Shown in pieces: positions 1-64,000 of a stretch of DNA of 64,000 bases (position 1 is its first letter; the number at the start of each line of letters is the position of its first letter). The DNA is from Candidatus Cloacimonadota bacterium. GTDB taxonomy: Bacteria; Cloacimonadota; Cloacimonadia; Cloacimonadales; Cloacimonadaceae. Where the stretch lies: assembly GCA_020532085.1 (NCBI GenBank), contig JAJBAV010000007.1, positions 1-64,000 on the forward strand, in the 5' to 3' direction. Made by a program: the position numbers and the translations under genes. The notes beneath the pieces were generated by a model. The model was given only the letters and a program-made list of their open reading frames with translations, was not told where the DNA came from and ran no database searches.

Positions 1-83
1 ATAGAGTGACAAAATATGAGCCTATCTATTTTGTCAAGAATTATTTGCAGATTTCAAAAACTACTTTTTGATCCTAAATGCTC

Positions 84-3000
84 TTACTTTTTAACCAGAC
101 CCTGAGGATTATGTGCAAAGGTCTTATAGTAGAAATAGCGGGGTTGATTGGCAGCGCCGCTATGCGGGCAGGAGGGACTGCTGAGGCCGCTCTGCAGCAG
201 GCTGAAGCCGGAGTGGGGATCGCTGGAGAAGTAGATATCGTAGGAATCCGCCCCTGGCACCACGTCCCAGCTGATCAGGATGTCGTTTCCCGAGGGCGTG
301 AGGGTGAAATCCACCGGGGCGCGGGGTTTGGCGTTCCAATCCACAAAGAAGCGCCAGGTGGGGCTGAAGGTCTCATTGTTGCTGAGATCGGTGGCTTTCA
401 CTTTCCAGTAGATGAGGCTGCCGGGGGCGCAGAAGCCGGAATAGATCTGGGTGGCGTCAGTCGTGAAGGTTTGGGCGTTCTCAAAGCCGGCGGAGATGTC
501 CTGATAGATTGTATATGTGACCAGGTCGCCGGGATCCGGATCGACCGCTTCCTCCCAGCTGAGCAGATTGCTGGTGAAATGCACCGTCGCGTTGTAAGCT
601 GGCGAGAGGGGATCGAAGGCCTGGGGCGCTTCCGGCACCATGGTGTCGAACCACCAGTAGTTTTCGTAGCAGAGGGTGACTTGTTCCTGAAGGTCGGTGG
701 CCTTCACGCGCCAGTAGTAGCGGCTGTCGTCTTCAAGCACCGCGGCCGGGAGGTGGTAAACCGAGGCGGAGAGCGGCGTGATGGTGATCAGGCCCAGGGT
801 GAAGCCGCTATTTTCAGCGATCTCCAGGGTGTAGGTGACCACGTCGCCCGGAGTGGGATCGATGGCTTCCTCCCAGTCCAGAACTGGCTCCAGGGTCTCC
901 AGCACAGAGGTGTCTGCCGGAGAGAGCAGATGGAAGCGGGCCGGGGCGTCGCCGATGTCGGTGTCGCGCCAGTCGCCGTAATCCACGTGATCCGAGACGG
1001 GATCGCCTCCGCCGCTGGGATTTCCCGTGTGAGTGGGCCCGGATTCGTGGCCCCACCAGTTGTATCTCGCGTTCACGCTGAAAGCGGTGCTGGTGTTTTG
1101 CACGGCGTAGTCGGTGTTGCCACTGAAGCTGTTGCCGTCACCGCTGCTGCCGCCAATGAGGGGATTGGCGCCGTTGGAGCAGTGAATGCCCACGGGGTTG
1201 CCCTGGATGTAGTTGCGGATCAAAGAGGGCTGGCTGTTGGCCCCGTAAACCCTGATCCCATAATTGCTGCCGTGGCGGATCACGCAGCTTTCCAGCAGGG
1301 GAAAGGCGGAGTTTCCAAAATAGACGTTGCTACCGGCGTATTCCACCACGCAATTCCTGATGTAGCCGCTGGGAGCCTCGTATAAATAGGGGTTCAGGGT
1401 GATGCCGGCCCAGCCGCCGGCGGTTCCGTTCAAAGCTGAAAAAGTGGCGCCATCGGCCTGGAGGCTGCCCTTGTAGGAGTTACTGGTGTAACCCACTGAA
1501 AGTCCTGTCGATTCAGTGAAGAGCAGTGTAAGGCCGGAGTTTATCTTCAGGAGGCAGCCGGCCCCCGACCAGACATTGATGCTCGAGGTCACCTCCACCG
1601 GCACGCTGGGATTGCCCCAAACGTAGTTCTGGTCCAGGGTTCCGCCAGTGATCTGGATGCGGTTGGGGGTGTTGCCGCTGAAGAAATTGCCGGTGCCGCT
1701 CACGGCCTCGAAGGCTTTGGCGCTGGTGCGCACGGGATGGGAGCCGTTGTTGATGAAATCGCAGTCGGTGAGGGTGAATCTTGCCAGGTCCGACCCCGCG
1801 ATCCCGCTGCCGGCATTGTTTTGGAAGCTGCAGCCAAGGAAGCTGGGAAAGGAGTTGTTTACATAAACGGCGGTGTTGTGGCTGGCATCCCGCAGATTCT
1901 CAAACACGCATCCTTCCAGCACGCAGAGGGCATGCGTGAGATAGGGATTGAAGAACAATCCGTAGGAAATCCCGCCGCCGGGAACGCTGGTGAATATAAC
2001 GCCCTCGGCTTCCAGGGAGCCGAAAAACGAGGCGCTGGTGTAGCCCACGGTCAGGGTCCCATCCGCGGGCAGATAGAGCACCGTTCCCGGCAGTATCTTC
2101 AGATGGATGTTGCCGCTGCCATAGATGCCCATTGTGCCGGTGAGGAGATAGGGCACGCCGGGGTCGATCCAGGTGCAGCTTACGTTCACGGTTTCGTGCC
2201 GGACCTCCACCCGGTCGCATTCAGGCAGGTTGTTGCCGCTGAAATCGTTGCCCTCCCCGATGGCGCGCACGCAGTTGGCCGGTAGGGAAAGGGGATAGGA
2301 GCCACAACCGCTGATGCTGTTTCCGGTGAGGGCCACTTGGGTTTGGCTGGTCTCGTAGCGGATGCCGACAGCCAGGCAGTTCAGCACCTGGCAACCGGTC
2401 ATGGTGGCGGCTGGGACCTTGAAGCGCACTCCGGCCACATCCCCGTAACCGGCATCGCGGATGGTGCAGCCGGAGAGCAGGCTGCTGCCTCCATAATATT
2501 CGAACAGCAGGCCCTGCCAATGGCCGGCGCTGGGGCTTTCACCCCTGAAAGTGACGCCAGTGGCACTCACGGCCCCGGTGTAGGAGTTGCTGGTGTAACC
2601 CACCGAAAAACTGGTGTTGGAGGCAAACTCCAAAATGGTTCCCCAGGGCAGGGTCAGAAAGCCGGCCGCGCTGAAACGCAGGTTGATGCTGGCCTGAACC
2701 AGGACAGGGGTGCCCTGGTTGGTCCAGAGGGCAGATTCATAAACGATGCCGCCCCGGCAATGCACCCGGTTGTCCGTGTTAAGCTGGTAAGTGTTTCCCG
2801 GGCCAAGTTTGTGCAGGTCCCTGGCAGCCACGGACACGCACTTGTTGTTGTTCTGAAAGTCTGTCCCGCTGAGGCTGAAGGGGGCATTGTCATTGGCATG
2901 GAGCCCGTAGCTGTCATTGCAGCAGATTTCACAGTCCGTGATGCTCACAGCGAAGTTGGTGTTGCGTAGCCAGACCGCGCCGGTGGCGGTGGAAACCACA

Positions 3001-3947
3001 TCCCTCACCGTGCAGTTGTCCAGCGAGCTGGCGGTGATGTAGGGCTGGAACTGGATGCCATTCCAGTCCATGCCGTCACAGCCGCTGAAAGTCGCTCCCG
3101 TTGCCACCAGACCGCCATGGAATGAGTTGGATGTGTAGCCAACGATCAAGCTGTGGCCGCCACCAAAGCGGATTTCCGTTCCTTCCATTATCTGCAGCAG
3201 TCCGCCCGCGCCCATGCGCACCTGCAGATCATTCTCCGCTTCGTAGGGCACACCCTGGTCCAGCCAGGTTTGCGGCGTTGAGATGATGACGTCCCGCAGC
3301 AGGATGCGGTTCTGAACATTGCCCGTGTAGCTGTTGCCCGCGCCCAGTTTGCATGCCTGGTTGGCATTGGCCTGCAGCGGGTAACCGGCGTTGTTTTCAA
3401 AGACGCAGTTGCTGACGCTGGCGCCGATGGCCGCGTTTGTGGAAATGTGGTATAGGCCTTGGTGGGAGGAATGGCTGAAGACGCAGTGATCGAAGCTGGG
3501 GGCGAATTCTGGCTGGAGATTGTTAACGTTGAACATGCCGGTTGAGGAGCCGCCGTATGCGAATGCGGTGTGGGTGAAAGTGCTGGCCACATGGGCGTAG
3601 GCCAGGGTTTGCAGGCAGTCCCAGAAACCGGGCACCGGGGTGTCGGAGTTGGCGGTAAAGACCACCGGTTCGGCCTCGGTCCCGTTGCTCACGATCGCGC
3701 CACCCTGAGTGGAGTAGGGCGTGCCGATCGAAATGCTCACTCCACCGTTCAGCCTTACCTCCACCCCCGCCTCGATGGTGAGGACTGGAGTGGCGCTTCC
3801 GCCCACGCTGATGCTGTTGGTGATGATGTAGGGCGAGCCGGCCAGGGTCCAGGTCTGGGAAGTGCTGATGTTGGCGCTGATGCTTGTCTCGCCCGCGAGC
3901 GGGAGCACCAGCAACAGACAGAAAAGAAGGAAAAAACACGCTTTCAT
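84..3947 (-). CDS. Secreted right-handed beta-helix repeat protein with C-terminal Ig/FN3-like domains
   Basis: 1287 aa with a clear signal peptide (MKACFFLLFCLLLVLPLAG). Residues about 25-1000 hold roughly five degenerate units of about 180 aa. Four contain a GYTSNSxxG-type motif followed by ATGxTF, and most contain Asn-rich turns, as in parallel beta-helix proteins. Residues about 1040-1205 are two related Ig-like modules (LSPADTSVLETLEPVLDWEE and LSPAYNATVHFTSNLLSWEE), and the last 80 residues resemble a fibronectin III domain. It is probably exported and surface or extracellular; the ligand is unknown. The protein ends in GLVKK with no recognisable type IX sorting domain, unlike the phosphoesterase at 20433. 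It is transcribed away from lepA. Export and fold are well supported; function is not. Confidence 0.8.
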   Translation of the reverse strand: MKACFFLLFCLLLVLPLAGETSISANISTSQTWTLAGSPYIITNSISVGGSATPVLTIEAGVEVRLNGGVSISIGTPYSTQGGAIVSNGTEAEPVVFTANSDTPVPGFWDCLQTLAYAHVASTFTHTAFAYGGSSTGMFNVNNLQPEFAPSFDHCVFSHSSHQGLYHISTNAAIGASVSNCVFENNAGYPLQANANQACKLGAGNSYTGNVQNRILLRDVIISTPQTWLDQGVPYEAENDLQVRMGAGGLLQIMEGTEIRFGGGHSLIVGYTSNSFHGGLVATGATFSGCDGMDWNGIQFQPYITASSLDNCTVRDVVSTATGAVWLRNTNFAVSITDCEICCNDSYGLHANDNAPFSLSGTDFQNNNKCVSVAARDLHKLGPGNTYQLNTDNRVHCRGGIVYESALWTNQGTPVLVQASINLRFSAAGFLTLPWGTILEFASNTSFSVGYTSNSYTGAVSATGVTFRGESPSAGHWQGLLFEYYGGSSLLSGCTIRDAGYGDVAGVRFKVPAATMTGCQVLNCLAVGIRYETSQTQVALTGNSISGCGSYPLSLPANCVRAIGEGNDFSGNNLPECDRVEVRHETVNVSCTWIDPGVPYLLTGTMGIYGSGNIHLKILPGTVLYLPADGTLTVGYTSASFFGSLEAEGVIFTSVPGGGISYGLFFNPYLTHALCVLEGCVFENLRDASHNTAVYVNNSFPSFLGCSFQNNAGSGIAGSDLARFTLTDCDFINNGSHPVRTSAKAFEAVSGTGNFFSGNTPNRIQITGGTLDQNYVWGNPSVPVEVTSSINVWSGAGCLLKINSGLTLLFTESTGLSVGYTSNSYKGSLQADGATFSALNGTAGGWAGITLNPYLYEAPSGYIRNCVVEYAGSNVYFGNSAFPLLESCVIRHGSNYGIRVYGANSQPSLIRNYIQGNPVGIHCSNGANPLIGGSSGDGNSFSGNTDYAVQNTSTAFSVNARYNWWGHESGPTHTGNPSGGGDPVSDHVDYGDWRDTDIGDAPARFHLLSPADTSVLETLEPVLDWEEAIDPTPGDVVTYTLEIAENSGFTLGLITITPLSASVYHLPAAVLEDDSRYYWRVKATDLQEQVTLCYENYWWFDTMVPEAPQAFDPLSPAYNATVHFTSNLLSWEEAVDPDPGDLVTYTIYQDISAGFENAQTFTTDATQIYSGFCAPGSLIYWKVKATDLSNNETFSPTWRFFVDWNAKPRAPVDFTLTPSGNDILISWDVVPGADSYDIYFSSDPHSGFSLLQSGLSSPSCPHSGAANQPRYFYYKTFAHNPQGLVKK

Positions 3948-4164
3948 GATATTCTCCTTGTGATGGCCAGGGTGGGGGGGCCACCGCTTATCAGTATCTT
4001 TTTTTGTTTGCTAGCATATTCTTCCGATATGTGTCAAGCAAAAGGAGGGGCAGGTGCCGATTAAATTGTTGACAAAACTCAACACCGTCAAATCTGGGTA
4101 ACATCCTTCCGCGGTTTTGGAACCATCCGGAACAGCAGGATGGATATATTTTTCAAGGACAAAC

Positions 4165-5961
4165 ATGAAACAAGAATACATACGCAACTTCTGCATCATC
4201 GCGCACATCGACCACGGGAAATCCACCCTCGCGGACCGCTTTTTGGAAAGCACCCACGTGGTGGGCAAGGTGGACATGGCGCAGGTGCTGGACAGCATGG
4301 ACCTCGAGCGCGAAAAAGGCATCACCATCAAGAGCCACGCCATCCGCATGGTGCACAAGTACAAAGGACAGGACTACGTTCTGAACCTGATCGACACCCC
4401 CGGGCACGTGGATTTTTCCTACGAGGTCTCGCGCGCGCTGGCTTCCTGCGAAGGCGCCATCCTGCTGGTGGACGCCTCCCAGGGCATCGAGGCCCAAACG
4501 ATGAGCAATCTCTATCTGGCGCTGGACAACGATCTGGAGATCCTGCCGGCCCTGAACAAGATCGACCTGCCCAAAGCCGATGTGGAAGGCACGGAACACG
4601 ACCTCTGCGAGATCATGGGCTGCCTGCCGGAAGACATCCTGCGGGTGAGCGCCAAGGCCGGAACCGGGGTCACCGAGCTGTTGGACGCAGTCTGCGCAAG
4701 GCTTCCAGCCCCCAAGGGCGATCCCGAAGCACCGCCCAAGGCCCTGATCTTCGATTCCTATTTCGACATGTACCGCGGCGTGGTGGTGCTGGTGCGGCTC
4801 TTCGACGGCTCGCTGGCCAAAGGCGACAAGATCAAGCTCTTCGCCACCGAACGGGAATACGAGATCGAGGAGATCGGACACCTGGGGCTGAAATTCGCCC
4901 CCCAACAGCAACTGAACACCGGCGAGGCCGGCTACGTCATCGCCAACATCAAAGAGGTGGCGGACGCCCGCGTGGGCGACACCCTCACCCTGGCCAAAGG
5001 CGGCTGTGAAGAGAGCTTGCCGGGCTTCATGGAGCCCAAGCCGATGGTCTATTCCGGCATTTTCCCCATCAACGGCGAGGACTATGAAAACCTGGTGGAA
5101 TCGATCGCCAAGCTGAAGCTCAACGATGCCTCCCTGATCTACGAAAAGGAAAACTCCAGCGCCCTCGGCTACGGCTTCCGCTGCGGCTTTCTGGGCATGC
5201 TGCACCTCGAGATCGTGAAAGAACGCCTGCTGCGGGAATACAACATCCCCATCATCGCCACCACGCCCAGCGTGCGCTTCCTCATCACCCTCAAAAACGG
5301 CGACGAGATCGAAGTGAACAATCCCATCGATTTTCCCGATCCCAACTACATCGAAAGCATCATGGAACCCTTCATGGACACCGAGATCATCGTTCCCACC
5401 GACTTCATCGGCAACATCATGAAACTGGCCCAGGAACGACGCGGAGTGCAGAAAAACATCCAGTACATCGATGAAAAGCGCGTGGCCCTGCACTATGAGA
5501 TGCCGCTGATCGAGATCATCTTCGATTTTTACGACAAATTGAAAACCGTGAGCCGCGGCTACGCCTCGCTGGACTATGCCTTCAAGGAGTTCCGCCCCTC
5601 CCGCGTGGTGAAGGTGGACATCCTCATCAACGGCGAAAAGGTGGACGCCATGAGCTTCATCTGCCACCAGGACAAAGCTCACAACTGGGGCAAAAGCGTC
5701 ACCGACACCCTGCAGGAGGTGATACCCCGCCATCTCTTCAAGATCGCGCTGCAGGCCGCCATCGGTGGCAACATCATCGCCCGCAGCACCATCAACCCCA
5801 TGCGCAAGGATGTGCTGGCCAAATGTTACGGCGGCGACATCACCCGCAAGCGCAAACTGCTGGAAAAACAGAAGGAAGGCAAGAAAAAAATGAAGGAGAT
5901 CGGCTCCGTGACCGTGCCGCAGGAAGCCTTTCTGGCCGTGCTGAAGGCCGACCGCGATTGA
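4165..5961 (+). CDS. lepA: Elongation factor 4 (LepA), ribosome back-translocating GTPase
   Basis: 598 aa, the normal LepA length. The start MKQEYIRNFCIIAHIDHGKS is chosen because an AAGGA box at 4156 sits just upstream; a longer in-frame ATG at 4117 lacks this support. G1 is AHIDHGKST, G3 is DTPGHVDF and G4 is NKIDLP. The LepA-specific C-terminal region is present (GGDITRKRKLLEKQKEGKKK). The protein acts on stalled 70S ribosomes in the cytoplasm. The Omp85-family gene starts 10 nt after the stop, so the two are probably co-transcribed. Confidence 0.97.
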   Translation: MKQEYIRNFCIIAHIDHGKSTLADRFLESTHVVGKVDMAQVLDSMDLEREKGITIKSHAIRMVHKYKGQDYVLNLIDTPGHVDFSYEVSRALASCEGAILLVDASQGIEAQTMSNLYLALDNDLEILPALNKIDLPKADVEGTEHDLCEIMGCLPEDILRVSAKAGTGVTELLDAVCARLPAPKGDPEAPPKALIFDSYFDMYRGVVVLVRLFDGSLAKGDKIKLFATEREYEIEEIGHLGLKFAPQQQLNTGEAGYVIANIKEVADARVGDTLTLAKGGCEESLPGFMEPKPMVYSGIFPINGEDYENLVESIAKLKLNDASLIYEKENSSALGYGFRCGFLGMLHLEIVKERLLREYNIPIIATTPSVRFLITLKNGDEIEVNNPIDFPDPNYIESIMEPFMDTEIIVPTDFIGNIMKLAQERRGVQKNIQYIDEKRVALHYEMPLIEIIFDFYDKLKTVSRGYASLDYAFKEFRPSRVVKVDILINGEKVDAMSFICHQDKAHNWGKSVTDTLQEVIPRHLFKIALQAAIGGNIIARSTINPMRKDVLAKCYGGDITRKRKLLEKQKEGKKKMKEIGSVTVPQEAFLAVLKADRD

Positions 5962-5971
5962 CCTTCCGGCC

Positions 5972-7636
5972 ATGACACGCTATCTGCTGGCCGCAGTTCT
6001 GCTTCTGGCCTGGGCTCTGGCCCCGGCCTTGAGCGTGGGCAAGATCAGTTTCTCCGCCAATTTCCCCCTCGACGAGACCGCGTTGCTGCAGGCTTCCGGA
6101 TTGGTCACCGGCAGCGATTACGCTCCCGCGGATGTCAACGCCGCCATCGGCCTGATGCAAGCCTGGCTGCAGGCGAACGGCCATCCTTTCGTGAAGATCG
6201 CCAATCCGGAGCTGGTGCCCCTCTCCGAAACAAGCCTGGAACTGGCCTTCAAGCTCACGGAAGTGCAGCCGGCCCAGAGCTGCGAGCTCCGCTTCCGCGG
6301 CCTGCGCTATTTCTCCGAGGGCAAGCTGCGCGACCTGCTGCTGCTGGCTGATGAAGGGAAGGTGGGCCTGTCCGAACTGCCCGGCCTCATGGACCGCGTT
6401 CTGGACGAATATCACCGCCGCGGCTACCTTTTTGCCAGCGTGCGGCTGGATTCCCTCACCTTGGGGGAAAACCTCGCCGCCCATCTCGGCATCGACGAAG
6501 GCAAGCCGCTAAAGCCCGAAAAATACTACTTCCAGGGCAACAAATACACCCGCGACCAAACCCTCATCAAACTGGCCGGCTTCAGCTCCGGACAGGTGGT
6601 GACCCCTGAGGCCATCCGCGCCGCCGAGGACAGGATCCTGGGCAAAAGCTACATCGAGGCCTGCCTGATCGAGCCAGTGGACCCCGCCAGCCTGCTGATC
6701 AAGATCGAGGAAGGCAAAATGACCTCGCTGGAAGGCGTGCTGGGCTTCACCCGGGTGGGTGAGAAAAACGAGTTCACCGGTTTCCTCAACCTCGGTTTCC
6801 TCAACCTCTGGGGCAGCGACCGCGCCCTGGCCCTGAACTGGAGAAAGCTGCCGCGCTCCAGCCTGCTCAGCTTTTCCTACCACGAATCCGGGCCAAACAG
6901 CTTTCCCCTCTCCGGAGACCTTCGGCTTTCCCGTGAAGAGGAAACCGAAAGCTGGATCAAATCGGCCGTGGGCGCCGATGTCTATTCCTATTTCGACGCG
7001 CACCGCTACGGACTGGAACTCGCCGCGGAAAGCGTGAATTACTATGTGCCCGCCGCCAGGGACAGACTACCGGTGGAAACCACCTCCAGCCGCGGCATCG
7101 GTGCCTTCTGGCGCCTGGACAGCCGCGACCGCGCTTTCAACCCCTCCCGGGGTATGCAGACCAACATCACCTACCGCCTGCGCCAAACCGCAGAGCGCGG
7201 CTGGAACAACGCCCTGGAGGCCGACCACACCCAATACATCGGACTGGCGCCACGCTGGAACTGCGCCCTGGGCGTACACCTGCGCAGCCTTTCCGACAGC
7301 AGTTCCGTGGCCTATGAGACTTACCGCCTGGGAGGCTACAACTCGCTGCGGGGCTACCGCGAGGACGAATTCAGCAGCTGGCGCCTCGGCTGGGCCTCGC
7401 TGGAACTGCGCTATCTGATCAGTTCCCAAGCCCGGATCTACCTCTTTTACGACCACGGCCTGCTCGCCCGGGCCGAAAACAGCCTGCGCGCCGATCTGCT
7501 GGCCCCCGGGCTGGGCATCAAACTGCGCACCCGGCTGGGCGTGCTGAGCATCGAATACGCCCTCGGTTACAGGGAAAACGGCTTCGCGGACTTCGCCGCG
7601 GGAATGGTGCATGCCGGCCTCGATGCAAACTTCTAA
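5972..7636 (+). CDS. Omp85-family outer-membrane protein (BamA/TamA-like)
   Basis: 554 aa with a signal peptide (LLAAVLLLAWALAPALS). The N-terminal half looks like two or three POTRA-type modules. The C-terminal half is a surface-antigen/D15 beta-barrel with the lid-lock motif in GGYNSLRGYREDEF and alternating aromatic strands to the end (MVHAGLDANF). Members of the family insert or translocate proteins in the outer membrane. It is shorter than canonical BamA (five POTRAs, about 800 aa), so a TamA-like or specialised role is possible. There is no strong ribosome site, which fits translational coupling to lepA. Confidence 0.85.
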   Translation: MTRYLLAAVLLLAWALAPALSVGKISFSANFPLDETALLQASGLVTGSDYAPADVNAAIGLMQAWLQANGHPFVKIANPELVPLSETSLELAFKLTEVQPAQSCELRFRGLRYFSEGKLRDLLLLADEGKVGLSELPGLMDRVLDEYHRRGYLFASVRLDSLTLGENLAAHLGIDEGKPLKPEKYYFQGNKYTRDQTLIKLAGFSSGQVVTPEAIRAAEDRILGKSYIEACLIEPVDPASLLIKIEEGKMTSLEGVLGFTRVGEKNEFTGFLNLGFLNLWGSDRALALNWRKLPRSSLLSFSYHESGPNSFPLSGDLRLSREEETESWIKSAVGADVYSYFDAHRYGLELAAESVNYYVPAARDRLPVETTSSRGIGAFWRLDSRDRAFNPSRGMQTNITYRLRQTAERGWNNALEADHTQYIGLAPRWNCALGVHLRSLSDSSSVAYETYRLGGYNSLRGYREDEFSSWRLGWASLELRYLISSQARIYLFYDHGLLARAENSLRADLLAPGLGIKLRTRLGVLSIEYALGYRENGFADFAAGMVHAGLDANF

Positions 7637-7847
7637 AAAAAATAACTTGCCAAAAAATGCGGCTCCTGTAGTGTGGCCACAATTAAGCAAGCACATAGAC
7701 GTGTCTAAGGACTGTGTGAGAGGTTGCTAAAGGCTTCGCGGCGCTTCAGCCCCCTCAGCAAAAAGCCCGGTACGGCTTTAAAATGCCAACCAAATCAACA
7801 AAAAAAACAAAACCAAAAATACGATTTCACTGAATGGAGGAATCAAA

Positions 7848-8114
7848 ATGAAAAAACTTACTCTTATTGCTCTTCTCGCAATGATGCTCATCGGCATGCT
7901 GGCCTTCGCGGCTTGCAACGCTAAAGACGCCGAAGAACCCACCGACGAAACCGTCATGACCCATCAGGATTCTTTGGATCAGGGTTTGACCCAGATGACA
8001 AAAGCCGACTCGATCACTGCCGGCCTTATTGACGAAGCCGGAAACGCTCTCCAGAAAGCTGGCGAAGCTGTCCAGGAAGCTGGCAAAGCTGTCGAAGAAG
8101 CTGGAAAAAAATAG
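7848..8114 (+). CDS. Small lipoprotein with amphipathic Ala/Glu-rich tail
   Basis: 88 aa. A lipoprotein signal ends in LAFAAC and is followed by an acidic segment. The tail has repeats of the pattern QKAGEAVQEAGKAVEEAGKK, predicted to form an amphipathic helix. An AGG-rich ribosome site (ggagga, about 7836) precedes the ATG. A strong intrinsic terminator follows at 8139. The nucleotide sequence of the tail recurs after the kinase stop at 9815, so the 3' end of this gene belongs to a duplicated block. Function unknown. Confidence 0.75.
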   Translation: MKKLTLIALLAMMLIGMLAFAACNAKDAEEPTDETVMTHQDSLDQGLTQMTKADSITAGLIDEAGNALQKAGEAVQEAGKAVEEAGKK

Positions 8115-8138
8115 CTGATAACAATTAGCGCAGTCCTT

Positions 8139-8172
8139 AAAAAACGGGTGTCCACTAGGATGCCCGTTTTTT
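8139..8172 (+). terminator. Intrinsic terminator, copy 1
   Basis: The A-tract AAAAAACGGG pairs with CCCGTTTTTT around a short loop, leaving a U-tract. With A and T on both sides it could work in both directions. An almost identical copy is at 9885-9918. Confidence 0.85.
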
Positions 8173-8205
8173 ATCTCTCAAGACAATAAGAAAATAGGAG
8201 GAACA

Positions 8206-8409
8206 ATGAAAAAGATCATCAGCCTTGTCCTGTTGGCCACGCTGCTCCTCGGAGTCCTGGCCTTCGCGGCCTGTCGGGCTCCGCAACCGGAAAGCGAAAA
8301 CGCCACGGAAACCGAAGTCCAGTCACCCGGTTCCGATCAACCCGCGTCGGACACAGAACTCATCAGCACAGAACAAGATACGACCACTATCCCTCAGGAT
8401 AAAAACTGA
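8206..8409 (+). CDS. Small acidic lipoprotein, paralogue 1
   Basis: 67 aa; MKKIISLVLLATLLLGVLAF leads to the lipobox FAAC, followed by a Ser/Thr/Glu-rich mature chain. A GGAGG ribosome site lies just before the ATG. It is a close paralogue of the protein at 9956: both share SDQPASDTELISTE and length. The two copies bracket the kinase. Function unknown; probably a membrane-anchored periplasmic peptide. Confidence 0.75.
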   Translation: MKKIISLVLLATLLLGVLAFAACRAPQPESENATETEVQSPGSDQPASDTELISTEQDTTTIPQDKN

Positions 8410-8663
8410 TCTGACCAAAACTCAAACCCCAAACAAAGTTACCGGCACTACATTTCGGTTTTCTTGTAAAGTGGTTTTCACGGCTTATAGACTGATAGTA
8501 AAAGAGGAGTTATGATAATTTTCCAGCCAGTTTCGATTATTAAACCAGGAAAATTCCTTGACGAATTTGCGGAGTTTTAAAACCATGTTTGCATCTATTT
8601 AGGGTAGGATTTGACACTGATCTAAAAGGAAAATAAGCCTCCGGCGGAGGCGACAGGAGCAAG

Positions 8664-9815
8664 GTGGTGAAATTCGAACAGGGCGCGAAACTCAATAATT
8701 ATCAGATCATCCGTCTGCTCGGCGAAGGCGGCATGGGCGAAGTCTGGTTGGCCCGGGACATTTTACTGGAAAGGGATGTGGCGATCAAATGCCTCAATCC
8801 GTTGCTCACCCGGGACCAAGAATTTTCCGAACGCTTCCTTCGAGAAGCCCGCATCCAGGCCAAACTTACCCATTCGAACATCGTGGGGCTGCACGCCTTT
8901 TTTGAGGCTGAGGGCCACTATTACATGGTGCTGGAATACGCCCCCGGGGTTACGCTCAGAAATTTGATCGACAAAACCGGCCCCATCCCCGAAAAACGCA
9001 CCCTGGCAATTTTCAACCAGATCCTCTCCGCGCTGGACTACGCGCATTCCAAGGGTATTGTCCACCGCGACGTAAAACCCGCGAACATCATGATCGACAC
9101 AGCATGCAACGACGCCGTGAAAGTGATGGATTTTGGCATCGCGCGCCTGATGGACGACGTACACATCACCCGCACCGGAACACGCTTGGGCACCATCAGC
9201 TACATGAGCCCGGAGCAGGTGCGCGCCGCCAAAGACATCGACCAGCGCTCCGACATCTATTCTGCCGGCATCATCCTCTACGAAATGCTCAGCGGCAGAT
9301 TACCCTTCGAGGCAGATACCGACAGCGAATATGACGTCCAACACAAGATAGTTACCGAACCCGTGCCCGATCCGCGCAAAGTTTACCCCTACATCGGCGA
9401 CACCTCCATCTCCCTGCTGCTAAGAATGACCCAAAAAGAGCGGGACCGACGGCCGCAGAGTATCGCTGAATTGCTTTCAGCGTCAACCGCAGGAAATCGA
9501 AATCAAGATTATATTGCTCCTGTGAAATCGCCCATGATATCGCCAAACTTGGATGAACATTCTAAATATGAAAAAAGTGAAACATACAAGTACGGGGGTA
9601 TATTTATCCTAATACTTGTTGTATTTGTGATTATTGGCATATTAACTATCGAACCTTTCGGTTGTTCCAAAGAGGATGAATATGTGGAAGAAACCACCGA
9701 AACCGTTGTTGACAGCGCAGCCGCTGTTTTCGACACAGTATGGTATCCCTATTATTATCCTGACTATGACGCTATTGTCGACACTGCAATGGTTAACGCT
9801 ACAGAAGCTTTCTAG
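8664..9815 (+). CDS. Transmembrane PknB-type Ser/Thr protein kinase
   Basis: 383 aa from a GTG start preceded by AGGAGC; a second GTG follows immediately. The kinase domain (about 10-275) has a glycine loop GEGGMGEV (20-27), Lys42 in VAIK, HRD at 134-136, DFG at 156-158 and SPE for the APE motif, so it should be catalytically active. One transmembrane helix (about 312-329) leads to a short acidic, Tyr-rich extracytoplasmic tail with no known sensor domain. The amber stop is followed by 12 more in-frame codons homologous to the lipoprotein tail at 8071. It is about 50% like the kinase part of the protein at 34171 by eye. Substrate unknown. Confidence 0.92.
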   Translation: MVKFEQGAKLNNYQIIRLLGEGGMGEVWLARDILLERDVAIKCLNPLLTRDQEFSERFLREARIQAKLTHSNIVGLHAFFEAEGHYYMVLEYAPGVTLRNLIDKTGPIPEKRTLAIFNQILSALDYAHSKGIVHRDVKPANIMIDTACNDAVKVMDFGIARLMDDVHITRTGTRLGTISYMSPEQVRAAKDIDQRSDIYSAGIILYEMLSGRLPFEADTDSEYDVQHKIVTEPVPDPRKVYPYIGDTSISLLLRMTQKERDRRPQSIAELLSASTAGNRNQDYIAPVKSPMISPNLDEHSKYEKSETYKYGGIFILILVVFVIIGILTIEPFGCSKEDEYVEETTETVVDSAAAVFDTVWYPYYYPDYDAIVDTAMVNATEAF

Positions 9816-9884
9816 GAAGCTGGCAAAGCCGTCCAAGAAACCGTAACGAAATAATCCAAGCTGATAACAATTAGCGCAGTCCTT

Positions 9885-9918
9885 AAAAAACGGGTGTCCA
9901 TTAGGATGCCCGTTTTTT
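9885..9918 (+). terminator. Intrinsic terminator, copy 2
   Basis: AAAAAACGGG pairs with CCCGTTTTTT, as at 8139-8172, including the upstream shared string GATAACAATTAGCGCAGTCC. It ends the kinase transcript and is part of the duplicated cassette. Confidence 0.85.
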
Positions 9919-9955
9919 CTATGAAACCAGCATAATCCAGAACATAGGAGGATCC

Positions 9956-10159
9956 ATGCAGAAGATCATCAGCTTCATCCTGTTGGCCGCCCTGCTCATC
10001 GGCATGCTGGCATTTTCAGCTTGCCAGCCCCCGCAGGAAAAAACCGAAACCGAGCTGGAATCTGCCGCCCCGGAATCCGGCTCCGACCAACCCGCCTCGG
10101 ACACGGAACTCATTAGCACGGAAGCGGATACCCTAAGCACCACCCAAGGTCAAAACTGA
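9956..10159 (+). CDS. Small acidic lipoprotein, paralogue 2
   Basis: 67 aa; MQKIISFILLAALLIGMLAF then lipobox FSAC, followed by a Pro/Glu/Ser-rich chain sharing SDQPASDTELISTE with the protein at 8206. A ribosome site (aggagg) lies before the ATG, and a strong terminator follows at 10190. It forms the right copy of the duplicated cassette around the kinase. Function unknown. Confidence 0.75.
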   Translation: MQKIISFILLAALLIGMLAFSACQPPQEKTETELESAAPESGSDQPASDTELISTEADTLSTTQGQN

Positions 10160-10189
10160 TTTAGACAAGCATCCCACCCAAGCAGTATC

Positions 10190-10217
10190 ACCGGCAGCAC
10201 CCTGCCGGTATTTTTTT
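10190..10217 (+). terminator. Intrinsic terminator after lipoprotein paralogue 2
   Basis: ACCGGCAG pairs with CTGCCGGT around a 4-nt loop, followed by A and an uninterrupted run of T. The equivalent place after paralogue 1 (about 8440-8466) keeps only a degraded version. Confidence 0.85.
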
Positions 10218-10244
10218 CCCGCTGAAGAACGGACAGAATAATCT

Positions 10245-10547
10245 GGCTCTCTTTCAAACCGAGTGGGTTGAGTGACAAAATGACCGAAGAACCTTAACCC
10301 AACAAGTATCGTTCGTCATTCCGGACACAGGTGCTTTGGCGCCGGAGATCCGTCGGGGTCCTCGCCGGACAACCTGTTGGCCGGAGCCGGTTTCCGGGTC
10401 TGGCACAGCTGGAGTCGATGCTCCTGCGTCGCTCGACTCCAGCATCTCTCGACTCCAGCTTCACCGCCCGGAATGACGGAACGGGAGAAGGCGTTGGAAA
10501 GTTTGTATCCAGCCGATCCCTCCACCCACACGATGCGAAAGAGAGCC
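10245..10547. mobile_element. MITE-like element, copy 3
   Basis: A 303-bp segment bounded by 24-bp imperfect inverted ends: the left begins GGCTCTCTTTC and ends GTGGGT, and the right begins ACCCAC and ends GAAAGAGAGCC. Inside is a second inverted pair, CGTCATTCCGG and CCGGAATGACGG. It has no transposase. The left end matches those of the elements at 15419 and 42630 (GGCTC, TTCAAA, GAGTGGGT). Confidence 0.6.
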
Positions 10548-10773
10548 AAAAATGCTTACCCCCCGCAACGTCCTGTCAGTTACGCCATGAGCGCTCGCTT
10601 CCATCCTCCTCCCACGTTGCCCGCGTGATCATCGCATCAAACGCGGCCATCAGGCGGGAGGCGCGTCCGGAACCCGGGAAATGGCCTTAATGGCCAAAGG
10701 GGCACCGTTTCGCTCCTCCGCAGGGTCCCCGGCCACTTCACCCTCACGCCAACGTATTTCGCGTCTGGGCTTT

Positions 10774-10797
10774 ACCCACCCGATTTGAAAGGGTGCC
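10774..10797. repeat. Solo MITE-like inverted end
   Basis: ACCCACC then GATTTGAAAGGGTGCC; its reverse complement resembles the left ends of the MITE-like family (GGC, CTTTCAAA, GTGGGT). Preceded by GGGCTTT, as at 19824-19847. Confidence 0.45.
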
Positions 10798-10933
10798 AAT
10801 AATCTGCTCACTACAGGGAGGCCGTCTTTCTGGCTCAGATTCATTTATTCTGGGTGAAACAGAGGACGCTCCTTCGAACCAGGCGGGAGATTCGGTGGTT
10901 TTCGCAAGGTTCAGCCCGGAGTGGGTAGATCAT

Positions 10934-11059
10934 GGCGAGGGCGGGAACCGAGCGCCAAGACGGAAGGAGGGGGCGGGAACCGAGCGCTAAGACGGAAGGC
11001 GAGGGCGGGACTGAGCGCCAAGACGGAAGGCGAGGGCGGGACTGAGCGCCAAGACGGAA
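10934..11059. repeat. Four tandem copies of a 31/32-bp GC-rich unit
   Basis: Units at 10934-10965, 10966-10997, 10998-11028 and 11029-11059 share GAGCGCCAAGACGGAA and GAGGGCGGGA with a few substitutions. There are no spacers between units, so this is not a CRISPR array. Confidence 0.85.
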
Positions 11060-11061
11060 GG

Positions 11062-11245
11062 CGGTGGCTTCAGCCACCGTGTCCCGAAATTATTGGAGCA
11101 GGAAAAAGACGATGTCCGGTCGGCTTCAGCCACCGGAGATGGGATCGGCCTGCCCTGGCGTTGGTAAAACATGCCGGCGGTTGAAACCGCCGGAGATCGT
11201 ATCCCTTGGGCCGCTGATGCCCGGGAACGGTGGCTGAAGCCACCG
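11062..11245. repeat. Cluster of four REP-like palindromes
   Basis: Palindromes at 11062-11079 (CGGTGGCTTCAGCCACCG), 11116-11136, 11173-11192 (CCGGCGGTTGAAACCGCCGG) and 11228-11245 (CGGTGGCTGAAGCCACCG). They have a common GGYGGYT-AACCRCC plan and are spaced about 55 bp apart. They could be REP-like elements or transcript-end structures. Confidence 0.7.
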
Positions 11246-11259
11246 CCTTCCGCCTTGCG

Positions 11260-11446
11260 CATCAGGGTTTCACATCAAGGAAAATCAGGGGAGGTAAATC
11301 AGGGTCTCACATCAGGGTAAATCAGGGAGGATATCAGAGGATAAACCAGGTGGGCAAAGCAAGGATAATCAGGGGGGCAAAGCAGGGTTTCACATCAAGC
11401 AAAATCAAGGGGTAAATCATGGTTTCACGTCAGGATAGATTTGGGC
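11260..11446. repeat. Degenerate short repeats containing ATCAGGGTTTCACATCA
   Basis: Variants of ATCAGGGTTTCACATCAAG followed by AAATCAGGGG recur about four times with insertions. No reading frame or RNA fold explains it. Confidence 0.6.
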
Positions 11447-11669
11447 AGATAATCAAAGAAGCATAATTCCTCTTCCGCTTGAAGACCCTGCTCCCATGTC
11501 AATATGGGATCAACCAAGAATTTCCCAGAGTGAGGGTTCTGAGCAAAGCTTTGGCCAAGATCCCAAGCCGGAAAACATCTCTCAGAAAACACAAGTCCAA
11601 ACCGCTGCCTGTAAAGCGATTGCGGCTCCGAAGCCAGGCCCGGTCCAGGCTGCGTTGCGTCCGGCCGGC

Positions 11670-14087
11670 TCAGCCCTCCGCCCGGTTCATTTCCCGCAGG
11701 TGTTTGGCCAGGGGGCGTTTCACCAGTTCAGTAACCGCCAGATAGAGCAGCGCGAGGCCCAGGATCAAGCCCAGGTGGGCGGGCCGGGGAGCGTGGAATT
11801 CGAAGAATCCGGCGGTCCAGGGCAGCGTGGGCAAAGCCACCGCCAGCAGTATGGCGATGCCTGAAAGCGCGATGATCATTGGTGCCGGCCAGCCGGCTTT
11901 TTCGATGTTTTGCAGCGAACGGATGGAAAACAGCAACAGCAGTTCCATGGTTACGCTGGCGATGAACCAGTTGGTTTGCAGCACGCCGGGCTCAAGGCGG
12001 AAAAAGAGGCCGAAGCAGATGAGGTCGAAGATGGTGCTCACAAAGCCCAAAGCGAGGAAGGTGATGTAGAGCGAGCGGAAATCGTAGGTTTGGGGGCGTT
12101 CCACCTCGTTTTTGGGCACGCGGTCGAAGGCGATGGCCAGCATGGGAAAATCCGAGAGCAGATTGAGCAGCAGCAGTTGTTTGGGCAGCATGGGCAGAAA
12201 GTTGATGAAGACGGAGCCGATGGCCACGGCGTAGAAATGGCCAAAATTGGCCACCAGGGTGGCCCGGATGTATTTGAGCGTATTGGCATGGGTTTCCCGC
12301 CCGGAGCGGATGCCGTCCACGATCACGCGCAGGTCGTTTCGCAGCAGCACGATGTCCGCTGTCTCGCGGGCCACGTCGGCGGCGGATTCCACCACCAGCG
12401 AGACATGCGCGGCCTTGAGGGCCGGGGCGTCGTTGATCCCCTCACCTAGAAATCCCACCGTGTATTGCCGTTTGAGCAGTTTGATCAGCTGGAGTTTCTG
12501 CTCCGGGGTGGTGCGCGCGAAAACCCTGATCCGGCCAGCTTTGGCGGCTTGTTCCTCCGCGGGCAGGGCCAGGAAAGCGCCCGCTTCCGTGACCTCGTCG
12601 GCGCCGGTCACCAAGCCGGCCTCACGGCCCACGGCCTCCGCCACCAACAGGGCGTCGCCGGTGATCACGGTGATCTGAACATGCAGTTCACGCGCGGCTT
12701 TCACCGTTTCCAGGGTGCTGTCTTTCAGCCGGTCGATGAAAGAGACAAAGCCGGCGAATCTGGCCTCGCCCTCCTCGCGGTAGCTCACACCCAGGATGCG
12801 GTGGCCCTGGCGTTCCTCCTCCAGCAACCAGGCATTTAGGCTGTCCATGCCGGCCAAACCCTGGTCCATAAAGTATTCCGGGCTGCCGCGGCGGATGTGG
12901 ACGCGGGCGCCGGACGGGGTTTGCACCAAGGCCCCGTTGCTGCGCAGAGCGGGATCGAAACCCTCTTCTTCCAACACTTTAAAACCATCCAACTGCTTCC
13001 GCAGCTCATCCGAGACCGCTTCATCCAGGGCCCGGTCGAAGGGTTCGGGATTCTGCCTGTCCAGGTCGTGGGCGGCCAATCTGGCCAGCAGCAAAGGTTC
13101 GAAGGCCGCGCCCGGCGCTTGTTTGGCGCCCACCAGCGTGAGCTTGTTTTCAGTGATGGTGCCGGTCTTGTCCGTGCAGAGCAGATTCACTCCGCCGAGG
13201 TCCTGAACGGAGGAGAGCCGCTTCACGATCACGCCTTTTTTGGCGAAACGCAGGGCCCCGCGGGAAAGGGAAAACGTGAGCACCAGCGGCAAAGCTTCCG
13301 GGATCACGGAAACCGCCAGCGCGATGGCGAAGATCAGCAGGGTCGGCAGGTCCTTGCCCTTGTTCAGAAAGAGATTGGCCAGCACCACGAAGACGAGGGT
13401 GATCAGGGTCACGCGCAGGATGAATTTGCTGATGCGGTCGATGCCTTTGGTGAGTTCGCTTTCCTGCTGCACCTCGGAGGTGGTGGCGGAGATCGCGGCC
13501 AGCCGGGTGGAGGTTCCGGTGGCGGTTACCTCGGCCAAAGCGTTGCCCCGCACGATCACCACGCCCTGCAGCAATTGGTTCTTTTCAGTGGGTTCAACGC
13601 CTTCCGCCACAGCGTGTTTGGCCACCGGAATGCTTTCCCCGGTGAAGGTGGTCTCATCCGCCGTCAGGTCCCGCGTCTCGCGCACCACGGCGTCGGCGGG
13701 AACGATGTCGCCGGGCTTGAGTTTGATGATGTCGCCCGGAACCAGTTCCGCTGTGTCAAGTTCCTGGTCGCGCCCGTCCCGCAGCACCGTGATCCTGTTC
13801 ACCAGATAGCTCTTGAGGCTGGCCGCGGCGGCGTTGGCCTTGAATTCCTGATAAACGTTCAGGGCGGTGCCCAGAATGATGAAAAAGAGGATGAAGCCCG
13901 CGTCGGTGGCCTCCCCCACAAAAAAGGTGACCACCGCGGCGGCCAGCAGCAGGAGGTTGAAGATACCCTTAAGTTGGCGCCAGATCAGTTTAAACAGGCT
14001 GAACCGGCTTTCCGGCAACACGTTGCGGCCGTGAGCAGCCAGGCGGTCGCGGGCTTCCGCGGCGCTGAGTCCTGTCCATTGTTGCAT
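11670..14087 (-). CDS. Cation-transporting P-type ATPase
   Basis: 805 aa from MQQWTGLSAAEARDRLAAHG. This start has AAGGA 8 nt upstream; longer starts at 14096 and 14222 are less well placed. It shows the actuator TGES (FTGESIPVAKH), the phosphorylation site CTDKTGTIT, a hinge GEGINDAPALK (Glu replaces the usual Asp in GDG) and IPEALPLVLT in the M4 ion-binding helix. It has an N-terminal cation-ATPase domain and several C-terminal membrane helices. It pumps an inorganic cation across the inner membrane; type II/III is likely but the ion is not clear. It is divergent from the CARF nuclease and next to a repeat-rich region. Confidence 0.93.
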   Translation of the reverse strand: MQQWTGLSAAEARDRLAAHGRNVLPESRFSLFKLIWRQLKGIFNLLLLAAAVVTFFVGEATDAGFILFFIILGTALNVYQEFKANAAAASLKSYLVNRITVLRDGRDQELDTAELVPGDIIKLKPGDIVPADAVVRETRDLTADETTFTGESIPVAKHAVAEGVEPTEKNQLLQGVVIVRGNALAEVTATGTSTRLAAISATTSEVQQESELTKGIDRISKFILRVTLITLVFVVLANLFLNKGKDLPTLLIFAIALAVSVIPEALPLVLTFSLSRGALRFAKKGVIVKRLSSVQDLGGVNLLCTDKTGTITENKLTLVGAKQAPGAAFEPLLLARLAAHDLDRQNPEPFDRALDEAVSDELRKQLDGFKVLEEEGFDPALRSNGALVQTPSGARVHIRRGSPEYFMDQGLAGMDSLNAWLLEEERQGHRILGVSYREEGEARFAGFVSFIDRLKDSTLETVKAARELHVQITVITGDALLVAEAVGREAGLVTGADEVTEAGAFLALPAEEQAAKAGRIRVFARTTPEQKLQLIKLLKRQYTVGFLGEGINDAPALKAAHVSLVVESAADVARETADIVLLRNDLRVIVDGIRSGRETHANTLKYIRATLVANFGHFYAVAIGSVFINFLPMLPKQLLLLNLLSDFPMLAIAFDRVPKNEVERPQTYDFRSLYITFLALGFVSTIFDLICFGLFFRLEPGVLQTNWFIASVTMELLLLFSIRSLQNIEKAGWPAPMIIALSGIAILLAVALPTLPWTAGFFEFHAPRPAHLGLILGLALLYLAVTELVKRPLAKHLREMNRAEG

Positions 14088-14305
14088 TGCTGTCATCCTT
14101 GTGATGCGATTTTTGGCGGCGTGAGTCAGGTTTCTGATCAGTGATCGCCTCCCACGCCAACGGCTTTGCGGGCCAGGCGCGGAGGCAAGGTTTGCAAAAT
14201 CCCCGCGCGGCGGAAATGTCAAGCTAAAATTCCGCGGGCGGGAAAAGGGTTGACTTCAGCGGCGGGAGCAGGGAAGTTGTCCGCAAAAGCTTTCCGAGGT
14301 GATCG

Positions 14306-15379
14306 ATGTCCCGATATTTGGTGTCGCTGGTGGGGGAATTGGTGATTCCCAACCTTCTGTTGATCAAGACTTTGAGCGATTGTGACCACTATGTATTCCT
14401 CTGCCCCAGGGGCGGGGAGGCGCGGCAACAGGTCCAGCGCCTGTGCGCCGTTTCCCACATCGAAGCACCCCTGGTGCTGGAGATGAACGAATTCAGCCTC
14501 GAGAATATCGACACGGTCCTGAAAAACCAGCTGAACGACCCCGCGGCGGAGTATTGGGTGAATCTCACCACCGGTTCCCGGATCATGGCTCTGGCAGCCT
14601 TTGAGCACTTCCGGAAACTACGCTCCCAGATACTCTATCTACCGCCGCAGAGCAACACCTTCCAGCAGCTCTGGCCCAGCCACGTGGAACAGCACTTGCC
14701 GGTGAAGCACAGGCTGGATTTGGACAGCTGCCTGCAGGCCCACGGCGTGCAGGTTACGCGCAAATCACTGCAGCAGCACAGCCTGGGCCAGATGGAAGCC
14801 ATGTTCGCCATCATCACCCAAAACTCCAATTCCCGCTTCATGAGCAGGCTGAACCGCCTGGGCTCGGAAAACCGCGGGGCCAATGAAGAGAAAAGCCTGG
14901 CCCAGTTGAACCGAAAGTTCAGCCAGGCTTTGGGCATTTCCAGCCACGAAGTTGAAAGACCCGGCTGGCTGTCTTTCATCAAAGGCGCCTGGTTCGAGGA
15001 ATACATGGCGTACTGGCTGGGCAGAAGCGTGGGTGAGGTCTTTCACGGCGTGGTGATCGAACGGGACGGAGTGCAAAACGAACTTGACTGCGCCTTCATG
15101 CACGAGAACCGACTCCATTTCGTGGAACTGAAAGCCTCGGCCAACCTCGGCGACCTCAACGAGTTTCTCTACAAACTGGATTCCCTGGGCAAAGATTTCG
15201 GGCTGTTGCCCCGCTGTTTCCTGGGCATCGCCGATCCCGACGTGGAGCAGGGCCTGCGCCACAATCAGCATTACCTGCGCCGGGCCAGAATTATGGGCAT
15301 CCGGATCCTCACCTACAACCAGCTGAAACCGCAAAACATCGAGAAAAGCCTGCGGGAGGCACTGTTCAGTAACGGATGA
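14306..15379 (+). CDS. Card1/Can2-like CARF-domain nuclease (DUF1887 family)
   Basis: 357 aa. The N-terminal part (1-150) is CARF-like, with a short first strand (YLVSLVGE) and the ligand-loop motif NLTTGSRIMALA (86-97). The C-terminal part (about 225-340) is a PD-(D/E)xK nuclease core: Glu231/232 in GAWFEEYM, Asp261 in NELDCAF and Glu274-x-Lys276 in FVELKAS. This order matches DUF1887/Card1 proteins, which known members use as cyclic-tetra-adenylate-activated nucleases in type III CRISPR defence. No cas gene or CRISPR array is in the window, so the source of any cyclic oligoadenylate is not visible. The ATG has a weak AGGT upstream. Family assignment is by eye. Confidence 0.8.
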   Translation: MSRYLVSLVGELVIPNLLLIKTLSDCDHYVFLCPRGGEARQQVQRLCAVSHIEAPLVLEMNEFSLENIDTVLKNQLNDPAAEYWVNLTTGSRIMALAAFEHFRKLRSQILYLPPQSNTFQQLWPSHVEQHLPVKHRLDLDSCLQAHGVQVTRKSLQQHSLGQMEAMFAIITQNSNSRFMSRLNRLGSENRGANEEKSLAQLNRKFSQALGISSHEVERPGWLSFIKGAWFEEYMAYWLGRSVGEVFHGVVIERDGVQNELDCAFMHENRLHFVELKASANLGDLNEFLYKLDSLGKDFGLLPRCFLGIADPDVEQGLRHNQHYLRRARIMGIRILTYNQLKPQNIEKSLREALFSNG

Positions 15380-15759
15380 GGGCTTGACGCGGAGGGAAAG
15401 GGCGCTTGTTTTGAAAAAGGCTCATGTTTAAATAGAGTGGGTGCGACTGTGTCATCCCAGCGTAGGCTGGGATCCAGAACCTACTACCCGCCCCGCCCGT
15501 CATCCCAGCACAGGCTGGGATCCAGAAAGACATTCACATGTGCTAATTGCTTTAATTAACAAAGTGTACCAGTTCTGGATTCCAGCCTGCGCTGGATGAC
15601 GCTCGATTTTTCCCACCATGAATGAACTTGAGCCGAAAGAAAACCAAAAGAAGAAGCGATATAATCAAGAACTTATTCAGAGGGATAACCTGATGGTTTT
15701 AACCCCAATACGCAAACCCGATCTCTGTGTCTCTGTTCCTCTGTTTTTGTAATGGACTT
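15380..15759. other. Intergenic region holding a MITE-like element
   Basis: 380 bp between the ends of the CARF nuclease and fumarase beta genes. 15419-15634 is a MITE-like element; the remaining 15635-15759 shows no gene or clear terminator. Confidence 0.7.
15419..15634. mobile_element. MITE-like element, copy 1
   Basis: 216 bp with imperfect inverted ends: left GGCTCATGTTTAAATAGAGT(GGGT), right CCCACCATGAATGAACTTGA(GCC). Inside are two copies of TCATCCCAGC-GGCTGGGATCCAGAA and an inverted partner TTCTGGATTCCAGCCTGCG. No coding capacity. Same plan as 42630-42857. Confidence 0.75.
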
Positions 15760-16263
15760 TCAGACGATGGCGACGTAACAGGGAAGGTCTTTTACCACAA
15801 AGCGATGGATCGCCTCGGCACCCAGTTCCGGCCAGAAGTATGTTTCACGTGAAACCACGCACTGGGCCAGAAGGGCGGAAATGCCGCCCACACAGACCAG
15901 ATAGAGCGCGCCGTGCTGACGGATGGCGGTTTCGATTTCAGGCGAACGCTCGCCTTTGCCGATCATGACCTTCAATCCCATATCCAGCAAAGGAATAGTG
16001 TAAGGGTCCATTCTGTAAGAGGTTGTGGGCCCGAGCGAGCCGCTCGCCTGGCCTGGAGGAACCGGAGCCGGTCCGCAGTAAAAGATGGCGGTGGCGCTGA
16101 TATCGAAGGGAAGCGGCTCAGCTTTGTTGATCATTTCCACCAGGCGTAGATGCGCCTGGTCCCGGGCGGTGTAGATCTCACCGCTGAGCAGGACCTTGTC
16201 GCCAATCTTATAACCGGAGTATACCGCGGGTAAGGCGGGGAGGGTAAGTTCATGTATGATCAT
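15760..16263 (-). CDS. Fumarate hydratase class I, beta-type subunit
   Basis: 167 aa from MIIHELTLPALPAVYSGYK; an alternative start at 16287 adds 8 residues. The iron-sulfur hydro-lyase beta signature is present (GDKVLLSGEIYTARDQAHLR, FYCGPAPVPPGQ, GPTTSYRMDPY, MIGKGERSPE). With the alpha chain it makes the 4Fe-4S enzyme that interconverts fumarate and malate. It follows the alpha gene by 39 nt or less, in one operon. A tartrate dehydratase activity cannot be excluded. Confidence 0.9.
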   Translation of the reverse strand: MIIHELTLPALPAVYSGYKIGDKVLLSGEIYTARDQAHLRLVEMINKAEPLPFDISATAIFYCGPAPVPPGQASGSLGPTTSYRMDPYTIPLLDMGLKVMIGKGERSPEIETAIRQHGALYLVCVGGISALLAQCVVSRETYFWPELGAEAIHRFVVKDLPCYVAIV

Positions 16264-16302
16264 GTTTTGCTCAAGCTGGCCGGCCATGTTTCGCGTGAAA
16301 CA

Positions 16303-17178
16303 TCAGATCACCCGGGTGCTGCTCCGGTGGGCGTGGCAGTCAAGATTTACCGCCACGGGCAGGGAAGCTATGTGACGGGGCCGGGTGAGGATGGAAACTT
16401 TCAAGGCGGTGGTGGAACCGGCAAAGCCCATCACCCCCCTGCCAAGTTCATTTATGCGTTTGAGTATCCTCGCTTCCATCAACTCCAGTTCTGGGTCTTT
16501 GGGTTCATTCAGCATTAAAGCCCGTTTGGCCAGGATCGCGCAAGCTTCGAAATCACCTCCGATGCCGACACCCACAAAGACCGGCGGACATGGTTTTCCT
16601 CCGGCCGAAACAACCGTTTGGACCACAAAGTCCTCTATCTCCGCCAGGGTGGCGCCGGGCAGGAACATCCTCAGCGCGCTGCAGTTTTCCGCGCCGCCAC
16701 CTTTCAAGGCCAGGTGCAGGGTCAGTTTGTCACCCGGAACCTGGTTGAGGTGCAGAATGAAGGGCAGGGAAGTGCCTAGCGGTTCTGCTCCGGAAAGCCT
16801 GGCTTCACTGTCAGACACGCTGTTCCGCCCGGGATACGCGGCGAGGGAATCCCGCAGGTAATATTTACGCCAGGCCTCGCCGGCCGCCTCGCCGATCAAC
16901 TCTTCCAGGGTCCCACCCGTGATCAGCAGCTCTGTGCCGATTTCGGCGAACACGATCAGCAACCCCGTATCCTGGCAGAGGGGTAGTCGCTCCCGCGCGG
17001 CGAGCTGGTGATTTTGCAGAATGGCGGCCAGCATGTCGCGGGCGATCTCATCTGGTTCGCCGTCCAGGGCCCGGAGCAAAAGCTCAGCTGTTTCAGACGT
17101 AGGCCGGCAGAAAATTTCCCCAATGCCGGAAATCACCGCGGCCTTGATCTGAGTGGCGGAAACGGTTTTTACCGCCAT
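16303..17178 (-). CDS. Fumarate hydratase class I, alpha-type subunit
   Basis: 291 aa, typical of the separate alpha chain. Visible signatures include LCQDTGLLIVFAEIG, a conserved cysteine in GGAENCSALRMF and another in GKPCPPVFVGVGIGG, both expected [4Fe-4S] ligands, and the ending VAVNLDCHAHR. It pairs with the beta chain immediately downstream and sits 68 nt after the DUF58 gene. It acts in the cytoplasmic citric acid/reductive pathway; tartrate hydro-lyase is the alternative. Confidence 0.92.
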   Translation of the reverse strand: MAVKTVSATQIKAAVISGIGEIFCRPTSETAELLLRALDGEPDEIARDMLAAILQNHQLAARERLPLCQDTGLLIVFAEIGTELLITGGTLEELIGEAAGEAWRKYYLRDSLAAYPGRNSVSDSEARLSGAEPLGTSLPFILHLNQVPGDKLTLHLALKGGGAENCSALRMFLPGATLAEIEDFVVQTVVSAGGKPCPPVFVGVGIGGDFEACAILAKRALMLNEPKDPELELMEARILKRINELGRGVMGFAGSTTALKVSILTRPRHIASLPVAVNLDCHAHRSSTRVI

Positions 17179-17246
17179 GGCCCTTTAAACGCCCTCAGAG
17201 GCGTGTTTTTGGAGTTTTGGCCGTTTGCGCACATGCAAACCCTGCC

Positions 17247-18125
17247 TCATCCCTTTTTACGCATCAGGAGGTATCTCAGAAGCAGGTCTTCCAGCGGGGT
17301 GGCAGTGCTTACAGGGTTGTATTCCACCTGATATTGGTGACAGCCGGATTTGAGCTGGTTGATATGGCCGGAATAGCGGGACAAATATTCGCCCCTGATC
17401 TGCCAGGGGTTGACCACGATCTTTTCACCGGTCTCGCTGTCCACGAATTCGGTTTCCTGGCGGAAGCTGAATTTGTCTTCCTGGAGGTCGGTGATGTGGA
17501 AAACCAGCACCTCGTGATGCTGGGAACGGAAATGCTTGAGGCCCTCGATCACGCGGGCGGGGTCATCCAGCAGGTCCGAGATGAGGATGATGAGGCTGCG
17601 TTTGCGGATGGAGGACGCGATCTGGTGGAGGTTTTCCAGCAGGCGGGTGGAATCCTTGGGCTCCAGTTCGGCCAGCACGCGAAAGATCTGGCCCAGATAG
17701 CCGCGGTATGCCTTGGGCGGCAGCATGGAGGTGATCCGCTCGTTGAACGTGACCAATCCGGCGGCGTCTTTCTGCCCCACCATCAGCCAGGCCAGGGCGG
17801 CGGCCAGACGGCAGGCGTAGTCGATCTTGGTGCTGTCACCGGAGCCGTAAAACATGGAGCGGGAATGGTCCAGGATGATGTGGCAGCGCAGGTTTGTCTC
17901 TTCCTCGAAGCGCTTCACGTAATAGCGTTCGGTTTTGGCCACGATCTTCCAGTCGATGTTTTTCACGGGATCGCCGCTGTTGTATTCGCGGTGGTCGGAA
18001 AATTCCACGCTGAAGCCGTGGTAGGGGGATTTGTGCAAACCCACCAAAAAACCCTCCACGATCGCCCGGGCCTGCAGCTGATAGCGTTTCAGCCGGGCCG
18101 CGGTCTCCTCTGTGAGCAGGGCCAA
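17247..18125 (-). CDS. DUF58 / von Willebrand-like protein
   Basis: 292 aa. The DUF58 core signature is visible ([40 protein letters not shown]). It is followed by a vWA-like segment with the metal-site-like DHSRSM and a later SDLLDD strand. DUF58 proteins usually accompany MoxR AAA-ATPases, but no moxR is adjacent. It starts 3 nt after the DUF3098 gene in the plsC-to-fumarase operon. Cytoplasmic, exact role unknown. Confidence 0.88.
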
Positions 18126-18128
18126 GCC

Positions 18129-18323
18129 TCAATCCTTGGGTTTGCTTTTATAGAGCAGCCCAAAGGGGATCAACACCACATAGGCCAGGATCAAAAGCAG
18201 CGGCGAGATGGTGATCTCGTTGGCGGACATGATCACATAACCCAGGATGAGCAGCACCGCCGCCACTCCCAGGATGATGAAATTTACGGGGCCCAGTTGC
18301 AGGCGGTCGTTGTTCTTGGCCAT
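18129..18323 (-). CDS. Small two-helix membrane protein, DUF3098-like
   Basis: 64 aa starting at MAKNNDRLQLGPVNF, with an AGGAG-type site just upstream. Two hydrophobic helices (FIILGVAAVLLILGYVIM and ISPLLLILAYVVLIPFGLLY) and a basic end fit DUF3098. It lies 13 nt after plsC and 3 nt before the DUF58 gene. Function unknown. Confidence 0.75.
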   Translation of the reverse strand: MAKNNDRLQLGPVNFIILGVAAVLLILGYVIMSANEITISPLLLILAYVVLIPFGLLYKSKPKD

Positions 18324-18336
18324 GATATCTCCTCTG

Positions 18337-19146
18337 TTATGATGAAAGTTGGGTGTCGTAGCTGTTGAAAGTGTCGCGAACCCTCTCATAGACGAGCTCC
18401 GCCAGTTCGCCGCGGTTTCGCTGGGGATCGTATTCCACCGGGTCCAGAAAGCAGATCTCAGCCTCTAGCCGGCGCGCCATCAGGTTCCAGTAATACTTCA
18501 AAAAATTCACGCCTTTGTACCAGCAGATCACGGAACGGTTCTTATCCGTGACCGGAGAGCCATCCAGGCGCAGATAGCGGATGCAGACTGGCACCACCGT
18601 GCAGGCGGCGTCCACGGCCACCTGGAACAGCGAGCGGCGGAATTCCTTCACCTGGGAGCCGTCGGTGCCCCGCTGTTCGGGGAACAGCACCAGTTTGAAG
18701 CCAGCGCGCAGAGTTTCGGAAAAGCGCCTGATCTCGTCGGGCAGGCTCACCTTCTTTTTGCGGTCGGTATAGAGGCAGCCGGCTTTGCGGATCACATCGC
18801 CCACCACCGGGGTTTCGCTCATGTCCACCGAAGTGATGAACACAAAGTTTTCCACGGCGCCCAGCACAAAGATGTCCAAAAAAGAAGCGTGATTGCCCAC
18901 CAACAGATAGTTCTGGTCCTTCAGCTCCTGCAGGCGCTCGGGATTTCTGATCTTCAGCTTCACGTTGAACGCGCGCAGAAATCGCCTGGAGGTGAGGGTG
19001 GTGTTTTTGATCTCCAGCCAGCGGCGTTTGATCGGGTTCCGGGCAATCAGCCGGATAAAGAAAGACCGCACGAAGAATCTGGCCAGAATAAAGCTGTGCC
19101 AGACAGTGTGCAGGGTCCTGATCATCCACTTCACGGCTACTCCCAT
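18337..19146 (-). CDS. 1-acyl-sn-glycerol-3-phosphate acyltransferase family protein (PlsC-like)
   Basis: About 269 aa from MGVAVKWMIRTLH; starts at 19170 or 19125 are also possible because no ribosome site is decisive. Motif I is NHASFLD (NHx4D), and the later motif is FPEQRGTDGS, an altered form of FPEGTRS. An N-terminal hydrophobic stretch suggests inner-membrane attachment. The family transfers acyl chains to lysophosphatidate or related acceptors. First gene of the operon running to fumarase beta. The changed third motif leaves the acceptor uncertain. Confidence 0.82.
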   Translation of the reverse strand: MGVAVKWMIRTLHTVWHSFILARFFVRSFFIRLIARNPIKRRWLEIKNTTLTSRRFLRAFNVKLKIRNPERLQELKDQNYLLVGNHASFLDIFVLGAVENFVFITSVDMSETPVVGDVIRKAGCLYTDRKKKVSLPDEIRRFSETLRAGFKLVLFPEQRGTDGSQVKEFRRSLFQVAVDAACTVVPVCIRYLRLDGSPVTDKNRSVICWYKGVNFLKYYWNLMARRLEAEICFLDPVEYDPQRNRGELAELVYERVRDTFNSYDTQLSS

Positions 19147-19594
19147 GTGCGTTTTTGGAGGTGGTTCCACGGAATCCGCCTCGGATGGGCAAACTGCCGT
19201 TGACTTGCAAATCTGTCAAGGATTTTTGGGCTCCTCCCCCTCATCCCCCTGTTTCCAGGCTGTGGGAGGCGACATAAAACGATTACCAACGGTTCTGTCG
19301 CCCACAGGGGGGGCTCATGTGTTCTTTGGACGCCGACATCGAGGGGCTCCGCTCCGCTGCGCGCCCTCGCTATCGTTCCGCCGCCTCTGCAAGGCTACCC
19401 TCTGTCTCTCTGTGCCGCTGTTTTCATAAAATCTTCTGCTTTTCTCAACCCGTCTCTGCTTTTCTCTGTGGTGAAAACCCCTCACAAACAGACGGTTGAG
19501 CCGGGGATTGCAGGATTGGATCAGTCAGTCGCATTCACCTAAACAGGCTTGGAGCGTGTTTTTTCAGATGGCTTTCATGTTTCTTGCCCTGAAA

Positions 19595-19709
19595 CCGCCC
19601 TTTGCCCCATCCTACTCACATCCCGGTAACAACCCACTTAGTTCCCACCTGACAGGCGGGAACTCAACGGGAAGTGAAGGGGATGTGAGTAGGATGGGGC
19701 AAAGGGCGG
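19595..19709. repeat. Perfect 30-bp inverted repeat with internal hairpin
   Basis: The arm at 19595-19624 (starting CCGCCCTTTGCCCCATCC) is perfectly complementary to 19680-19709. The 55-bp interior holds a second hairpin, GTTCCCACCTG / CAGGCGGGAAC. It has no adjacent T-run, so it is more like an element core or cruciform than a terminator. Confidence 0.85.
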
Positions 19710-19823
19710 ATTCCGGCATTTTAAGGGGGATGTTTGTGGGTGTGACCAATTCTCCTGGCGAGGGGTTCCGATCGCTACGCTCACTCCACGTCCTCGTTAT
19801 CGTGCTGTCGCCCTCCGGGCTTT

Positions 19824-19847
19824 ACCCACCCGGTGTGAAAGAGTGCC
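19824..19847. repeat. Solo MITE-like inverted end beside rnpB
   Basis: ACCCACCCGGTGTGAAAGAG(TGCC), preceded by GGGCTTT; it matches the end at 10774-10797 at most positions. It lies 9 bp beyond the 3' end of rnpB. Confidence 0.45.
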
Positions 19848-19856
19848 TTAAAAAAA

Positions 19857-20268
19857 CCCATGGGAAAACGATAAGCCGGATTCTGTGGCCCGTGCTCACG
19901 CGCGGGCTGATGTCCATTCCTCTGGACCCGCTCTCACGAACGGGTTCAAGCTGCCTACCCGGAAGCCGTAACCGCGCGGGCCGCGCTTCGTGGCTTCCCT
20001 ATTTGGCATTGCACCGGATAAGGCATTCCCGTCAAGCCCTGTCACCAAGGCTTCCGGTGGTCTCTTACACCACCATTTCACCCTTGCCCGGCACAAAAAA
20101 GCTGCGGTCTCTCAACGGCAACCAAAAAAGGAGCGCGCCGGGCGGTTTGTTTCTGTGGAGCTGCTCCGCATTGCTGCGGCTTCCCGTTAGGAAGTATCCC
20201 GCCCTGTGGTGTCCGGACTTTCCTCTGCACCCGCGAGGGATACAGCGGACATCTGGTTTTCCCATGGG
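19857..20268 (-). ncRNA. rnpB: RNase P RNA (type A)
   Basis: On the minus strand the conserved core elements appear in order: GAGGAAAGTCCGGACACC near the 5' end, AGGGTGAAATGGTGGTGTAA, GGCAGCTTGAACCC, AGAGGAATGG and CACAGAATCCGGCTTAT near the 3' end. CCCATGGGAAAAC at the 5' end pairs exactly with GTTTTCCCATGGG at the 3' end to form P1, which sets the limits at about 412 nt. A run of T follows P1 and probably ends transcription. It is the catalytic RNA for tRNA 5' maturation. Confidence 0.97.
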
Positions 20269-20432
20269 TCTGGAAACAATTTAAGCGGGACAGTGATATA
20301 GTCAAGGGAAAAACGCAGATTCTGCCTAAGTATATATTTGAGGTGAAGTTATGGTTTTTGTTCGTATAATGTTATGATCAAGTTGGTTTTAATGATGTTT
20401 TATGTCTGCCCAGACGGAAGGGATCAGGCGCT

Positions 20433-22232
20433 TCAGCGGGTTTTGACCACCCGGCGCAGTTCCAGGCCTGGGCCGGATTCCGCGCGCAGCAGATAGATGC
20501 CGGCCGGAGCGGGTTGCCCGGATTCCAGAGTGCCGTCCCAAACGCAGCGGGAGCCGTCCGGGGAGACCTCCAAGTCTCGAATCCTGGCTCCGCGAAGATT
20601 GTAGACGCGCACCCGGGGTGGGTTGGGGCGGGAATCCAGATCGAGGTTGAGTTGGCTTGTGAAGGGATTGGGCCAGGTGCCGCGGATGAGGTGGAATTCC
20701 GGCTGCAAATGGTCTTCGGCCGCGGTTCCGGGATGGGCGGCCACGCTCACGACGCGGCTTTGCATGGCGGGAAGGTTCACCTGCACGTAGCAGACGTTTT
20801 CGGCATCTGAACAGTCCACCTGGAGCAGGGTGCCGTTGGTGACGCTGTAAGACCAGTTCCCGGGCGGCATGCGAAACTTGAGCAGGCTGTGCTCGAAAGC
20901 CACGCTCTGGTTGTTGTTGAACATGGCAGCCACGCTATCGGCGACAGCTGTGTTGGAGGGTAACCAGATCACGTTCACCGCCTGGGAGTTGCTGCCGGCG
21001 TAGATGGTGTTCAGGGGCTGCAGTTGGGTGCCGTTCACCCTCACCAGGCGGTAGGCGCGGTTGCCGTTGCAAACGCTGCGGGTGGCAAGGTTGTAAGGAT
21101 ACGAGGAGATCGAGCCGCTGTTGGAATGGATGTGGCCCCAGAGGGCAAGATCGATCCCCAGCGCGGACAGGTCCAGCTGCTCCGAGAAATCGTAATGGTG
21201 AAAGAGAACCCTGGTCTTGTCCGGATGCATGCTCAGACGCTGGTTCAGCCAATAGAGCTGGTCGTAGATGAAGCTTTGCCCGCCGTAGATGTTGGCGCGC
21301 CAGTTGTCATAGTTGTCGTAGGCCTCCAAACCGATGAAGTGGAGGTCACCGTAGATGAAATCGTAATCCTGGGTGTGCAGCGGCCAGTTGGAATCGGGGT
21401 TGTTCAGCCAGGGCCAGCCGAAATAGCGCCACCAGTTGCGGCGCGAACTGCCTTGTGGTGGCGGCGTGGCGTTCCAGCCACCCACGTCGTGGTTGCCGAT
21501 GGTCACGTAGCAGGGGACCTCAAATTCCTCCAGCAGGCGCTGGGTCCAGCCAAACCAGTGCTGTCCGGCAAAGCCTTCGAGTTCGCCTTCGTTGAGCAGA
21601 TCGCCGGTGAGAAGCACGAATTCGGGATTGATGAGGTTGATGTCGTCGATCACGGCGCGGAAATCGTTCACGGAGGTGGAGTCACTGTCGAAGCCGCTGT
21701 CCGGGTAGTAGATCCGGGTGGGCAAATGGAGATCCGTGATGTGGACGAAATAGTAGCTGCTTTTGCGGGTGGGCACCACTTTCACGGCGTTGGCGGTGGT
21801 GTCGTCGAGGCCGCCGGAGGCGGAAACACGCAGATCGTAGAGCTCGAACACAGGCAGGGAGGGGACCACGGCCTGCAGCTCCCAGCGGTCGGGAGTGTTC
21901 AGATACTGGCTGGATAACAGTTCCAGGTTCACGGACTTGTGTTTGTGCCGCAGCCACACCTGCCAGCCGGTGGTGGAAGGCGGCGCGATGCAAGTGATGG
22001 TGAGGGTTTCGCCAGGGATGTGGATGGCCGGCACGTTGAGCAGGGGCAGTTGGATCAGGGTGAGGGTGTCGCCCAGAGCGTTGTAGGGGCTGAGCGCGGC
22101 CACAGGACCCAGCAGCAGCAGGAACAGGAGGGTAGGGAAAACCGCTTTGCCCCAGCCACGCCATCCCGCGGTGACGGGATTCAACCGGCCCGCACAGCAC
22201 ACCTGGACAGGGGTTTTGGCACTCAGCTTCAA
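20433..22232 (-). CDS. Secreted calcineurin-like metallophosphoesterase with type IX sorting domain
   Basis: 599 aa. A TTG start overlaps the TGA of the HtrA-like gene, and a hydrophobic signal (FPTLLFLLLLGPVAA) begins near residue 32. Metal-site motifs are ITDLHL, LLTGDLL, IGNHDVGG, FHHYD and GHIHS, the full calcineurin-like set. The last 80 residues have the Por/T9SS plan: WPNPF, VYNLRG, then GIYLLRAESGPGLELRRVVK. It is likely exported and attached or released by type IX secretion. Substrate (nucleotide, phosphoester) not known. Last gene of the long operon from 29559. Confidence 0.9.
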   Translation of the reverse strand: MKLSAKTPVQVCCAGRLNPVTAGWRGWGKAVFPTLLFLLLLGPVAALSPYNALGDTLTLIQLPLLNVPAIHIPGETLTITCIAPPSTTGWQVWLRHKHKSVNLELLSSQYLNTPDRWELQAVVPSLPVFELYDLRVSASGGLDDTTANAVKVVPTRKSSYYFVHITDLHLPTRIYYPDSGFDSDSTSVNDFRAVIDDINLINPEFVLLTGDLLNEGELEGFAGQHWFGWTQRLLEEFEVPCYVTIGNHDVGGWNATPPPQGSSRRNWWRYFGWPWLNNPDSNWPLHTQDYDFIYGDLHFIGLEAYDNYDNWRANIYGGQSFIYDQLYWLNQRLSMHPDKTRVLFHHYDFSEQLDLSALGIDLALWGHIHSNSGSISSYPYNLATRSVCNGNRAYRLVRVNGTQLQPLNTIYAGSNSQAVNVIWLPSNTAVADSVAAMFNNNQSVAFEHSLLKFRMPPGNWSYSVTNGTLLQVDCSDAENVCYVQVNLPAMQSRVVSVAAHPGTAAEDHLQPEFHLIRGTWPNPFTSQLNLDLDSRPNPPRVRVYNLRGARIRDLEVSPDGSRCVWDGTLESGQPAPAGIYLLRAESGPGLELRRVVKTR

Positions 22233-23038
22233 AGGCCGCCCAGGATCGAGCTCACCTGGTCCATGGGAATGGCGAAACCGATGCCGATATTGCCGCCGGT
22301 TTCAGATACGATGAAGGTGTTGATGCCGATCACCTCGCCCTTGATATTCACCAGCGGGCCGCCGCTGTTGCCGGGATTGACGGCGGCGTCGGTTTGGATC
22401 ATGCCGCGGTAGCTGCGTCCTTCCTGGGGTTCAAAACTGCGGTTCAGAGCGGAGATCACGCCCACGGAAACGGTCGGTTTGGGATCGCTCATCATGAAAC
22501 CGTAGGGATTTCCCAGCGCGATGGCCCACTCGCCGATCATGAGGTTTTTGGCGCTGCCGAGCTTAGCCACGGGCAGATTGGAGCCGGTGATCCGGAGCTT
22601 GGCGATGTCGTGAACGTCGTCGATGCCCACCAGAACGGCTGGAAACTCCCGTTTGTCGGGCAGCACGACGGTGATCTCGGAAGCGCCCTGCACCACATGG
22701 GCGTTCGTGACGATCAGGCCCTGGGGATCGTAAATGACCCCGCTGCCGATGCTCTCAACCTGGCGCTGCATGGGGATATCACCAAAGAAATCGAAGAAGC
22801 TGAAGCCCGAAAAGCGGCGCACATACTGGACCTTGGTCACGTTGACGCTCACCACTGCGGGTTCCACGGCCTGAACGGCGGCGGTGATCTCGTTGTGGCG
22901 CTGGTTATCGGAGACAGCGACCTTCGCGGTTGGTTCGGGCAGGAGGTTGAAGCCCTTTTGGTTGATCAGGACGAGGGTGATGCCGGCGTTCAGGATCAGC
23001 ACCACCAGGGCCAAAACTATGGCGGTGGAAGTTCTCAT
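22229..23038 (-). CDS. HtrA/DegP-like trypsin-family serine protease without PDZ domain
   Basis: 269 aa. An N-terminal membrane anchor (TAIVLALVVLILNAGITLVL) is followed by a trypsin-like domain with His in TNAHVV, Asp in VHDIAKLRI and Ser in NPGNSGGPL. The family degrades or refolds damaged envelope proteins. The chain stops straight after the protease domain (DQVSSILGGL), so the usual PDZ domain is absent; the reading frame beyond is taken by the phosphoesterase gene. It follows the DUF116 gene by 8 nt. Confidence 0.92.
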   Translation of the reverse strand: MRTSTAIVLALVVLILNAGITLVLINQKGFNLLPEPTAKVAVSDNQRHNEITAAVQAVEPAVVSVNVTKVQYVRRFSGFSFFDFFGDIPMQRQVESIGSGVIYDPQGLIVTNAHVVQGASEITVVLPDKREFPAVLVGIDDVHDIAKLRITGSNLPVAKLGSAKNLMIGEWAIALGNPYGFMMSDPKPTVSVGVISALNRSFEPQEGRSYRGMIQTDAAVNPGNSGGPLVNIKGEVIGINTFIVSETGGNIGIGFAIPMDQVSSILGGL

Positions 23039-23046
23039 GGCTACAC

Positions 23047-23805
23047 CTACTTGAATTTTTTGATGGCGAATTCGATGCTGGCGATGCTGACGGTGGTTTC
23101 GTGGCAGGGTCCTTTGGGCCGTTCGTTCAGAACCGCGTAGATGGGATACTGCCAGGCGTCGCGCAGGCCTTCCAAAAGGTCGCGGTGACAGGCCACAGCC
23201 ACGATCACGTTGGGTTTTTTATCCTGAATGAGCTTGCGGGCCAGCGAACCTCCGGTGGCCACGGCCGCCTCCACTTTTTGCTGCTCCACCAGCTTCTTGA
23301 TGGTGGCGATGTCGCAGCCGCCGCATTCTTCGCAATTGATGATGTCCGTGGTGATGCGAACGGTGCAATCGTCCTTTTGCAGGCAGTGCGGCAGCAGCAC
23401 CAGGATGTTGGAATTGCGCACGTCCTTCTGGTCTGTGAGCACGATCTCATTGTTGAAATTGAGAAAGGATTCCGTGAGCACGTTCCGCGAGGAAAAGGTG
23501 ATGGAGCCCACAGCGCGGGCCAGGGGGTAAAACACGTGGGTGAGCATCCATTTGCTAAGCCGGCTCATCAGGCGTGATTTGATGCGGATATGGGTGGACA
23601 TCAGGGTCCTCACCCAAGTGAAAACCATGAACACGATCGCGACCAGCAAAACGATCAGCAAACCGCGCACCAGATATGGCACCGTTGCCGGTTTCTGCAG
23701 CAGAAAATAGACCAGGCCGAGATAGACGGCGCTGATGACAAGCAGGCTGAGACTGACAAAGGCGGGGAATTTGACTACGGACAGATATTGGTCCTGATCT
23801 TTCAT
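23047..23805 (-). CDS. DUF116 membrane protein
   Basis: 252 aa from MKDQDQYLSVVKFPAF, with GGAGGAAGA directly upstream and an ATGA overlap with fmt. Two N-terminal transmembrane helices are followed by a cytoplasmic Cys-rich domain (LLPHCLQKDDC, INCEECGGCDIATI) typical of DUF116, then AVATGGSLARK and VAVACHRDLLEG. The cysteines suggest metal or cluster binding. DUF116 genes often sit beside fmt and def, as here, but the biochemical role is unknown. Confidence 0.88.
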   Translation of the reverse strand: MKDQDQYLSVVKFPAFVSLSLLVISAVYLGLVYFLLQKPATVPYLVRGLLIVLLVAIVFMVFTWVRTLMSTHIRIKSRLMSRLSKWMLTHVFYPLARAVGSITFSSRNVLTESFLNFNNEIVLTDQKDVRNSNILVLLPHCLQKDDCTVRITTDIINCEECGGCDIATIKKLVEQQKVEAAVATGGSLARKLIQDKKPNVIVAVACHRDLLEGLRDAWQYPIYAVLNERPKGPCHETTVSIASIEFAIKKFK

Positions 23806-24776
23806 TCTTCCTCCCGAAGGGGGTTTGAGGGTTGAGAGGTTTGGGGTTGAGAGAAACTGTCGCCGCTGGCCAAACGCGCCCCGAGCTGCCAGGCCCAGGC
23901 GTCCATGACCTTTTTTCCGGCGGCTTGCACCCGGGTGAGCAGCAAACGCTGGGCGCCGCAATTCACCTCAAATCCGGTGTTCTTTACCAGGGCGGCCAAA
24001 GTTCCGGGCGCTCCGCTGGCGGGTTCCGGCACCAGTTGGGCAGCCAGGATCTTGAGAGGTTTTCCTCGCAGCCAGGCCTGGGCCCCAGGCTGGGGTGAAA
24101 AAGCCCGGATTTGGTTTAGAACCTCAGTCGCGGGTTTATACCAGTCCAGATCGAGGTCCTCTTTGCCCAGTTTGCGGGTGTAGCTGGCCGCGGAGTCGTC
24201 TTGGGCCATAGCTTCACAGGACCCGCTTTCCAACTGGGGCATGAGGTTTCGCAGCATCAGGGCTGAGAGATTGGCCAGCCTTTCGTGCAGGCTGCCGAAA
24301 TCGTCTGTTTCAGTTATGAGCACTTGATGCTGCATCAGGATCGGCCCTGCGTCCAGCCGGGCGTTGAGGCGGAAAATGCTGACCCCGGTGAGGGTATCGC
24401 CATTCAGCAAAGCGCTCTGGATGGGCGTCGCGCCGCGATATTGGGGCAGCAGCGAAGGATGCAGGTTCACAGCTCCGAAGCGGGGCAACTTCCTCAGCTC
24501 ACGCCTGATCAGGCCGCCATAGGAAGCCGTGACCAGCAGATCGGGAGCGAATGCCCGGATCCGGGCCAGGCTGTCCGGAGCGTTCACATCCTCAGGCTGA
24601 AACAGATCCAGTCCACTCTGGCGGGCATGTTTCGCCACTGGACAGGGCTGGCGGCGCAGATCGCGGCCGGCCGCCTTGTCCGGCGGGCTGATGATCAGCA
24701 GTGGAGCATTCCGCGCTTGAAGCATTTGCAGGGAAGGCATCCCAAAGGCTGAACTGCCGGCAAAGATGACGCGCAT
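23802..24776 (-). CDS. fmt: Methionyl-tRNA formyltransferase
   Basis: 324 aa. The N-terminal Rossmann domain contains MRVIFAGSSAFGMPSL, the formyl-folate site motif NLHPSLLPQYRGATPIQ and DAGPILMQ. The C-terminal OB-like domain follows after about residue 205. It formylates Met-tRNAi for translation start. It lies 18 nt after def, the enzyme that later removes the formyl group. The C-terminus is slightly extended and polar. Confidence 0.96.
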   Translation of the reverse strand: MRVIFAGSSAFGMPSLQMLQARNAPLLIISPPDKAAGRDLRRQPCPVAKHARQSGLDLFQPEDVNAPDSLARIRAFAPDLLVTASYGGLIRRELRKLPRFGAVNLHPSLLPQYRGATPIQSALLNGDTLTGVSIFRLNARLDAGPILMQHQVLITETDDFGSLHERLANLSALMLRNLMPQLESGSCEAMAQDDSAASYTRKLGKEDLDLDWYKPATEVLNQIRAFSPQPGAQAWLRGKPLKILAAQLVPEPASGAPGTLAALVKNTGFEVNCGAQRLLLTRVQAAGKKVMDAWAWQLGARLASGDSFSQPQTSQPSNPLREEE

Positions 24777-24794
24777 GGTGGCGGGTTGTCTGGC

Positions 24795-25349
24795 TCAGTC
24801 CTCACCGCGGAGGTTGACCCCGTTCACGGCCTTGCGTTCGATATCCTTGAGCTTGCGTTTCACCTTTAGTTTGGCCACGGTGCCAAGGCGGTCCACAAAC
24901 AGGATGCCGTTCAGATGGTCATATTCATGCTGGACCACCACAGCCGGGTAGCCCACCAGCTTCATCAGCCGGCGCTCGCCGCTGAGGTCGGTGAAGGAAA
25001 CGCTGATCCGGTCGGGCCGCAGCACCCGCGCGTAGATGCCGGGAACGCTGATGCAGCCTTCTTCCGTTTCGGTTTCGCCTTCGCTGGATTCGATCTCGGG
25101 GTTGATCATCACCAGTGGTTCGCGGCTGGCGCCGTCTTTGCTCCAGTGCGGGTCCACCACCACGACGCGTTTGCTTACGCCGGTCTGCGGCGCCGCCAGG
25201 CCCACCCCGTCACGTTTGTACATGGTGTGGGTGAGGTCCTCGGCGAACTGGCGCAGCTCGTCGTCGATGGCTTCAACTTCCGCGGCCCTGAGGCGCAGCA
25301 CGTTATCGCCGTAGATGCGGATATCCAGAAGTTTGGGGCTGCGGGACAT
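24795..25349 (-). CDS. def: Peptide deformylase
   Basis: 184 aa with all three motifs: GVGLAAPQTG, EEGCISVPG and HEYDHLNG. The Cys of the second and both His of the third bind Fe2+ (or Ni/Zn). It removes N-formyl groups from nascent proteins. Its start overlaps the yajC stop by one base. The C-terminal tail (KLKVKRKLKDIERKAV) is basic. Confidence 0.97.
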   Translation of the reverse strand: MSRSPKLLDIRIYGDNVLRLRAAEVEAIDDELRQFAEDLTHTMYKRDGVGLAAPQTGVSKRVVVVDPHWSKDGASREPLVMINPEIESSEGETETEEGCISVPGIYARVLRPDRISVSFTDLSGERRLMKLVGYPAVVVQHEYDHLNGILFVDRLGTVAKLKVKRKLKDIERKAVNGVNLRGED

Positions 25350-25699
25350 CAGGACTGGACGGCGTTGGTTTCCCCGGTGACGATCGCGGCAACGGCTCCG
25401 CGCTGAAATTCAACCCGCACGTGGTTGGTTTCGTCGATCTCGATCACGACGGTGTTTTTGTCCGGCTTGATGGTCGCGACGCGGCCGTAGATGCCGGAAG
25501 TGGTGATTACCCTGTCGTTCACCTGCAGGCTGTCCAGCATCTTCTGCAGTTCTTTCTGCTTCTTTTGCTGGGGCATGATCATGAGGAAATAGAGCAGGGC
25601 AAACATGATGATGATGGGCAAAAAGGACATCAGCGGATTGCTGGTCCCACCAGTGCTTGTGGCTCCGCCGGCTCCGGTCATTAGTAGTGTGTACAGCAT
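25349..25699 (-). CDS. yajC: Preprotein translocase subunit YajC
   Basis: 116 aa. A single transmembrane helix (FLPIIIMFALLYFLMIMPQQ) runs into the YajC signature QQKKQKELQKMLDSL, then VNDRVITTSGIYGRV. AGGAGAAC precedes the ATG. YajC associates with SecDF, whose genes are not in the window. It sits between pgpA and def in the maturation operon. Confidence 0.95.
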   Translation of the reverse strand: MLYTLLMTGAGGATSTGGTSNPLMSFLPIIIMFALLYFLMIMPQQKKQKELQKMLDSLQVNDRVITTSGIYGRVATIKPDKNTVVIEIDETNHVRVEFQRGAVAAIVTGETNAVQS

Positions 25700-25708
25700 T
25701 GTGTTCTC

Positions 25709-26197
25709 CTATGAGCCAAAGAAACTTGGCTTCAGTATTTTTATGAGTTGGATCACCAGATTCGCGTACACCCCGGCGATGAGGTCGTCGATCACGATGC
25801 CCCAGCCGCCGCGCAGGCGCTGCGAAAGGTTTATGGGAAAGGGTTTGGCGATGTCGAAAACCCGAAACAGAACAAAGGCGTAGAGGGCCAGCAGCGGTGA
25901 TTTCGGCAGCAGCAGCACGGCCACGAAATAGCCGCAAAACTCGTCGATCACGATGGCCGGGGCATCGTGGCCCAGGGTTTTTTCGGCCCGGCCGCTGATC
26001 CAGACCGCCGCCGCGGACACCAGCAGCAGGCCTCCACCCAGCCACCACCAGCCCTGCCCGCCAAAGAGGCTGGAGGGCAGCAGCAGATAGACCCCCGCGG
26101 CAAACAGGGTGCCAAAAGTGCCGGGGGCGAAGGGGATGAAACCCACGCCCAAAAGTGTGGCCAAAAAAGTGATCGGGCTGAGACGCCGGGCAATCAT
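25709..26197 (-). CDS. pgpA: Phosphatidylglycerophosphatase A
   Basis: 162 aa from MIARRLSPITFLATLLGVGF, whose ATG overlaps the surA stop as ATGA. Family motifs are present: FAPGTFGTLF near the start, IVIDEFCGYFVAV with the metal-binding acidic residues, and RVFDIAKPFPI with GIVIDDLIAG. It dephosphorylates phosphatidylglycerol phosphate at the inner membrane. Multiple hydrophobic segments are visible. Placement beside surA and yajC suggests a shared envelope-biogenesis transcript. Confidence 0.94.
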   Translation of the reverse strand: MIARRLSPITFLATLLGVGFIPFAPGTFGTLFAAGVYLLLPSSLFGGQGWWWLGGGLLLVSAAAVWISGRAEKTLGHDAPAIVIDEFCGYFVAVLLLPKSPLLALYAFVLFRVFDIAKPFPINLSQRLRGGWGIVIDDLIAGVYANLVIQLIKILKPSFFGS

Positions 26198-27456
26198 CGC
26201 GGGATGATCCGCACGAAGGAATCGGCGATCAGAGCTTTGATCCATTCGTCGTACGCGGCGTTGAATTGTTCCTGGTTGAGGTAGTTTTCCAGAAGGGGTT
26301 TCACCTCTTCATAGCTGAAGATGCGGGTGGGCATTTCTTCCAGCCGGGAGAAAAGCAACAGCACCCCCTCGTTTTCCAGCACGGGGGTCATTTGTCCCAC
26401 TTCGGTGGCAATGATCTGCGGGGCATAGAGCTCAGGAAATTCATCCAGCGCCAGTTCGCCGAGGATGCCGCCATTGGCGGCGGATTCCTGGTCATCCGAA
26501 TAGAGGGTGGCCAGGTTGGCAAAGCTGTCGGTCCCGGAGTTGAATCTGGCGCGCACGCTTTCCATCAGCTGATAGGCGTCCAGAGTGTCCTGTTGGGTGG
26601 GGGAGAGGATCTTCAGAATGTGCCTGGCGCGCACTTCGTTGTCACGTTTTTCCTCCACCTTGATGAGGTGATAGCCAAACTCCGTGCGCACGACGGGCGA
26701 AACCTGGCCCTCGTTCAGCGCGAAAGCCGCGTCCTCAAAAGGCTTCACCATCATTCCCCGGCTAAAGAAACCCAGGTCCCCGCCCCGTTCCTTGCTGGGG
26801 CAGTCGCTTGTTTCAGTGGCTAGGGCGGCGAAATCCGCGCCCTGGTTGAGGCGGTCCTGAATGGCGAGGATCTCGGCCAGTTTCGCTTCTTCGGAAGCTT
26901 GGCTGGGCTTGATCTCGTGGATGATGATGCCGGTTTTCCAAGTGACCGGTTTCACGGCCAGGCTGTCCTTGCTGGTTGCGTAGAAGGCCAGCATTTGCTC
27001 TTCGGTTACTTTCACCTTGGACTTCACATAGAGGTCGATCAGCTGTTGGGACAGGTAGCTTTCCTTGATCTGTTCCATGTAGAGGTCCAGAAGCTCTGTT
27101 TCGGTGAGGTTTTCGCGTGCGAGGTCGGCGGCAAAGGCCTGCTCGGAAGGGTATTTTTCCTTGGTTTTTTTGATCTCATCCTTGGCATATTTCTCCACCC
27201 GGTTGGCATCGATCTTGAGATCCATGGCCGCGGCTTTTTGGAGGATCACCTTCTGTTCAACTATCTGGCGCAAGGCGGCTTCTTCATTGATGGCATCAGC
27301 AGGGTAACCCGCCGTCTGCATCTGAAACATCAGTTTGTACACATCACTCATCAGCACGATATCCGAGCCGACCTTGGCGACGATGCGGTCAACCAGCTCC
27401 GCGGACAGCCCGAGTAGCAGCAACGCTGCCAGCAGGGTGAGCAGGGTCTTTTTCAT
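26194..27456 (-). CDS. SurA-type periplasmic chaperone / peptidyl-prolyl isomerase
   Basis: 420 aa. A signal peptide (LLTLLAALLLLGLSAE) is followed by a SurA N-terminal domain (VDRIVAKVGSDIVLMSDV) and two parvulin domains. The first has GGDLGFFSRGMMVKPFEDAA, and the second, from ARHILKIL, carries GGILGELALDEFPE. It assists folding of outer-membrane proteins crossing the periplasm, consistent with Omp85, porin and T9SS cargo in the same window. Paralogous to the shorter lipoprotein isomerase upstream. Confidence 0.92.
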   Translation of the reverse strand: MKKTLLTLLAALLLLGLSAELVDRIVAKVGSDIVLMSDVYKLMFQMQTAGYPADAINEEAALRQIVEQKVILQKAAAMDLKIDANRVEKYAKDEIKKTKEKYPSEQAFAADLARENLTETELLDLYMEQIKESYLSQQLIDLYVKSKVKVTEEQMLAFYATSKDSLAVKPVTWKTGIIIHEIKPSQASEEAKLAEILAIQDRLNQGADFAALATETSDCPSKERGGDLGFFSRGMMVKPFEDAAFALNEGQVSPVVRTEFGYHLIKVEEKRDNEVRARHILKILSPTQQDTLDAYQLMESVRARFNSGTDSFANLATLYSDDQESAANGGILGELALDEFPELYAPQIIATEVGQMTPVLENEGVLLLFSRLEEMPTRIFSYEEVKPLLENYLNQEQFNAAYDEWIKALIADSFVRIIPR

Positions 27457-27498
27457 AACTTTCCTTGTTGGGTTGGGTTGGGGTTGATCAAGACTAGG

Positions 27499-28314
27499 TC
27501 AGTAATAGTAAATTTCCGGGGTTTTCATCTTGAGTTCCCGGATCAGATCATCGTAAACTTGCTGTTTGCGTTCCTTGAGCAGGATGGAACGGATCTCGGC
27601 CTGATATTCGGCGAAATTGGCGTCCTGGGTGCCTTCACGTTGCTGGATATGGCGCAGGATATAGGTCTGGCCATTGATGTTGGCGATCCCCGGAGTGTTG
27701 GCCGGCAATTCATGGGCGGCGCGCCAGAAGAGCGAATCAGGACCGGCGGCAGTTACAAAGCCCATCCTGCCCTGGCTGTTCTTCAAAGTTTCCTGGGAAT
27801 GTTCGGCGACGGCCAGATCGAATTCGTAGCCTTCATTCAGCAGCCTTGGCAGGAGGGTGGCGGCGCTGGCGGCGTCGGAGCAGAGGATGCGCTGGATGTC
27901 GTATTCCATCAGCTTGCCCTGAAACTCACTCAGGTGGATGCGGTAGTAGTTGAAGAGCTCTTCCTCACCGATGGCGATGCTGGCCAGGCGTTTGGAGATC
28001 AGGGCGTTGGCCTTGATCTTTTTGGCGGCATAATCCACCCGTTGCTTCACGGCCCTTTCCTCATCAAGCTCTTGGGCCTCGGCCTCCTGGGCCAGCAGGG
28101 TGAGGTTCACCCAGTTTTCGATCTCCTGCTTCTTTTGCTCGGCTGTGAGGTTATTCCACTGTTCGTCCGTGAAAGTGGAGCGAAATCCTTCCAGGGTAAG
28201 CACATCGCCATTCACCTCGGCCAGCGGGGTAAGCTTTTCCCGGGCATCTTTATCCCGGTCGCAGGCGGCAAACAGCGCCAGCAGCAAGACCAGGAGCGGA
28301 AAGAACTTACGCAT
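27499..28314 (-). CDS. Parvulin-like foldase lipoprotein
   Basis: 271 aa. A lipoprotein signal (MRKFFPLLVLLLALFAAC) is followed by a SurA-like helical N-domain and a weak parvulin-like domain around 125-235 (MEYDIQRILCSD, SQGRMGFVTAAGPDS, YILRHIQQREG). Catalytic residues cannot be judged by eye, so it may be mainly a chaperone. It lies 4 nt after the lipoprotein at 28318 and 42 nt before surA. Probably a PrsA/PpiC-like outer-membrane folding factor. Confidence 0.8.
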   Translation of the reverse strand: MRKFFPLLVLLLALFAACDRDKDAREKLTPLAEVNGDVLTLEGFRSTFTDEQWNNLTAEQKKQEIENWVNLTLLAQEAEAQELDEERAVKQRVDYAAKKIKANALISKRLASIAIGEEELFNYYRIHLSEFQGKLMEYDIQRILCSDAASAATLLPRLLNEGYEFDLAVAEHSQETLKNSQGRMGFVTAAGPDSLFWRAAHELPANTPGIANINGQTYILRHIQQREGTQDANFAEYQAEIRSILLKERKQQVYDDLIRELKMKTPEIYYY

Positions 28315-28317
28315 GCT

Positions 28318-29559
28318 TTACAGAAACGGCGGAGTGTAGGTGAGACGCAGCTTGGGCCGTTTGTCCGGAGGAGCGTCCTCGAAGTGCCAGAATTCGATCC
28401 TGCCATAGTTGATAAGTTCCTGCAGCGAGCGGATCACGATGCCGTATGGCACCTTGTCGCCGGAGCTGTAGGCCTGGATGATGGGCGTGATATCCACCAC
28501 CAGGCTGTCGCCACTCACCAGTTGCGCCGTCTCTATCCCTGAGGCCAGGCGGGAATCGGCAATTTCCACGGGCAGGGTAACGTCCAGGGAATCGTTGAGC
28601 CGGTCGGCCCGTAGCTTGTAGGTGTTGCCGCCTGTATAGTAGGGGTTGTTTTTCACATACAGCACCAGCCTGGCTTGGTTGATGGTGGTGCGCCTGCGGC
28701 TCAAACTGTCCATCACATTGCCCTGCATGTCTTTGAACCAGGCGTTGTCGATGGCGAAATTCATGTAGATGCGGGAAGGGGTGATGTTGTTTACGATCCA
28801 GCGGTTTGTGAGCAGCGGCGCCGCGTCCTCATCGACCCTGTAACTGTCACGGGTGGGTCGCTGTTCATAGTTGCTGTCATCGGTGTTCTCTGTATCGTCC
28901 AGACGGTAGAGGAAACGCAGTTGTGGGCCCCGTCCGGTTTCCAGCGACATCGCCTCCATCCAGAAACCGTTCATGGTCCGGATGGCCAGGGTCAGGCCCA
29001 GGGAATCCGCAGGGGTTTGCCAGGACTCGATGGCGTCGATGGGAATGGGTATCCTGATCTCGGTGCCCATGGTGCTGATGCTGTCGGGGATGGGCAGGTT
29101 GATATCCGAGATCTGGATCAGGTTGGCGTCTTGGATCTGTTCAGTATGGATTATGCCGGTGCTGTCCGCGGCCCAGGTCTGATCCAGCTTGTAGATCGTG
29201 AAGTTGATCGGATCTCCCTGAGGGGCGGAGCGTCGCGTGAGGGTCAGGGTAAGAAAGGTGGAATCCGCGTAGGCCGCTGGGATGTGGAAAGTGCCGGGAT
29301 CCGGCAGGCCAGTGAAGCGCATGAAGGCCACGGATTCGATCCCCTCGTAATTTCCGCACAGCAGTGAGGGTTCGGTGCCGGTTATTTTGGCACTGCCGGC
29401 AAAGCTGTAGCCGGCGATCATGTCCAGGGTATCCGTCACCGTGATGGGTCGCACGTTCGACCAGTTGTTTCCGGTGGGGTTGCCATTTTTGATGCAGCCT
29501 GCCCCAACCAGAACCAGCAGGGCTGTCAGCAGCGGCAGAAACGTTCTCTTCAATATCAT
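28318..29559 (-). CDS. Lipoprotein of unknown function, beta-rich
   Basis: 413 aa from MILKRTFLPLLTALLVL; the lipobox is VGAGC. The mature chain is beta-rich with repeated LTLTLTR, ARLVLYVKNN and VVDITPIIQAY patterns, reminiscent of DNRLRE or DUF4270-like proteins that begin domains with 'ATLxLY'. No catalytic motif is seen. First gene of the long operon that includes the two foldases and def/fmt, so an envelope role is likely. Starts immediately beside the oriC candidate. Confidence 0.7.
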   Translation of the reverse strand: MILKRTFLPLLTALLVLVGAGCIKNGNPTGNNWSNVRPITVTDTLDMIAGYSFAGSAKITGTEPSLLCGNYEGIESVAFMRFTGLPDPGTFHIPAAYADSTFLTLTLTRRSAPQGDPINFTIYKLDQTWAADSTGIIHTEQIQDANLIQISDINLPIPDSISTMGTEIRIPIPIDAIESWQTPADSLGLTLAIRTMNGFWMEAMSLETGRGPQLRFLYRLDDTENTDDSNYEQRPTRDSYRVDEDAAPLLTNRWIVNNITPSRIYMNFAIDNAWFKDMQGNVMDSLSRRRTTINQARLVLYVKNNPYYTGGNTYKLRADRLNDSLDVTLPVEIADSRLASGIETAQLVSGDSLVVDITPIIQAYSSGDKVPYGIVIRSLQELINYGRIEFWHFEDAPPDKRPKLRLTYTPPFL

Positions 29560-29609
29560 ATTTATTATACCTGTAAAAAGATCCTTTCTCAAAAAGTAGT
29601 ATTAGTAGG

Positions 29610-29810
29610 CATCGTGGATAAGTGGATTATCGGTCAACCTTTTTTTTAAGTGGCTGTCCTCAAAGCCTTGACAAAGCCATCTGGATTGTGGATAACTTGT
29701 GCGCAAGCCGTGCCTTGCGACCGTTCTTGTCCACAGCGGCAGGCGCGTGCAGATTCAAAACCGGCTTGTCCACACTTATCCACATAAATTATCCACTTAT
29801 CCACAAAATA
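29610..29810. promoter_or_regulatory. DnaA-box cluster, candidate oriC (dnaA downstream side)
   Basis: Exact or near boxes: TGTGGATAA at 29687-29695, TTGTCCACA at 29727-29735 and 29766-29774, TTATCCACA at 29776-29784, TTATCCACT at 29789-29797 and TTATCCACA at 29797-29805, plus CGTGGATAA near 29613. A T-rich stretch at 29639-29648 could be an unwinding element. Lies between the dnaA stop and the next operon. Confidence 0.75.
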
Positions 29811-29816
29811 AAGCGC

Positions 29817-31151
29817 TCAAGCCCTGATGTTCTTGATCAGCTGTTCGATATGCGAGCGGAAAGTGATGTCTTCCCGGAAGCGGTTGTCGATCATTTTTTT
29901 GGCGTGCAGCACGGTGGTGTGGTCCTTGCGTTTGAAATAGTCGGCGATCTCCTTCAGGGAAAGCTGGGGAATGAGCAGATTGGCCAGGTACATGGCGATC
30001 TGGCGGGGATAGGAGATCTGCTGGCGGCGGGTTTTGTCCACGATCTGGGGAATGGTGATGTTGTAAGCCAGGCAGACCTGCTGGGTGATGGCGTCCAGGG
30101 AGATTTCCTTGCGGTGTTCGGAGATCATGTCGCTGAGGATGTTGCGCACGGTCTCGGTGTCCAGATCGGTGGGGTTGAGTTTGTTGTAGGAAGCGTAGGC
30201 CAGGATGCGGATCAGCGATCCTTCGAGGGCGCGCACGCTGGAGGAGATGGATTCCGCGATGAAGGAAAAGACATCATCGGAGAGTTCGATGTTTTCCGGC
30301 TCGGCTTTCTTGCGCAGGATGGCCACCCTGGTTTCGAAATCGGGGTTTTTGAGGTCGCAGAGCAGGCCGCTCTCGAAGCGGGTGACCAGACGTTTTTCCA
30401 AATCCGGGATATCCTTGGGCGGCCGGTCAGAAGTGAGCACGATCTGTTTGCGGCTGTCAAAGAGGGCGTTGAAGGTGTGGAAAAATTCTTCCTGGGTGCC
30501 TTCCTTGCGGGAAAGAAAATGGATGTCATCAACCAGCAGCAGGTCCACCTTGCGGTATTTGGCGCGGAAATCCGGCATCTTGTTGGAACGGATGGAATCG
30601 ATCATCTCGTTGGTGAATTCTTCGCTGGTGGTGTAAAAGATGGAGCAGTTGCGCCCCTCCCGGGCCACGAAATTGCCCACAGCCTGCATCAGGTGGGTTT
30701 TGCCCATGCCGCTTTCGCCGTAGATGAAGAGCGGATTGTAGGTATAGCCCGGCGCTTCGGCCACCGCCTTGGCCGCGGAGTAGGCAAAGTTGTTGTTTCG
30801 TCCCACCACGAACTGTTCGAAGCTAAAGCGGTCATTCAGCTTGGTGTTGAGGATCACCCGGTTGCCCGAATACTCGGTTTGGGCGGCTTTGTTATCGGCC
30901 AGATAATGGGGAGGAGAGGTGAATTTCACCTGATAACGCTGCTTGTAAAGGGCGTAAGAGATCTCTCCCAAAGTGTCGGTGTAATTCTGGTTCAGGTAGT
31001 TTGCCGCGAATTGCGTTGGTACCCTGATCACCAGGGTGTTGTCCAGCATGTCCACCAGCTTGGTGTCCGAAAACCAGGTCCGGAAACTCTGGTGATTGAT
31101 GTTGTCCTCGAGCTTGTCTAAAATGTTTTGCCAGATATCTTGGTCCATCAT
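29817..31151 (-). CDS. dnaA: Chromosomal replication initiator DnaA
   Basis: 444 aa from MMDQDIWQNILDKLEDNI. AGGA lies 5 nt upstream of this ATG; the second ATG is equally plausible, and the longer start at 31202 is not supported. It has domain I (QSFRTWFSDT), a short linker, AAA+ Walker A GESGMGKT (145-152), Walker B LLLVDDIHFL, and the domain IV helix-turn-helix LSLKEIADYFKRKDHTTVLH. It binds DnaA boxes and opens oriC. Boxes lie on both sides of the gene, allowing autoregulation and origin function. Confidence 0.98.
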   Translation of the reverse strand: MMDQDIWQNILDKLEDNINHQSFRTWFSDTKLVDMLDNTLVIRVPTQFAANYLNQNYTDTLGEISYALYKQRYQVKFTSPPHYLADNKAAQTEYSGNRVILNTKLNDRFSFEQFVVGRNNNFAYSAAKAVAEAPGYTYNPLFIYGESGMGKTHLMQAVGNFVAREGRNCSIFYTTSEEFTNEMIDSIRSNKMPDFRAKYRKVDLLLVDDIHFLSRKEGTQEEFFHTFNALFDSRKQIVLTSDRPPKDIPDLEKRLVTRFESGLLCDLKNPDFETRVAILRKKAEPENIELSDDVFSFIAESISSSVRALEGSLIRILAYASYNKLNPTDLDTETVRNILSDMISEHRKEISLDAITQQVCLAYNITIPQIVDKTRRQQISYPRQIAMYLANLLIPQLSLKEIADYFKRKDHTTVLHAKKMIDNRFREDITFRSHIEQLIKNIRA

Positions 31152-31680
31152 CTCTATCCTATTGAAAAAATCGTCTTTATCCACACGCGGCAGCTTTCTC
31201 ATCCCCGTGCTGGATGGCTTGAATCAAACGCTTGCCGCTCAATGCTTTATGCCGTATAAATGTAACCCTGAGCCACCCTCCCGCGAAAAGTTATCCACAT
31301 CTTGTCCACAATTGCCGGGGGCCAGGCCTAAAAGCTGCTGGCCTTGCAGTTACACAACCGCGCAGGATCGAGCGGCAAAGGCATCCCAAGCTTTTTTCCC
31401 GGCGTTCTTTTGTCAAGCAGCTAAATCGTTTAACACAATAACCCATGGATACATCACATTCGCTAAACGAACTTATTTGGAGGCAATTAAAGGCATGCCG
31501 GAGCAAACGGGGGATTGGGTGAAATGGTGAGATTCCTCTGTGGGCAGGCAGTTTAGGGAAATTTTTCCGCCCCGGGGGCATTTCCAGCATGCCTGCTCCA
31601 CAGGAAGCGGAGTTGAACATCGGGCTTGACAGATGGCCATGGCCCGCACAAGCTGCATTTTAGCCCCAAAGGAGTTTAAC
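31152..31680. other. Divergent intergenic region dnaA / DUF362 with DnaA boxes
   Basis: About 530 bp. It contains DnaA boxes at 31177-31185, 31291-31299 and 31302-31310, and a minus-strand TTGACA near 31412-31417 that might belong to a dnaA promoter, although no good -10 follows. The 31320-31680 part shows no gene. Confidence 0.6.
31177..31310. promoter_or_regulatory. DnaA boxes upstream of dnaA
   Basis: TTATCCACA at 31177-31185 and 31291-31299 and TTGTCCACA at 31302-31310, all in one orientation. They may serve DnaA autoregulation or a bipartite origin with the cluster at 29610-29810. Confidence 0.7.
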
Positions 31681-32787
31681 ATGGCCAAAACTTGTCTGCC
31701 GCTGATCCTGCTGGCACTGCTCTTTGCGCTGTCCTGCCGCGCGGAGGACCCTTCCCCGCGGGAAAACCCCGCGCCCCAGCCATCCGCGGGCGCGTCCAAG
31801 GTATATTTCACCAGCCGCATCGATGCCCAGGCCGTGCGCGACGTTTACGCCCGGCTGGAGAGGCAACTGCCGGGACGCATCGGCATCAAGGTCCACTTCG
31901 GCGAGGAGGGCAATCAAAACTTCCTGCCCGCCACGCTGATCGCGGGGCTTTGTGCCGACCTGAATGCCACCCTGGTGGAAACGAACGTGCTCTACGGCGG
32001 CAAACGCGGCCAAACCGCAAGCCACATCAAACTGGCCCGGGACCACGGCTTCACCTTTGCCCCCATCGACATTCTTGACAGCGAGGGCAACATTTATTAC
32101 GACTGCCGGCTCAAACATTTCAGCAAGGTCTATACCGGCAGCCATTTTGAAGGTTATGACGGCTTTCTGATCTTCTCCCATTTCAAGGGTCACGGTTCGG
32201 CGGGTTTTGGCGGCGCCATCAAAAACATCTCCATGGGCCTGGCCAGCAAGGAAGGCAAGAGGTTTTTACACAGCGGCGACTACCCCATTTACGACCAGTC
32301 CAAATGCATCTCCTGCGGCATTTGCGCCGCCTCCTGTCCGGAACAGGCGATCAGCCTCTATCCCTTGAGTATCGACCACCTTAAATGCATCGCCTGCGGA
32401 AAATGCGTCACTGTCTGCCCGGAGAAGGTGTTTCAAATCCCGCCGGACGATCAGCAGGATTTTTTGGAAAGGTTGGTGGAGTATGCCTTTGTGCTCACCC
32501 AACGCAAACCCATGCTCTACATAAACGTTCTGGCCAACATCAGTTCCTCCTGCGACTGCTATTCCCGGGCGCCCAGGCCCTTTCTGCCGGATATCGGCAT
32601 CCTGGTCTCCACCGATCTGGTCGCCCTGGAAAAAGCCAGCCATGACCTCGTTGACAAGGCTCACAAATGTTCCGACGCCTTTCTGAAAGAGGTCTCGGTT
32701 TCCGGAAAGCGCCAGATCGAATTCGCGGCGGAACTGAGACTGGGAAACTTGGAATATCAGCTTATCGACATCGATGCCGCAAAATGA
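31681..32787 (+). CDS. DUF362 lipoprotein with two 4Fe-4S clusters
   Basis: 368 aa from MAKTCLPLILLALLFALSC; AAGGAG lies 6 nt before the ATG and the signal ends in a lipobox. A DUF362 domain covers about 35-215 (KVHFGEEGNQNF, SHFKGHGSAGFGGAIKN). Two ferredoxin-type motifs follow, CISCGICAASCP and CIACGKCVTVCP, then the C-terminal DUF362 part (CDCYSR). Probably an electron-transfer protein; partners not visible. Having both a lipobox and Fe-S clusters is unusual, because exported Fe-S proteins normally need Tat. Confidence 0.88.
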   Translation: MAKTCLPLILLALLFALSCRAEDPSPRENPAPQPSAGASKVYFTSRIDAQAVRDVYARLERQLPGRIGIKVHFGEEGNQNFLPATLIAGLCADLNATLVETNVLYGGKRGQTASHIKLARDHGFTFAPIDILDSEGNIYYDCRLKHFSKVYTGSHFEGYDGFLIFSHFKGHGSAGFGGAIKNISMGLASKEGKRFLHSGDYPIYDQSKCISCGICAASCPEQAISLYPLSIDHLKCIACGKCVTVCPEKVFQIPPDDQQDFLERLVEYAFVLTQRKPMLYINVLANISSSCDCYSRAPRPFLPDIGILVSTDLVALEKASHDLVDKAHKCSDAFLKEVSVSGKRQIEFAAELRLGNLEYQLIDIDAAK

Positions 32788-32809
32788 TCAGGGATAGCTT
32801 GGAACAGCT

Positions 32810-33265
32810 TCAAACCAGGTCTTTGAAGCTGAGGCCTCTCTCCACCAGCTGCTGCTGTTCCTCCAGCCAGGCCTCCAGGCCGATCTCCCTAATGCGTTCG
32901 TTGTTGACGGCCAGTTTGGCATAGTGGCCGGCGTAGAAATCCTGCAGCGGCTGGCAGGGATAGTCCGGACAATCCGCGCAGAGTTCCAGTCCCTTGTCCC
33001 GCGCGCAGATACGGAAAACACACTCCGGGTTGCCGCAACCGCCCTTGCACATGGGGCAGCTTTCCTTCAATCCGCTCAGGTCGGCCAGCACCTTCCAAAA
33101 TTCGGCAAACTCCGGATAAAGCTCAGGACCGTACAACTCCCAGCCGTCGTCGCGCATGATCCCCAGCAGTTTGGCAGCGGCATCCGGCAGAATGGTGGTG
33201 AGGTTGCAGAGCCGGCAGTTCAGCCCGCAATAGGCTATGTCTTTAAGGGTGAGTTTTATATCCAT
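32810..33265 (-). CDS. DUF3795 cysteine-rich protein
   Basis: 151 aa, cytoplasmic. DUF3795 signature: AYCGLNCRLCNL at the start, then CPMCKGGCGNPECVFRICA and LELCADCPDYPC. At least 12 cysteines in paired motifs suggest zinc or Fe-S binding. It converges with the DUF362 gene. Function unknown. Confidence 0.88.
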   Translation of the reverse strand: MDIKLTLKDIAYCGLNCRLCNLTTILPDAAAKLLGIMRDDGWELYGPELYPEFAEFWKVLADLSGLKESCPMCKGGCGNPECVFRICARDKGLELCADCPDYPCQPLQDFYAGHYAKLAVNNERIREIGLEAWLEEQQQLVERGLSFKDLV

Positions 33266-33461
33266 CTTTCGTTCTCCCTGGATGGCATCCTTGCCGGCCG
33301 GCCGGTTTTTGTCAACCGATTATCCATCCCCGTCCGCAAGGGCAGACAAACATAAGCCCTGATCCAGCATCCCGGGCGGGAATCCAGCAGGCGCAGATAA
33401 ACCTTGACAAGATTTTGCCGCTTCACATTCTGTACGTACTAATGTTTCCATGAGGTGTAAG

Positions 33462-34073
33462 ATGAAAACTCTGAAGTTATTGGCGGTTTTAATACTGGCC
33501 CTCGCCCTTTTTTCCTGCAAGGAGCCAACCACGGAGCTCATCCAGCTGGACGATCCCATGTTCAGCAACGCCAGCGGCACCTATCTCTCCGGCCAGGCCA
33601 TCTATCTCACCTGCCCGGAATACGGCGCCTCCATCCATTACACCACCGACGGCAGCGAACCCACCAACCAGGACAGCCTCTACACCAATCCTCTGATCAT
33701 CCCGGACTTTTTCCCGGATGGTGCCACCACCGCCACCCTGAAAGCCCGCGCTTACAAAGCCGGCTTTGATCCCAGCAACGTGGCCTCCGCCACCTACACA
33801 GTAACTTTTTTCAACACCGTGACCACGCCCCACTTCTCCCCTCTCTACGGAAACATCACCACTGATACTGAGATAAACATTCAATGCTCCACCCTGAACG
33901 CCGATATCCACTACACCCTGGACGGCAGTGAGCCAGATCAGAGCTCCGCTCAGTACACGGCGGGCTTCACCATTGCCCAGACCGGAGAGGTGACCCTGAA
34001 AGCCCGGGCCTACCGCAGCAACTGGAATCCCAGCGAGATCGCGGAGACCAGCTATACGGTAAGCGCGCCGTAA
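33462..34073 (+). CDS. Lipoprotein with two chitobiase/hexosaminidase C-terminal-type domains
   Basis: 203 aa from MKTLKLLAVLILALALFSC (lipobox LFSC), with AGGTG upstream. The mature part is two about 85-aa repeats, each containing IHYTxDGSEP and LKARAY, the CHB_HEX_C signature. These modules usually accompany secreted enzymes, but no catalytic domain is present. The same module occurs in the lipoprotein at 43374. It is 98 nt upstream of the kinase/FGE gene and may be co-expressed. Confidence 0.85.
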   Translation: MKTLKLLAVLILALALFSCKEPTTELIQLDDPMFSNASGTYLSGQAIYLTCPEYGASIHYTTDGSEPTNQDSLYTNPLIIPDFFPDGATTATLKARAYKAGFDPSNVASATYTVTFFNTVTTPHFSPLYGNITTDTEINIQCSTLNADIHYTLDGSEPDQSSAQYTAGFTIAQTGEVTLKARAYRSNWNPSEIAETSYTVSAP

Positions 34074-34170
34074 TCAGTTTTCTTTAATACATATTGGGGC
34101 GGGAAAACGTTTGGGTAAAAGTTCTTAATGCTGTGCCTGGGCGCTGGTAATACCTGTTTATGGAGACAAA

Positions 34171-35940
34171 ATGGCTGTAATACCCGGCTTAAGGATCAGA
34201 GATTTTGTGATTTTGCGTCAGCTCGGCCAAGGTGGCATGGGCGAGGTTTATCTGGCGGAGGATGTTGTTCTGGGCAGGAAGGTGGCGATAAAATGTTTAA
34301 ACACTAGGTTTCTGGGCGACCAGACTTCAATTGAACGATTCACGCGAGAGGCCAAAATCCAAGCCAACCTTGTCCACACCAATATTGTTGGTTTCAATGC
34401 CTTTTTCAATGAGGGTGATAGCTATTATCTCGTGCAGGAATATGTGCCTGGCATCACCCTGCGGGAACTGATCTCAAGAACCGGACCCCTGCCCGAGCAA
34501 CGCAGCCTGAAAATATTCGGACAGCTTGCCAGCGCTCTGGATTACGCCCACGCCAAAGGGATCCTGCACCGTGACATCAAACCATCCAATATCATGGTGG
34601 ATCCAGAAAACGGTGATTTCGTTAAGGTGATGGATTTTGGCATAGCTCGCCTTGTGGATGATCTTCATCTCACCCAAACGGGAAACACGGTGGGAACCGT
34701 CTACTATATGAGTCCGGAACAGGTTCAAGGGGAAAGGAGCATCAACCACCGCAGCGATGTTTTCTCGGCAGGAATTGTCCTCTATGAAATGCTTACAGGC
34801 AGATTGCCCTATGATACGAACACGGACAGCGTGTTCAAGATCCAAAGCAGAATAGTGAATGAAACCTTACCAGACCCGCGCGACGTATACCCCCATATCA
34901 GCGAAGAAACGGTGCGGCTGGTTACTACCTTGTGCCAGAAGGACCCAGCACGCAGGCCAAATTCACTCTTGGAACAGCTGGCTGCCAAAACAACACCAGT
35001 GCTTCCACCAAAGTCGATCCAACTTGTAACCGAAACTTCCATTCCAGCACATAACACTATACGCAAAGTGGCTTTCATGCCTTACCTGATCGGCCTGCTG
35101 GTCCTGGTTGGCTTGGCTGCGGTATTACTACCTGTGTTTTTGAGACAGAAAGAGAAAGTGGCGGATATGGCCACAACGCAAAACATAAATGAAACCAAAA
35201 CCCAAAACAACACCCGGCCCCAAAGCAACCCCAGGGTTGACGATCTGGTTCTGATACGCGGCGGCACCTTTCAGATGGGCTCTTACAATCAGGCGGATGA
35301 GCAGCCTGTTCGGGAGATCAGCATTTCCCCTTTTTACATGACTAAAACAGAACTATCCCAGAGCGAGTGGACCGCGATTATGGGTCAGCATAAGTTCGGT
35401 GAATCCGACGGCAATTTACCTGCAGACAACGTTGACTTTCAGGACGCCATTGATTATTGCAATCAAAGAAGTTTGCGTGAGGGTTTGCAACTTTGTTACA
35501 GCTATGTGGGAGATCAACTGGTCTGCGATTGGAACGCTTCAGGATATCGCCTGCCCACTGAGGCGGAGTGGGAGTTCGCTGCCCGAGGGGGAAATAGAGG
35601 CATTGGTTTGTTGTATAGCGGCTCGAACGATGTTTACGAAGTTGCTTGGTTCAAGAATAACAGCAAAACCAAACAGGCGGTGGGGCGCAAGCTTGCAAAT
35701 GAACTGAATCTTTTTGACCTTAGCGGAAATGCTTGGGAATGGTGCTGGGATTTTTACGGACCTTATCAGGCTGATGTTTTCAGTGATCCCCATGGACCTA
35801 GCTATGGCTCTCAGCGCGTGGTTCGGGGAGGCTGTTACATTGATGATGAGTATAAATGCACAGTGAGCTTCCGCAGTAAACTGAAACCTTTACAGAAAGG
35901 CAAATTCATTGGTTTCAGGATTGTCCGCTCCGCCGACTGA
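34171..35940 (+). CDS. Membrane Ser/Thr kinase fused to a formylglycine-enzyme-like (SUMF1) domain
   Basis: 589 aa. The kinase (10-275) has GQGGMGEV (19-26), Lys41 in VAIK, HRD 133-135, DFG 155-157 and SPE. One transmembrane helix (about 303-324) leads to an exported FGE-sulfatase fold (about 358-589) with GGTFQMGS, YRLPTEAEWEFAARGG, FDLSGNAWEWCWD and a final GFRIV. True FGEs end in GFRC near this point and use paired cysteines; here the terminal Cys is missing, so the domain may be a binding sensor. The kinase part is paralogous to the kinase at 8664. Confidence 0.92.
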   Translation: MAVIPGLRIRDFVILRQLGQGGMGEVYLAEDVVLGRKVAIKCLNTRFLGDQTSIERFTREAKIQANLVHTNIVGFNAFFNEGDSYYLVQEYVPGITLRELISRTGPLPEQRSLKIFGQLASALDYAHAKGILHRDIKPSNIMVDPENGDFVKVMDFGIARLVDDLHLTQTGNTVGTVYYMSPEQVQGERSINHRSDVFSAGIVLYEMLTGRLPYDTNTDSVFKIQSRIVNETLPDPRDVYPHISEETVRLVTTLCQKDPARRPNSLLEQLAAKTTPVLPPKSIQLVTETSIPAHNTIRKVAFMPYLIGLLVLVGLAAVLLPVFLRQKEKVADMATTQNINETKTQNNTRPQSNPRVDDLVLIRGGTFQMGSYNQADEQPVREISISPFYMTKTELSQSEWTAIMGQHKFGESDGNLPADNVDFQDAIDYCNQRSLREGLQLCYSYVGDQLVCDWNASGYRLPTEAEWEFAARGGNRGIGLLYSGSNDVYEVAWFKNNSKTKQAVGRKLANELNLFDLSGNAWEWCWDFYGPYQADVFSDPHGPSYGSQRVVRGGCYIDDEYKCTVSFRSKLKPLQKGKFIGFRIVRSAD

Positions 35941-35948
35941 TCCGCTTC

Positions 35949-37682
35949 TTACCGCCCCGTCATCCGGTGGGCGTAAAAGAACATCAGCTGTTCCAGTTCC
36001 GGCTCGAAGCTCAGCAGTTCAAAATCCTCCGGCAGCTTGTCCGCCTCTTGCCGCGCGACCTCCAGATATTCACCAAACCTTTGTTCCGCGTCATCGATGC
36101 TTTCCGCTGTTTCCGGTGCGTCCTTGAATCCCAGTTCTATGTCCAGTTCCAGCGGTTTGGGCATCTTGTATTCCAGATGCCCCCATTCCCCGTTTTTCAG
36201 ATTGAACTCATACTGGGAGATGAATTTATGGCCGTGCTCGAGGATAAATTTCACCGCCTCGATCAGATAATCCACCTCCGCCCCGGTCATCGAATAGTGC
36301 AGATTCAGCCGCACCCAGCCAGGTTTGATGCCGTTGTAGCCGGCGTTGGTGATCAGGCAGCGGTAATAATCCGAAACCTGGCTGCCGATGTGCATCAGTT
36401 GATGTCCATAGGGCCCGGCGCAGGAACAGCCGGCCCGGGTTTGGATGCCGAAGAGGTCATTGATCAAGCGGGTAACGAACTTGGGATGCAGGATGCGGTC
36501 GCGGTGCCGGATATTGAAGGGCACGATGGGCACCTTTTTCGCGGGGTCCAGCGGTCCGTAAAAAATGATCCTCCCGTCACCGGCGAACGCCGCCATGAAC
36601 CTTTCATAGAGGTGTTTTTCCAGCCGGTCGATCGTGGCCTGGCCCACCTTGTTTTTCAGCTGGAAGGCCAGCGCCACGCGCAGGGCCTGCATGATCCCCG
36701 GCGTGCCCGGTTTTTCCCGGCTTTCGATATCGGTGAAATACTCTTCCTTGCAGTTCGAAACAAAGCTCACAGTTCCGCCGGCGGAGATGGTGGGCGGCAG
36801 GTTTTTGGGGTAGATGCTCTCGTTGAAGATCAGCACTCCGCTGGTGCCGGGTCCACCCAGGAACTTGTGCGGGGAAAGGAAGATGGCGTCGAAACAGCTT
36901 TCCGGATCCCGGTTCATGTCTATCTCCACATAGGGAGCCGCAGCCGCGAAGTCGAAACAAGCCAGGGCGTTGTGCCGGTGGAGGATCCTGGCCACTTCAT
37001 AGACCGGGGTTCTCAAGCCGGTAACGTTGGAGGCGGCGGAAAAAGAGCCGATCTTCAGCCTGCCTGCATAGCGGGGGTCGGACACCATTCTTTCCAGGGC
37101 GACCAGATCCAGCTCCGAATCCTGGTTCAAAGGTATCTCCACGCTCTCGCAGAGCGTCTGGCGCCACATGATCTCATTGGAATGGTGCTCGTAGGGGCCA
37201 ACGAAGACGATGGGCTTGCTGTGGTGCATGAAGTCGTGCAGGGCCTGGTTGCAGTCGATCCCTGCGGGGTTGCGCAGCAGACAGCTTTTCAACACCTCGC
37301 CGATCCTTTCGCGGGTGGCCGGAGGCCAGTACACGCCCAGGATCTGCATCAGCTTGTTCACACCGCCGGTGCTGCCGGAGCCGGTGAAAACGATCTTGCC
37401 GCCGGGACCCGCGTTCACGCAGTCCTTGATGATCTTTTCAGCGTCATGCAGCAGCGCGGTCATCGTTTTTCCGGTGAAATCGTCCTCGGTGTGGGTGTTG
37501 GCATAATAGGCCAGAATCCTCTGCGTGGCACGCTCCACAGACTTCAGTCCGCGCCCGCTGGCTGTGTAGTCGGCATAGACCAGGGGCCTCTCGCCAAAAG
37601 GAGTGGGGATGGAAATGTACCGGCCGATGATGTCTTCTCGCAGCCAGTCCAAACTTCGGATCAGTTCATTCGCGTTAATCAT
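35949..37682 (-). CDS. Class V aminotransferase / cysteine-desulfurase-like PLP protein
   Basis: 577 aa. The fold-type I PLP core is seen in TGSGSTGGVNKL, GPYEHHSNEI, FDFAAAAPY and the Schiff-base lysine in LSPHKFLGGPGTSG. There is also a Cys-containing RAGCSCAGPYG segment near the expected active-site loop. It is longer than NifS/SufS (about 400 aa), with an extra C-terminal region of about 100 aa. Probable substrates are cysteine or another amino acid; not certain. Its 3' end abuts the kinase/FGE gene convergently. Confidence 0.85.
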   Translation of the reverse strand: MINANELIRSLDWLREDIIGRYISIPTPFGERPLVYADYTASGRGLKSVERATQRILAYYANTHTEDDFTGKTMTALLHDAEKIIKDCVNAGPGGKIVFTGSGSTGGVNKLMQILGVYWPPATRERIGEVLKSCLLRNPAGIDCNQALHDFMHHSKPIVFVGPYEHHSNEIMWRQTLCESVEIPLNQDSELDLVALERMVSDPRYAGRLKIGSFSAASNVTGLRTPVYEVARILHRHNALACFDFAAAAPYVEIDMNRDPESCFDAIFLSPHKFLGGPGTSGVLIFNESIYPKNLPPTISAGGTVSFVSNCKEEYFTDIESREKPGTPGIMQALRVALAFQLKNKVGQATIDRLEKHLYERFMAAFAGDGRIIFYGPLDPAKKVPIVPFNIRHRDRILHPKFVTRLINDLFGIQTRAGCSCAGPYGHQLMHIGSQVSDYYRCLITNAGYNGIKPGWVRLNLHYSMTGAEVDYLIEAVKFILEHGHKFISQYEFNLKNGEWGHLEYKMPKPLELDIELGFKDAPETAESIDDAEQRFGEYLEVARQEADKLPEDFELLSFEPELEQLMFFYAHRMTGR

Positions 37683-37772
37683 GGTGTTCCCAAAATGGAC
37701 AGACCGCCATTTTCGGCAAGAAATATTCTTTCCGCCGGAAAAATTGCCGGATCCAAACAGGTTAAAACCTTA

Positions 37773-38471
37773 TCAGGCTTTGTCTTTGTCAGCGAACAGC
37801 AGCCGGTAGATGAATCCGCCGCCCAGGCCGCCAATGATCGGGAACACCCAAAACATCCACAGTTGCTGGATGAAGATGGGCCCGGCAAAGAAGGCCACGC
37901 CGGTGCTGCGGGCGGGATTCACGGAGGTGTTGGTTACCGGGATGGTGATCAGGTGGATCAAAGTTAGCGCCATGCCGATGGCGATCGGCGCCAAACCGGC
38001 CGGGGCGCGCTTGTCCGTGGCGCCCATGATCACCAGCAGGAACATTCCTGTCATCACCACTTCGGTTAGCAAGCCCGGGATCACCCGGTAATTTTCCGGT
38101 GAAGCGCTGCCCACGCCGTTGGCGGCAAAACCGCTGGCCGCGAGGTCAAAACCCCTCACGCCGCTGGCAATGATGTAGATCACCAGGCCGGCTATCATGG
38201 CTCCGGCCACCTGGGCGATGATGTAGGGGATCAGGTCCTTGGCCGGAAAACGGCCGCCGGCCCACAAGCCCAGAGAAACCGCGGGATTGAGGTGGCAGCC
38301 GGAAATATGGCCGATGGCGTAGGCCATGGTGAGCACCGTGAGGCCAAAGGCCACCGAAACCCCGGCCCGGCCAATGAACGCTCCCGCCAAAATGGCGGAC
38401 CCGCATCCTCCCAGCACCAGCCAGAAAGTGCCAAAAAACTCTGCCCCCATGCGTCTTGCGATGTTTGGCAT
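37773..38471 (-). CDS. Aquaporin Z-like water channel
   Basis: 232 aa from [20 protein letters not shown], with AAGGAG 7 nt upstream; the in-frame extension to 38588 lacks support. Six hydrophobic helices and the two half-helix motifs HLNPAVSLG and [10 protein letters not shown]. The segment [20 protein letters not shown] matches the AqpZ selectivity-filter pattern (His and Arg), favouring water over glycerol. Inner membrane. Divergent from the nitroreductase. Confidence 0.95.
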
Positions 38472-38723
38472 GATTCGCTCCTTGCTGTTGTTTTGCCACC
38501 GGGAACGCCCGCTCGGGTGAAAACCAAAAGTTAAGCCGCGGGGGGCATACTCCAGCGCGTTTACACCTTGCCCCGGTCGGTGTTTCAAGTCAAGCTTTTT
38601 CTCAGCTCAAGATCATTCCCGGGCTCCGGCGCAGGCCTTTTTCCAGCCTGGAATTCCCCATTTCCGAAATCCCCCGGTTGGATTATCCTGTCTTCATCAT
38701 CACAGCCAAGGAGAGTCCAAACA

Positions 38724-39290
38724 ATGAAACCCCGCCCCGAATTCAGCCACCCCGTGCATGAAGTGATCCAGAAACGCTGGAGTCCGCGTGCCTTTGCGGA
38801 TAAGATGTTAACTGAAGAGCAGGCGCTCACTTTGTTTGAGGCCGCCCGCTGGGCCGCCTCCTGCTTCAACGAACAGCCCTGGCGCTTCATCTGGTCGCGC
38901 AAGGACGGCTCAGCCAGGTATGAACAGCTTGTTTCCTGCCTCAACGCAGGCAATCAGGCCTGGGCCGGCTCCGCGCCCCTGCTGATCCTGGCCCTGGCCA
39001 AAACCACCTTTTCCGCCAACGGCAAACCAAACCGCTGGGCCTGCCACGATCTGGGCCTGGCCATCGGCAACCTCACCACCCAGGCCAGCCTGATGGACTT
39101 CTATGTGCACAACATGGGCGGTTTTGACCGCCACAAAGCCTCTGAGATCTTCTCCCTGCCGGAGGATATCGAGCCCCTCACCATGATCGCCGTGGGCTGG
39201 CTGGGAGATCCTGACACCTTGTCGGCCAAGGATAAACAGAGCGAGTTGCAGGTCCAGACCCGAAAAAACCTGGCCGAGCTTTTCCTCTGA
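38724..39290 (+). CDS. Nitroreductase-family FMN protein
   Basis: 188 aa from MKPRPEFSHPVHEVIQKRWS, with AAGGAG upstream; an upstream in-frame start at 38568 is not supported. Family motifs: RWSPRAF near the N-terminus, AARWAASCFNEQPWRFI and later DLGLAIGNLTTQA. FMN-dependent NAD(P)H oxidoreductase, substrate unknown. Divergent from aqpZ across about 250 bp. Confidence 0.88.
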   Translation: MKPRPEFSHPVHEVIQKRWSPRAFADKMLTEEQALTLFEAARWAASCFNEQPWRFIWSRKDGSARYEQLVSCLNAGNQAWAGSAPLLILALAKTTFSANGKPNRWACHDLGLAIGNLTTQASLMDFYVHNMGGFDRHKASEIFSLPEDIEPLTMIAVGWLGDPDTLSAKDKQSELQVQTRKNLAELFL

Positions 39291-39439
39291 CAACGGATAC
39301 CATGGCGGACACCACTTAATCCCAAGGGAAAATCAGTCCCCTTCGCTCCTGGTTTACGCGAAGCGAGATAAAGCTTGACACGGCAGCGCTTTCTTGGCAG
39401 ATAACCTTGAAGCCGAGTCAGATGAAAAAGGAAGTTCCA

Positions 39440-39994
39440 ATGCCAGTTACAAAGATGCTTGTTTTTTTGACGTTGCTGCTGCTGGCCAGTCTCTGTGCCG
39501 CGCAGGAACAGCCGGATTTCACCTTTCAGCCCGGGCGCTACGGCACCCTGGGTTTTGGTTATGGCCTGCCCTACGGCGGGATCGGTTTCAGCGCGGACAT
39601 GTATGTTTTTGACCAGCTGGCGCTTACTGTGGATGTGGGCACCTTTTTCTACGCCGCCGGTTACGAACTGGGTCTGAAATACCTGCACGGCAACGCCGGC
39701 AAACTCTGGCGGCCCCAGGTGATTCTGCTTTACGGGGTGAACGGCATCATACCCTACAACTTCGCGAACACCGAAGTGATCCAAACCGAGGTTTACAAAG
39801 GCTTCACGGCCTGCCTCGGATCACAGTTCATGTTTGGAAAACAGCGCCGGCACGGCCTGGACCTTGGCGCCACCTACGTGCTCAGCTCAGGTCTGTTCAA
39901 GCGCCTGGAAGAACTGGAGGGATACGAGTTCGAAGTCTCCAGCCGCCTGGGATTTTATCTGGGTTACCGCTACGCGTTCCAGTTCCTTTACTGA
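39440..39994 (+). CDS. Outer-membrane beta-barrel-like protein
   Basis: 184 aa from MPVTKMLVFLTLLLLASLCAA, chosen because AAGGAA lies 5 nt upstream; an earlier ATG at 39422 is possible. After a signal peptide the chain alternates aromatic and small residues and ends in GYRYAFQFLY, with a terminal aromatic residue as in outer-membrane barrels. About eight strands. No family recognised; function unknown. Confidence 0.72.
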   Translation: MPVTKMLVFLTLLLLASLCAAQEQPDFTFQPGRYGTLGFGYGLPYGGIGFSADMYVFDQLALTVDVGTFFYAAGYELGLKYLHGNAGKLWRPQVILLYGVNGIIPYNFANTEVIQTEVYKGFTACLGSQFMFGKQRRHGLDLGATYVLSSGLFKRLEELEGYEFEVSSRLGFYLGYRYAFQFLY

Positions 39995-40026
39995 GCCGGC
40001 CCCTCTCAGGACCTTCCCAAACAAGC

Positions 40027-40470
40027 TCAGATAGGCTTGGTGAACCTCTCGAAATCACGCACTTCCGGCAGCAGTCCGGCCTCCACCGCGGCCTTCACCG
40101 TGCGGCAGGGCAGGTTTTGCGCCTCGATTTGCTCGCGGGTGATGGTTTTCAGTTGCACACCCAGTTTCTTCTGCATCGCGAACATCAGTTTGTTGTAAAC
40201 GTTCGTCCAGGCCTGCGCGTTCTTGCCGGCGTTGTCGGGAAGCTGGTTGTAGAGGATCAGGTAATCCTTCAGGTCGCGCTGGTAAGCCGGGGATGGTTTG
40301 AGCGCGTAGATCGCTTTTTGCGCGCCGGCGAAACCTGGCTGGCCGGGATGGTTTTTGAAGGTGAACTGCTTGCGCACGTATATTTTACCGCCAGGTTTGC
40401 GGCGGTAATAGATCAGATTGTCCAGTTTACCCGTGAACTCGCCCAGCAGATTGGCTCTCGTGGCTTTCAT
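40027..40470 (-). CDS. Conserved-looking hypothetical protein
   Basis: 147 aa from MKATRANLLGEFTGKLDNLI, with AAAGGAGAAAG 9 nt upstream. No signal peptide or membrane helix. It is Lys/Arg-rich (YYRRKPGGKIYVRKQF), with a middle IYALKPSPAYQRDLKDYLILYNQLP, compatible with nucleic-acid binding, but I recognise no family. Good ribosome site and codon use support it as a gene. Confidence 0.7.
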   Translation of the reverse strand: MKATRANLLGEFTGKLDNLIYYRRKPGGKIYVRKQFTFKNHPGQPGFAGAQKAIYALKPSPAYQRDLKDYLILYNQLPDNAGKNAQAWTNVYNKLMFAMQKKLGVQLKTITREQIEAQNLPCRTVKAAVEAGLLPEVRDFERFTKPI

Positions 40471-40569
40471 AATTCTCTTTCTCCTTTGCTGCCAAATGAT
40501 TTGTATGCCCGGGGGCATCTTCTTTTGCCTGCAGCGTATCCCAGATAAGATAATCAGCCTGCCCCTGAT

Positions 40570-40608
40570 GTCAATACGGGATCAATACGGATTTCATCCG
40601 TAGTGATT
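40570..40608. repeat. Decayed copy of the ATCAATACGG hairpin element
   Basis: TCAATACGGGATCAATACGG then ATTTCATCCGTAGTGAT, a degenerate half-version of the elements at 42887 and 56867. Confidence 0.6.
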
Positions 40609-40649
40609 AGCTGTTTGCCTCGGTCCCGCGCCAGCCGCGCGAGCCAGCA

Positions 40650-42098
40650 TCAGCGGCCACGAGACCAGTCCCGCAGCAGTTCCGCGATAACTTCCGCGCG
40701 GGTGCCTTTGGCCACGCTGTGCAGGGTCAAACCCTTGTGCTGGTGGAGTTTCAGCAGGCGCAGACAGATCCGGGAGGCCCGGTTGCCGGCACAGAGCAGC
40801 TCCCGCCATTGCGCGGAGAATTCAGCCTTGTTCCAATAGAGGTTGATGATCTTGGCCAGTTCCTGCAGCCGCGCCACCTGCTCAAAACTGAGCGCGTCGG
40901 TCTGCAACACCTGCCAGGGCGGGTCTTTAAGCCAGAGGTATCCCCTCTGGGCGGCGATGTCGCGCATCGGCGTGTCGGGCAGGATTTTAAGCATTCCCAA
41001 CTGAATTTCGGCCGGCAAGGTGGAGGCCAGTTCGTCCAGGGAATGCAGCACCGAGGGATAACTTTCCCCGGGCAATCCCACCAGCAGATCGGCGTGCACG
41101 CAGATCCGGGTGCGTTCGCGGAGGGCGTTGAGCGCGGCTTTCACCTTGCGCCAGTTGGAGTTGCGACCACAGGCCCGGGCCACGGCCGGGTTCACCGTTT
41201 GCACCCCCACCTCGAAGCGGATGCGGCCGGGCGGGGCTTTCTCCAGGATTAGCAGATCCTCTTCAGTAAGCAGATCGGGGTAGATCTCGAAGTGGAATTC
41301 GCAGGCCTCGCCTTGCCGGATGGCGTGATCCCAGATCAGCCGGGCGAGGCTGGGATGCGCGTTGAAGCTGCGGTCCACGAATTTCAAGGTGCGCGGTTTA
41401 AGCTCCAGCAGGCGGTCCAGTTCGGAATACAACTTGCGGCGATCCGAGGCCAGGGAGGGATCGAAACGCGCTTCATTACGGGTGTCCAAAGCCGACAGGC
41501 AGTAGGCACAGCGGAAAGGACAACCCCGCGAGCTTTCGTAATAGACCAGTTTGCCCTGCAGCGCGGCTTGGTCGGTTTTGTGGTAGGGAAAAGGCAGATC
41601 GCGCAAGGCCGGGGCCGGAGCTTCGTAAACCCCACCGGGCAGCTTGAATCCGGCTTCCGCCAGCACGCGAAACACGCCTTCACCCGGACCTTTCACCACA
41701 AAATCGCCCTCTGACAGGCCAAAAGCGCCGTCCAGCGCCTCGGGACCGCCCAGCACGATCTTCAGGCCAGGCTGCAGTTTTTTCAGTTCCGGAAGCAGCT
41801 GCCGCAGTTGACCGCTGTTCCAAACATAGGCAGAAAAGCAGGCCACATCCGGACGGTCACGGACGATCCGGGTCAGAATGTCGAAGAGCGGCTCGGCGAG
41901 GGTGAATTCCCTCAGGCTCAGCGAATAAGGTAGCCCGCGCAGACACCCGCGCAGATAATAGAGCGCCGGATTGCTCTGGTACCAGGCGCTGTTCAACCCG
42001 ATCAGGCTGATCCGAAGCTTATTTCTGGCGGACAGGGACCCAGACCTCCAGCACGGAATCCGGCTGGCCCCAGCGAAAACGCCAGTCGTAGAGCTCAA
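40650..42098 (-). CDS. B12-binding radical SAM protein (DUF4080-like)
   Basis: About 482 aa. It has an N-terminal cobalamin-binding-like Rossmann segment (ISLIGLNSAWYQSNPAL), CPFRCAYCLSAL as the radical SAM CxxxCxxC, GVQTVNPAVARACGR and a DUF4080-like C-terminus. No ATG or GTG lies just before the conserved domain. The best candidate is TTG at 42098, which overlaps the preceding gene by 80 nt, so coupling or a rarer start is likely. It probably acts on a B12-dependent radical reaction; substrate unknown. Confidence 0.85.
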   Translation of the reverse strand: MSSTTGVFAGASRIPCWRSGSLSARNKLRISLIGLNSAWYQSNPALYYLRGCLRGLPYSLSLREFTLAEPLFDILTRIVRDRPDVACFSAYVWNSGQLRQLLPELKKLQPGLKIVLGGPEALDGAFGLSEGDFVVKGPGEGVFRVLAEAGFKLPGGVYEAPAPALRDLPFPYHKTDQAALQGKLVYYESSRGCPFRCAYCLSALDTRNEARFDPSLASDRRKLYSELDRLLELKPRTLKFVDRSFNAHPSLARLIWDHAIRQGEACEFHFEIYPDLLTEEDLLILEKAPPGRIRFEVGVQTVNPAVARACGRNSNWRKVKAALNALRERTRICVHADLLVGLPGESYPSVLHSLDELASTLPAEIQLGMLKILPDTPMRDIAAQRGYLWLKDPPWQVLQTDALSFEQVARLQELAKIINLYWNKAEFSAQWRELLCAGNRASRICLRLLKLHQHKGLTLHSVAKGTRAEVIAELLRDWSRGR

Positions 42099-42492
42099 AA
42101 TCCAGGGTTCCGACCCGCTCGAGAGAGTTGGCCGGCAGCCACTCAGAATAGATCTTCCGGTAGGTTTGGTGCAAACAATCCAGCGCTCCGCGATGCTCGA
42201 AAACCGCGTAATCCTGCGCTGGGATCACCAGCGCTTCCATGCCCGCGGGGATGTCGTCGGCGTTGTCAACCTCCACCCCGGCCAGATAGGAAAAGCTGGC
42301 GCCGGCGGGATCGTCGCCCTCTTCAAAATAGCAGATCCCGTACGCGGTGCGGTCTGTAACGGTGTGGGGAATGCCGGCGCAGACCTTGTTGAAATCGTCC
42401 CAAAGCTGCGGAATTACGTTGTCTTGCATGCGCGTGCGGCACTTGAGGCCCACCACCGTGAAGGCTTCGCGGCTGACCAGTCTGGGTTCCAT
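42019..42492 (-). CDS. GyrI-like / effector-binding-domain protein
   Basis: 157 aa, cytoplasmic. Signature segments: RLVSREAFTVVGLKCRT, then YGICYFEE, YLAGVEVDNADDIPAGM, EALVIPAQDYAVFEHRG and the ending DFELYDWRF, as in the small-molecule-binding (Rob/GyrI) domain. No DNA-binding domain. It overlaps the radical SAM gene, so the pair is likely co-translated. Possibly a ligand-binding partner. Confidence 0.9.
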   Translation of the reverse strand: MEPRLVSREAFTVVGLKCRTRMQDNVIPQLWDDFNKVCAGIPHTVTDRTAYGICYFEEGDDPAGASFSYLAGVEVDNADDIPAGMEALVIPAQDYAVFEHRGALDCLHQTYRKIYSEWLPANSLERVGTLDFELYDWRFRWGQPDSVLEVWVPVRQK

Positions 42493-42629
42493 CTTATCTC
42501 CTTTTTGACAGGACCATGTGGATCACGGTCCCCACTTCAGGCTTCAATATTACAGCCGGGCCAGACTGTCAAGAGATTTGCGGCGTCTGCTTTCATAGGG
42601 TTATGCGGACATTGAAGATACATGTTTTT

Positions 42630-42857
42630 GGCTCATGTTCAAATAGAGTGGGTGTGTATGAATGGCACATGGTGCCGTCATCCCAGCGTAGGCTGGGATC
42701 CAGAAAAGCCCCGTGGCGCAGGATTCCGATCCTGCGAAAAGCCAAAACGCAGCATTGGCATGCTGCGCTACGAACCCGACAAAAGACCTGGATTCCAGCC
42801 TGCGCTGGAATGACGGATAGGATACTAGAGTTTACCCACCATAAATGAACTTGAGCC
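42630..42857. mobile_element. MITE-like element, copy 2
   Basis: 228 bp. Left end GGCTCATGTTCAAATAGAGT(GGGT), right end ACCCACCATAAATGAACTTG(AGCC). Interior has GTCATCCCAGCG-GGCTGGGATCCAG and the inverted CCTGGATTCCAGCCTGCG. In the middle is a GTGGCGCAGGATTCCGAT repeat absent from copy 1, related to the tandem repeat at 44581. Confidence 0.75.
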
Positions 42858-42886
42858 ATGTTTTCAGCCTGATCGTTCCTGCTTTG

Positions 42887-42975
42887 GCTCCCAATATCAA
42901 TACGGTATCAATACGGAATCATTACGGATGAAATCCGTATTGATTCCGTATTGATACCGTATTGATATTGGGAGC
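42887..42975. repeat. 89-bp near-perfect hairpin, copy 1
   Basis: Arms of about 43 bp around the loop GAA, with one mismatch (ATTACGG for ATCAATACGG-like unit). Each arm is built of an 11-bp unit ATCAATACGGN repeated in tandem. Ends are GCTCCCAATATCAA / ATTGATATTGGGAGC. A second copy is at 56867-56955. Confidence 0.9.
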
Positions 42976-43221
42976 GACCCTTGGTTAGTTAGGCTTTTTC
43001 CCAAGGTGGAGAGCCAGTATAAACGCAATTAATGGCATTGAGTAGAAAACCGCGGCTGGAGACCCCAAAATCAGTTCTGATGCAGATTGGAGTCTCAAGA
43101 AACTTGCGTTTGTCTGGCCTGAAATTGCACCGGCCTGGTATTGTTCCAAATGATTTAGCCCTTAGCAAGGGTACTGAATATCTTCAAGACTTTATCCAAG
43201 ATGTTTGTATGGAGAAATAAC

Positions 43222-43250
43222 TTGACAAAATTTTATGGGTTCAAGATAAT
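43222..43250 (+). promoter_or_regulatory. Sigma-70-type promoter for the FGE-like lipoprotein
   Basis: TTGACA (43222-43227), a 17-nt spacer and GATAAT (43245-43250). Transcript start expected near 43257, about 115 nt before the ATG at 43374. Confidence 0.6.
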
Positions 43251-43373
43251 CTCCTCAGCAGCTTGGCTTGCATAGATTGAAAAAAAATGCTGCCAGGTGT
43301 TCCCAAACAGCCTGAGCAAGAACGGTTGGGCTTTTCGCCAGCAGCTGGCACGCAAAGATATGAGAGGTGTACC

Positions 43374-44525
43374 ATGCCTAAGAACCCAATCGCTTTTATT
43401 GCCTTGGCTGCACTTTTGTTGATGGGCATGTCCAGCTGCCTGACAGCACCAAGGGTGTTGTCAATGCCGGCATTCACCCCTGCGGGCGCCACCTATTATC
43501 TCCCGGTGGAAGTGACAATATCAGCTTCAATATGGGAGAAAAGCACCACCCATTATACATTGGATGGAAGCTATCCCAACTCCTCTTCAGCCGTCTATTC
43601 CGGCCCAATCTACATTGCTGAGACAACCACCCTTAAGGCAGTGGCTTGCAAGGATGGCTGGATGGACAGCGTGGCAGCCACAGCCGTTTACACCATAACC
43701 ATCGAGCCCGCCCAGATGATCTACGTTCCTGGCGGCACCTTCACCATGGGCAGAACGACCGGCTCTGGTGAAAGTGACGAACTACCCGCGCACAGCGTTT
43801 CCCTGAGCCCCTTCCACATCGGAAAACACGAGGTCACACAGGCTGAATGGAAGGCGCTGATGCTCTCAATCCCCTATCAAAATTCGGGAATCAATGACAA
43901 CTTTCCGGTTTGCAATGTCTCCTGGTATTCCATCCTCAAATACTGCAACCTGCGCAGCCTGGCAGAGGGGTTTGCACCGGTTTACAGCATTTCCGGCTCC
44001 ACGAACCCCGCGTATTGGGGCAGCGTGCCCACCTCCAACAACGCCACCTGGAACGCCGCCATCTGCAAATGGAGCGCCAATGGATACAGGCTGCCAACTG
44101 AGGCGGAGTGGGAATACGCCGCCCGGGGCGCGACCAATGACCCGGATTATCTTTATTCCGGCAGCGATGACATCAATGCCGTGGCCTGGTATAAAGGCAA
44201 CGCCGGAAGTGCATTGCCGGGTGGTGACACCAATCCGGATTATGGCGTCCATCCCGTTGGGACAAAGGCCCCCAATGGCCTCGGCATTTGCGACATGAGC
44301 GGCAACGCTTTGGAATGGTGCTGGGACTGGTATGGTTACGAATATTACAGCATAAGCCCCGGCAGCGATCCAACCGGTCCGAGCAACGGAAGTTACCGGT
44401 TGCTGCGCGGTGGCGTCTGGTACAACAATGCCAGCATCTGCCGGGTTGCCAAACGTCACGCCCATAATTCGTACATCAACAACCCTTTCTCCGACGGGTT
44501 TCGTCTCTGCAGGTCCACAGATTGA
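43374..44525 (+). CDS. Lipoprotein with CHB_HEX_C and formylglycine-enzyme-like domains
   Basis: 383 aa from MPKNPIAFIALAALLLMGMS, AGAGGTG upstream, lipobox MSSC. A CHB_HEX_C module (TTHYTLDGSYP, TLKAVACKDGW) precedes an FGE-sulfatase domain: MIYVPGGTFTMGR, YRLPTEAEWEYAARGA, CDMSGNALEWCWDWYG, LLRGGVWYNNASICRVA and SDGFRLC at the end. It lacks a kinase but otherwise repeats the domains of the neighbours at 33462 and 34171. Catalytic FGE activity is uncertain. Confidence 0.9.
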   Translation: MPKNPIAFIALAALLLMGMSSCLTAPRVLSMPAFTPAGATYYLPVEVTISASIWEKSTTHYTLDGSYPNSSSAVYSGPIYIAETTTLKAVACKDGWMDSVAATAVYTITIEPAQMIYVPGGTFTMGRTTGSGESDELPAHSVSLSPFHIGKHEVTQAEWKALMLSIPYQNSGINDNFPVCNVSWYSILKYCNLRSLAEGFAPVYSISGSTNPAYWGSVPTSNNATWNAAICKWSANGYRLPTEAEWEYAARGATNDPDYLYSGSDDINAVAWYKGNAGSALPGGDTNPDYGVHPVGTKAPNGLGICDMSGNALEWCWDWYGYEYYSISPGSDPTGPSNGSYRLLRGGVWYNNASICRVAKRHAHNSYINNPFSDGFRLCRSTD

Positions 44526-44580
44526 TTTGTCTTTCGGCTGTTGTTCCTCCGTTTTGAGTAATGACGACGCAGCCAGGCTG

Positions 44581-44756
44581 TGGCGCAGCATTCCGATGCT
44601 GCGAAATGAACAAATGATCTTTATTATGGCAGAGTCGCATGATCGGCATCAGGCGCTACGGACGAATACCACGCGTGGCGCAGCATTCCGATGCCGCGAA
44701 ACTTTGGTCCTGATTTGTCCACGGAAAACGCGCATGGTCGGCATCAGGCGCAACGC
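44581..44756. repeat. Two tandem copies of a 95-bp unit
   Basis: Each unit opens TGGCGCAGCATTCCGATGC and ends GCATGRTCGGCATCAGGCGC; the interiors differ. The opening is a palindrome (GCAGCATTCCGATGCTGC). A related copy is nested in the MITE-like element at 42630. Confidence 0.75.
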
Positions 44757-44805
44757 TGACAATTCCTCCAGATAACCGGGGGAGTTCGAAAACGGCAGAT
44801 TTAGC

Positions 44806-44834
44806 TTGACAAGGCCCTGCCCGCGGAATAATTT
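44806..44834 (+). promoter_or_regulatory. Sigma-70-type promoter for the recA operon
   Basis: TTGACA (44806-44811), 17-nt spacer, TAATTT (44829-44834). About 30 nt upstream of the adenosine-specific kinase ATG. No SOS operator consensus is apparent to me. Confidence 0.6.
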
Positions 44835-44863
44835 GCCGGCATTAGCATAAAGAGGTTTGCAGC

Positions 44864-45346
44864 ATGGAACTCAGGCTTGAGCAGCTTCAATTTCCCCCAA
44901 ACGCCAACGTCATACTGGGTCAGAGCCACTTCATCAAGACCGTGGAGGACCTCTACGAAGCTTTGGTGAACAGCGTGCCCGGCATCAAATTCGGCCTGGC
45001 CTTCTGCGAGGCCTCCGGTCCCTGCCTGGTGCGCAAAGAAGGCACGGACAACGAACTGATCGAATGCGCGGTGGCCAACATGCTGCGTCTGGGCGCGGGG
45101 CACAGCTTCCTGATCGTGCTGCGCGATTCCTTTCCCCTCAACGTTTTGCCCGCCGTGAAAGCCTGCCGCGAGGTGGTGGGTATTTTCTGCGCCACGGCCA
45201 ATCCGGTGCAGGTGGTGCTGGCCCACAGCGAGCAAGGCAACGGCATTCTGGGCGTGATCGACGGTTCCGCGCCGCTGGGCATTGAGCTGGACACAGACAT
45301 CACCCACCGCAAGAAATTCCTGCGGGACATCGGCTACAAGCGCTGA
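44864..45346 (+). CDS. Adenosine-specific kinase (DUF355 family)
   Basis: 160 aa, full length for the family. Signatures include MELRLEQLQFPPNANVILGQ, VPGIKFGLAFCEASGP, GHSFLIVLRDSFPLNVL and FCATANPVQVVLA, ending LLRDIGYKR-like (FLRDIGYKR). Members phosphorylate adenosine or bind nucleotides. ThpR starts at the next base (TGAATG). First gene of the operon with recA. Confidence 0.9.
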   Translation: MELRLEQLQFPPNANVILGQSHFIKTVEDLYEALVNSVPGIKFGLAFCEASGPCLVRKEGTDNELIECAVANMLRLGAGHSFLIVLRDSFPLNVLPAVKACREVVGIFCATANPVQVVLAHSEQGNGILGVIDGSAPLGIELDTDITHRKKFLRDIGYKR

Positions 45347-45898
45347 ATGCTGTACCGCGCCTTCATCGCCCTGGAAGTTCCGGCCGCGCCGCGCGCCTGC
45401 CTGGCCGAAAAGCTGCGCTGGCTGCGGGCCACCCCCGGAGTGAACTGGGTGAAGGAAGACAATCTGCACCTTACCCTGCTCTTCCTGGGTGACGTGGACA
45501 GTACCCGGATCCCTGATCTGGCAAAGATCCTGTCCGAAGCGGCCGGACGCAGCGCCCCGTTCGAACTGGCATTGAAAGGCCTGGAACTTTTTCCCTGGAA
45601 GGCCCCGCGGCTGGTCTGGGCAAGTTCGGAAGCGCGGGACGACTCCCTGACCCGCTGGCACAAACAGCTGCTGAGCGCGATCCGCGCCGAAGGTTTTGAG
45701 CCGGACGCCAAACCGCTGAAGCTGCACATCACTCTGGGCCGGATCAAAGCCGCCCTGCCGCCTGCGCTGGAGCGGGAGATTTTAGCCAGCGAAGTGGAGC
45801 GCGGCGGCTTCCCTTACGACAGCGTAACTCTTTACCGCAGCGTGCTCAAGCCCGAGGGACCCAACTATCACAGTTTGTCACAATACCTATTAAGATAA
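45347..45898 (+). CDS. thpR: RNA 2',3'-cyclic phosphodiesterase (ThpR, LigT-like)
   Basis: 183 aa. The two HxTL motifs of the 2H phosphoesterases are HLTLLFLG and [11 protein letters not shown] ligase-like signature RAFIALEVP at the N-terminus. It hydrolyses 2',3'-cyclic phosphate RNA ends. Start is directly after the stop of the kinase gene; recA begins 17 nt later with AAAGGA upstream. Confidence 0.93.
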
Positions 45899-45915
45899 AA
45901 CAAAAGGATGTAAAC

Positions 45916-46965
45916 ATGCAGGACAAAAACAAAGAGACCGCCCTCAAATCCGCGATCTCGCAACTCGAGAAGAAATACGGCGTGGGCACCCTGATGCGCC
46001 TGGGCGACAAACCGCTGCAGATAGTGGATGTGATCCCCACCGGCGCTTTCAATCTGGACCTCGCCCTCGGCATCGGCGGCATCCCGCGCGGCCGCATCAC
46101 CGAGATCTACGGCGCCGAGGCCAGCGGCAAGACCACCCTCGCGCTGCACATCGCGGCGGAAGCGCAGAAACTGGACGGCGTGGTGGCCTTCATCGATGCC
46201 GAACACGCCCTGGACACAGCCTACGCCAAAAGGCTGGGCGTGCAGACCGAGGAACTGCTGCTTTCGCAGCCGGATGGCGGAGAACAGGCTTTGGAAATTT
46301 GCGAAACCCTGGTGCGCAGTTCAGCCGTGGACCTGGTGATCGTGGACAGCGTGGCGGCTTTGGTGCCCAAACAGGAGATCGAAGGCGACATGGGCGACAG
46401 CCACGTGGGCCTGCAGGCCCGCCTGATGAGCCAGGCGCTGCGCAAACTCACGGCGATCGTCTCCAAATCCAACACCGCGGTGATCTTCATCAACCAGACC
46501 CGCATGAAGATAGGCGTTACGGCCTACATGAACCCGGAAACCACCTCCGGCGGCGTGGCATTGAAGTTCTACTCCTCCGTGCGACTGGAAGTGCGTTTCG
46601 CCGGAGCGATCAAGACCGGCGGCGCCGAAACCGAGGTGATCGGGGCCAAGACCCGCGTGAAGATCGTGAAAAACAAGCTCGCCCCGCCCTTCAAGACAGT
46701 GGTTTTCCCCATCATCTTCGGCGAGGGGATCTCTGAACTGGACATCATCCTGGATATGGCCGTGGATGCCAGCATCATCAAAAAGAGCGGCTCCTGGTTC
46801 GCCTACAAGGATGTGAAGCTGGGCCAGGGCGCGGAAAAGACCAAACAATATTTGAAGGAAACCCCCGAACTGCTGGCCGAGATCGAGGCCGCAGTGAAAC
46901 AGAGCATCAATCCGGACAAGCTTTTCGACAAAGCGAATGAAGCTGAGGACAGTTCCGAAGAATAG
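45916..46965 (+). CDS. recA: Recombinase RecA
   Basis: 349 aa. [13 protein letters not shown] start, Walker [10 protein letters not shown], Walker [25 protein letters not shown] and the acidic C-terminus EAEDSSEE. Central homologous-recombination and SOS protein. It overlaps recX by 29 nt and is expressed from the promoter at 44806 or an internal one. Confidence 0.99.
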
Positions 46966-47545
46966 ATACACGGTACGCGTCGAACTGGACGGAATTTGCA
47001 GGGGCACCCTGCCGACGAGGGTGCTCCTGCCGCTTTGGCCGGACAACTTCGAGGGCGAGATCGCGGCGGGCGAAGCCACCGAGCTGCTCGCCACGCTCGA
47101 AAAGCAGGCTTTTTCCACCCTGCTGGACTATCTGGCCAAGGCCGAGCACAGTGAATTTCAGTGCCGCAACCTGCTGAAAAGGAAAGAGTTCGAACCCCGG
47201 ATCATTGAACTCGCGCTCAAGCGCTGCCGGGAGCAGAACTTTCTGAACGACGGGCGTTTCGCGGAGGTGCTGATCCGCTCCTACATCACGCGCAAAGCCA
47301 GCAAACGCGCCATCATCGCCAAGCTGCGCGAACAGCGCGTTCCCGGGGAACTTTGGTCAGACCTTCTGGACGAACTCTACCCCCGCGAGCAGGCCGGCGA
47401 AAACATCTCCGAACTGCTGGCCAAATACTGCGTCACACATCGCGGCCTGCCCCGCCAGAAGCTGAGGGAAAAAGCCTTCGGCTACCTCTTCCGCAAGGGT
47501 TTTGAGCTCGCGGACATCCAAAGCGCCTGGGAGGAGCTGGCTTAG
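46937..47545 (+). CDS. recX: RecX regulatory protein
   Basis: 202 aa. RecX three-helix repeats: [40 protein letters not shown], and [18 protein letters not shown]. It limits RecA filaments. The start lies inside recA (29-nt overlap), common for coupled recAX. The longer N-terminal segment of about 50 aa is also typical of RecX from this group. Confidence 0.93.
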
Positions 47546-47555
47546 GTTCTGTAAA

Positions 47556-47573
47556 AGGCCTGGCGTCAGGCCT
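47556..47573 (-). terminator. Possible terminator hairpin between recX and membrane protein
   Basis: AGGCCTG-GCGT-CAGGCCT; on the minus strand TTTT follows. It overlaps the last codons of the minus-strand gene by a few bases, so the role is tentative. Confidence 0.4.
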
Positions 47574-47850
47574 GCTGTTCCAGCGCTTCCGCCAAACCAC
47601 CCAGGCCGAGGCCAAATCCGAAGATGATGACGGCCATCAGGATGAAGGAAATCACAAACATCAGCAGATAGGCGCGGGCAAAATTGCGCCGGTTGGGGTT
47701 TTCGCCGGTGCTGGCGGCCCAGACGATGAGCAGGATGATGTTCACGATGGGGATGTACATCAGCAGCAGGGTGCCGATCCAGCTTCCAGTGCTCATCACC
47801 GGGGCGACGTCGGTTTGGGGACGGTAATTTTGTTGCGGGTACTGTTCCAT
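47566..47850 (-). CDS. Small membrane protein, unknown function
   Basis: 94 aa. A Pro/Gln-rich N-terminus (MEQYPQQNYRPQTDVAPVMS) precedes two membrane helices (WIGTLLLMYIPIVNIILLIVWA and AYLLMFVISFILMAVIIFGFG) joined by STGENPNRRNFARAYL, a link seen in small hypothetical membrane proteins of many bacteria. Ribosome site GGAG just before ATG. Function unknown. Confidence 0.8.
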   Translation of the reverse strand: MEQYPQQNYRPQTDVAPVMSTGSWIGTLLLMYIPIVNIILLIVWAASTGENPNRRNFARAYLLMFVISFILMAVIIFGFGLGLGGLAEALEQQA

Positions 47851-47894
47851 GTTTCACTCCTTATACTGTAAGTTTAAGCCTTTCCGCCACAATG

Positions 47895-48551
47895 TCACGC
47901 GGAAATTTCCACCCCAATCCGGGCGCAGTGTTTGAAGACGGGACACTCGGAACAGCGGGGTTTACGGGGCGCGCAGAGGTTTTGGCCGAAGGCCACCACA
48001 TGGGAATTGTAGGTGAGCCAGTATTTTTCCGGCAATACCGCGCGCAGGGCCATTTCAGTTTCGAAGGGGGATTTGGTGCTCACGTAGCCCCAGCGGTTGC
48101 TGATCCTGTGCACATGCACATCCACGCAGATGGCGGGCAGGGAGAAAGCCACCGCGCGCACGAGATTGGCGGTTTTGCGTCCCACCCCGGGCAGCTCGAG
48201 CAGTTCGTCAATTTCGGAGGGGACGATTCCGCTGAAGCGTTCTTTCAGCACGGCGGGAAGCTGTTTGAGGTGTTTGGTCTTCTCGTTGTGGAAACCCACC
48301 TGGTGGATGAGGGAGTTGAGCCTGGCCGCGCTGATCCTCTCCAGGTCGTCGGGACCGCTTACTTCCGCGAACAGGGCCGCGGAGGCTTTGGCGGTGGTCT
48401 CGTCCTTGGTGCGGGCGCTGAGGATGGTGGCCACCAGAACCTTGAAGGGGTCTTTGGTCTGCACCTGGATGAGGTCCACGATGGGGGTTTTCACCCGGTC
48501 GAAGTGTTCGGAGAGAGCTTTCATCACGGCGTCGATATTGAATCTGGGCAT
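47895..48551 (-). CDS. nth: Endonuclease III
   Basis: 218 aa from MPRFNIDAVMKALSEHFD, with AAAGGAAA upstream. The HhH motif is LPGVGRKTANLV. The catalytic Asp is in VDVHVHR, and the Lys 18 residues before it is in the helix-hairpin loop (GRKTA). The C-terminal cluster has spacing C-x6-C-x2-C-x5-C (CAPRKPRCSECPVFKHC), ready to bind 4Fe-4S. It removes oxidised pyrimidines in base excision repair, consistent with nearby recA and SRAP. Confidence 0.97.
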   Translation of the reverse strand: MPRFNIDAVMKALSEHFDRVKTPIVDLIQVQTKDPFKVLVATILSARTKDETTAKASAALFAEVSGPDDLERISAARLNSLIHQVGFHNEKTKHLKQLPAVLKERFSGIVPSEIDELLELPGVGRKTANLVRAVAFSLPAICVDVHVHRISNRWGYVSTKSPFETEMALRAVLPEKYWLTYNSHVVAFGQNLCAPRKPRCSECPVFKHCARIGVEISA

Positions 48552-48650
48552 GGTCTTTCCTTTGCGCGGCAGGCTTGGCAAAGCGGCCGCAAAAATATAT
48601 GTTGCAGAATTTCCCGGAGCGCCGAATCTGTCAATCAGAAGGAGTTAAGC

Positions 48651-49322
48651 ATGTGCGGAAGATTTGCCCAGGTGATCAAACACGACCGGCTGCAAAAGCT
48701 GGCCAAGGAACTGAAGCTCACGCGGATGGCGGAGCAGGAGGAGCTGAATTTCAACGTGGCGCCCACCCAGACGGTGATGGCCGTGCTGAGCCAGGAAGCG
48801 GGCCGCTATCCGGGTTATTTTCGCTGGGGCCTGGTGCCCTCCTGGAGCCGGGAACTGCCAGGCTTTGCCCTGATCAACGCCCGGGCCGACACCATCACCT
48901 CCAAACCCTCGTTCCGCGGCGGCTTGCAGCGCCGGCGCTGCCTCGTTCCGGCCAATGGTTTTTACGAATGGCGCGTCAGCGACAAACAGCCCTTTTTCAT
49001 CCACGCCGCAAACGACGATCTGATCTGGATGGCAGGCATCTACGACGCCTGGAGCGGTCCGGACGGCAGCTACGTTCCCTCCCTGGCCATCATCACCACG
49101 GACGCCAATGCCGCCATGGCCCCCATCCATCACAGGATGCCCGTGCTGCTCTTCGGAGAGGACCGGCTGGCCTGGCTGGACCACGTACAGAACGACGCGC
49201 TGGATTTCGTGCCGCTGCTCAAACCAGCTCAGGAAGGTGAACTGGCCCTGCGTCCGGTGAGCAGGTTTGTGAACAAGGTGGGCAACAACTCTGAGGAGTG
49301 CTGGGCTCCGTTTAAAGCTTAG
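48651..49322 (+). CDS. SRAP-domain protein (YedK/HMCES-like)
   Basis: 223 aa from MCGRFAQVIKHDRLQK, with AAGGAG 6 nt upstream. The second residue Cys2 is the nucleophile, NARADTI and CLVPANGFYEW are the SRAP catalytic core, and HHRMPVLL holds the active-site His. It cross-links to abasic sites in single-stranded DNA. Its stop overlaps the stop of the convergent permease gene. Confidence 0.97.
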   Translation: MCGRFAQVIKHDRLQKLAKELKLTRMAEQEELNFNVAPTQTVMAVLSQEAGRYPGYFRWGLVPSWSRELPGFALINARADTITSKPSFRGGLQRRRCLVPANGFYEWRVSDKQPFFIHAANDDLIWMAGIYDAWSGPDGSYVPSLAIITTDANAAMAPIHHRMPVLLFGEDRLAWLDHVQNDALDFVPLLKPAQEGELALRPVSRFVNKVGNNSEECWAPFKA

Positions 49323-50608
49323 AAAAAGCGGATCAGGATGTAGGCGGTGCTGATCAGCAGCGAGACGAGGGTAAAGACCACGCTGATCTTGGTGAAATCC
49401 CAAAACGAGATATGAAAATCGTTCTGCTTGGCGATGCCCACGGCCACGATGTTGGCGGAAGCGCCGATCAGGGTGCCGTTTCCGCCGAGGCAGGTTCCCA
49501 ATGCAAGCGACCACCAGATGGGATCCATCAGTCCGGCGTTGTTTATCACCTGGCTGATGTGCTTGAGAACCGGGATCATGGTGGCCACGAAGGGCACGTT
49601 GTCCACGAAGGCGGAAAACACTCCGGACAGCCATAAAATAGCCATCGAGGTGGAGCGGGGATTTCCGCCTGTGGCGCCGATCACCTTTTGGGCCAGCAGG
49701 TTGATGAAGCCGGTCTTGACCAGGCCTTCTACGATCACAAAGAGCCCGATGAAGAAAAAGAGGGTCACCCAGTCGATGTCTTTGGCCATCACGGGCTCCA
49801 TCTTTTTGCGGTTGCTCACGATCATCAGGATCAGCCCCGCGGTCATGGATATGCTGGCTGTGCCAATGTGCAGATATCCGTCCAGGGCCAGGGCCAACAG
49901 CATCAAACCCAGCACGGTAAGGGAGATGGTCAGCATCCGCTTGTCCGTGATGAGTTTTTCCTCCTTGTAACTCATCAGCTTGGCCCGGTTGGTGAGGCTT
50001 ACCTGGAGCTGTTTGCGGTAAAAAAGGAAGATCAGGCCAAGGCTGGCCAGCACGGAAACGATGGCCGCCGGGGCCAGGTTGATCACAAAATCCAGAAAGG
50101 TCTTGCCGATGGCGCTGCCCAGGATCACATTGGGCGGATCACCCACCATGGTGGCGGCACCGCCCATGTTCGCGGCCACGGCCATGGTGATGATGTAGGG
50201 CACGGGGGTGGTTTTCAGTTCATGGCAGATCAGCATCACCACCGGCACCAGGATCATCACGGCGGTCACGCTGTCCAGAAAGGCCGCGAAAAAGGCGGTG
50301 ATGGCGTACATCAGCATCATGATGGCCAAAGGATTTCCGCGCACCAGTTTGGCCGTTTTGATGGCCACATACATGAACACACCAGTTTTTTTGAGCACGG
50401 AGATCACCAGCATCATCCCGATCAGGAAGAAAATGACGTTCCAGTCCACGGCCAGAAAGGCCTCGCCCTGGGTGATGATCCCTGTGATAACCAGCAAAAA
50501 GCCTCCGATCAACGAGGCCAGCATCTTGTTGATCCATTCGGTGATAATGAATACGTAGGCCGCGGCAAAGACCAGCAGCGCAATGAACATGGTGAGGGCA
50601 GGGCTCAT
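49319..50608 (-). CDS. ArsB/NhaD-superfamily ion permease
   Basis: 429 aa with about 11 membrane helices. Motifs: VFFLIGMMLVISVLKKTG (as VIFFLIGMMLVI), MAVAANMGGAATMVGDPPNV and a second copy GTCLGGNGTLIGASANIVAVG, typical of the NhaD/ArsB/CitMHS transporters. Substrate could be Na+/H+, arsenite or an anion. ATGA overlap with the EIIA-CBS gene upstream, so they are co-translated. Confidence 0.88.
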   Translation of the reverse strand: MSPALTMFIALLVFAAAYVFIITEWINKMLASLIGGFLLVITGIITQGEAFLAVDWNVIFFLIGMMLVISVLKKTGVFMYVAIKTAKLVRGNPLAIMMLMYAITAFFAAFLDSVTAVMILVPVVMLICHELKTTPVPYIITMAVAANMGGAATMVGDPPNVILGSAIGKTFLDFVINLAPAAIVSVLASLGLIFLFYRKQLQVSLTNRAKLMSYKEEKLITDKRMLTISLTVLGLMLLALALDGYLHIGTASISMTAGLILMIVSNRKKMEPVMAKDIDWVTLFFFIGLFVIVEGLVKTGFINLLAQKVIGATGGNPRSTSMAILWLSGVFSAFVDNVPFVATMIPVLKHISQVINNAGLMDPIWWSLALGTCLGGNGTLIGASANIVAVGIAKQNDFHISFWDFTKISVVFTLVSLLISTAYILIRFF

Positions 50609-51510
50609 GCTTTGATCACCTTCCTGAAGATGTCCATGGCTGTCACCACACCCACCAGTTTGCCTTTCTCCACCACGCAGAAGTATCTGCGGCCTTCCTT
50701 GATCATGTGGTAAACCGCTTCCACGATGGAGTCGTCGGGATCCAAAACCTTGCGGTCCTTGTGCATGATTTCGCCGGCCCGGATCTCCTCTTCCTTTTCA
50801 AAGAGGTTTTCCAGCGGCTCGTAAGATTTCAGGAATTTCAGGTCTCCCATGCGCATCAGATAGTCCGGCACCCCCACCTTGAGGATGTCCAGGATGTTCA
50901 GCTCGCCCAGGTATCTGCCGTCTGTGGCGGTCACCGGCAGCAGCGAGACCTTATGTTCGTTGATGAGGCTGTCCACCAGGCTTAGTGTATCTTCCGGCCC
51001 CACGCAGACAGGGTTTGCCACCATGATGTCGGCGATGGTAACATCTGATCCCACCTCGATATTCGCCTGCCTCAGCCAGTGGATCACGCCATGCCCGTCG
51101 TGCAGGTCATGCAGGCCGCACATGGCCTCTTCGTCCTGGGAAAGTTTCAGCAGGGCGGCCACGATGTTCAGATAGACCTTGGAGGAGGATTTGTCCGTGA
51201 AAATGAGCACCACCCAGTGCACCCTGATGCCGTTGTAGTCCAAAGGGTTTTGCAGAAAAGTCATGCCGATGAGGGTGTCCGCGAGGCCCTCCACCCGCAC
51301 GTGGGGGATGGCGATCCCGGTGGGATAAACCATAGGGGCTTCCTGCTCGCGTTCCAAAATGGCGTCCAGCATGGGTTGGCCGCACTTCGGGGTGTGGTGA
51401 TGCCGCTGGGCGCAGATCCTCTGGATGATCTCCAGATAGACCTGCTCCCGGGGCAGGATGCGCTGCTCGAAAGCTATCGCCCGGGCGTCCAGAAAATCCG
51501 CTAATAACAT
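50605..51510 (-). CDS. PTS EIIA-like domain fused to two CBS domains
   Basis: 301 aa. The N-terminal 150 residues are a fructose-type EIIA, with the phospho-His in PTGIAIPHVRVEG. Two CBS modules follow (VTIADIMVANPVCVG and IRAGEIMHKDRKVLDPDD). No EI, HPr or EIIBC is visible, so it is likely a regulatory (nitrogen-type) sensor that gates the permease translated next, as in other EIIA-CBS/transport pairs. Nucleotide binding by the CBS pair is possible. Confidence 0.88.
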   Translation of the reverse strand: MLLADFLDARAIAFEQRILPREQVYLEIIQRICAQRHHHTPKCGQPMLDAILEREQEAPMVYPTGIAIPHVRVEGLADTLIGMTFLQNPLDYNGIRVHWVVLIFTDKSSSKVYLNIVAALLKLSQDEEAMCGLHDLHDGHGVIHWLRQANIEVGSDVTIADIMVANPVCVGPEDTLSLVDSLINEHKVSLLPVTATDGRYLGELNILDILKVGVPDYLMRMGDLKFLKSYEPLENLFEKEEEIRAGEIMHKDRKVLDPDDSIVEAVYHMIKEGRRYFCVVEKGKLVGVVTAMDIFRKVIKA

Positions 51511-51577
51511 CTGTTTACCTCTGCAAGGTGAAGTTTTGCGGGCAGTTTCTGCCGTGGGCGATTCCGGTCAATGTTTT

Positions 51578-52249
51578 TTATGTTTTACCGGGTGGGTTTT
51601 CCTCAGCCTGATGATGTTTGATGACCTTGCCGACCGCCAAATAAACCGTGTTTTCCGCCACGTTGGTGGAAAGATCGGCGATGCGCTCCAGGTTTTTGGC
51701 CACGCGCAGCAGATGCAGGCAGGATTCCGTGAGCGGGGTGTCATGTTTGATCAGTTCCACCAGCCGGTGATAGACCAAGCGGTTGAGTTCATCCACCTTG
51801 TCGTCGGCATCACAAACAGCCCGGGAGGCCTCCACGTTTTCCGCGGCAAAGGCGTCCAGACTGTTTTTCAGCATGGCAAAGGCGGCATCTCTCATCTGCG
51901 CCAGTTCCGAGACCTGGGATACCACCGCTTTGCCGGCCAGATGTTCAGCGCTTTCGGCGATGTTCACGGCCTGATCGCCGAGCCGCTCCAAATCATTGTT
52001 GATCTTGAGGATCATCACGATCTTGCGCAGGTCCTTGGCTTCCGGCTGGTAGAGGGCGATGGCGGCGATGCATTTGTTTTCGATCTCCAGTTCGAGTTGG
52101 TTGACCCGGTCCTCATACTCGTTCACGATCCTCAAAAGCCCGTTCTGGCGGGAGTACAGGCCGTCCGCTGCCAGGGCGGCCATTTTTTCCACGAGGCCGG
52201 CTTCGGTGAGCAGCATTTGCTTCAATTCCAATATTTTGCTTTCTAACAT
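51578..52249 (-). CDS. phoU: Phosphate transport regulator PhoU
   Basis: 223 aa from MLESKILELKQMLLTEAGLV, preceded by GGGAGGATC. Two PhoU repeats are seen, with metal-coordinating acidic helices such as LKINNDLERLGDQAVNIAE and LRVAKNLERIADLSTNVAE. It links the Pst transporter to the PhoR kinase. It lies just after pstB. Confidence 0.95.
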   Translation of the reverse strand: MLESKILELKQMLLTEAGLVEKMAALAADGLYSRQNGLLRIVNEYEDRVNQLELEIENKCIAAIALYQPEAKDLRKIVMILKINNDLERLGDQAVNIAESAEHLAGKAVVSQVSELAQMRDAAFAMLKNSLDAFAAENVEASRAVCDADDKVDELNRLVYHRLVELIKHDTPLTESCLHLLRVAKNLERIADLSTNVAENTVYLAVGKVIKHHQAEENPPGKT

Positions 52250-52262
52250 TGATCCTCCCAGA

Positions 52263-53021
52263 TCAACCAAAAACGCCGGTGAGATAGGCTTCGGTGCGTT
52301 TGTCCGCGGGTACGGTGAAAACTTGCTCGGTGGAACCGAACTCCACCAGTTCGCCCAAATACATGAAAGCGGTCTGATCAGAGATCCGGCCCGCCTGGGC
52401 AACGTTGTGGGTGACGATGAGGATGGTGACGTTGCGCTTGAGTTCCAGGCACAGTTCCTCAATTTTGGCAGTGGATTGGGGGTCCAGCGCCGAAGTGGGT
52501 TCATCCAGCATCAGCACGTCGGGACGGTTGGCCAGCGCCCGCGCGATGCACAGCCTTTGCTGTTGCCCGCCGGAGAGGCACATGGCGGAGCAGGCAAGCC
52601 GGTCTTTCACTTCATCCCAAAGCCAGGCCGCTTTCAGGCTTTCCTCCACCCTGTCGCCAATTTCGCTTTTGCTGAAGCCACCCTGGATCTGCAGCCCAAA
52701 GGCGACGTTGTTGAAAATGCTTTTGGGGAAGGGGTTCGGTTTTTGGAAAACCATGCCAATGCGGGAGCGGAGCCGGGAAACATCGGCCCGGGGCGCGTAG
52801 ATGTCCTGGGTTCCAAGCATCGCCGTGCCTTCAATGCGGGTGTTCGGGATAAGGTCGTTCATGCGGTTGAAGCAGCGCAGCAGAGTGGATTTTCCGCAGC
52901 CCGAAGGCCCGATCATGGCTGTCACCTGTTTGGCGTGAACCGGAAGATTCACATCATGCAGAACGTGGTTTTTTCCGAACCAAAGATTGAGGCCCGAGGT
53001 CTGTAATTGTAGATCTACCAT
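52263..53021 (-). CDS. pstB: Phosphate ABC transporter ATP-binding protein
   Basis: 252 aa. Walker A is GPSGCGKST, the signature [16 protein letters not shown], Walker [11 protein letters not shown] and the His switch THNVAQ. Start overlaps the pstA end by 7 nt. It powers phosphate import with PstA and PstC. Confidence 0.98.
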
Positions 53022-53869
53022 TGTCTTTTTCTCCTGATGGAAGCGCGGATGAAGATGGCCACGGCGCTTACGGCGATCACCAGCAAAAGCAACACCAACG
53101 CGGTCCCGTAAGCTATCGGGACCTGCTGCGCGGGGTGGGTGCCCTCGGTCATGAGCGCGTAGATGTGGTAAGGCAGGGCCATCACCTCATCGGAAAGGCC
53201 CCGCGGCAACTGCCGGGAATAAAAAGTGGCCGCGGTGAACATGATCGGCGCGGTTTCTCCGGCCACGCGGCCGATGCTGATGATGGCGCCTGTAAGGATG
53301 TTTGGCAGCGCGGTGGGCAAAAGCACGCGCGAGATCGTCTGCCGGGTGGTGGCGCCCAAGGCCAGCGAGGCTTCGCGGAAATCAGCAGGCACGCCGCGCA
53401 GGGCCTGTTCCGTGTTGTTGATGATCACCGGCAGGGCCAGGATCGCCAGGGTGAGCCCGCCGGAAAGCAGCGAAATGTCGAAACCCAGCAGATTGGCGAA
53501 CACGGCCATGCCGAACAGCCCGAAAATGATGGAAGGCGTTCCGGCCAGGGTGTTGATGGCCACACGCAAAATGCTCACCAACCAGACCGGTCTGCCGTAA
53601 TTGGTTAACCACACGGCTGTGAAGATTCCCAGGGGCAATGCCACCAGCATCGCCAGCGCTGTGAGCAGAAAAGTTCCCACCAGGGCTGGATAGATGCCGC
53701 CAGCCCGCATGGCGTCGCGGGGAGCGGTGAAGATGAATTCCCAGCTCAGCACCCTGGCGCCCTGGGAGAACATGCGGGCCAGAAACAAGGCCAGAAACAC
53801 GGCCGTGAGCCCCAGCATCAGCGCCATGATGCCGGTGGCCAGGCTGTTCATCAGTTTGCGGCGGTTCAT
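53015..53869 (-). CDS. pstA: Phosphate ABC transporter permease PstA
   Basis: 284 aa, about six membrane helices. The EAA loop is [21 protein letters not shown]. Opening [19 protein letters not shown] overlap with pstC. Inner membrane channel half. Confidence 0.96.
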
Positions 53870-54738
53870 CTTCCGCCCCTTTTCATCAGCAGGGTTTCCG
53901 TGATCAGGTTCGAAACGAAGGTGATCAGGAAAAGGATGATGGCCAGGGCGAAAAGTGACTGGTAATGCAGGTCGCCCATCACGGTTTCGCCCATCTCCGC
54001 GGCGATGGTGGAGGTGAGGGGACGCGCCGGATCGAAGATGGAACCGGGGATGCGGGCAGCTCCACCCGCCACCATCAGCACCACCATGGTTTCGCCGATG
54101 GCGCGCCCGAAACCCATCAGCACACTTCCAGCCAGGCCGTTTTTAGCGGCGGGCACCACGGCTTTGAAGATGGTTTCGGCGCGGGTGGCGCCCAGGGCCA
54201 GAGAGGCTTCCCGCAGGTTTTTGGGAACGCTGGAAAGCGCGTCCTCACCCATGCTGCAGATCACCGGCACGATCATCACGCCCAGGATCAGTGAGGCCGT
54301 GAACACATTCAAACCGGTGTCCAGGCCAAACCACTGCCGCACCAGCGGGGCGAGGAAGGCCATGCCGAAAAGGCCGTAAACCACAGAGGGGATCCCGGCC
54401 AAAAGTTCGATCACAGGCTTGGCGATCTCGCGCAGACGCGGTCCGGCAATTTCGGAGAGGAAGATCGCCGCCCCCAATCCCAGCGGGATGGCGATGATCA
54501 GGGCGCCCAGGGTTACGATCAGCGATCCGGCGATCAGCGCCAGGGATCCAAACTCCGGTTGCGCGTGGGTGGGATACCAGTTGTTGGTGCCCAGAAACTC
54601 TTTCAGGCCAACGCTTTCAAACAGCGGCAAGCCTTCCCGGAAGATCCCGAAGATGATCCCCAGCAAACAGGCCACTGTGAACAGCGCCGCGGTGTAGGTT
54701 AGCGCCTGGAAGCTCCTTTCCTTAAAGTTTTTCATCAT
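53866..54738 (-). CDS. pstC: Phosphate ABC transporter permease PstC
   Basis: 290 aa from MMKNFKERSFQALTY; GAGG lies upstream and the next ATG, one codon later, is equally possible. About six helices; EAA loop [21 protein letters not shown]. Family motif LAGIPSVVYGLFGMAFLAP. Pairs with PstA. Confidence 0.96.
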   Translation of the reverse strand: MMKNFKERSFQALTYTAALFTVACLLGIIFGIFREGLPLFESVGLKEFLGTNNWYPTHAQPEFGSLALIAGSLIVTLGALIIAIPLGLGAAIFLSEIAGPRLREIAKPVIELLAGIPSVVYGLFGMAFLAPLVRQWFGLDTGLNVFTASLILGVMIVPVICSMGEDALSSVPKNLREASLALGATRAETIFKAVVPAAKNGLAGSVLMGFGRAIGETMVVLMVAGGAARIPGSIFDPARPLTSTIAAEMGETVMGDLHYQSLFALAIILFLITFVSNLITETLLMKRGGR

Positions 54739-54803
54739 TTCCTGCCTCAAACGGGGAGCCGCAGCTCCCCTGTGAATGGAGGTTTTGTGGTGGCCGCATC
54801 AGG

Positions 54804-55616
54804 CTATTTGAGAGCGATGAAACCCTGCTCCACCACGATTTTTTGTCCTTCGGCGGACTGGATGAAGGCGATGTAGCTGCTCACGTCACCTTTCGCCTTG
54901 CCGTTCGTGTACATGTAGAGTTTGCGTGAGAGCGGGTAGGAGCCGTCCTGAACGGTTTTGGTGGTGGGGGTCACTCCGTTGACCTTCACAGTTCTGATCT
55001 GGCCGGTGAGGTAGCCCAGGCCTATGTAGCCGATCCCGCCCGGAGTGCTGCCCACGGTGGTGGCCACGGCGTTGTTGGAGGCCAGCAGTTGCGCGCTGGA
55101 AACCACCTTGTTGCCGCCGAGGGCTTTTTCGTTGAAAACCTCGAAAGTGCCGGAAGCCACGTCGCGTGAGATCACCACGATCGGCAGGCTGGCTCCTCCA
55201 ACTTCTTTCCAGTTCTTGATCTTGCCGGTGTAGATGTCCCGGATCTGGGCGATGCTGAGATTCGCCACGGAGTTGTTGGCATGCACCACGATGGCGATGC
55301 CGTCCAGGGCAATGGCGTAAGGGGTGGGGTTGATGCCTTTGGATTTGGCCTGGGAAATTTCCTTGGCCTTCATGGTGCGGCTGGAATTGGCGATCTGCGC
55401 GGTCCCGTTTTGCAGCGCGGCGACACCCACTCCGGAGCCACCGCCGCGGATGGAGATGTTCACGTCCGGATGCTTGTCCATAAAGGCTTCCGCGGTGGCC
55501 TGGGCGATCGGCAGCACCGTGGTGGAGCCGGAACAGGTGAGCCTGCGGGGCTTGGCAAAGGCTGAAGATATGGCCAGAAGCAGGATCAGGGCAATGATCA
55601 GATGTCTATGTTTCAT
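54804..55616 (-). CDS. pstS: Phosphate ABC transporter substrate-binding protein PstS
   Basis: 270 aa with a signal peptide (LIIALILLLAISSAFAKP). The phosphate-binding loops include TCSGSTTVLPIAQA, ISIRGGGSGVGVAAL and VISRDVASGTFEVF. It captures phosphate in the periplasm for PstCAB. It follows the porin by 12 nt. Confidence 0.97.
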   Translation of the reverse strand: MKHRHLIIALILLLAISSAFAKPRRLTCSGSTTVLPIAQATAEAFMDKHPDVNISIRGGGSGVGVAALQNGTAQIANSSRTMKAKEISQAKSKGINPTPYAIALDGIAIVVHANNSVANLSIAQIRDIYTGKIKNWKEVGGASLPIVVISRDVASGTFEVFNEKALGGNKVVSSAQLLASNNAVATTVGSTPGGIGYIGLGYLTGQIRTVKVNGVTPTTKTVQDGSYPLSRKLYMYTNGKAKGDVSSYIAFIQSAEGQKIVVEQGFIALK

Positions 55617-55628
55617 TATTGGTTCTCC

Positions 55629-56762
55629 TTAATTGACTGCGGCGGCGAAGCGCCATTTAAGCTGGAGCATGACGGTGTCCGTGTCCTTCTTGCCGTTGGC
55701 GTAGTCGGAGCCGGAAACGCTTTCATCGTAATCTTTTTTCACATAGTTCAGCTGGGCCTGCAGGGCGGGATTGCCGCTTTCGTCGGCCATGAAGTTGTAG
55801 TTCAGACCGCCGGTCCAGGCGTTCAGCAGGTTTTTCTTCTTGTTGTCCGGAAGTTTGGTTTCGTCCCAGCGTTCATAGCGACCGGTTAGTTCGATGTCCT
55901 CCCCGATCAGGCTTTTCAGCTTCAGGGTGGGAAACACGCTGAGGCAGGTTGCCGAGTAATCCTTGGCGCTGAAAGCGGGCGCGTGGCTTACATCCTTGTA
56001 TAAATACTCGGCCCAGACGTCCAGCGGACCGAAAGCCGCGCGCAAAATTCCATCCGCGAGCAGCTGGGTGTTGTAGGCGGAATTTTGGGTGGCGTCAGCC
56101 AGCTTGAGCATTCTCTCGCTGCCGTTGGTCATCACCGATCCCCCCAAAGTGAGGCCGGCAATGGGGGTCAGGCGCAGGTTGGCCAGGAAGGCTGGGTCGA
56201 TGTTGTCTTTGAGGTTGGCGCCGTAGTTTTTGTAGCCCTCGCCGTTGTACATGCCCAGTTGGTATTCGCCCCAGCCGGCGGGCAGGAAACCGTTCAGCGA
56301 GATTCCGTAATCCGCGGAATTGGCCAGCTTGTACTCATCCGAGGGCGCTTTGCCGATCAGGCTGTAGTTCCAGTCGTAGATGCTGCCAAAATAAACTTTT
56401 TGCAGGCCCACGCTGGTGGTCAGGTCCGGGATGGGGATAAGTTTGGAAAAATCCACATAGGCATATTTTAACTTCAACCCGGCTCCGTCCTTGAGCAGGT
56501 CCGTGCTGAAAATGTCCACCGTGAAGCGGCCTTTCACGCTTTCGCTGAATTTGGCTTCCAGGCCCACGTAGCCGCGCTCCAACGCAAAGAGGTTTTTGGT
56601 GATGCCGGGCCCGTAGGCCGTAAGCGAAGTATCGGCTGGCACCTGACCTTGTTCCAGGGTCCAGCGGTTCCACATTTCCCCGCTGATCTTAAGCTCCTGA
56701 GCGCCCAGCAGCGCCGGCAGCAGAGATATTCCCACCAGGGTGGCGAGAAGCATTATTTTCAT
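55629..56762 (-). CDS. Outer-membrane porin, probably phosphate-selective (OprP-like)
   Basis: 377 aa. Signal peptide (LLATLVGISLLPALLGAQ), then long amphipathic strands (YAYVDFSKL, GLTLGGSVM, LTGRYERWDE) ending LQLKWRFAAAVN. Barrel proteins of this type before pstS are usually phosphate or polyphosphate channels; this assignment rests on context and broad pattern. The Pho-box-like repeats and a TATGAT -10 precede the gene. Confidence 0.8.
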   Translation of the reverse strand: MKIMLLATLVGISLLPALLGAQELKISGEMWNRWTLEQGQVPADTSLTAYGPGITKNLFALERGYVGLEAKFSESVKGRFTVDIFSTDLLKDGAGLKLKYAYVDFSKLIPIPDLTTSVGLQKVYFGSIYDWNYSLIGKAPSDEYKLANSADYGISLNGFLPAGWGEYQLGMYNGEGYKNYGANLKDNIDPAFLANLRLTPIAGLTLGGSVMTNGSERMLKLADATQNSAYNTQLLADGILRAAFGPLDVWAEYLYKDVSHAPAFSAKDYSATCLSVFPTLKLKSLIGEDIELTGRYERWDETKLPDNKKKNLLNAWTGGLNYNFMADESGNPALQAQLNYVKKDYDESVSGSDYANGKKDTDTVMLQLKWRFAAAVN

Positions 56763-56791
56763 CTTTTACTCCTTTTGAAGTTCTGCCCCTA

Positions 56792-56843
56792 TCATACCGG
56801 GGGAATGTTAAGATTTTATATGGATGAGGTTAAGATTTGTTAA
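56792..56843 (-). promoter_or_regulatory. Putative Pho-box array and promoter of the porin-pst operon
   Basis: On the minus strand TTAACA (56843-56838), TTAACC (56833-56828) and TTAACA (56812-56807) occur with spacings of 10 and 21 nt, about one and two helical turns. TATGAT (56797-56792) lies 9 nt after the last and the -35 is poor, as expected for a promoter activated by a PhoB/PhoP-type regulator. Confidence 0.55.
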
Positions 56844-56866
56844 CTCTTATGGTGAAATCCCATCTG

Positions 56867-56955
56867 GCTCCAAATATCAATACGGTATCAATACGGAATC
56901 AATACGGATGAAATCCGTATTGATTCCGTATTGATACCGTATTGATATTGGGAGC
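56867..56955. repeat. 89-bp near-perfect hairpin, copy 2
   Basis: Same sequence plan as 42887-42975 with TCAATACGG units in both arms and loop GAA. Lies after the sigma gene and before the porin promoter, where it could end the phoBR-sigma transcript. Confidence 0.9.
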
Positions 56956-56969
56956 GGCCTGGGTTGGGG

Positions 56970-57485
56970 TTATGGGCGCAAACGGCGCAAAGCCTTACCG
57001 CGCAGCTGTTTGACCCGTTCCACAGAAATACCCAGCTGGATGGCCACCTCTTTCAGGGTCAGACCCTGGTTGATGGAAAGATGCAACGCTCCTTGTTCCA
57101 GGACGGGCATGGAGGCGGGAAAACAGATCGCGGGCTCAAGCCGCGGCTCGGTCTGTGTATCCGGTGCGGCCAGGTCCCTCTCTCCCAGCGGTTCCGTATT
57201 GCTCGTGACCGCCTTTTCGCTGTCCAGCGCGGCCAGCAGCCTTTTCCTGATCCAGTGGACGGCGTAGGTGCCGAACTGCGTTCCCCGTCCGGGGTCAAAG
57301 CGTTCAGCTGCCTCCAGTAATCCCAGCAGGGCTTCCTGACGCAGGTCTTCCAGCGGCAAACCGCGGTTTTGGCAGCCTCTGGCAAAGCTGTAGGCCAGGC
57401 CGATGTGCGCGTTTACCAGGCGGTCCCGGTCCGCGTGGAGGCCGGCACAGGATCCCGTCGCGTCAGTTCGGTTGGTCTGCTTCAT
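56970..57485 (-). CDS. Small RpoD-family sigma factor lacking region 3
   Basis: 171 aa. Region 2 is clear (RLVNAHIGLAYSFARGCQNR, LPLEDLRQEALLGLLEAAER, FGTYAVHWIRKRLLAAL), with a short polar linker and a region 4.2 helix-turn-helix (LTLKEVAIQLGISVERVKQL). Region 1 and most of region 3 are missing. It overlaps phoR by 23 nt, so it is co-translated with the phosphate sensor. It might direct RNA polymerase to Pho promoters, but this is inference. Confidence 0.85.
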   Translation of the reverse strand: MKQTNRTDATGSCAGLHADRDRLVNAHIGLAYSFARGCQNRGLPLEDLRQEALLGLLEAAERFDPGRGTQFGTYAVHWIRKRLLAALDSEKAVTSNTEPLGERDLAAPDTQTEPRLEPAICFPASMPVLEQGALHLSINQGLTLKEVAIQLGISVERVKQLRGKALRRLRP

Positions 57486-58806
57486 TGTGTCGCTCCGCCA
57501 GTGGCGGAATGCTGATCCTGAAAGTGGTGCCCCGGCCTGTTTCGCTGTTCACGGTGATCTCGCCCTGATGCAGCAGAACGATGTGCTTGACGATGGCCAG
57601 GCCGAGTCCGGTGCCGCTGAGGCCGCGGTTGCGGCTGGGATCGGCCACGTAGAAACGCTCAAAGATCCTGTCCAGATGCTCAGCCTGGATGCCCCGGCCG
57701 GTATCGGAGACGGTGAAGACGGTGGTGGCGCCCTCTTTGCCGCCACGGATGCTGATTCCGCCGGTATCCGTGTAGCGGAGGGAGTTTTGCGCCAGATTGA
57801 TGAAGATCTGTTCGAAGCGGAAAGGATCGCAAACCATCCGTTCCAGCCCGTCCTCGAGTTCCACGCTCAGGCTCAGTCCCTTGGCCTGAATGTCGGGCTC
57901 CAGGATCAGGCTGAGATTGGCAAAGAAAGGCCCCAGCTCGATCTCCCGCGCTTCCAGGCGGGAAGTGCTTTCCAGCCGGATCAGCTGTTCGAGGTCCTGG
58001 ATGAGGTGGATAAGGCGGTTGGTGTGGCTCAGGATTATTTTCTGATGCCGGTTGTGGTTCTGCCCGGGTGTTTCCTGCATCGCCTCCGTGAAGCCTTTGA
58101 TCGCCGTGAGCGGGGTCCGCAGTTCGTGGGCGAGGTTCACGATGAAGTCCTTCTTCATCCGGGCTGTTTTTTCCATGGCGTCAATGTTGTGCAGGATAAA
58201 AACATAGCGCCGGTTACTAACGCTGTGGCTGCTGGAGAGGATATAATCGTGGCCGGCGATGCTGAGGGAGAGGGGAAGCTGATCCCGCGCGGTTGGGGAA
58301 CTCAAGATGGCTTCCAGCAGCTCCGGATCGCGGATGATCTCGCGGAAAGGCTGTTCGCGCGAGGGATCGAAGGCGGGAAACAGCTTTTTAAACGGCGCGT
58401 TCGCCCACAGCACCTTGCCCGCGTCATCCTGCGACCAAAGCGGGTCTTCCAGCGTGTTCAGCAGCAGGCGCAATTCCGCGCGGTGCACGGCCAGATGCCC
58501 GATCGCCCTGTCGAAGGAGGCCAGCGCCTGGTTAAGTTTTTGCGCCATGGTGTGCAATTCAGCTGTTCTGAGCTCTCCAAACCTGAGCTTGCGGTCCTGC
58601 GGACTGAGCTCTTCCGCGCGGTTCCGCAGTTGCCGCAAATCCCGGCTCAGCCAGGTGTGGACGAGGAACAAGGCAAGGCCGGTGACCACCGCGGAGACCG
58701 ATACCAGCAGCCAGGGCCCGGCATTCAGCCAGGCCAGGACCACGTTCGCCGTCAGGATCAGGCCTCCGGCCAGCAGCAGCATAGTTCTAAGGCTTGTTTT
58801 TTTCAT
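57463..58806 (-). CDS. phoR: Phosphate-sensing histidine kinase PhoR-like
   Basis: 447 aa. Two membrane helices near the N-terminus (TMLLLAGGLILTANVVLAWL, LLVSVSAVVTGLALFLVHTW), a HAMP/PAS-like region, the H-box FIVNLAHELRTPLTAIKG, N-box (NLAQNSLRY), DTGRGI and GTGLGLAIV. Overlaps the phoB end by 20 nt. Pairs with the regulator encoded just before it; the link to Pho is by gene context. Confidence 0.93.
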   Translation of the reverse strand: MKKTSLRTMLLLAGGLILTANVVLAWLNAGPWLLVSVSAVVTGLALFLVHTWLSRDLRQLRNRAEELSPQDRKLRFGELRTAELHTMAQKLNQALASFDRAIGHLAVHRAELRLLLNTLEDPLWSQDDAGKVLWANAPFKKLFPAFDPSREQPFREIIRDPELLEAILSSPTARDQLPLSLSIAGHDYILSSSHSVSNRRYVFILHNIDAMEKTARMKKDFIVNLAHELRTPLTAIKGFTEAMQETPGQNHNRHQKIILSHTNRLIHLIQDLEQLIRLESTSRLEAREIELGPFFANLSLILEPDIQAKGLSLSVELEDGLERMVCDPFRFEQIFINLAQNSLRYTDTGGISIRGGKEGATTVFTVSDTGRGIQAEHLDRIFERFYVADPSRNRGLSGTGLGLAIVKHIVLLHQGEITVNSETGRGTTFRISIPPLAERHNEADQPN

Positions 58807-59503
58807 CGTTGTCGCTGGTTTGGTCGGGTTCGAACTTATAGCCGAGGCCGCGCATGTTTTTCACCATGTAGGCCTGGTCACCCAGTTTCTCGCGCAGATT
58901 GCGGATGTGAACGTCCACCGTGCGCTCGAGCACGATCTTGTCGTTGCCCCAGAGATGATCGAGGATCTGGCCGCGTTTGAATACCCAGCCCGGCCGGCGG
59001 GTGAGCAACTGCAGGATCTTGAATTCCGTGAGGGTGAGGTCCACCCTCCGGCCGCGGATCCAGGCTTCGTAGCGGTTGAAATCCAGCCGGAAATCGCTGT
59101 TGATGTTGAGCACGTTGCGCGCGCTTTCCCAGCCGCTGCGGCGCAGGACGGCCTTCACCCTGGCCATAAGTTCTTTGCTGTCAAAGGGTTTGGTGATGTA
59201 ATCGTCCGCCCCGAATTCCAGGCCCCGCACCCTGTCCTCGATGTCACTGCGCGCGGTGAGCATCACGATGGGAATTTTTTCCCAGGCGGGATTGCTCTTG
59301 ATGCGGCGGCAGGCTTCCAAACCATCCAGGTCCGGCAGCATCAGGTCCAGCAGGATCAGTTCCGGCAATTCCTGACGCAATCTGTCCAAAAGGTCTTGCG
59401 CCCGGGTGAATCCCCGGGTCGTGTATCCCGCTGTTTCCAGCTTCAGCCGGACCAGTTCCAGGATGTCGGCCTCGTCTTCCGTGACAAATATCTGTTTGCT
59501 CAT
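58787..59503 (-). CDS. phoB: OmpR/PhoB-family response regulator
   Basis: 238 aa from MSKQIFVTEDEADILE; an ATG two codons upstream is possible. Acidic pocket in EDE, phospho-acceptor Asp53 in LILLDLMLPDLDG, TAR and TKPF switch residues, and the winged-helix DNA-binding part (LTLTEFKILQLLTRRPGWVF, RTVDVHIRNLREKLG). First gene of the phoB-phoR-sigma operon. Confidence 0.94.
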   Translation of the reverse strand: MSKQIFVTEDEADILELVRLKLETAGYTTRGFTRAQDLLDRLRQELPELILLDLMLPDLDGLEACRRIKSNPAWEKIPIVMLTARSDIEDRVRGLEFGADDYITKPFDSKELMARVKAVLRRSGWESARNVLNINSDFRLDFNRYEAWIRGRRVDLTLTEFKILQLLTRRPGWVFKRGQILDHLWGNDKIVLERTVDVHIRNLREKLGDQAYMVKNMRGLGYKFEPDQTSDNDEKNKP

Positions 59504-59713
59504 GGGCATGCTTTCCTGAGGCCAGCTTTGGCGGAAAGTGTTTTCTGGCAAGGAAAAACGCCATTTTTTCGGTTAATTTTTCTTAACCGGGACGCAAAGC
59601 GTTTAGGCGCCTGAAATTGGCGGATGCCGCAGAGGCCATCACACAGCGGCAACAAACCGATTCATAAAGCGAGCTCTCAAACAGAGGTTTACGCTTAATG
59701 CGATGAAAACAAA

Positions 59714-59736
59714 CAGCCGGAGCAGAGGCCCGGCTG
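59714..59736 (-). terminator. Intrinsic terminator after the lipoprotein at 59760
   Basis: On the minus strand CAGCCGG pairs with CCGGCTG around a 9-nt loop, then TTTGTTTTC. Positioned 24 nt beyond the stop. Confidence 0.75.
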
Positions 59737-59759
59737 CTTTGATCTGGTTAAGAGAAAAT

Positions 59760-60332
59760 CTAGTTCACGGCCACCCGGAGGGCGTTGAGGCGGACGTTGT
59801 GGCCACCGCTGACCTTCACGTAGCCGTTGTTTTTGGTGCTGATGTCCGAGATGCGGGCCTTGATCCACCAGCCGCCGCTGGTTTCAGCCAGGTTTTGGGG
59901 CGCGCGGTAATAGCCGGCGGAGTCGGTGAGCTGGAGAAAGAAAACCTCTGTGTCCAAAGTGATGTCGCTGCTTTTGGCGATGCGGGTTTTGGAGTAGTGG
60001 CTGGTCCAGATCTGCTGGCTGTCGAGCAGCCTCAGGAAGCGGCCCTGGTTGTTGTGGTCGGGGGTGGGCAGGGCTTGCATCCGGCCCAGGGAAGCGTAAA
60101 CGAAAGGTTGCGTGGCCAAAGGCTGTTCCATCACCAAAAATTCGTCCACCCGCACAAAATGCGCGTCCGTGCCGGCATCCGGAACTTGGGAACTGCTGGC
60201 CGGCTGAGCCACCACGGCGGGATTGGGCAGAGCGGAATTGAGCCAGGAATTCGGGCTGCAGGCCGAGACCGCCAGGGCCGCGGCGATCGCGATCAGGACG
60301 GCCATAGTTCTGTTCAGCAATTGTTTGGTCAT
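59760..60332 (-). CDS. Lipoprotein of unknown function
   Basis: 190 aa from MTKQLLNRTMAVLIAIAAAL, with GGGAGGTG upstream. Lipobox VSAC. The mature part is beta-rich (FVRVDEFLVMEQPL, VFFLQLTDSAGYY, WWIKARISDIS), with NVRLNALRVAVN at the end. No family recognised. It lies between rmlB and the terminator at 59714 and is transcribed alone or from rmlB. Confidence 0.7.
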   Translation of the reverse strand: MTKQLLNRTMAVLIAIAAALAVSACSPNSWLNSALPNPAVVAQPASSSQVPDAGTDAHFVRVDEFLVMEQPLATQPFVYASLGRMQALPTPDHNNQGRFLRLLDSQQIWTSHYSKTRIAKSSDITLDTEVFFLQLTDSAGYYRAPQNLAETSGGWWIKARISDISTKNNGYVKVSGGHNVRLNALRVAVN

Positions 60333-60416
60333 TTTTTCACCTCCCTCGGAGGATGGTCTTGTCTTTGATAATATAACCCAGCCCGGCCGGAAATCCTGCG
60401 CCAAATTTGGAACTGG

Positions 60417-61487
60417 TTAGTTGCCAAGTCCCAGCCGCTGCTGCTGGTAGTTCTTGTTCTGGATGTTGCGCCACCATCCTTCATGCTCCAGATACCAAAG
60501 CACGGTTTTCCGGATGCCGGTGGCAAAAGTTTCCCGGGGCAGCCAGCCCAATTCCCTGTGGATCTTGTCCGCGTCGATGGCGTAGCGGAGGTCGTGGCCG
60601 GGGCGGTCGGCAACGTAAGTGATCAGTTCAGTGTAAGATACCAGCTTGGGGGAGGGGCGGAGTTCGTCCAGCAGGCCGCAGATGGTGGTCACGATGTCGA
60701 TGTTCTTCATCTCGTTGTGACCGCCGATGTTGTAGGTCTGGCCGGGGATTCCCGCGCGGATGATGGTGTTGATGGCGTCGCAGTGGTCGCGCACGTATAG
60801 CCAGTCACGCACGTTCAGGCCCTGCCCGTAAATGGGCAAAGGCTTGTGCTCCAAGCAGTTAATGATCATCAAGGGGATCAGCTTTTCCGGGAACTGGTAG
60901 CCGCCGTAGTTGTTCGAGCAGTTGGAGATCAGCACCGGCAGGCCGAAAGTGCGGTACCAGGCGCGCACCAGATGGTCGGAGCCCGCTTTGGAAGCGGAAT
61001 AGGGTGAGGAGGGATCGTAGGGCGTGGCTTCCGTGAAGAAACCTTCGGCACCCAGGGAGCCGAAAACTTCATCGGTGGAGACGTGATGAAAGCGGAAAGC
61101 ATTTTTGGCCGCGTCGTCCAGGCCGCGCCAGAAACGCAGGGCGCTGTCCAGCATCACGGCAGTGCCCAGAACGTTGGTGTTGATGAATTCCAGCGGCCCG
61201 TCGATGGAGCGGTCCACGTGGGATTCCGCGGCGAAATTGACCACGGTGTCGGGCTGGAATTCCACGAACACCCGGCTCACTGCTTCGGCGTTGCAAATAT
61301 CAGCATTTACAAAGCGATAGCGCTCCGGAAAAGCCGCTTTGATGTCGCTGAGGCTGTCCAGATTGCCGGCGTAGGTGAGTTTGTCAAGGTTGAGCACGCT
61401 GCCGTGGAAATCCGGGTCTTCAAAGAGTTGGTGGATGTAGTTGGCGCCGATGAAACCCGCGCCTCCGGTCACGATGATCCTGTTCAT
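60417..61487 (-). CDS. rmlB: dTDP-glucose 4,6-dehydratase
   Basis: 356 aa SDR enzyme. NAD site [20 protein letters not shown] with the catalytic Thr-Asp-Glu, and [11 protein letters not shown] with YxxxK. It makes dTDP-4-keto-6-deoxyglucose for surface sugars. It overlaps the parB stop as ATGA, an unusual link between chromosome segregation and sugar genes. No rmlA/C/D is adjacent. Confidence 0.95.
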
Positions 61488-62335
61488 GCGTCCTTCCTGA
61501 TAAGTGTTAGCAATTCCCGCAGCCGGGCCAGTTCTTCCGCGCTGGAATAACTGAGGGTGATCCTGCCTTTTGCGGCCTGGCCGCTTACTTTGGCCTTAAG
61601 TCCCAAAACCCCGCTCAGTTCCTGTTCCAGGCCTTTGTGCCAGTAGCGGTTGGCCGGAGCTGGTTGGGGTTGGTTGGGGGCGAAGGTTTTTGCCTTGTCC
61701 TCGGCTTGGCGAACGCTAAGCCGGTATTTCACAAGGTGCTGCGCGAAAAGGGTTTGTAGCTCCGGTTCCACGCCCAGAACGGCCCGCGCGTGACCGGGGC
61801 TGAGCACGCCGGCGGAGACCATGGTTTGCACTTCCAGCGGCAGTTTGAGCAGCCGGATGCTGTTGGAGATGGTGGCCCGGTCGCGCGAAACGATCTGCGC
61901 CACCTCCTGGTGGGTGAGCTTGAAATCGTCCGCCAGGGTCTGATAGGCATAGGCTTCCTCGATCGGATCGAGGTCCTCGCGCTGGACGTTTTCCACGATG
62001 GCGAGCTGCAGCTGCTCTTTTTGGCTCACGCTGCGGATCACCACCGGAACGGATTCCAGACCGGCCAGGCGCGCGGCCTGGAGGCGCCGTTCACCGGCGA
62101 TCAGCTCAAAATCCGAGGCGGCGGTCTTGTTCACTATCAGCGGCTGGATGATGCCGTTGGCCTTGATCGATTCGGCCAGTTCCTGCAAAGCGACGGGGTC
62201 GAAAACCCGCCGGGGCTGGTAGGGATTGGCCTTGATCTGGTTGAGGGGCAAAGTGCCCAGGTTTGATCTGGGTTCCGGGCTGTCCTGATCCTGCGGGATC
62301 AGAGCGCTCAAACCGCGTCCGAGGCGTTCGTTCAT
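61484..62335 (-). CDS. parB: Chromosome-partitioning protein ParB
   Basis: 283 aa from [17 protein letters not shown], the conserved ParB opening, overlapping parA as ATGA. CTPase/ParB domain [31 protein letters not shown], and the [23 protein letters not shown]-terminal dimer domain present. Binds parS sites; none was searched for in detail. Confidence 0.97.
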
Positions 62336-63102
62336 GCTTGGGGTGTCCTTTCGATGATCTCCGTGGCCAGGTTCAGATAGCTCATGGCGCCGGGGGAACG
62401 GATGTCGTATAAAAATATGGGTTTGCCGAAGCTGGGGGCCTCGGTGAGCTTGATGTTGCGGGGAATGATGCTGCGGAAGACCTTTTCCTTGAAATAGTGC
62501 CGCACCTCGCGCGCCACCTGCATGGAGAGGTTCACGCGGCGATCGAACATGGTGAGCAGGATGCCGATGATGTTCAAGCCGGGATTGAGGTTTTTCTGGA
62601 TCAGGCGGATCGTGGCCAGCAGCTGGCTGACCCCTTCCAGAGCGTAGTACTCGCACTGGATGGGCACCAGCAGGTCAGTCGCCGCGGTGAGGGCGTTCAC
62701 GGTGAGCAGGCCCAGCGAGGGCGGGCAGTCGATGATGACATAGTCGAAATCGGCCAGAACCGGCTCCAGCGCCTCACGGAGCTTGTGTTCGCGGGCGAAT
62801 TCCTGCACCAGCTCGATCTCGGCGCCGGTGAGGTCGATGTTCCCCGGCACGCACCAGAGGTTGTGGGTGGGGGTGGGCAAAATGGTGTCCCGCAGGGGCA
62901 CTTTGCCGATCAGCGCGTCGTACACCTGCAGTTCCAGTTTGTCCTTGTCCAGCCCCACGCCGCTGGTGGCATTACCCTGGGGATCGAAATCGATGAGCAG
63001 GGTCTTTTTTTCCAGCACGGCCAGGCCGGCGGCCAGATTCACCGCCGTGGTGGTTTTTCCCACCCCGCCCTTTTGGTTCACGATGGTTATTATTCTTGCC
63101 AT
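62332..63102 (-). CDS. parA: Chromosome-partitioning ATPase ParA (Soj)
   Basis: 256 aa. Deviant Walker A KGGVGKTTTAVNLA, LLIDFDPQGNATSG, YVIIDCPPSLGLLT. Chromosomal-type ParA without an N-terminal extension. It follows rsmG by 23 nt, the usual rsmG-parA-parB order. Confidence 0.97.
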   Translation of the reverse strand: MARIITIVNQKGGVGKTTTAVNLAAGLAVLEKKTLLIDFDPQGNATSGVGLDKDKLELQVYDALIGKVPLRDTILPTPTHNLWCVPGNIDLTGAEIELVQEFAREHKLREALEPVLADFDYVIIDCPPSLGLLTVNALTAATDLLVPIQCEYYALEGVSQLLATIRLIQKNLNPGLNIIGILLTMFDRRVNLSMQVAREVRHYFKEKVFRSIIPRNIKLTEAPSFGKPIFLYDIRSPGAMSYLNLATEIIERTPQA

Positions 63103-63125
63103 AAATCTATGCTAAGTTCCCGTCA

Positions 63126-63749
63126 TTATTTAAGTTGCTCTTTTTCCAGCGCGAAGATCGCCCGGCTGCCGTAATCGAGCTCCGTCCTCAGGAGTTCCAA
63201 AGGTTTGAGCGGCTCGATATCCGCCCGGTCCTTCGCTTTGTAGCAGAGCAGTCTGCCGCCGGGGGCCAGCAGGTTGCCCAGCGGCTTCAGATAGCGCTGC
63301 TCCAGCTTTACGGCGCGGCAGAGGATGTAGTCGAACTCTCCCGCGGCAGAGTATTCCTCCACGCGGGAACATGCCACCTCGCAATCCGCAAGCTTCAACC
63401 GGTCAAGCATTTCCTCCAGCGCGCGGGCCTTTTTGCGCACCGAATCCAGCAACACCATGCGGCAGCAGGGGACGGCCAGTTTCACCGGAATGCCGGGCAA
63501 ACCGCCGCCGGAGCCGAAATCCAGCACTTTCGCGCGGGAAAAGTCAACACATTTCAGAGGCAGCAGACTGTCAAGGAAATGCTTGGTCCAGAGTTCATCC
63601 GCCGGCGCGTGGCGGGAAAAAAGATTTAGGCGGGAGTTAAGTTCCAACAGCAGAGCTTGATAGCTATCAAATCTGGCCAGGATCGTATCCCGCTCCGGCA
63701 GCTTCAGCTCGCTCAGAAATTGGTCAAAGGCGGCCCTGGAGCCATTCAT
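63126..63749 (-). CDS. rsmG: 16S rRNA (guanine-N7) methyltransferase RsmG
   Basis: 207 aa. SAM-binding site VLDFGSGGGLPGIPV and RsmG motifs SRHAPADELWTKHFLDSL, LLDSVRKKARALEEM and ILCRAVKLEQRYL. It methylates G527 of 16S rRNA. ATG overlaps the HEAT-like gene as ATGA. Confidence 0.95.
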   Translation of the reverse strand: MNGSRAAFDQFLSELKLPERDTILARFDSYQALLLELNSRLNLFSRHAPADELWTKHFLDSLLPLKCVDFSRAKVLDFGSGGGLPGIPVKLAVPCCRMVLLDSVRKKARALEEMLDRLKLADCEVACSRVEEYSAAGEFDYILCRAVKLEQRYLKPLGNLLAPGGRLLCYKAKDRADIEPLKPLELLRTELDYGSRAIFALEKEQLK

Positions 63750-64000
63750 GGCTGCGTCTCCCCAGGCAGGCTGCGCAAGAGCGACTGCACCAGGAAAGAG
63801 CGGTCCGGGCGCATCAGTTCCAGCGTGGCGCGGGCGGAAGAATGTTTGATCTGTTTCAGGGAACGGGCCGCGAGGTAGCGGAACCTCTCGCTGGGATGGA
63901 AAATATAGTCCCGCAGCAGTTCCACGCTGCGTTCGGTGTGCACCCCGGCCAGCACGGAAATGCAGGTTGTTTCGTATTTCTTTTGGGCCAGGAGCCGTTC
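63746..64000 (-). CDS. HEAT-repeat-like protein, truncated by the window end
   Basis: The last 84 codons only; the frame is open to the window edge (ERLLAQKKYETTCISVLAGV), so the start lies beyond 64000. The visible part contains LLRDYIFHPSERFRYLAARS and LELMRPDRSFLVQSLLRSL, a helical-repeat pattern like HEAT/armadillo units. Partial; function unknown. ATGA overlap with rsmG. Confidence 0.65.
   Translation of the reverse strand, partial: ERLLAQKKYETTCISVLAGVHTERSVELLRDYIFHPSERFRYLAARSLKQIKHSSARATLELMRPDRSFLVQSLLRSLPGETQP

What the first reader, a model, noticed from the sequence alone, without database searches (positions are those of the whole stretch)
14306..15379. Orphan Card1/Can2-like CARF nuclease
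The protein combines a CARF-like N-terminus (NLTTGSRIMALA) with a complete PD-(D/E)xK core (GAWFEEYM, NELDCAF, FVELKAS), the domain order of DUF1887/Card1 proteins. Known Card1 is activated by cyclic tetra-adenylate from type III CRISPR complexes, yet no cas gene or CRISPR array lies within the window (14 kb to the left, 48 kb to the right). It could serve a distant type III locus, another cyclic oligonucleotide source, or act alone. It sits between a repeat-rich region and a MITE-like element, which fits a mobile or accessory position.
Basis: partly seen in the sequence, partly recalled or inferred. Interest (0 to 1): 0.75.

Follow-up and report, generated by a model that had tools for sequence, protein, structure and literature searches.

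The report
Chromosomal Card1-family nuclease, altered ligand pocket
This bacterial gene makes a relative of the CRISPR-linked nuclease Card1/Can2 whose cutting site is intact but whose signal-binding pocket has lost four of the five residues that the family uses to sense its usual messenger, which suggests it has left CRISPR and now answers to a different, still unknown, signal.

Summary
Window 14306-15379 (+) encodes a 357-aa protein of the DUF1887 (Can2/Card1) family: a Card1 CARF domain plus a Card1 endonuclease domain, both above Pfam cut-offs, with Card1, Can2 and VC1899 as the nearest folds and all PD-(D/E)xK residues kept.

The interpretation needs two corrections. First, the genome is not CRISPR-free. 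Contig C28 carries a CRISPR array and a Prim-Pol/TPR/cas1/cas2 module of the kind that sits in type III-A operons of relatives. No Cas10 or RAMP is in the assembly, but C28 breaks at a multi-copy element exactly where those genes would lie. Second, the gene is not in a mobile position: it sits at one site beside fumarase genes in all four species of one clade, under purifying selection.

The new point is the pocket. Of five cA4-contacting positions conserved across the Can2 family, four are replaced (Ser/Thr to Gly10, Gln to Leu12, Thr to Pro34, Lys to Arg92), identically in all four species, while type III-linked relatives keep them. Published alanine mutations at two of these positions severely reduce cA4 activation.

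Most likely this is a ligand-gated nuclease that no longer senses cA4 canonically, comparable to orphan VC1899. An in-trans type III effector remains possible. No activity was tested.

The parts
14306..15379 (+). CDS of the Card1/Can2-family (DUF1887, CARF4) nuclease, 357 aa, single-gene unit
14306..14755 (+). CARF (ligand-sensing) domain, residues 1-150 (Pfam CARF_Card1 5-139)
   Evidence: model secondary structure
14333..14341 (+). Gly10-Glu11-Leu12: replaces Ser/Thr-x-Gln of the family (Can2 Ser19-Asp20-His21, Card1 Ser-Glu-Gln); cA4 phosphate contact lost
   Evidence: alignments; Can2 contacts; Cdn1 mutants
14405..14407 (+). Pro34: replaces the adenine-contacting Thr (Can2 Thr42, Cdn1 Thr37)
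14561..14587 (+). CARF loop NLTTGSRIM; Arg92 replaces the conserved Lys (Can2 Lys99, Cdn1 Lys104), Ser91 replaces Thr
14636..14638 (+). Tyr111: the one of the five conserved cA4 contacts that is kept (Can2 Tyr118)
14975..15313 (+). PD-(D/E)xK nuclease domain (Pfam Card1_endonuc, residues 224-336); catalytic Glu231, Glu259, Asp261, Glu274, Lys276 all present
   Evidence: active-site residues named
11670..14222 (-). Neighbour: P-type cation ATPase, divergent; left neighbour also in G024 and G022 but not in G019
15760..17178 (-). Neighbours: fumarase C-terminal and N-terminal subunits, convergent; right neighbours in all four species that carry the gene, and present without it in nine other genus members
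15451..15527 (.).

Best explanation
The gene encodes a Can2/Card1-type protein: a CARF domain that should pair across a dimer to hold a cyclic nucleotide, and a PD-(D/E)xK nuclease that is switched on when the ligand is bound. It descends from the type III-linked family, but in this Cloacimonadota clade it left the CRISPR locus, settled beside the fumarase genes, and had its pocket rewritten. Four of the five cA4 contacts conserved across the family are replaced, in the same way in all four species, while the catalytic site is untouched. I therefore think it is no longer gated by cA4 in the canonical way and answers to another ligand, most likely another phosphate-bearing nucleotide because Arg92 and Tyr111 remain, on which it would cut DNA and/or RNA. 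Shown: family, fold, catalytic residues, pocket substitutions, synteny, purifying selection. Inferred: dimer, ligand gating, change of ligand, nucleic-acid target, direction of the move out of CRISPR.
For: Family and fold. Catalytic residues aligned with Can2, Card1 and Cdn1. Pocket: the Cdn1 paper (PMC12825302) reports T9, Q11, T37, K104, Y124 as conserved across all Can2-family clades, and that T9A, K104A and Y124A severely reduce cA4-induced activity while Q11A does not. The aligned residues here are G10, L12, P34, R92, Y111. The type III-linked G018 copy in the same genus, at 39% identity, has S, Q, T, K, Y, as do G104 and Card1; Can2 has S, H, T, K, Y and G103 differs only by S for T. Among CARF positions conserved in the type III-linked set, contact positions are changed more often than others (4 of 5 against 3 of 20, Fisher p 0.012). 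The new pocket residues are invariant in all four species (7 of 7 contact positions against 78 of 150 CARF positions, p 0.009), which fits a new constraint rather than decay. dN/dS is about 0.16-0.19 against G019, G024 and G022, like the neighbouring fumarase (0.11-0.24). One clade, one site. The published orphan VC1899 also lost these contacts (Asp9, Asp34, Arg96, Val115) and is not activated by cA4 (PMC7969007).
Against: No ligand or activity was measured. Lys to Arg keeps the charge and Tyr111 is kept; Q11A in Cdn1 kept most activity. The residue mapping is from sequence alignment of distant homologues (about 20-25% identity to solved structures). Only four sequences define the clade and five the comparison set. 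At least one clade member (G019) and probably this genome have or had a type III system, so cA4 could be available.
Confidence: 0.5

Rival explanations
1. It is an ordinary cA4-activated Card1 effector that works in trans for a type III CRISPR system elsewhere in the genome; the pocket changes are tolerated and the Cas10 genes are only missing from the assembly.
For: G000 has a CRISPR array, cas2, cas1, a TPR gene and a Prim-Pol gene on C28. The four genes are in the same order as in G018, where Cas10, csm genes and a Card1 homologue lie directly upstream. C28 ends 404 bp upstream of the Prim-Pol in a 127-bp repeat shared by 15 contig ends, so the place where Cas10 is expected is unassembled. 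G019 has a Cas10 with GGDD about 21 kb from its copy. Inter-locus signalling is discussed in PMC11229360. Arg92 and Tyr111 retain part of the site.
Against: No Cas10 palm or RAMP in a genome rated 99.18% complete, and the full G018 Cas10 finds nothing in G000. The essential Ser/Thr contact is Gly and the Thr contact is Pro in all four species, while type III-linked relatives keep them.
Confidence: 0.33
2. It is a decaying leftover, cast adrift from CRISPR, with little or no function, as suggested for VC1899.
For: Same fold, orphan status and loss of cA4 contacts as VC1899, which shows only weak cA4-independent RNase activity in vitro.
Against: Intact ORF in four species, all catalytic residues kept, dN/dS about 0.16-0.19, pocket residues invariant across the clade.
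Confidence: 0.12
3. It answers to another known second-messenger source in the same genome, such as a CD-NTase (CBASS) or the minimal polymerase mCpol.
For: The pocket has changed, so another messenger is plausible.
Against: No SMODS nucleotidyltransferase in 13 genus genomes and no mCpol in 15 genomes including this one. Other cyclase families were not searched.
Confidence: 0.05

Closest known systems
Card1 (Treponema succinifaciens, PDB 6wxw/6xl1)
   Same: CARF then PD-(D/E)xK order, fold (Foldseek E 5.2e-21), catalytic residues, Tyr contact
   Different: Card1 has Ser-Glu-Gln, Thr and Lys in the cA4 pocket and is a type III CRISPR effector; here Gly-Glu-Leu, Pro, Arg and no cas genes nearby
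Can2 (Sulfobacillus, PDB 7bdv)
   Same: Architecture, fold (E 1.1e-20), catalytic residues
   Different: Can2 contacts Ser19, Thr42, Lys99 map to Gly10, Pro34, Arg92; Can2 is cA4-activated and type III-associated (PMC7969007)
VC1899 (Vibrio cholerae, PDB 1xmx)
   Same: Orphan DUF1887 nuclease outside a type III locus, lost cA4 contacts, Lys to Arg in the same loop, best query-normalised TM-score of all hits (0.78)
   Different: VC1899 has negatively charged pocket residues (Asp9, Asp34) and Val at the Tyr position; about 20% identity; the replacements differ, which suggests separate losses
Card1 homologue in the G018 type III-A operon (same genus, 39% identity)
   Same: Nearest relative outside the clade; same length and catalytic site
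   Different: Lies between an APE2256-family CARF gene and the Prim-Pol-TPR-cas1-cas2 genes, downstream of cas10/csm; keeps all five cA4 contacts
Cdn1 (Psychrobacter, PDB 8z4i/9u49)
   Same: DUF1887-family CARF nuclease, fold match E 1.5e-17
   Different: Type III-B-linked, responds to cA4 and cA6, keeps the conserved contacts T9, Q11, T37, K104, Y124

Membership tests
DUF1887 / Can2-Card1 protein family (CARF4--PD-(D/E)xK), by sequence | N-terminal CARF domain of the Card1 type | tested here: met
   PF23400 E 4.3e-17, 62.9 bits against cut-off 24.6
DUF1887 / Can2-Card1 protein family (CARF4--PD-(D/E)xK), by sequence | C-terminal Card1-type endonuclease domain | tested here: met
   PF09002 E 3.1e-10, 40.2 bits against cut-off 26.4; PADLOC CARF4--CARF_PDDEXK E 3.8e-47
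DUF1887 / Can2-Card1 protein family (CARF4--PD-(D/E)xK), by sequence | PD-(D/E)xK catalytic residues | tested here: met
   Glu231, Glu259, Asp261, Glu274, Lys276 aligned with Can2/Card1 and invariant in the clade
DUF1887 / Can2-Card1 protein family (CARF4--PD-(D/E)xK), by sequence | Fold | tested here: met
   Foldseek of the model: Card1, Can2, VC1899, Cdn1 are the top hits, TMq 0.68-0.78
Can2/Card1 as type III CRISPR cA4 effector (functional class) | Conserved cA4 contacts (Ser/Thr, Gln, Thr, Lys, Tyr) | tested here: not met
   Gly10, Leu12, Pro34, Arg92, Tyr111: one of five kept
Can2/Card1 as type III CRISPR cA4 effector (functional class) | Encoded with, or in a genome with, a Cas10-containing type III system | tested here: inconclusive
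   No Cas10 or RAMP in the assembly, but a CRISPR array and Prim-Pol-TPR-Cas1-Cas2 module are present and cut off by a contig end
Can2/Card1 as type III CRISPR cA4 effector (functional class) | cA4-activated nuclease activity | not testable with these tools
   Needs biochemistry
Orphan DUF1887 proteins of the VC1899 kind | Not linked to type III genes, cA4 contacts lost, nuclease residues kept | tested here: met
   with VC1899 as described in PMC7969007; in-trans type III genes not fully excluded
Orphan DUF1887 proteins of the VC1899 kind | Close relationship to VC1899 itself | tested here: not met
   About 20% identity by fold alignment against 39% to the G018 type III-linked copy; no wide tree was built

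The most novel reading that the evidence does not exclude
A Card1-family nuclease has been moved out of CRISPR into a fixed chromosomal site and re-tuned to a signalling nucleotide other than cA4, so that a lineage of Cloacimonadota uses a CRISPR-derived alarm nuclease in a separate pathway with an unknown messenger and an unknown synthase.
Probability: 0.35. Interest if true: 0.75.

Novelty: new variant of a known kind. Interest (0 to 1): 0.5.

Why it matters
Makarova et al. 2014 (PMC4012209) noted that each CARF family has members unlinked to CRISPR, and VC1899 was called possibly degenerate, but what such orphans do is open. This clade gives a cleaner case than VC1899: four species, one site, catalytic residues and a distinct pocket both conserved, and a type III-linked relative in the same genus (G018) with the usual pocket as a natural control. 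That makes the question of whether orphan CARF nucleases have new ligands directly testable by swapping a few residues between two proteins.

Tried and rejected
Cas3_HD, mCpol and SMODS searches were negative. The genome-contig scan gave only the G022 locus (titled Candidatus Cloacimonadota). Plasmid, phage and viral-contig searches with this protein found no homologue. The repeats left of the gene (10.9-11.5 kb) were checked and are short tandem repeats, not a CRISPR array. No Rfam RNA overlaps the gene. Promoter and terminator scans were uninformative. I considered that C7 and C28 are neighbours through one copy of the repeated element and rejected direct adjacency, because both contig ends carry the same end of that element. 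Counting the other end of the element to see whether a contig is missing was considered but not done. The paper by Rostol et al. on Card1 and Makarova et al. 2020 on the CARF superfamily are not held.

Full report
The gene. The 357-aa ORF at 14306-15379 (+) is real. It scores above the curated Pfam cut-offs for the Card1 CARF domain and the Card1 endonuclease domain, matches a PADLOC CARF4--CARF_PDDEXK model at 3.8e-47 over nearly its length, and finds Card1 and Can2 in the PDB by sequence alone. A model built on five homologues (pLDDT 88.8) has Card1, Can2 and VC1899 as nearest solved folds. All residues of the PD-(D/E)xK site named in the literature for this family have counterparts: Glu231, Glu259, Asp261, Glu274, Lys276.

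The organism and the spread. The window is bases 1-64000 of contig C7 (88,287 bp) of a 2.81-Mb, 98-contig, 99.18%-complete genome. A 69%-identical locus is titled Candidatus Cloacimonadota. Among 107 genomes of the order, close relatives occur only in the same genus: G019 (79%), G024 and G022 (69%), and a more distant one in G018 (38-39%); G103 and G104 of another family hold remote ones.

The position is fixed. In G000, G019, G022 and G024 the gene faces the same pair of fumarase genes. In the nine other genus members examined the fumarase genes are present and this gene is not found beside them (some of those contigs end shortly after the fumarase genes). A tree of four neighbouring proteins puts the four carriers in one clade (ultrafast bootstrap 95, FastTree 0.98). 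One gain or move in their ancestor followed by vertical descent is the simplest reading. dN/dS against G019, G024 and G022 is 0.16-0.19, similar to the adjacent fumarase gene (dS is high, so the values are rough).

CRISPR in this genome. No Cas10 palm domain, RAMP or Cas3 HD is found, and the G018 Cas10 protein finds nothing. But C28 carries Cas1, Cas2, a TPR gene and a Prim-Pol of the AEP-TOTE type. These four are in the same order as in G018, G001, G033, G008 and G043, with Cas1 62-66% identical. In G018 this module directly follows cas10, csm genes, an APE2256-family CARF gene and the Card1 homologue. CAPP Prim-Pols associated with Cas1-Cas2 are described from type III-A and III-B systems (PMC8211822). 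C28 also holds a CRISPR array of 8 perfect 37-nt repeats and one degenerate one. A Mu-like prophage of 29,955 bp, C28:2626-32580, with a Mu transposase and a 5-bp target duplication AGTTT, sits in the last codons of cas2; joining the flanks restores a cas2 end (TTEEKLIIV*) like that of G018 (RDEELIII*) and places the array directly downstream. On the other side, the contig stops 404 bp upstream of the Prim-Pol, in a 127-bp sequence found at 15 contig ends, including the first 131 bases of this window; I take it for the end of an insertion sequence, which was not identified. So the effector genes were either removed with such an insertion or lie in an unassembled piece. This cannot be decided here.

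The pocket. Published work names the cA4 contacts of Can2 (Ser19, Asp20, His21, Thr42, Lys99, Tyr118, Ser121; PMC7969007). For Cdn1 it states that T9, Q11, T37, K104 and Y124 are conserved across all clades of the family, that T9A, K104A and Y124A severely reduce cA4-induced activity, that T37 is important, and that Q11A keeps most activity (PMC12825302). In the present protein these five are Gly10, Leu12, Pro34, Arg92 and Tyr111. The four carriers agree at all of them. The type III-linked copies in G018 and G104, and Card1, have Ser, Gln, Thr, Lys, Tyr; Can2 has His for Gln and G103 has Ser for Thr. The enrichment of fixed changes at contact positions is modest in numbers (4 of 5 against 3 of 20, p 0.012), and all seven contact positions are invariant inside the clade (p 0.009). 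Catalytic positions show no change. The orphan VC1899 has also lost these contacts, by other replacements, and is not regulated by cA4. A DUF1887 protein in a type VII secretion cluster on a Caballeronia plasmid, also not CRISPR-linked, has Gly at the same Ser position but keeps Gln, Lys and Tyr.

Reading. The nuclease is conserved; the sensor is different, and conserved in its difference. That favours a working, ligand-gated nuclease with a changed ligand over both a standard cA4 effector and a dead remnant. The in-trans type III rival stays open, because a type III-like CRISPR locus exists in the genome, because G019 has a GGDD-bearing Cas10, and because Arg92 and Tyr111 could still hold a cyclic oligoadenylate.

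Limits. The genomes compared are mostly fragmentary assemblies; G022 and G024 are 71% and 80% complete, so their lack of Cas10 says little. Residue mapping rests on alignments with about 20-25% identity to solved structures, though the motifs are clear. No biochemical property was tested.

Noticed in passing
G000:C28:2626-32580 (L058, L056): A 29,955-bp Mu-like prophage (Mu-transposase, MuB-like ATPase, portal-, capsid- and tape-measure-like genes) with 5-bp duplication AGTTT is inserted in the last codons of cas2, separating cas2 from its CRISPR array and giving Cas2 a new C-terminal tail.
   Followed up: yes
window 1-131; G000:C28:37401-37527: The window starts with the end of a multi-copy element: a ~127-bp sequence shared by 15 contig ends of this genome.
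   Followed up: partly
G000:C28:3-1136 (-): A second, contig-cut Mu-type transposase similar to the one in the prophage, so the CRISPR array lies between two Mu-like elements.
   Followed up: no
   Followed up: partly
L034 (G019:C58:65309-66781): A CARF/RtcR-type sigma-54 activator stands about 1.4 kb before the G019 type III cas10, suggesting transcriptional control by a ligand.
   Followed up: no
L036:3466-4656 (-): In G022 a gene with a Fic-like motif (HPFLDGNGRIGR) lies between the P-type ATPase and the Card1-family gene.
   Followed up: no
L091:5335-7128: Caballeronia plasmid pSBC2-5 has a 597-aa DUF1887 CARF protein inside a type VII secretion-like cluster with kinase and phosphatase genes; its CARF loop has Gly at the Ser position.
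   Followed up: partly
window 19857-20264 (-): Bacterial RNase P RNA class A, complete; a mechanical ORF on the + strand overlaps it and is not a gene.
   Followed up: no
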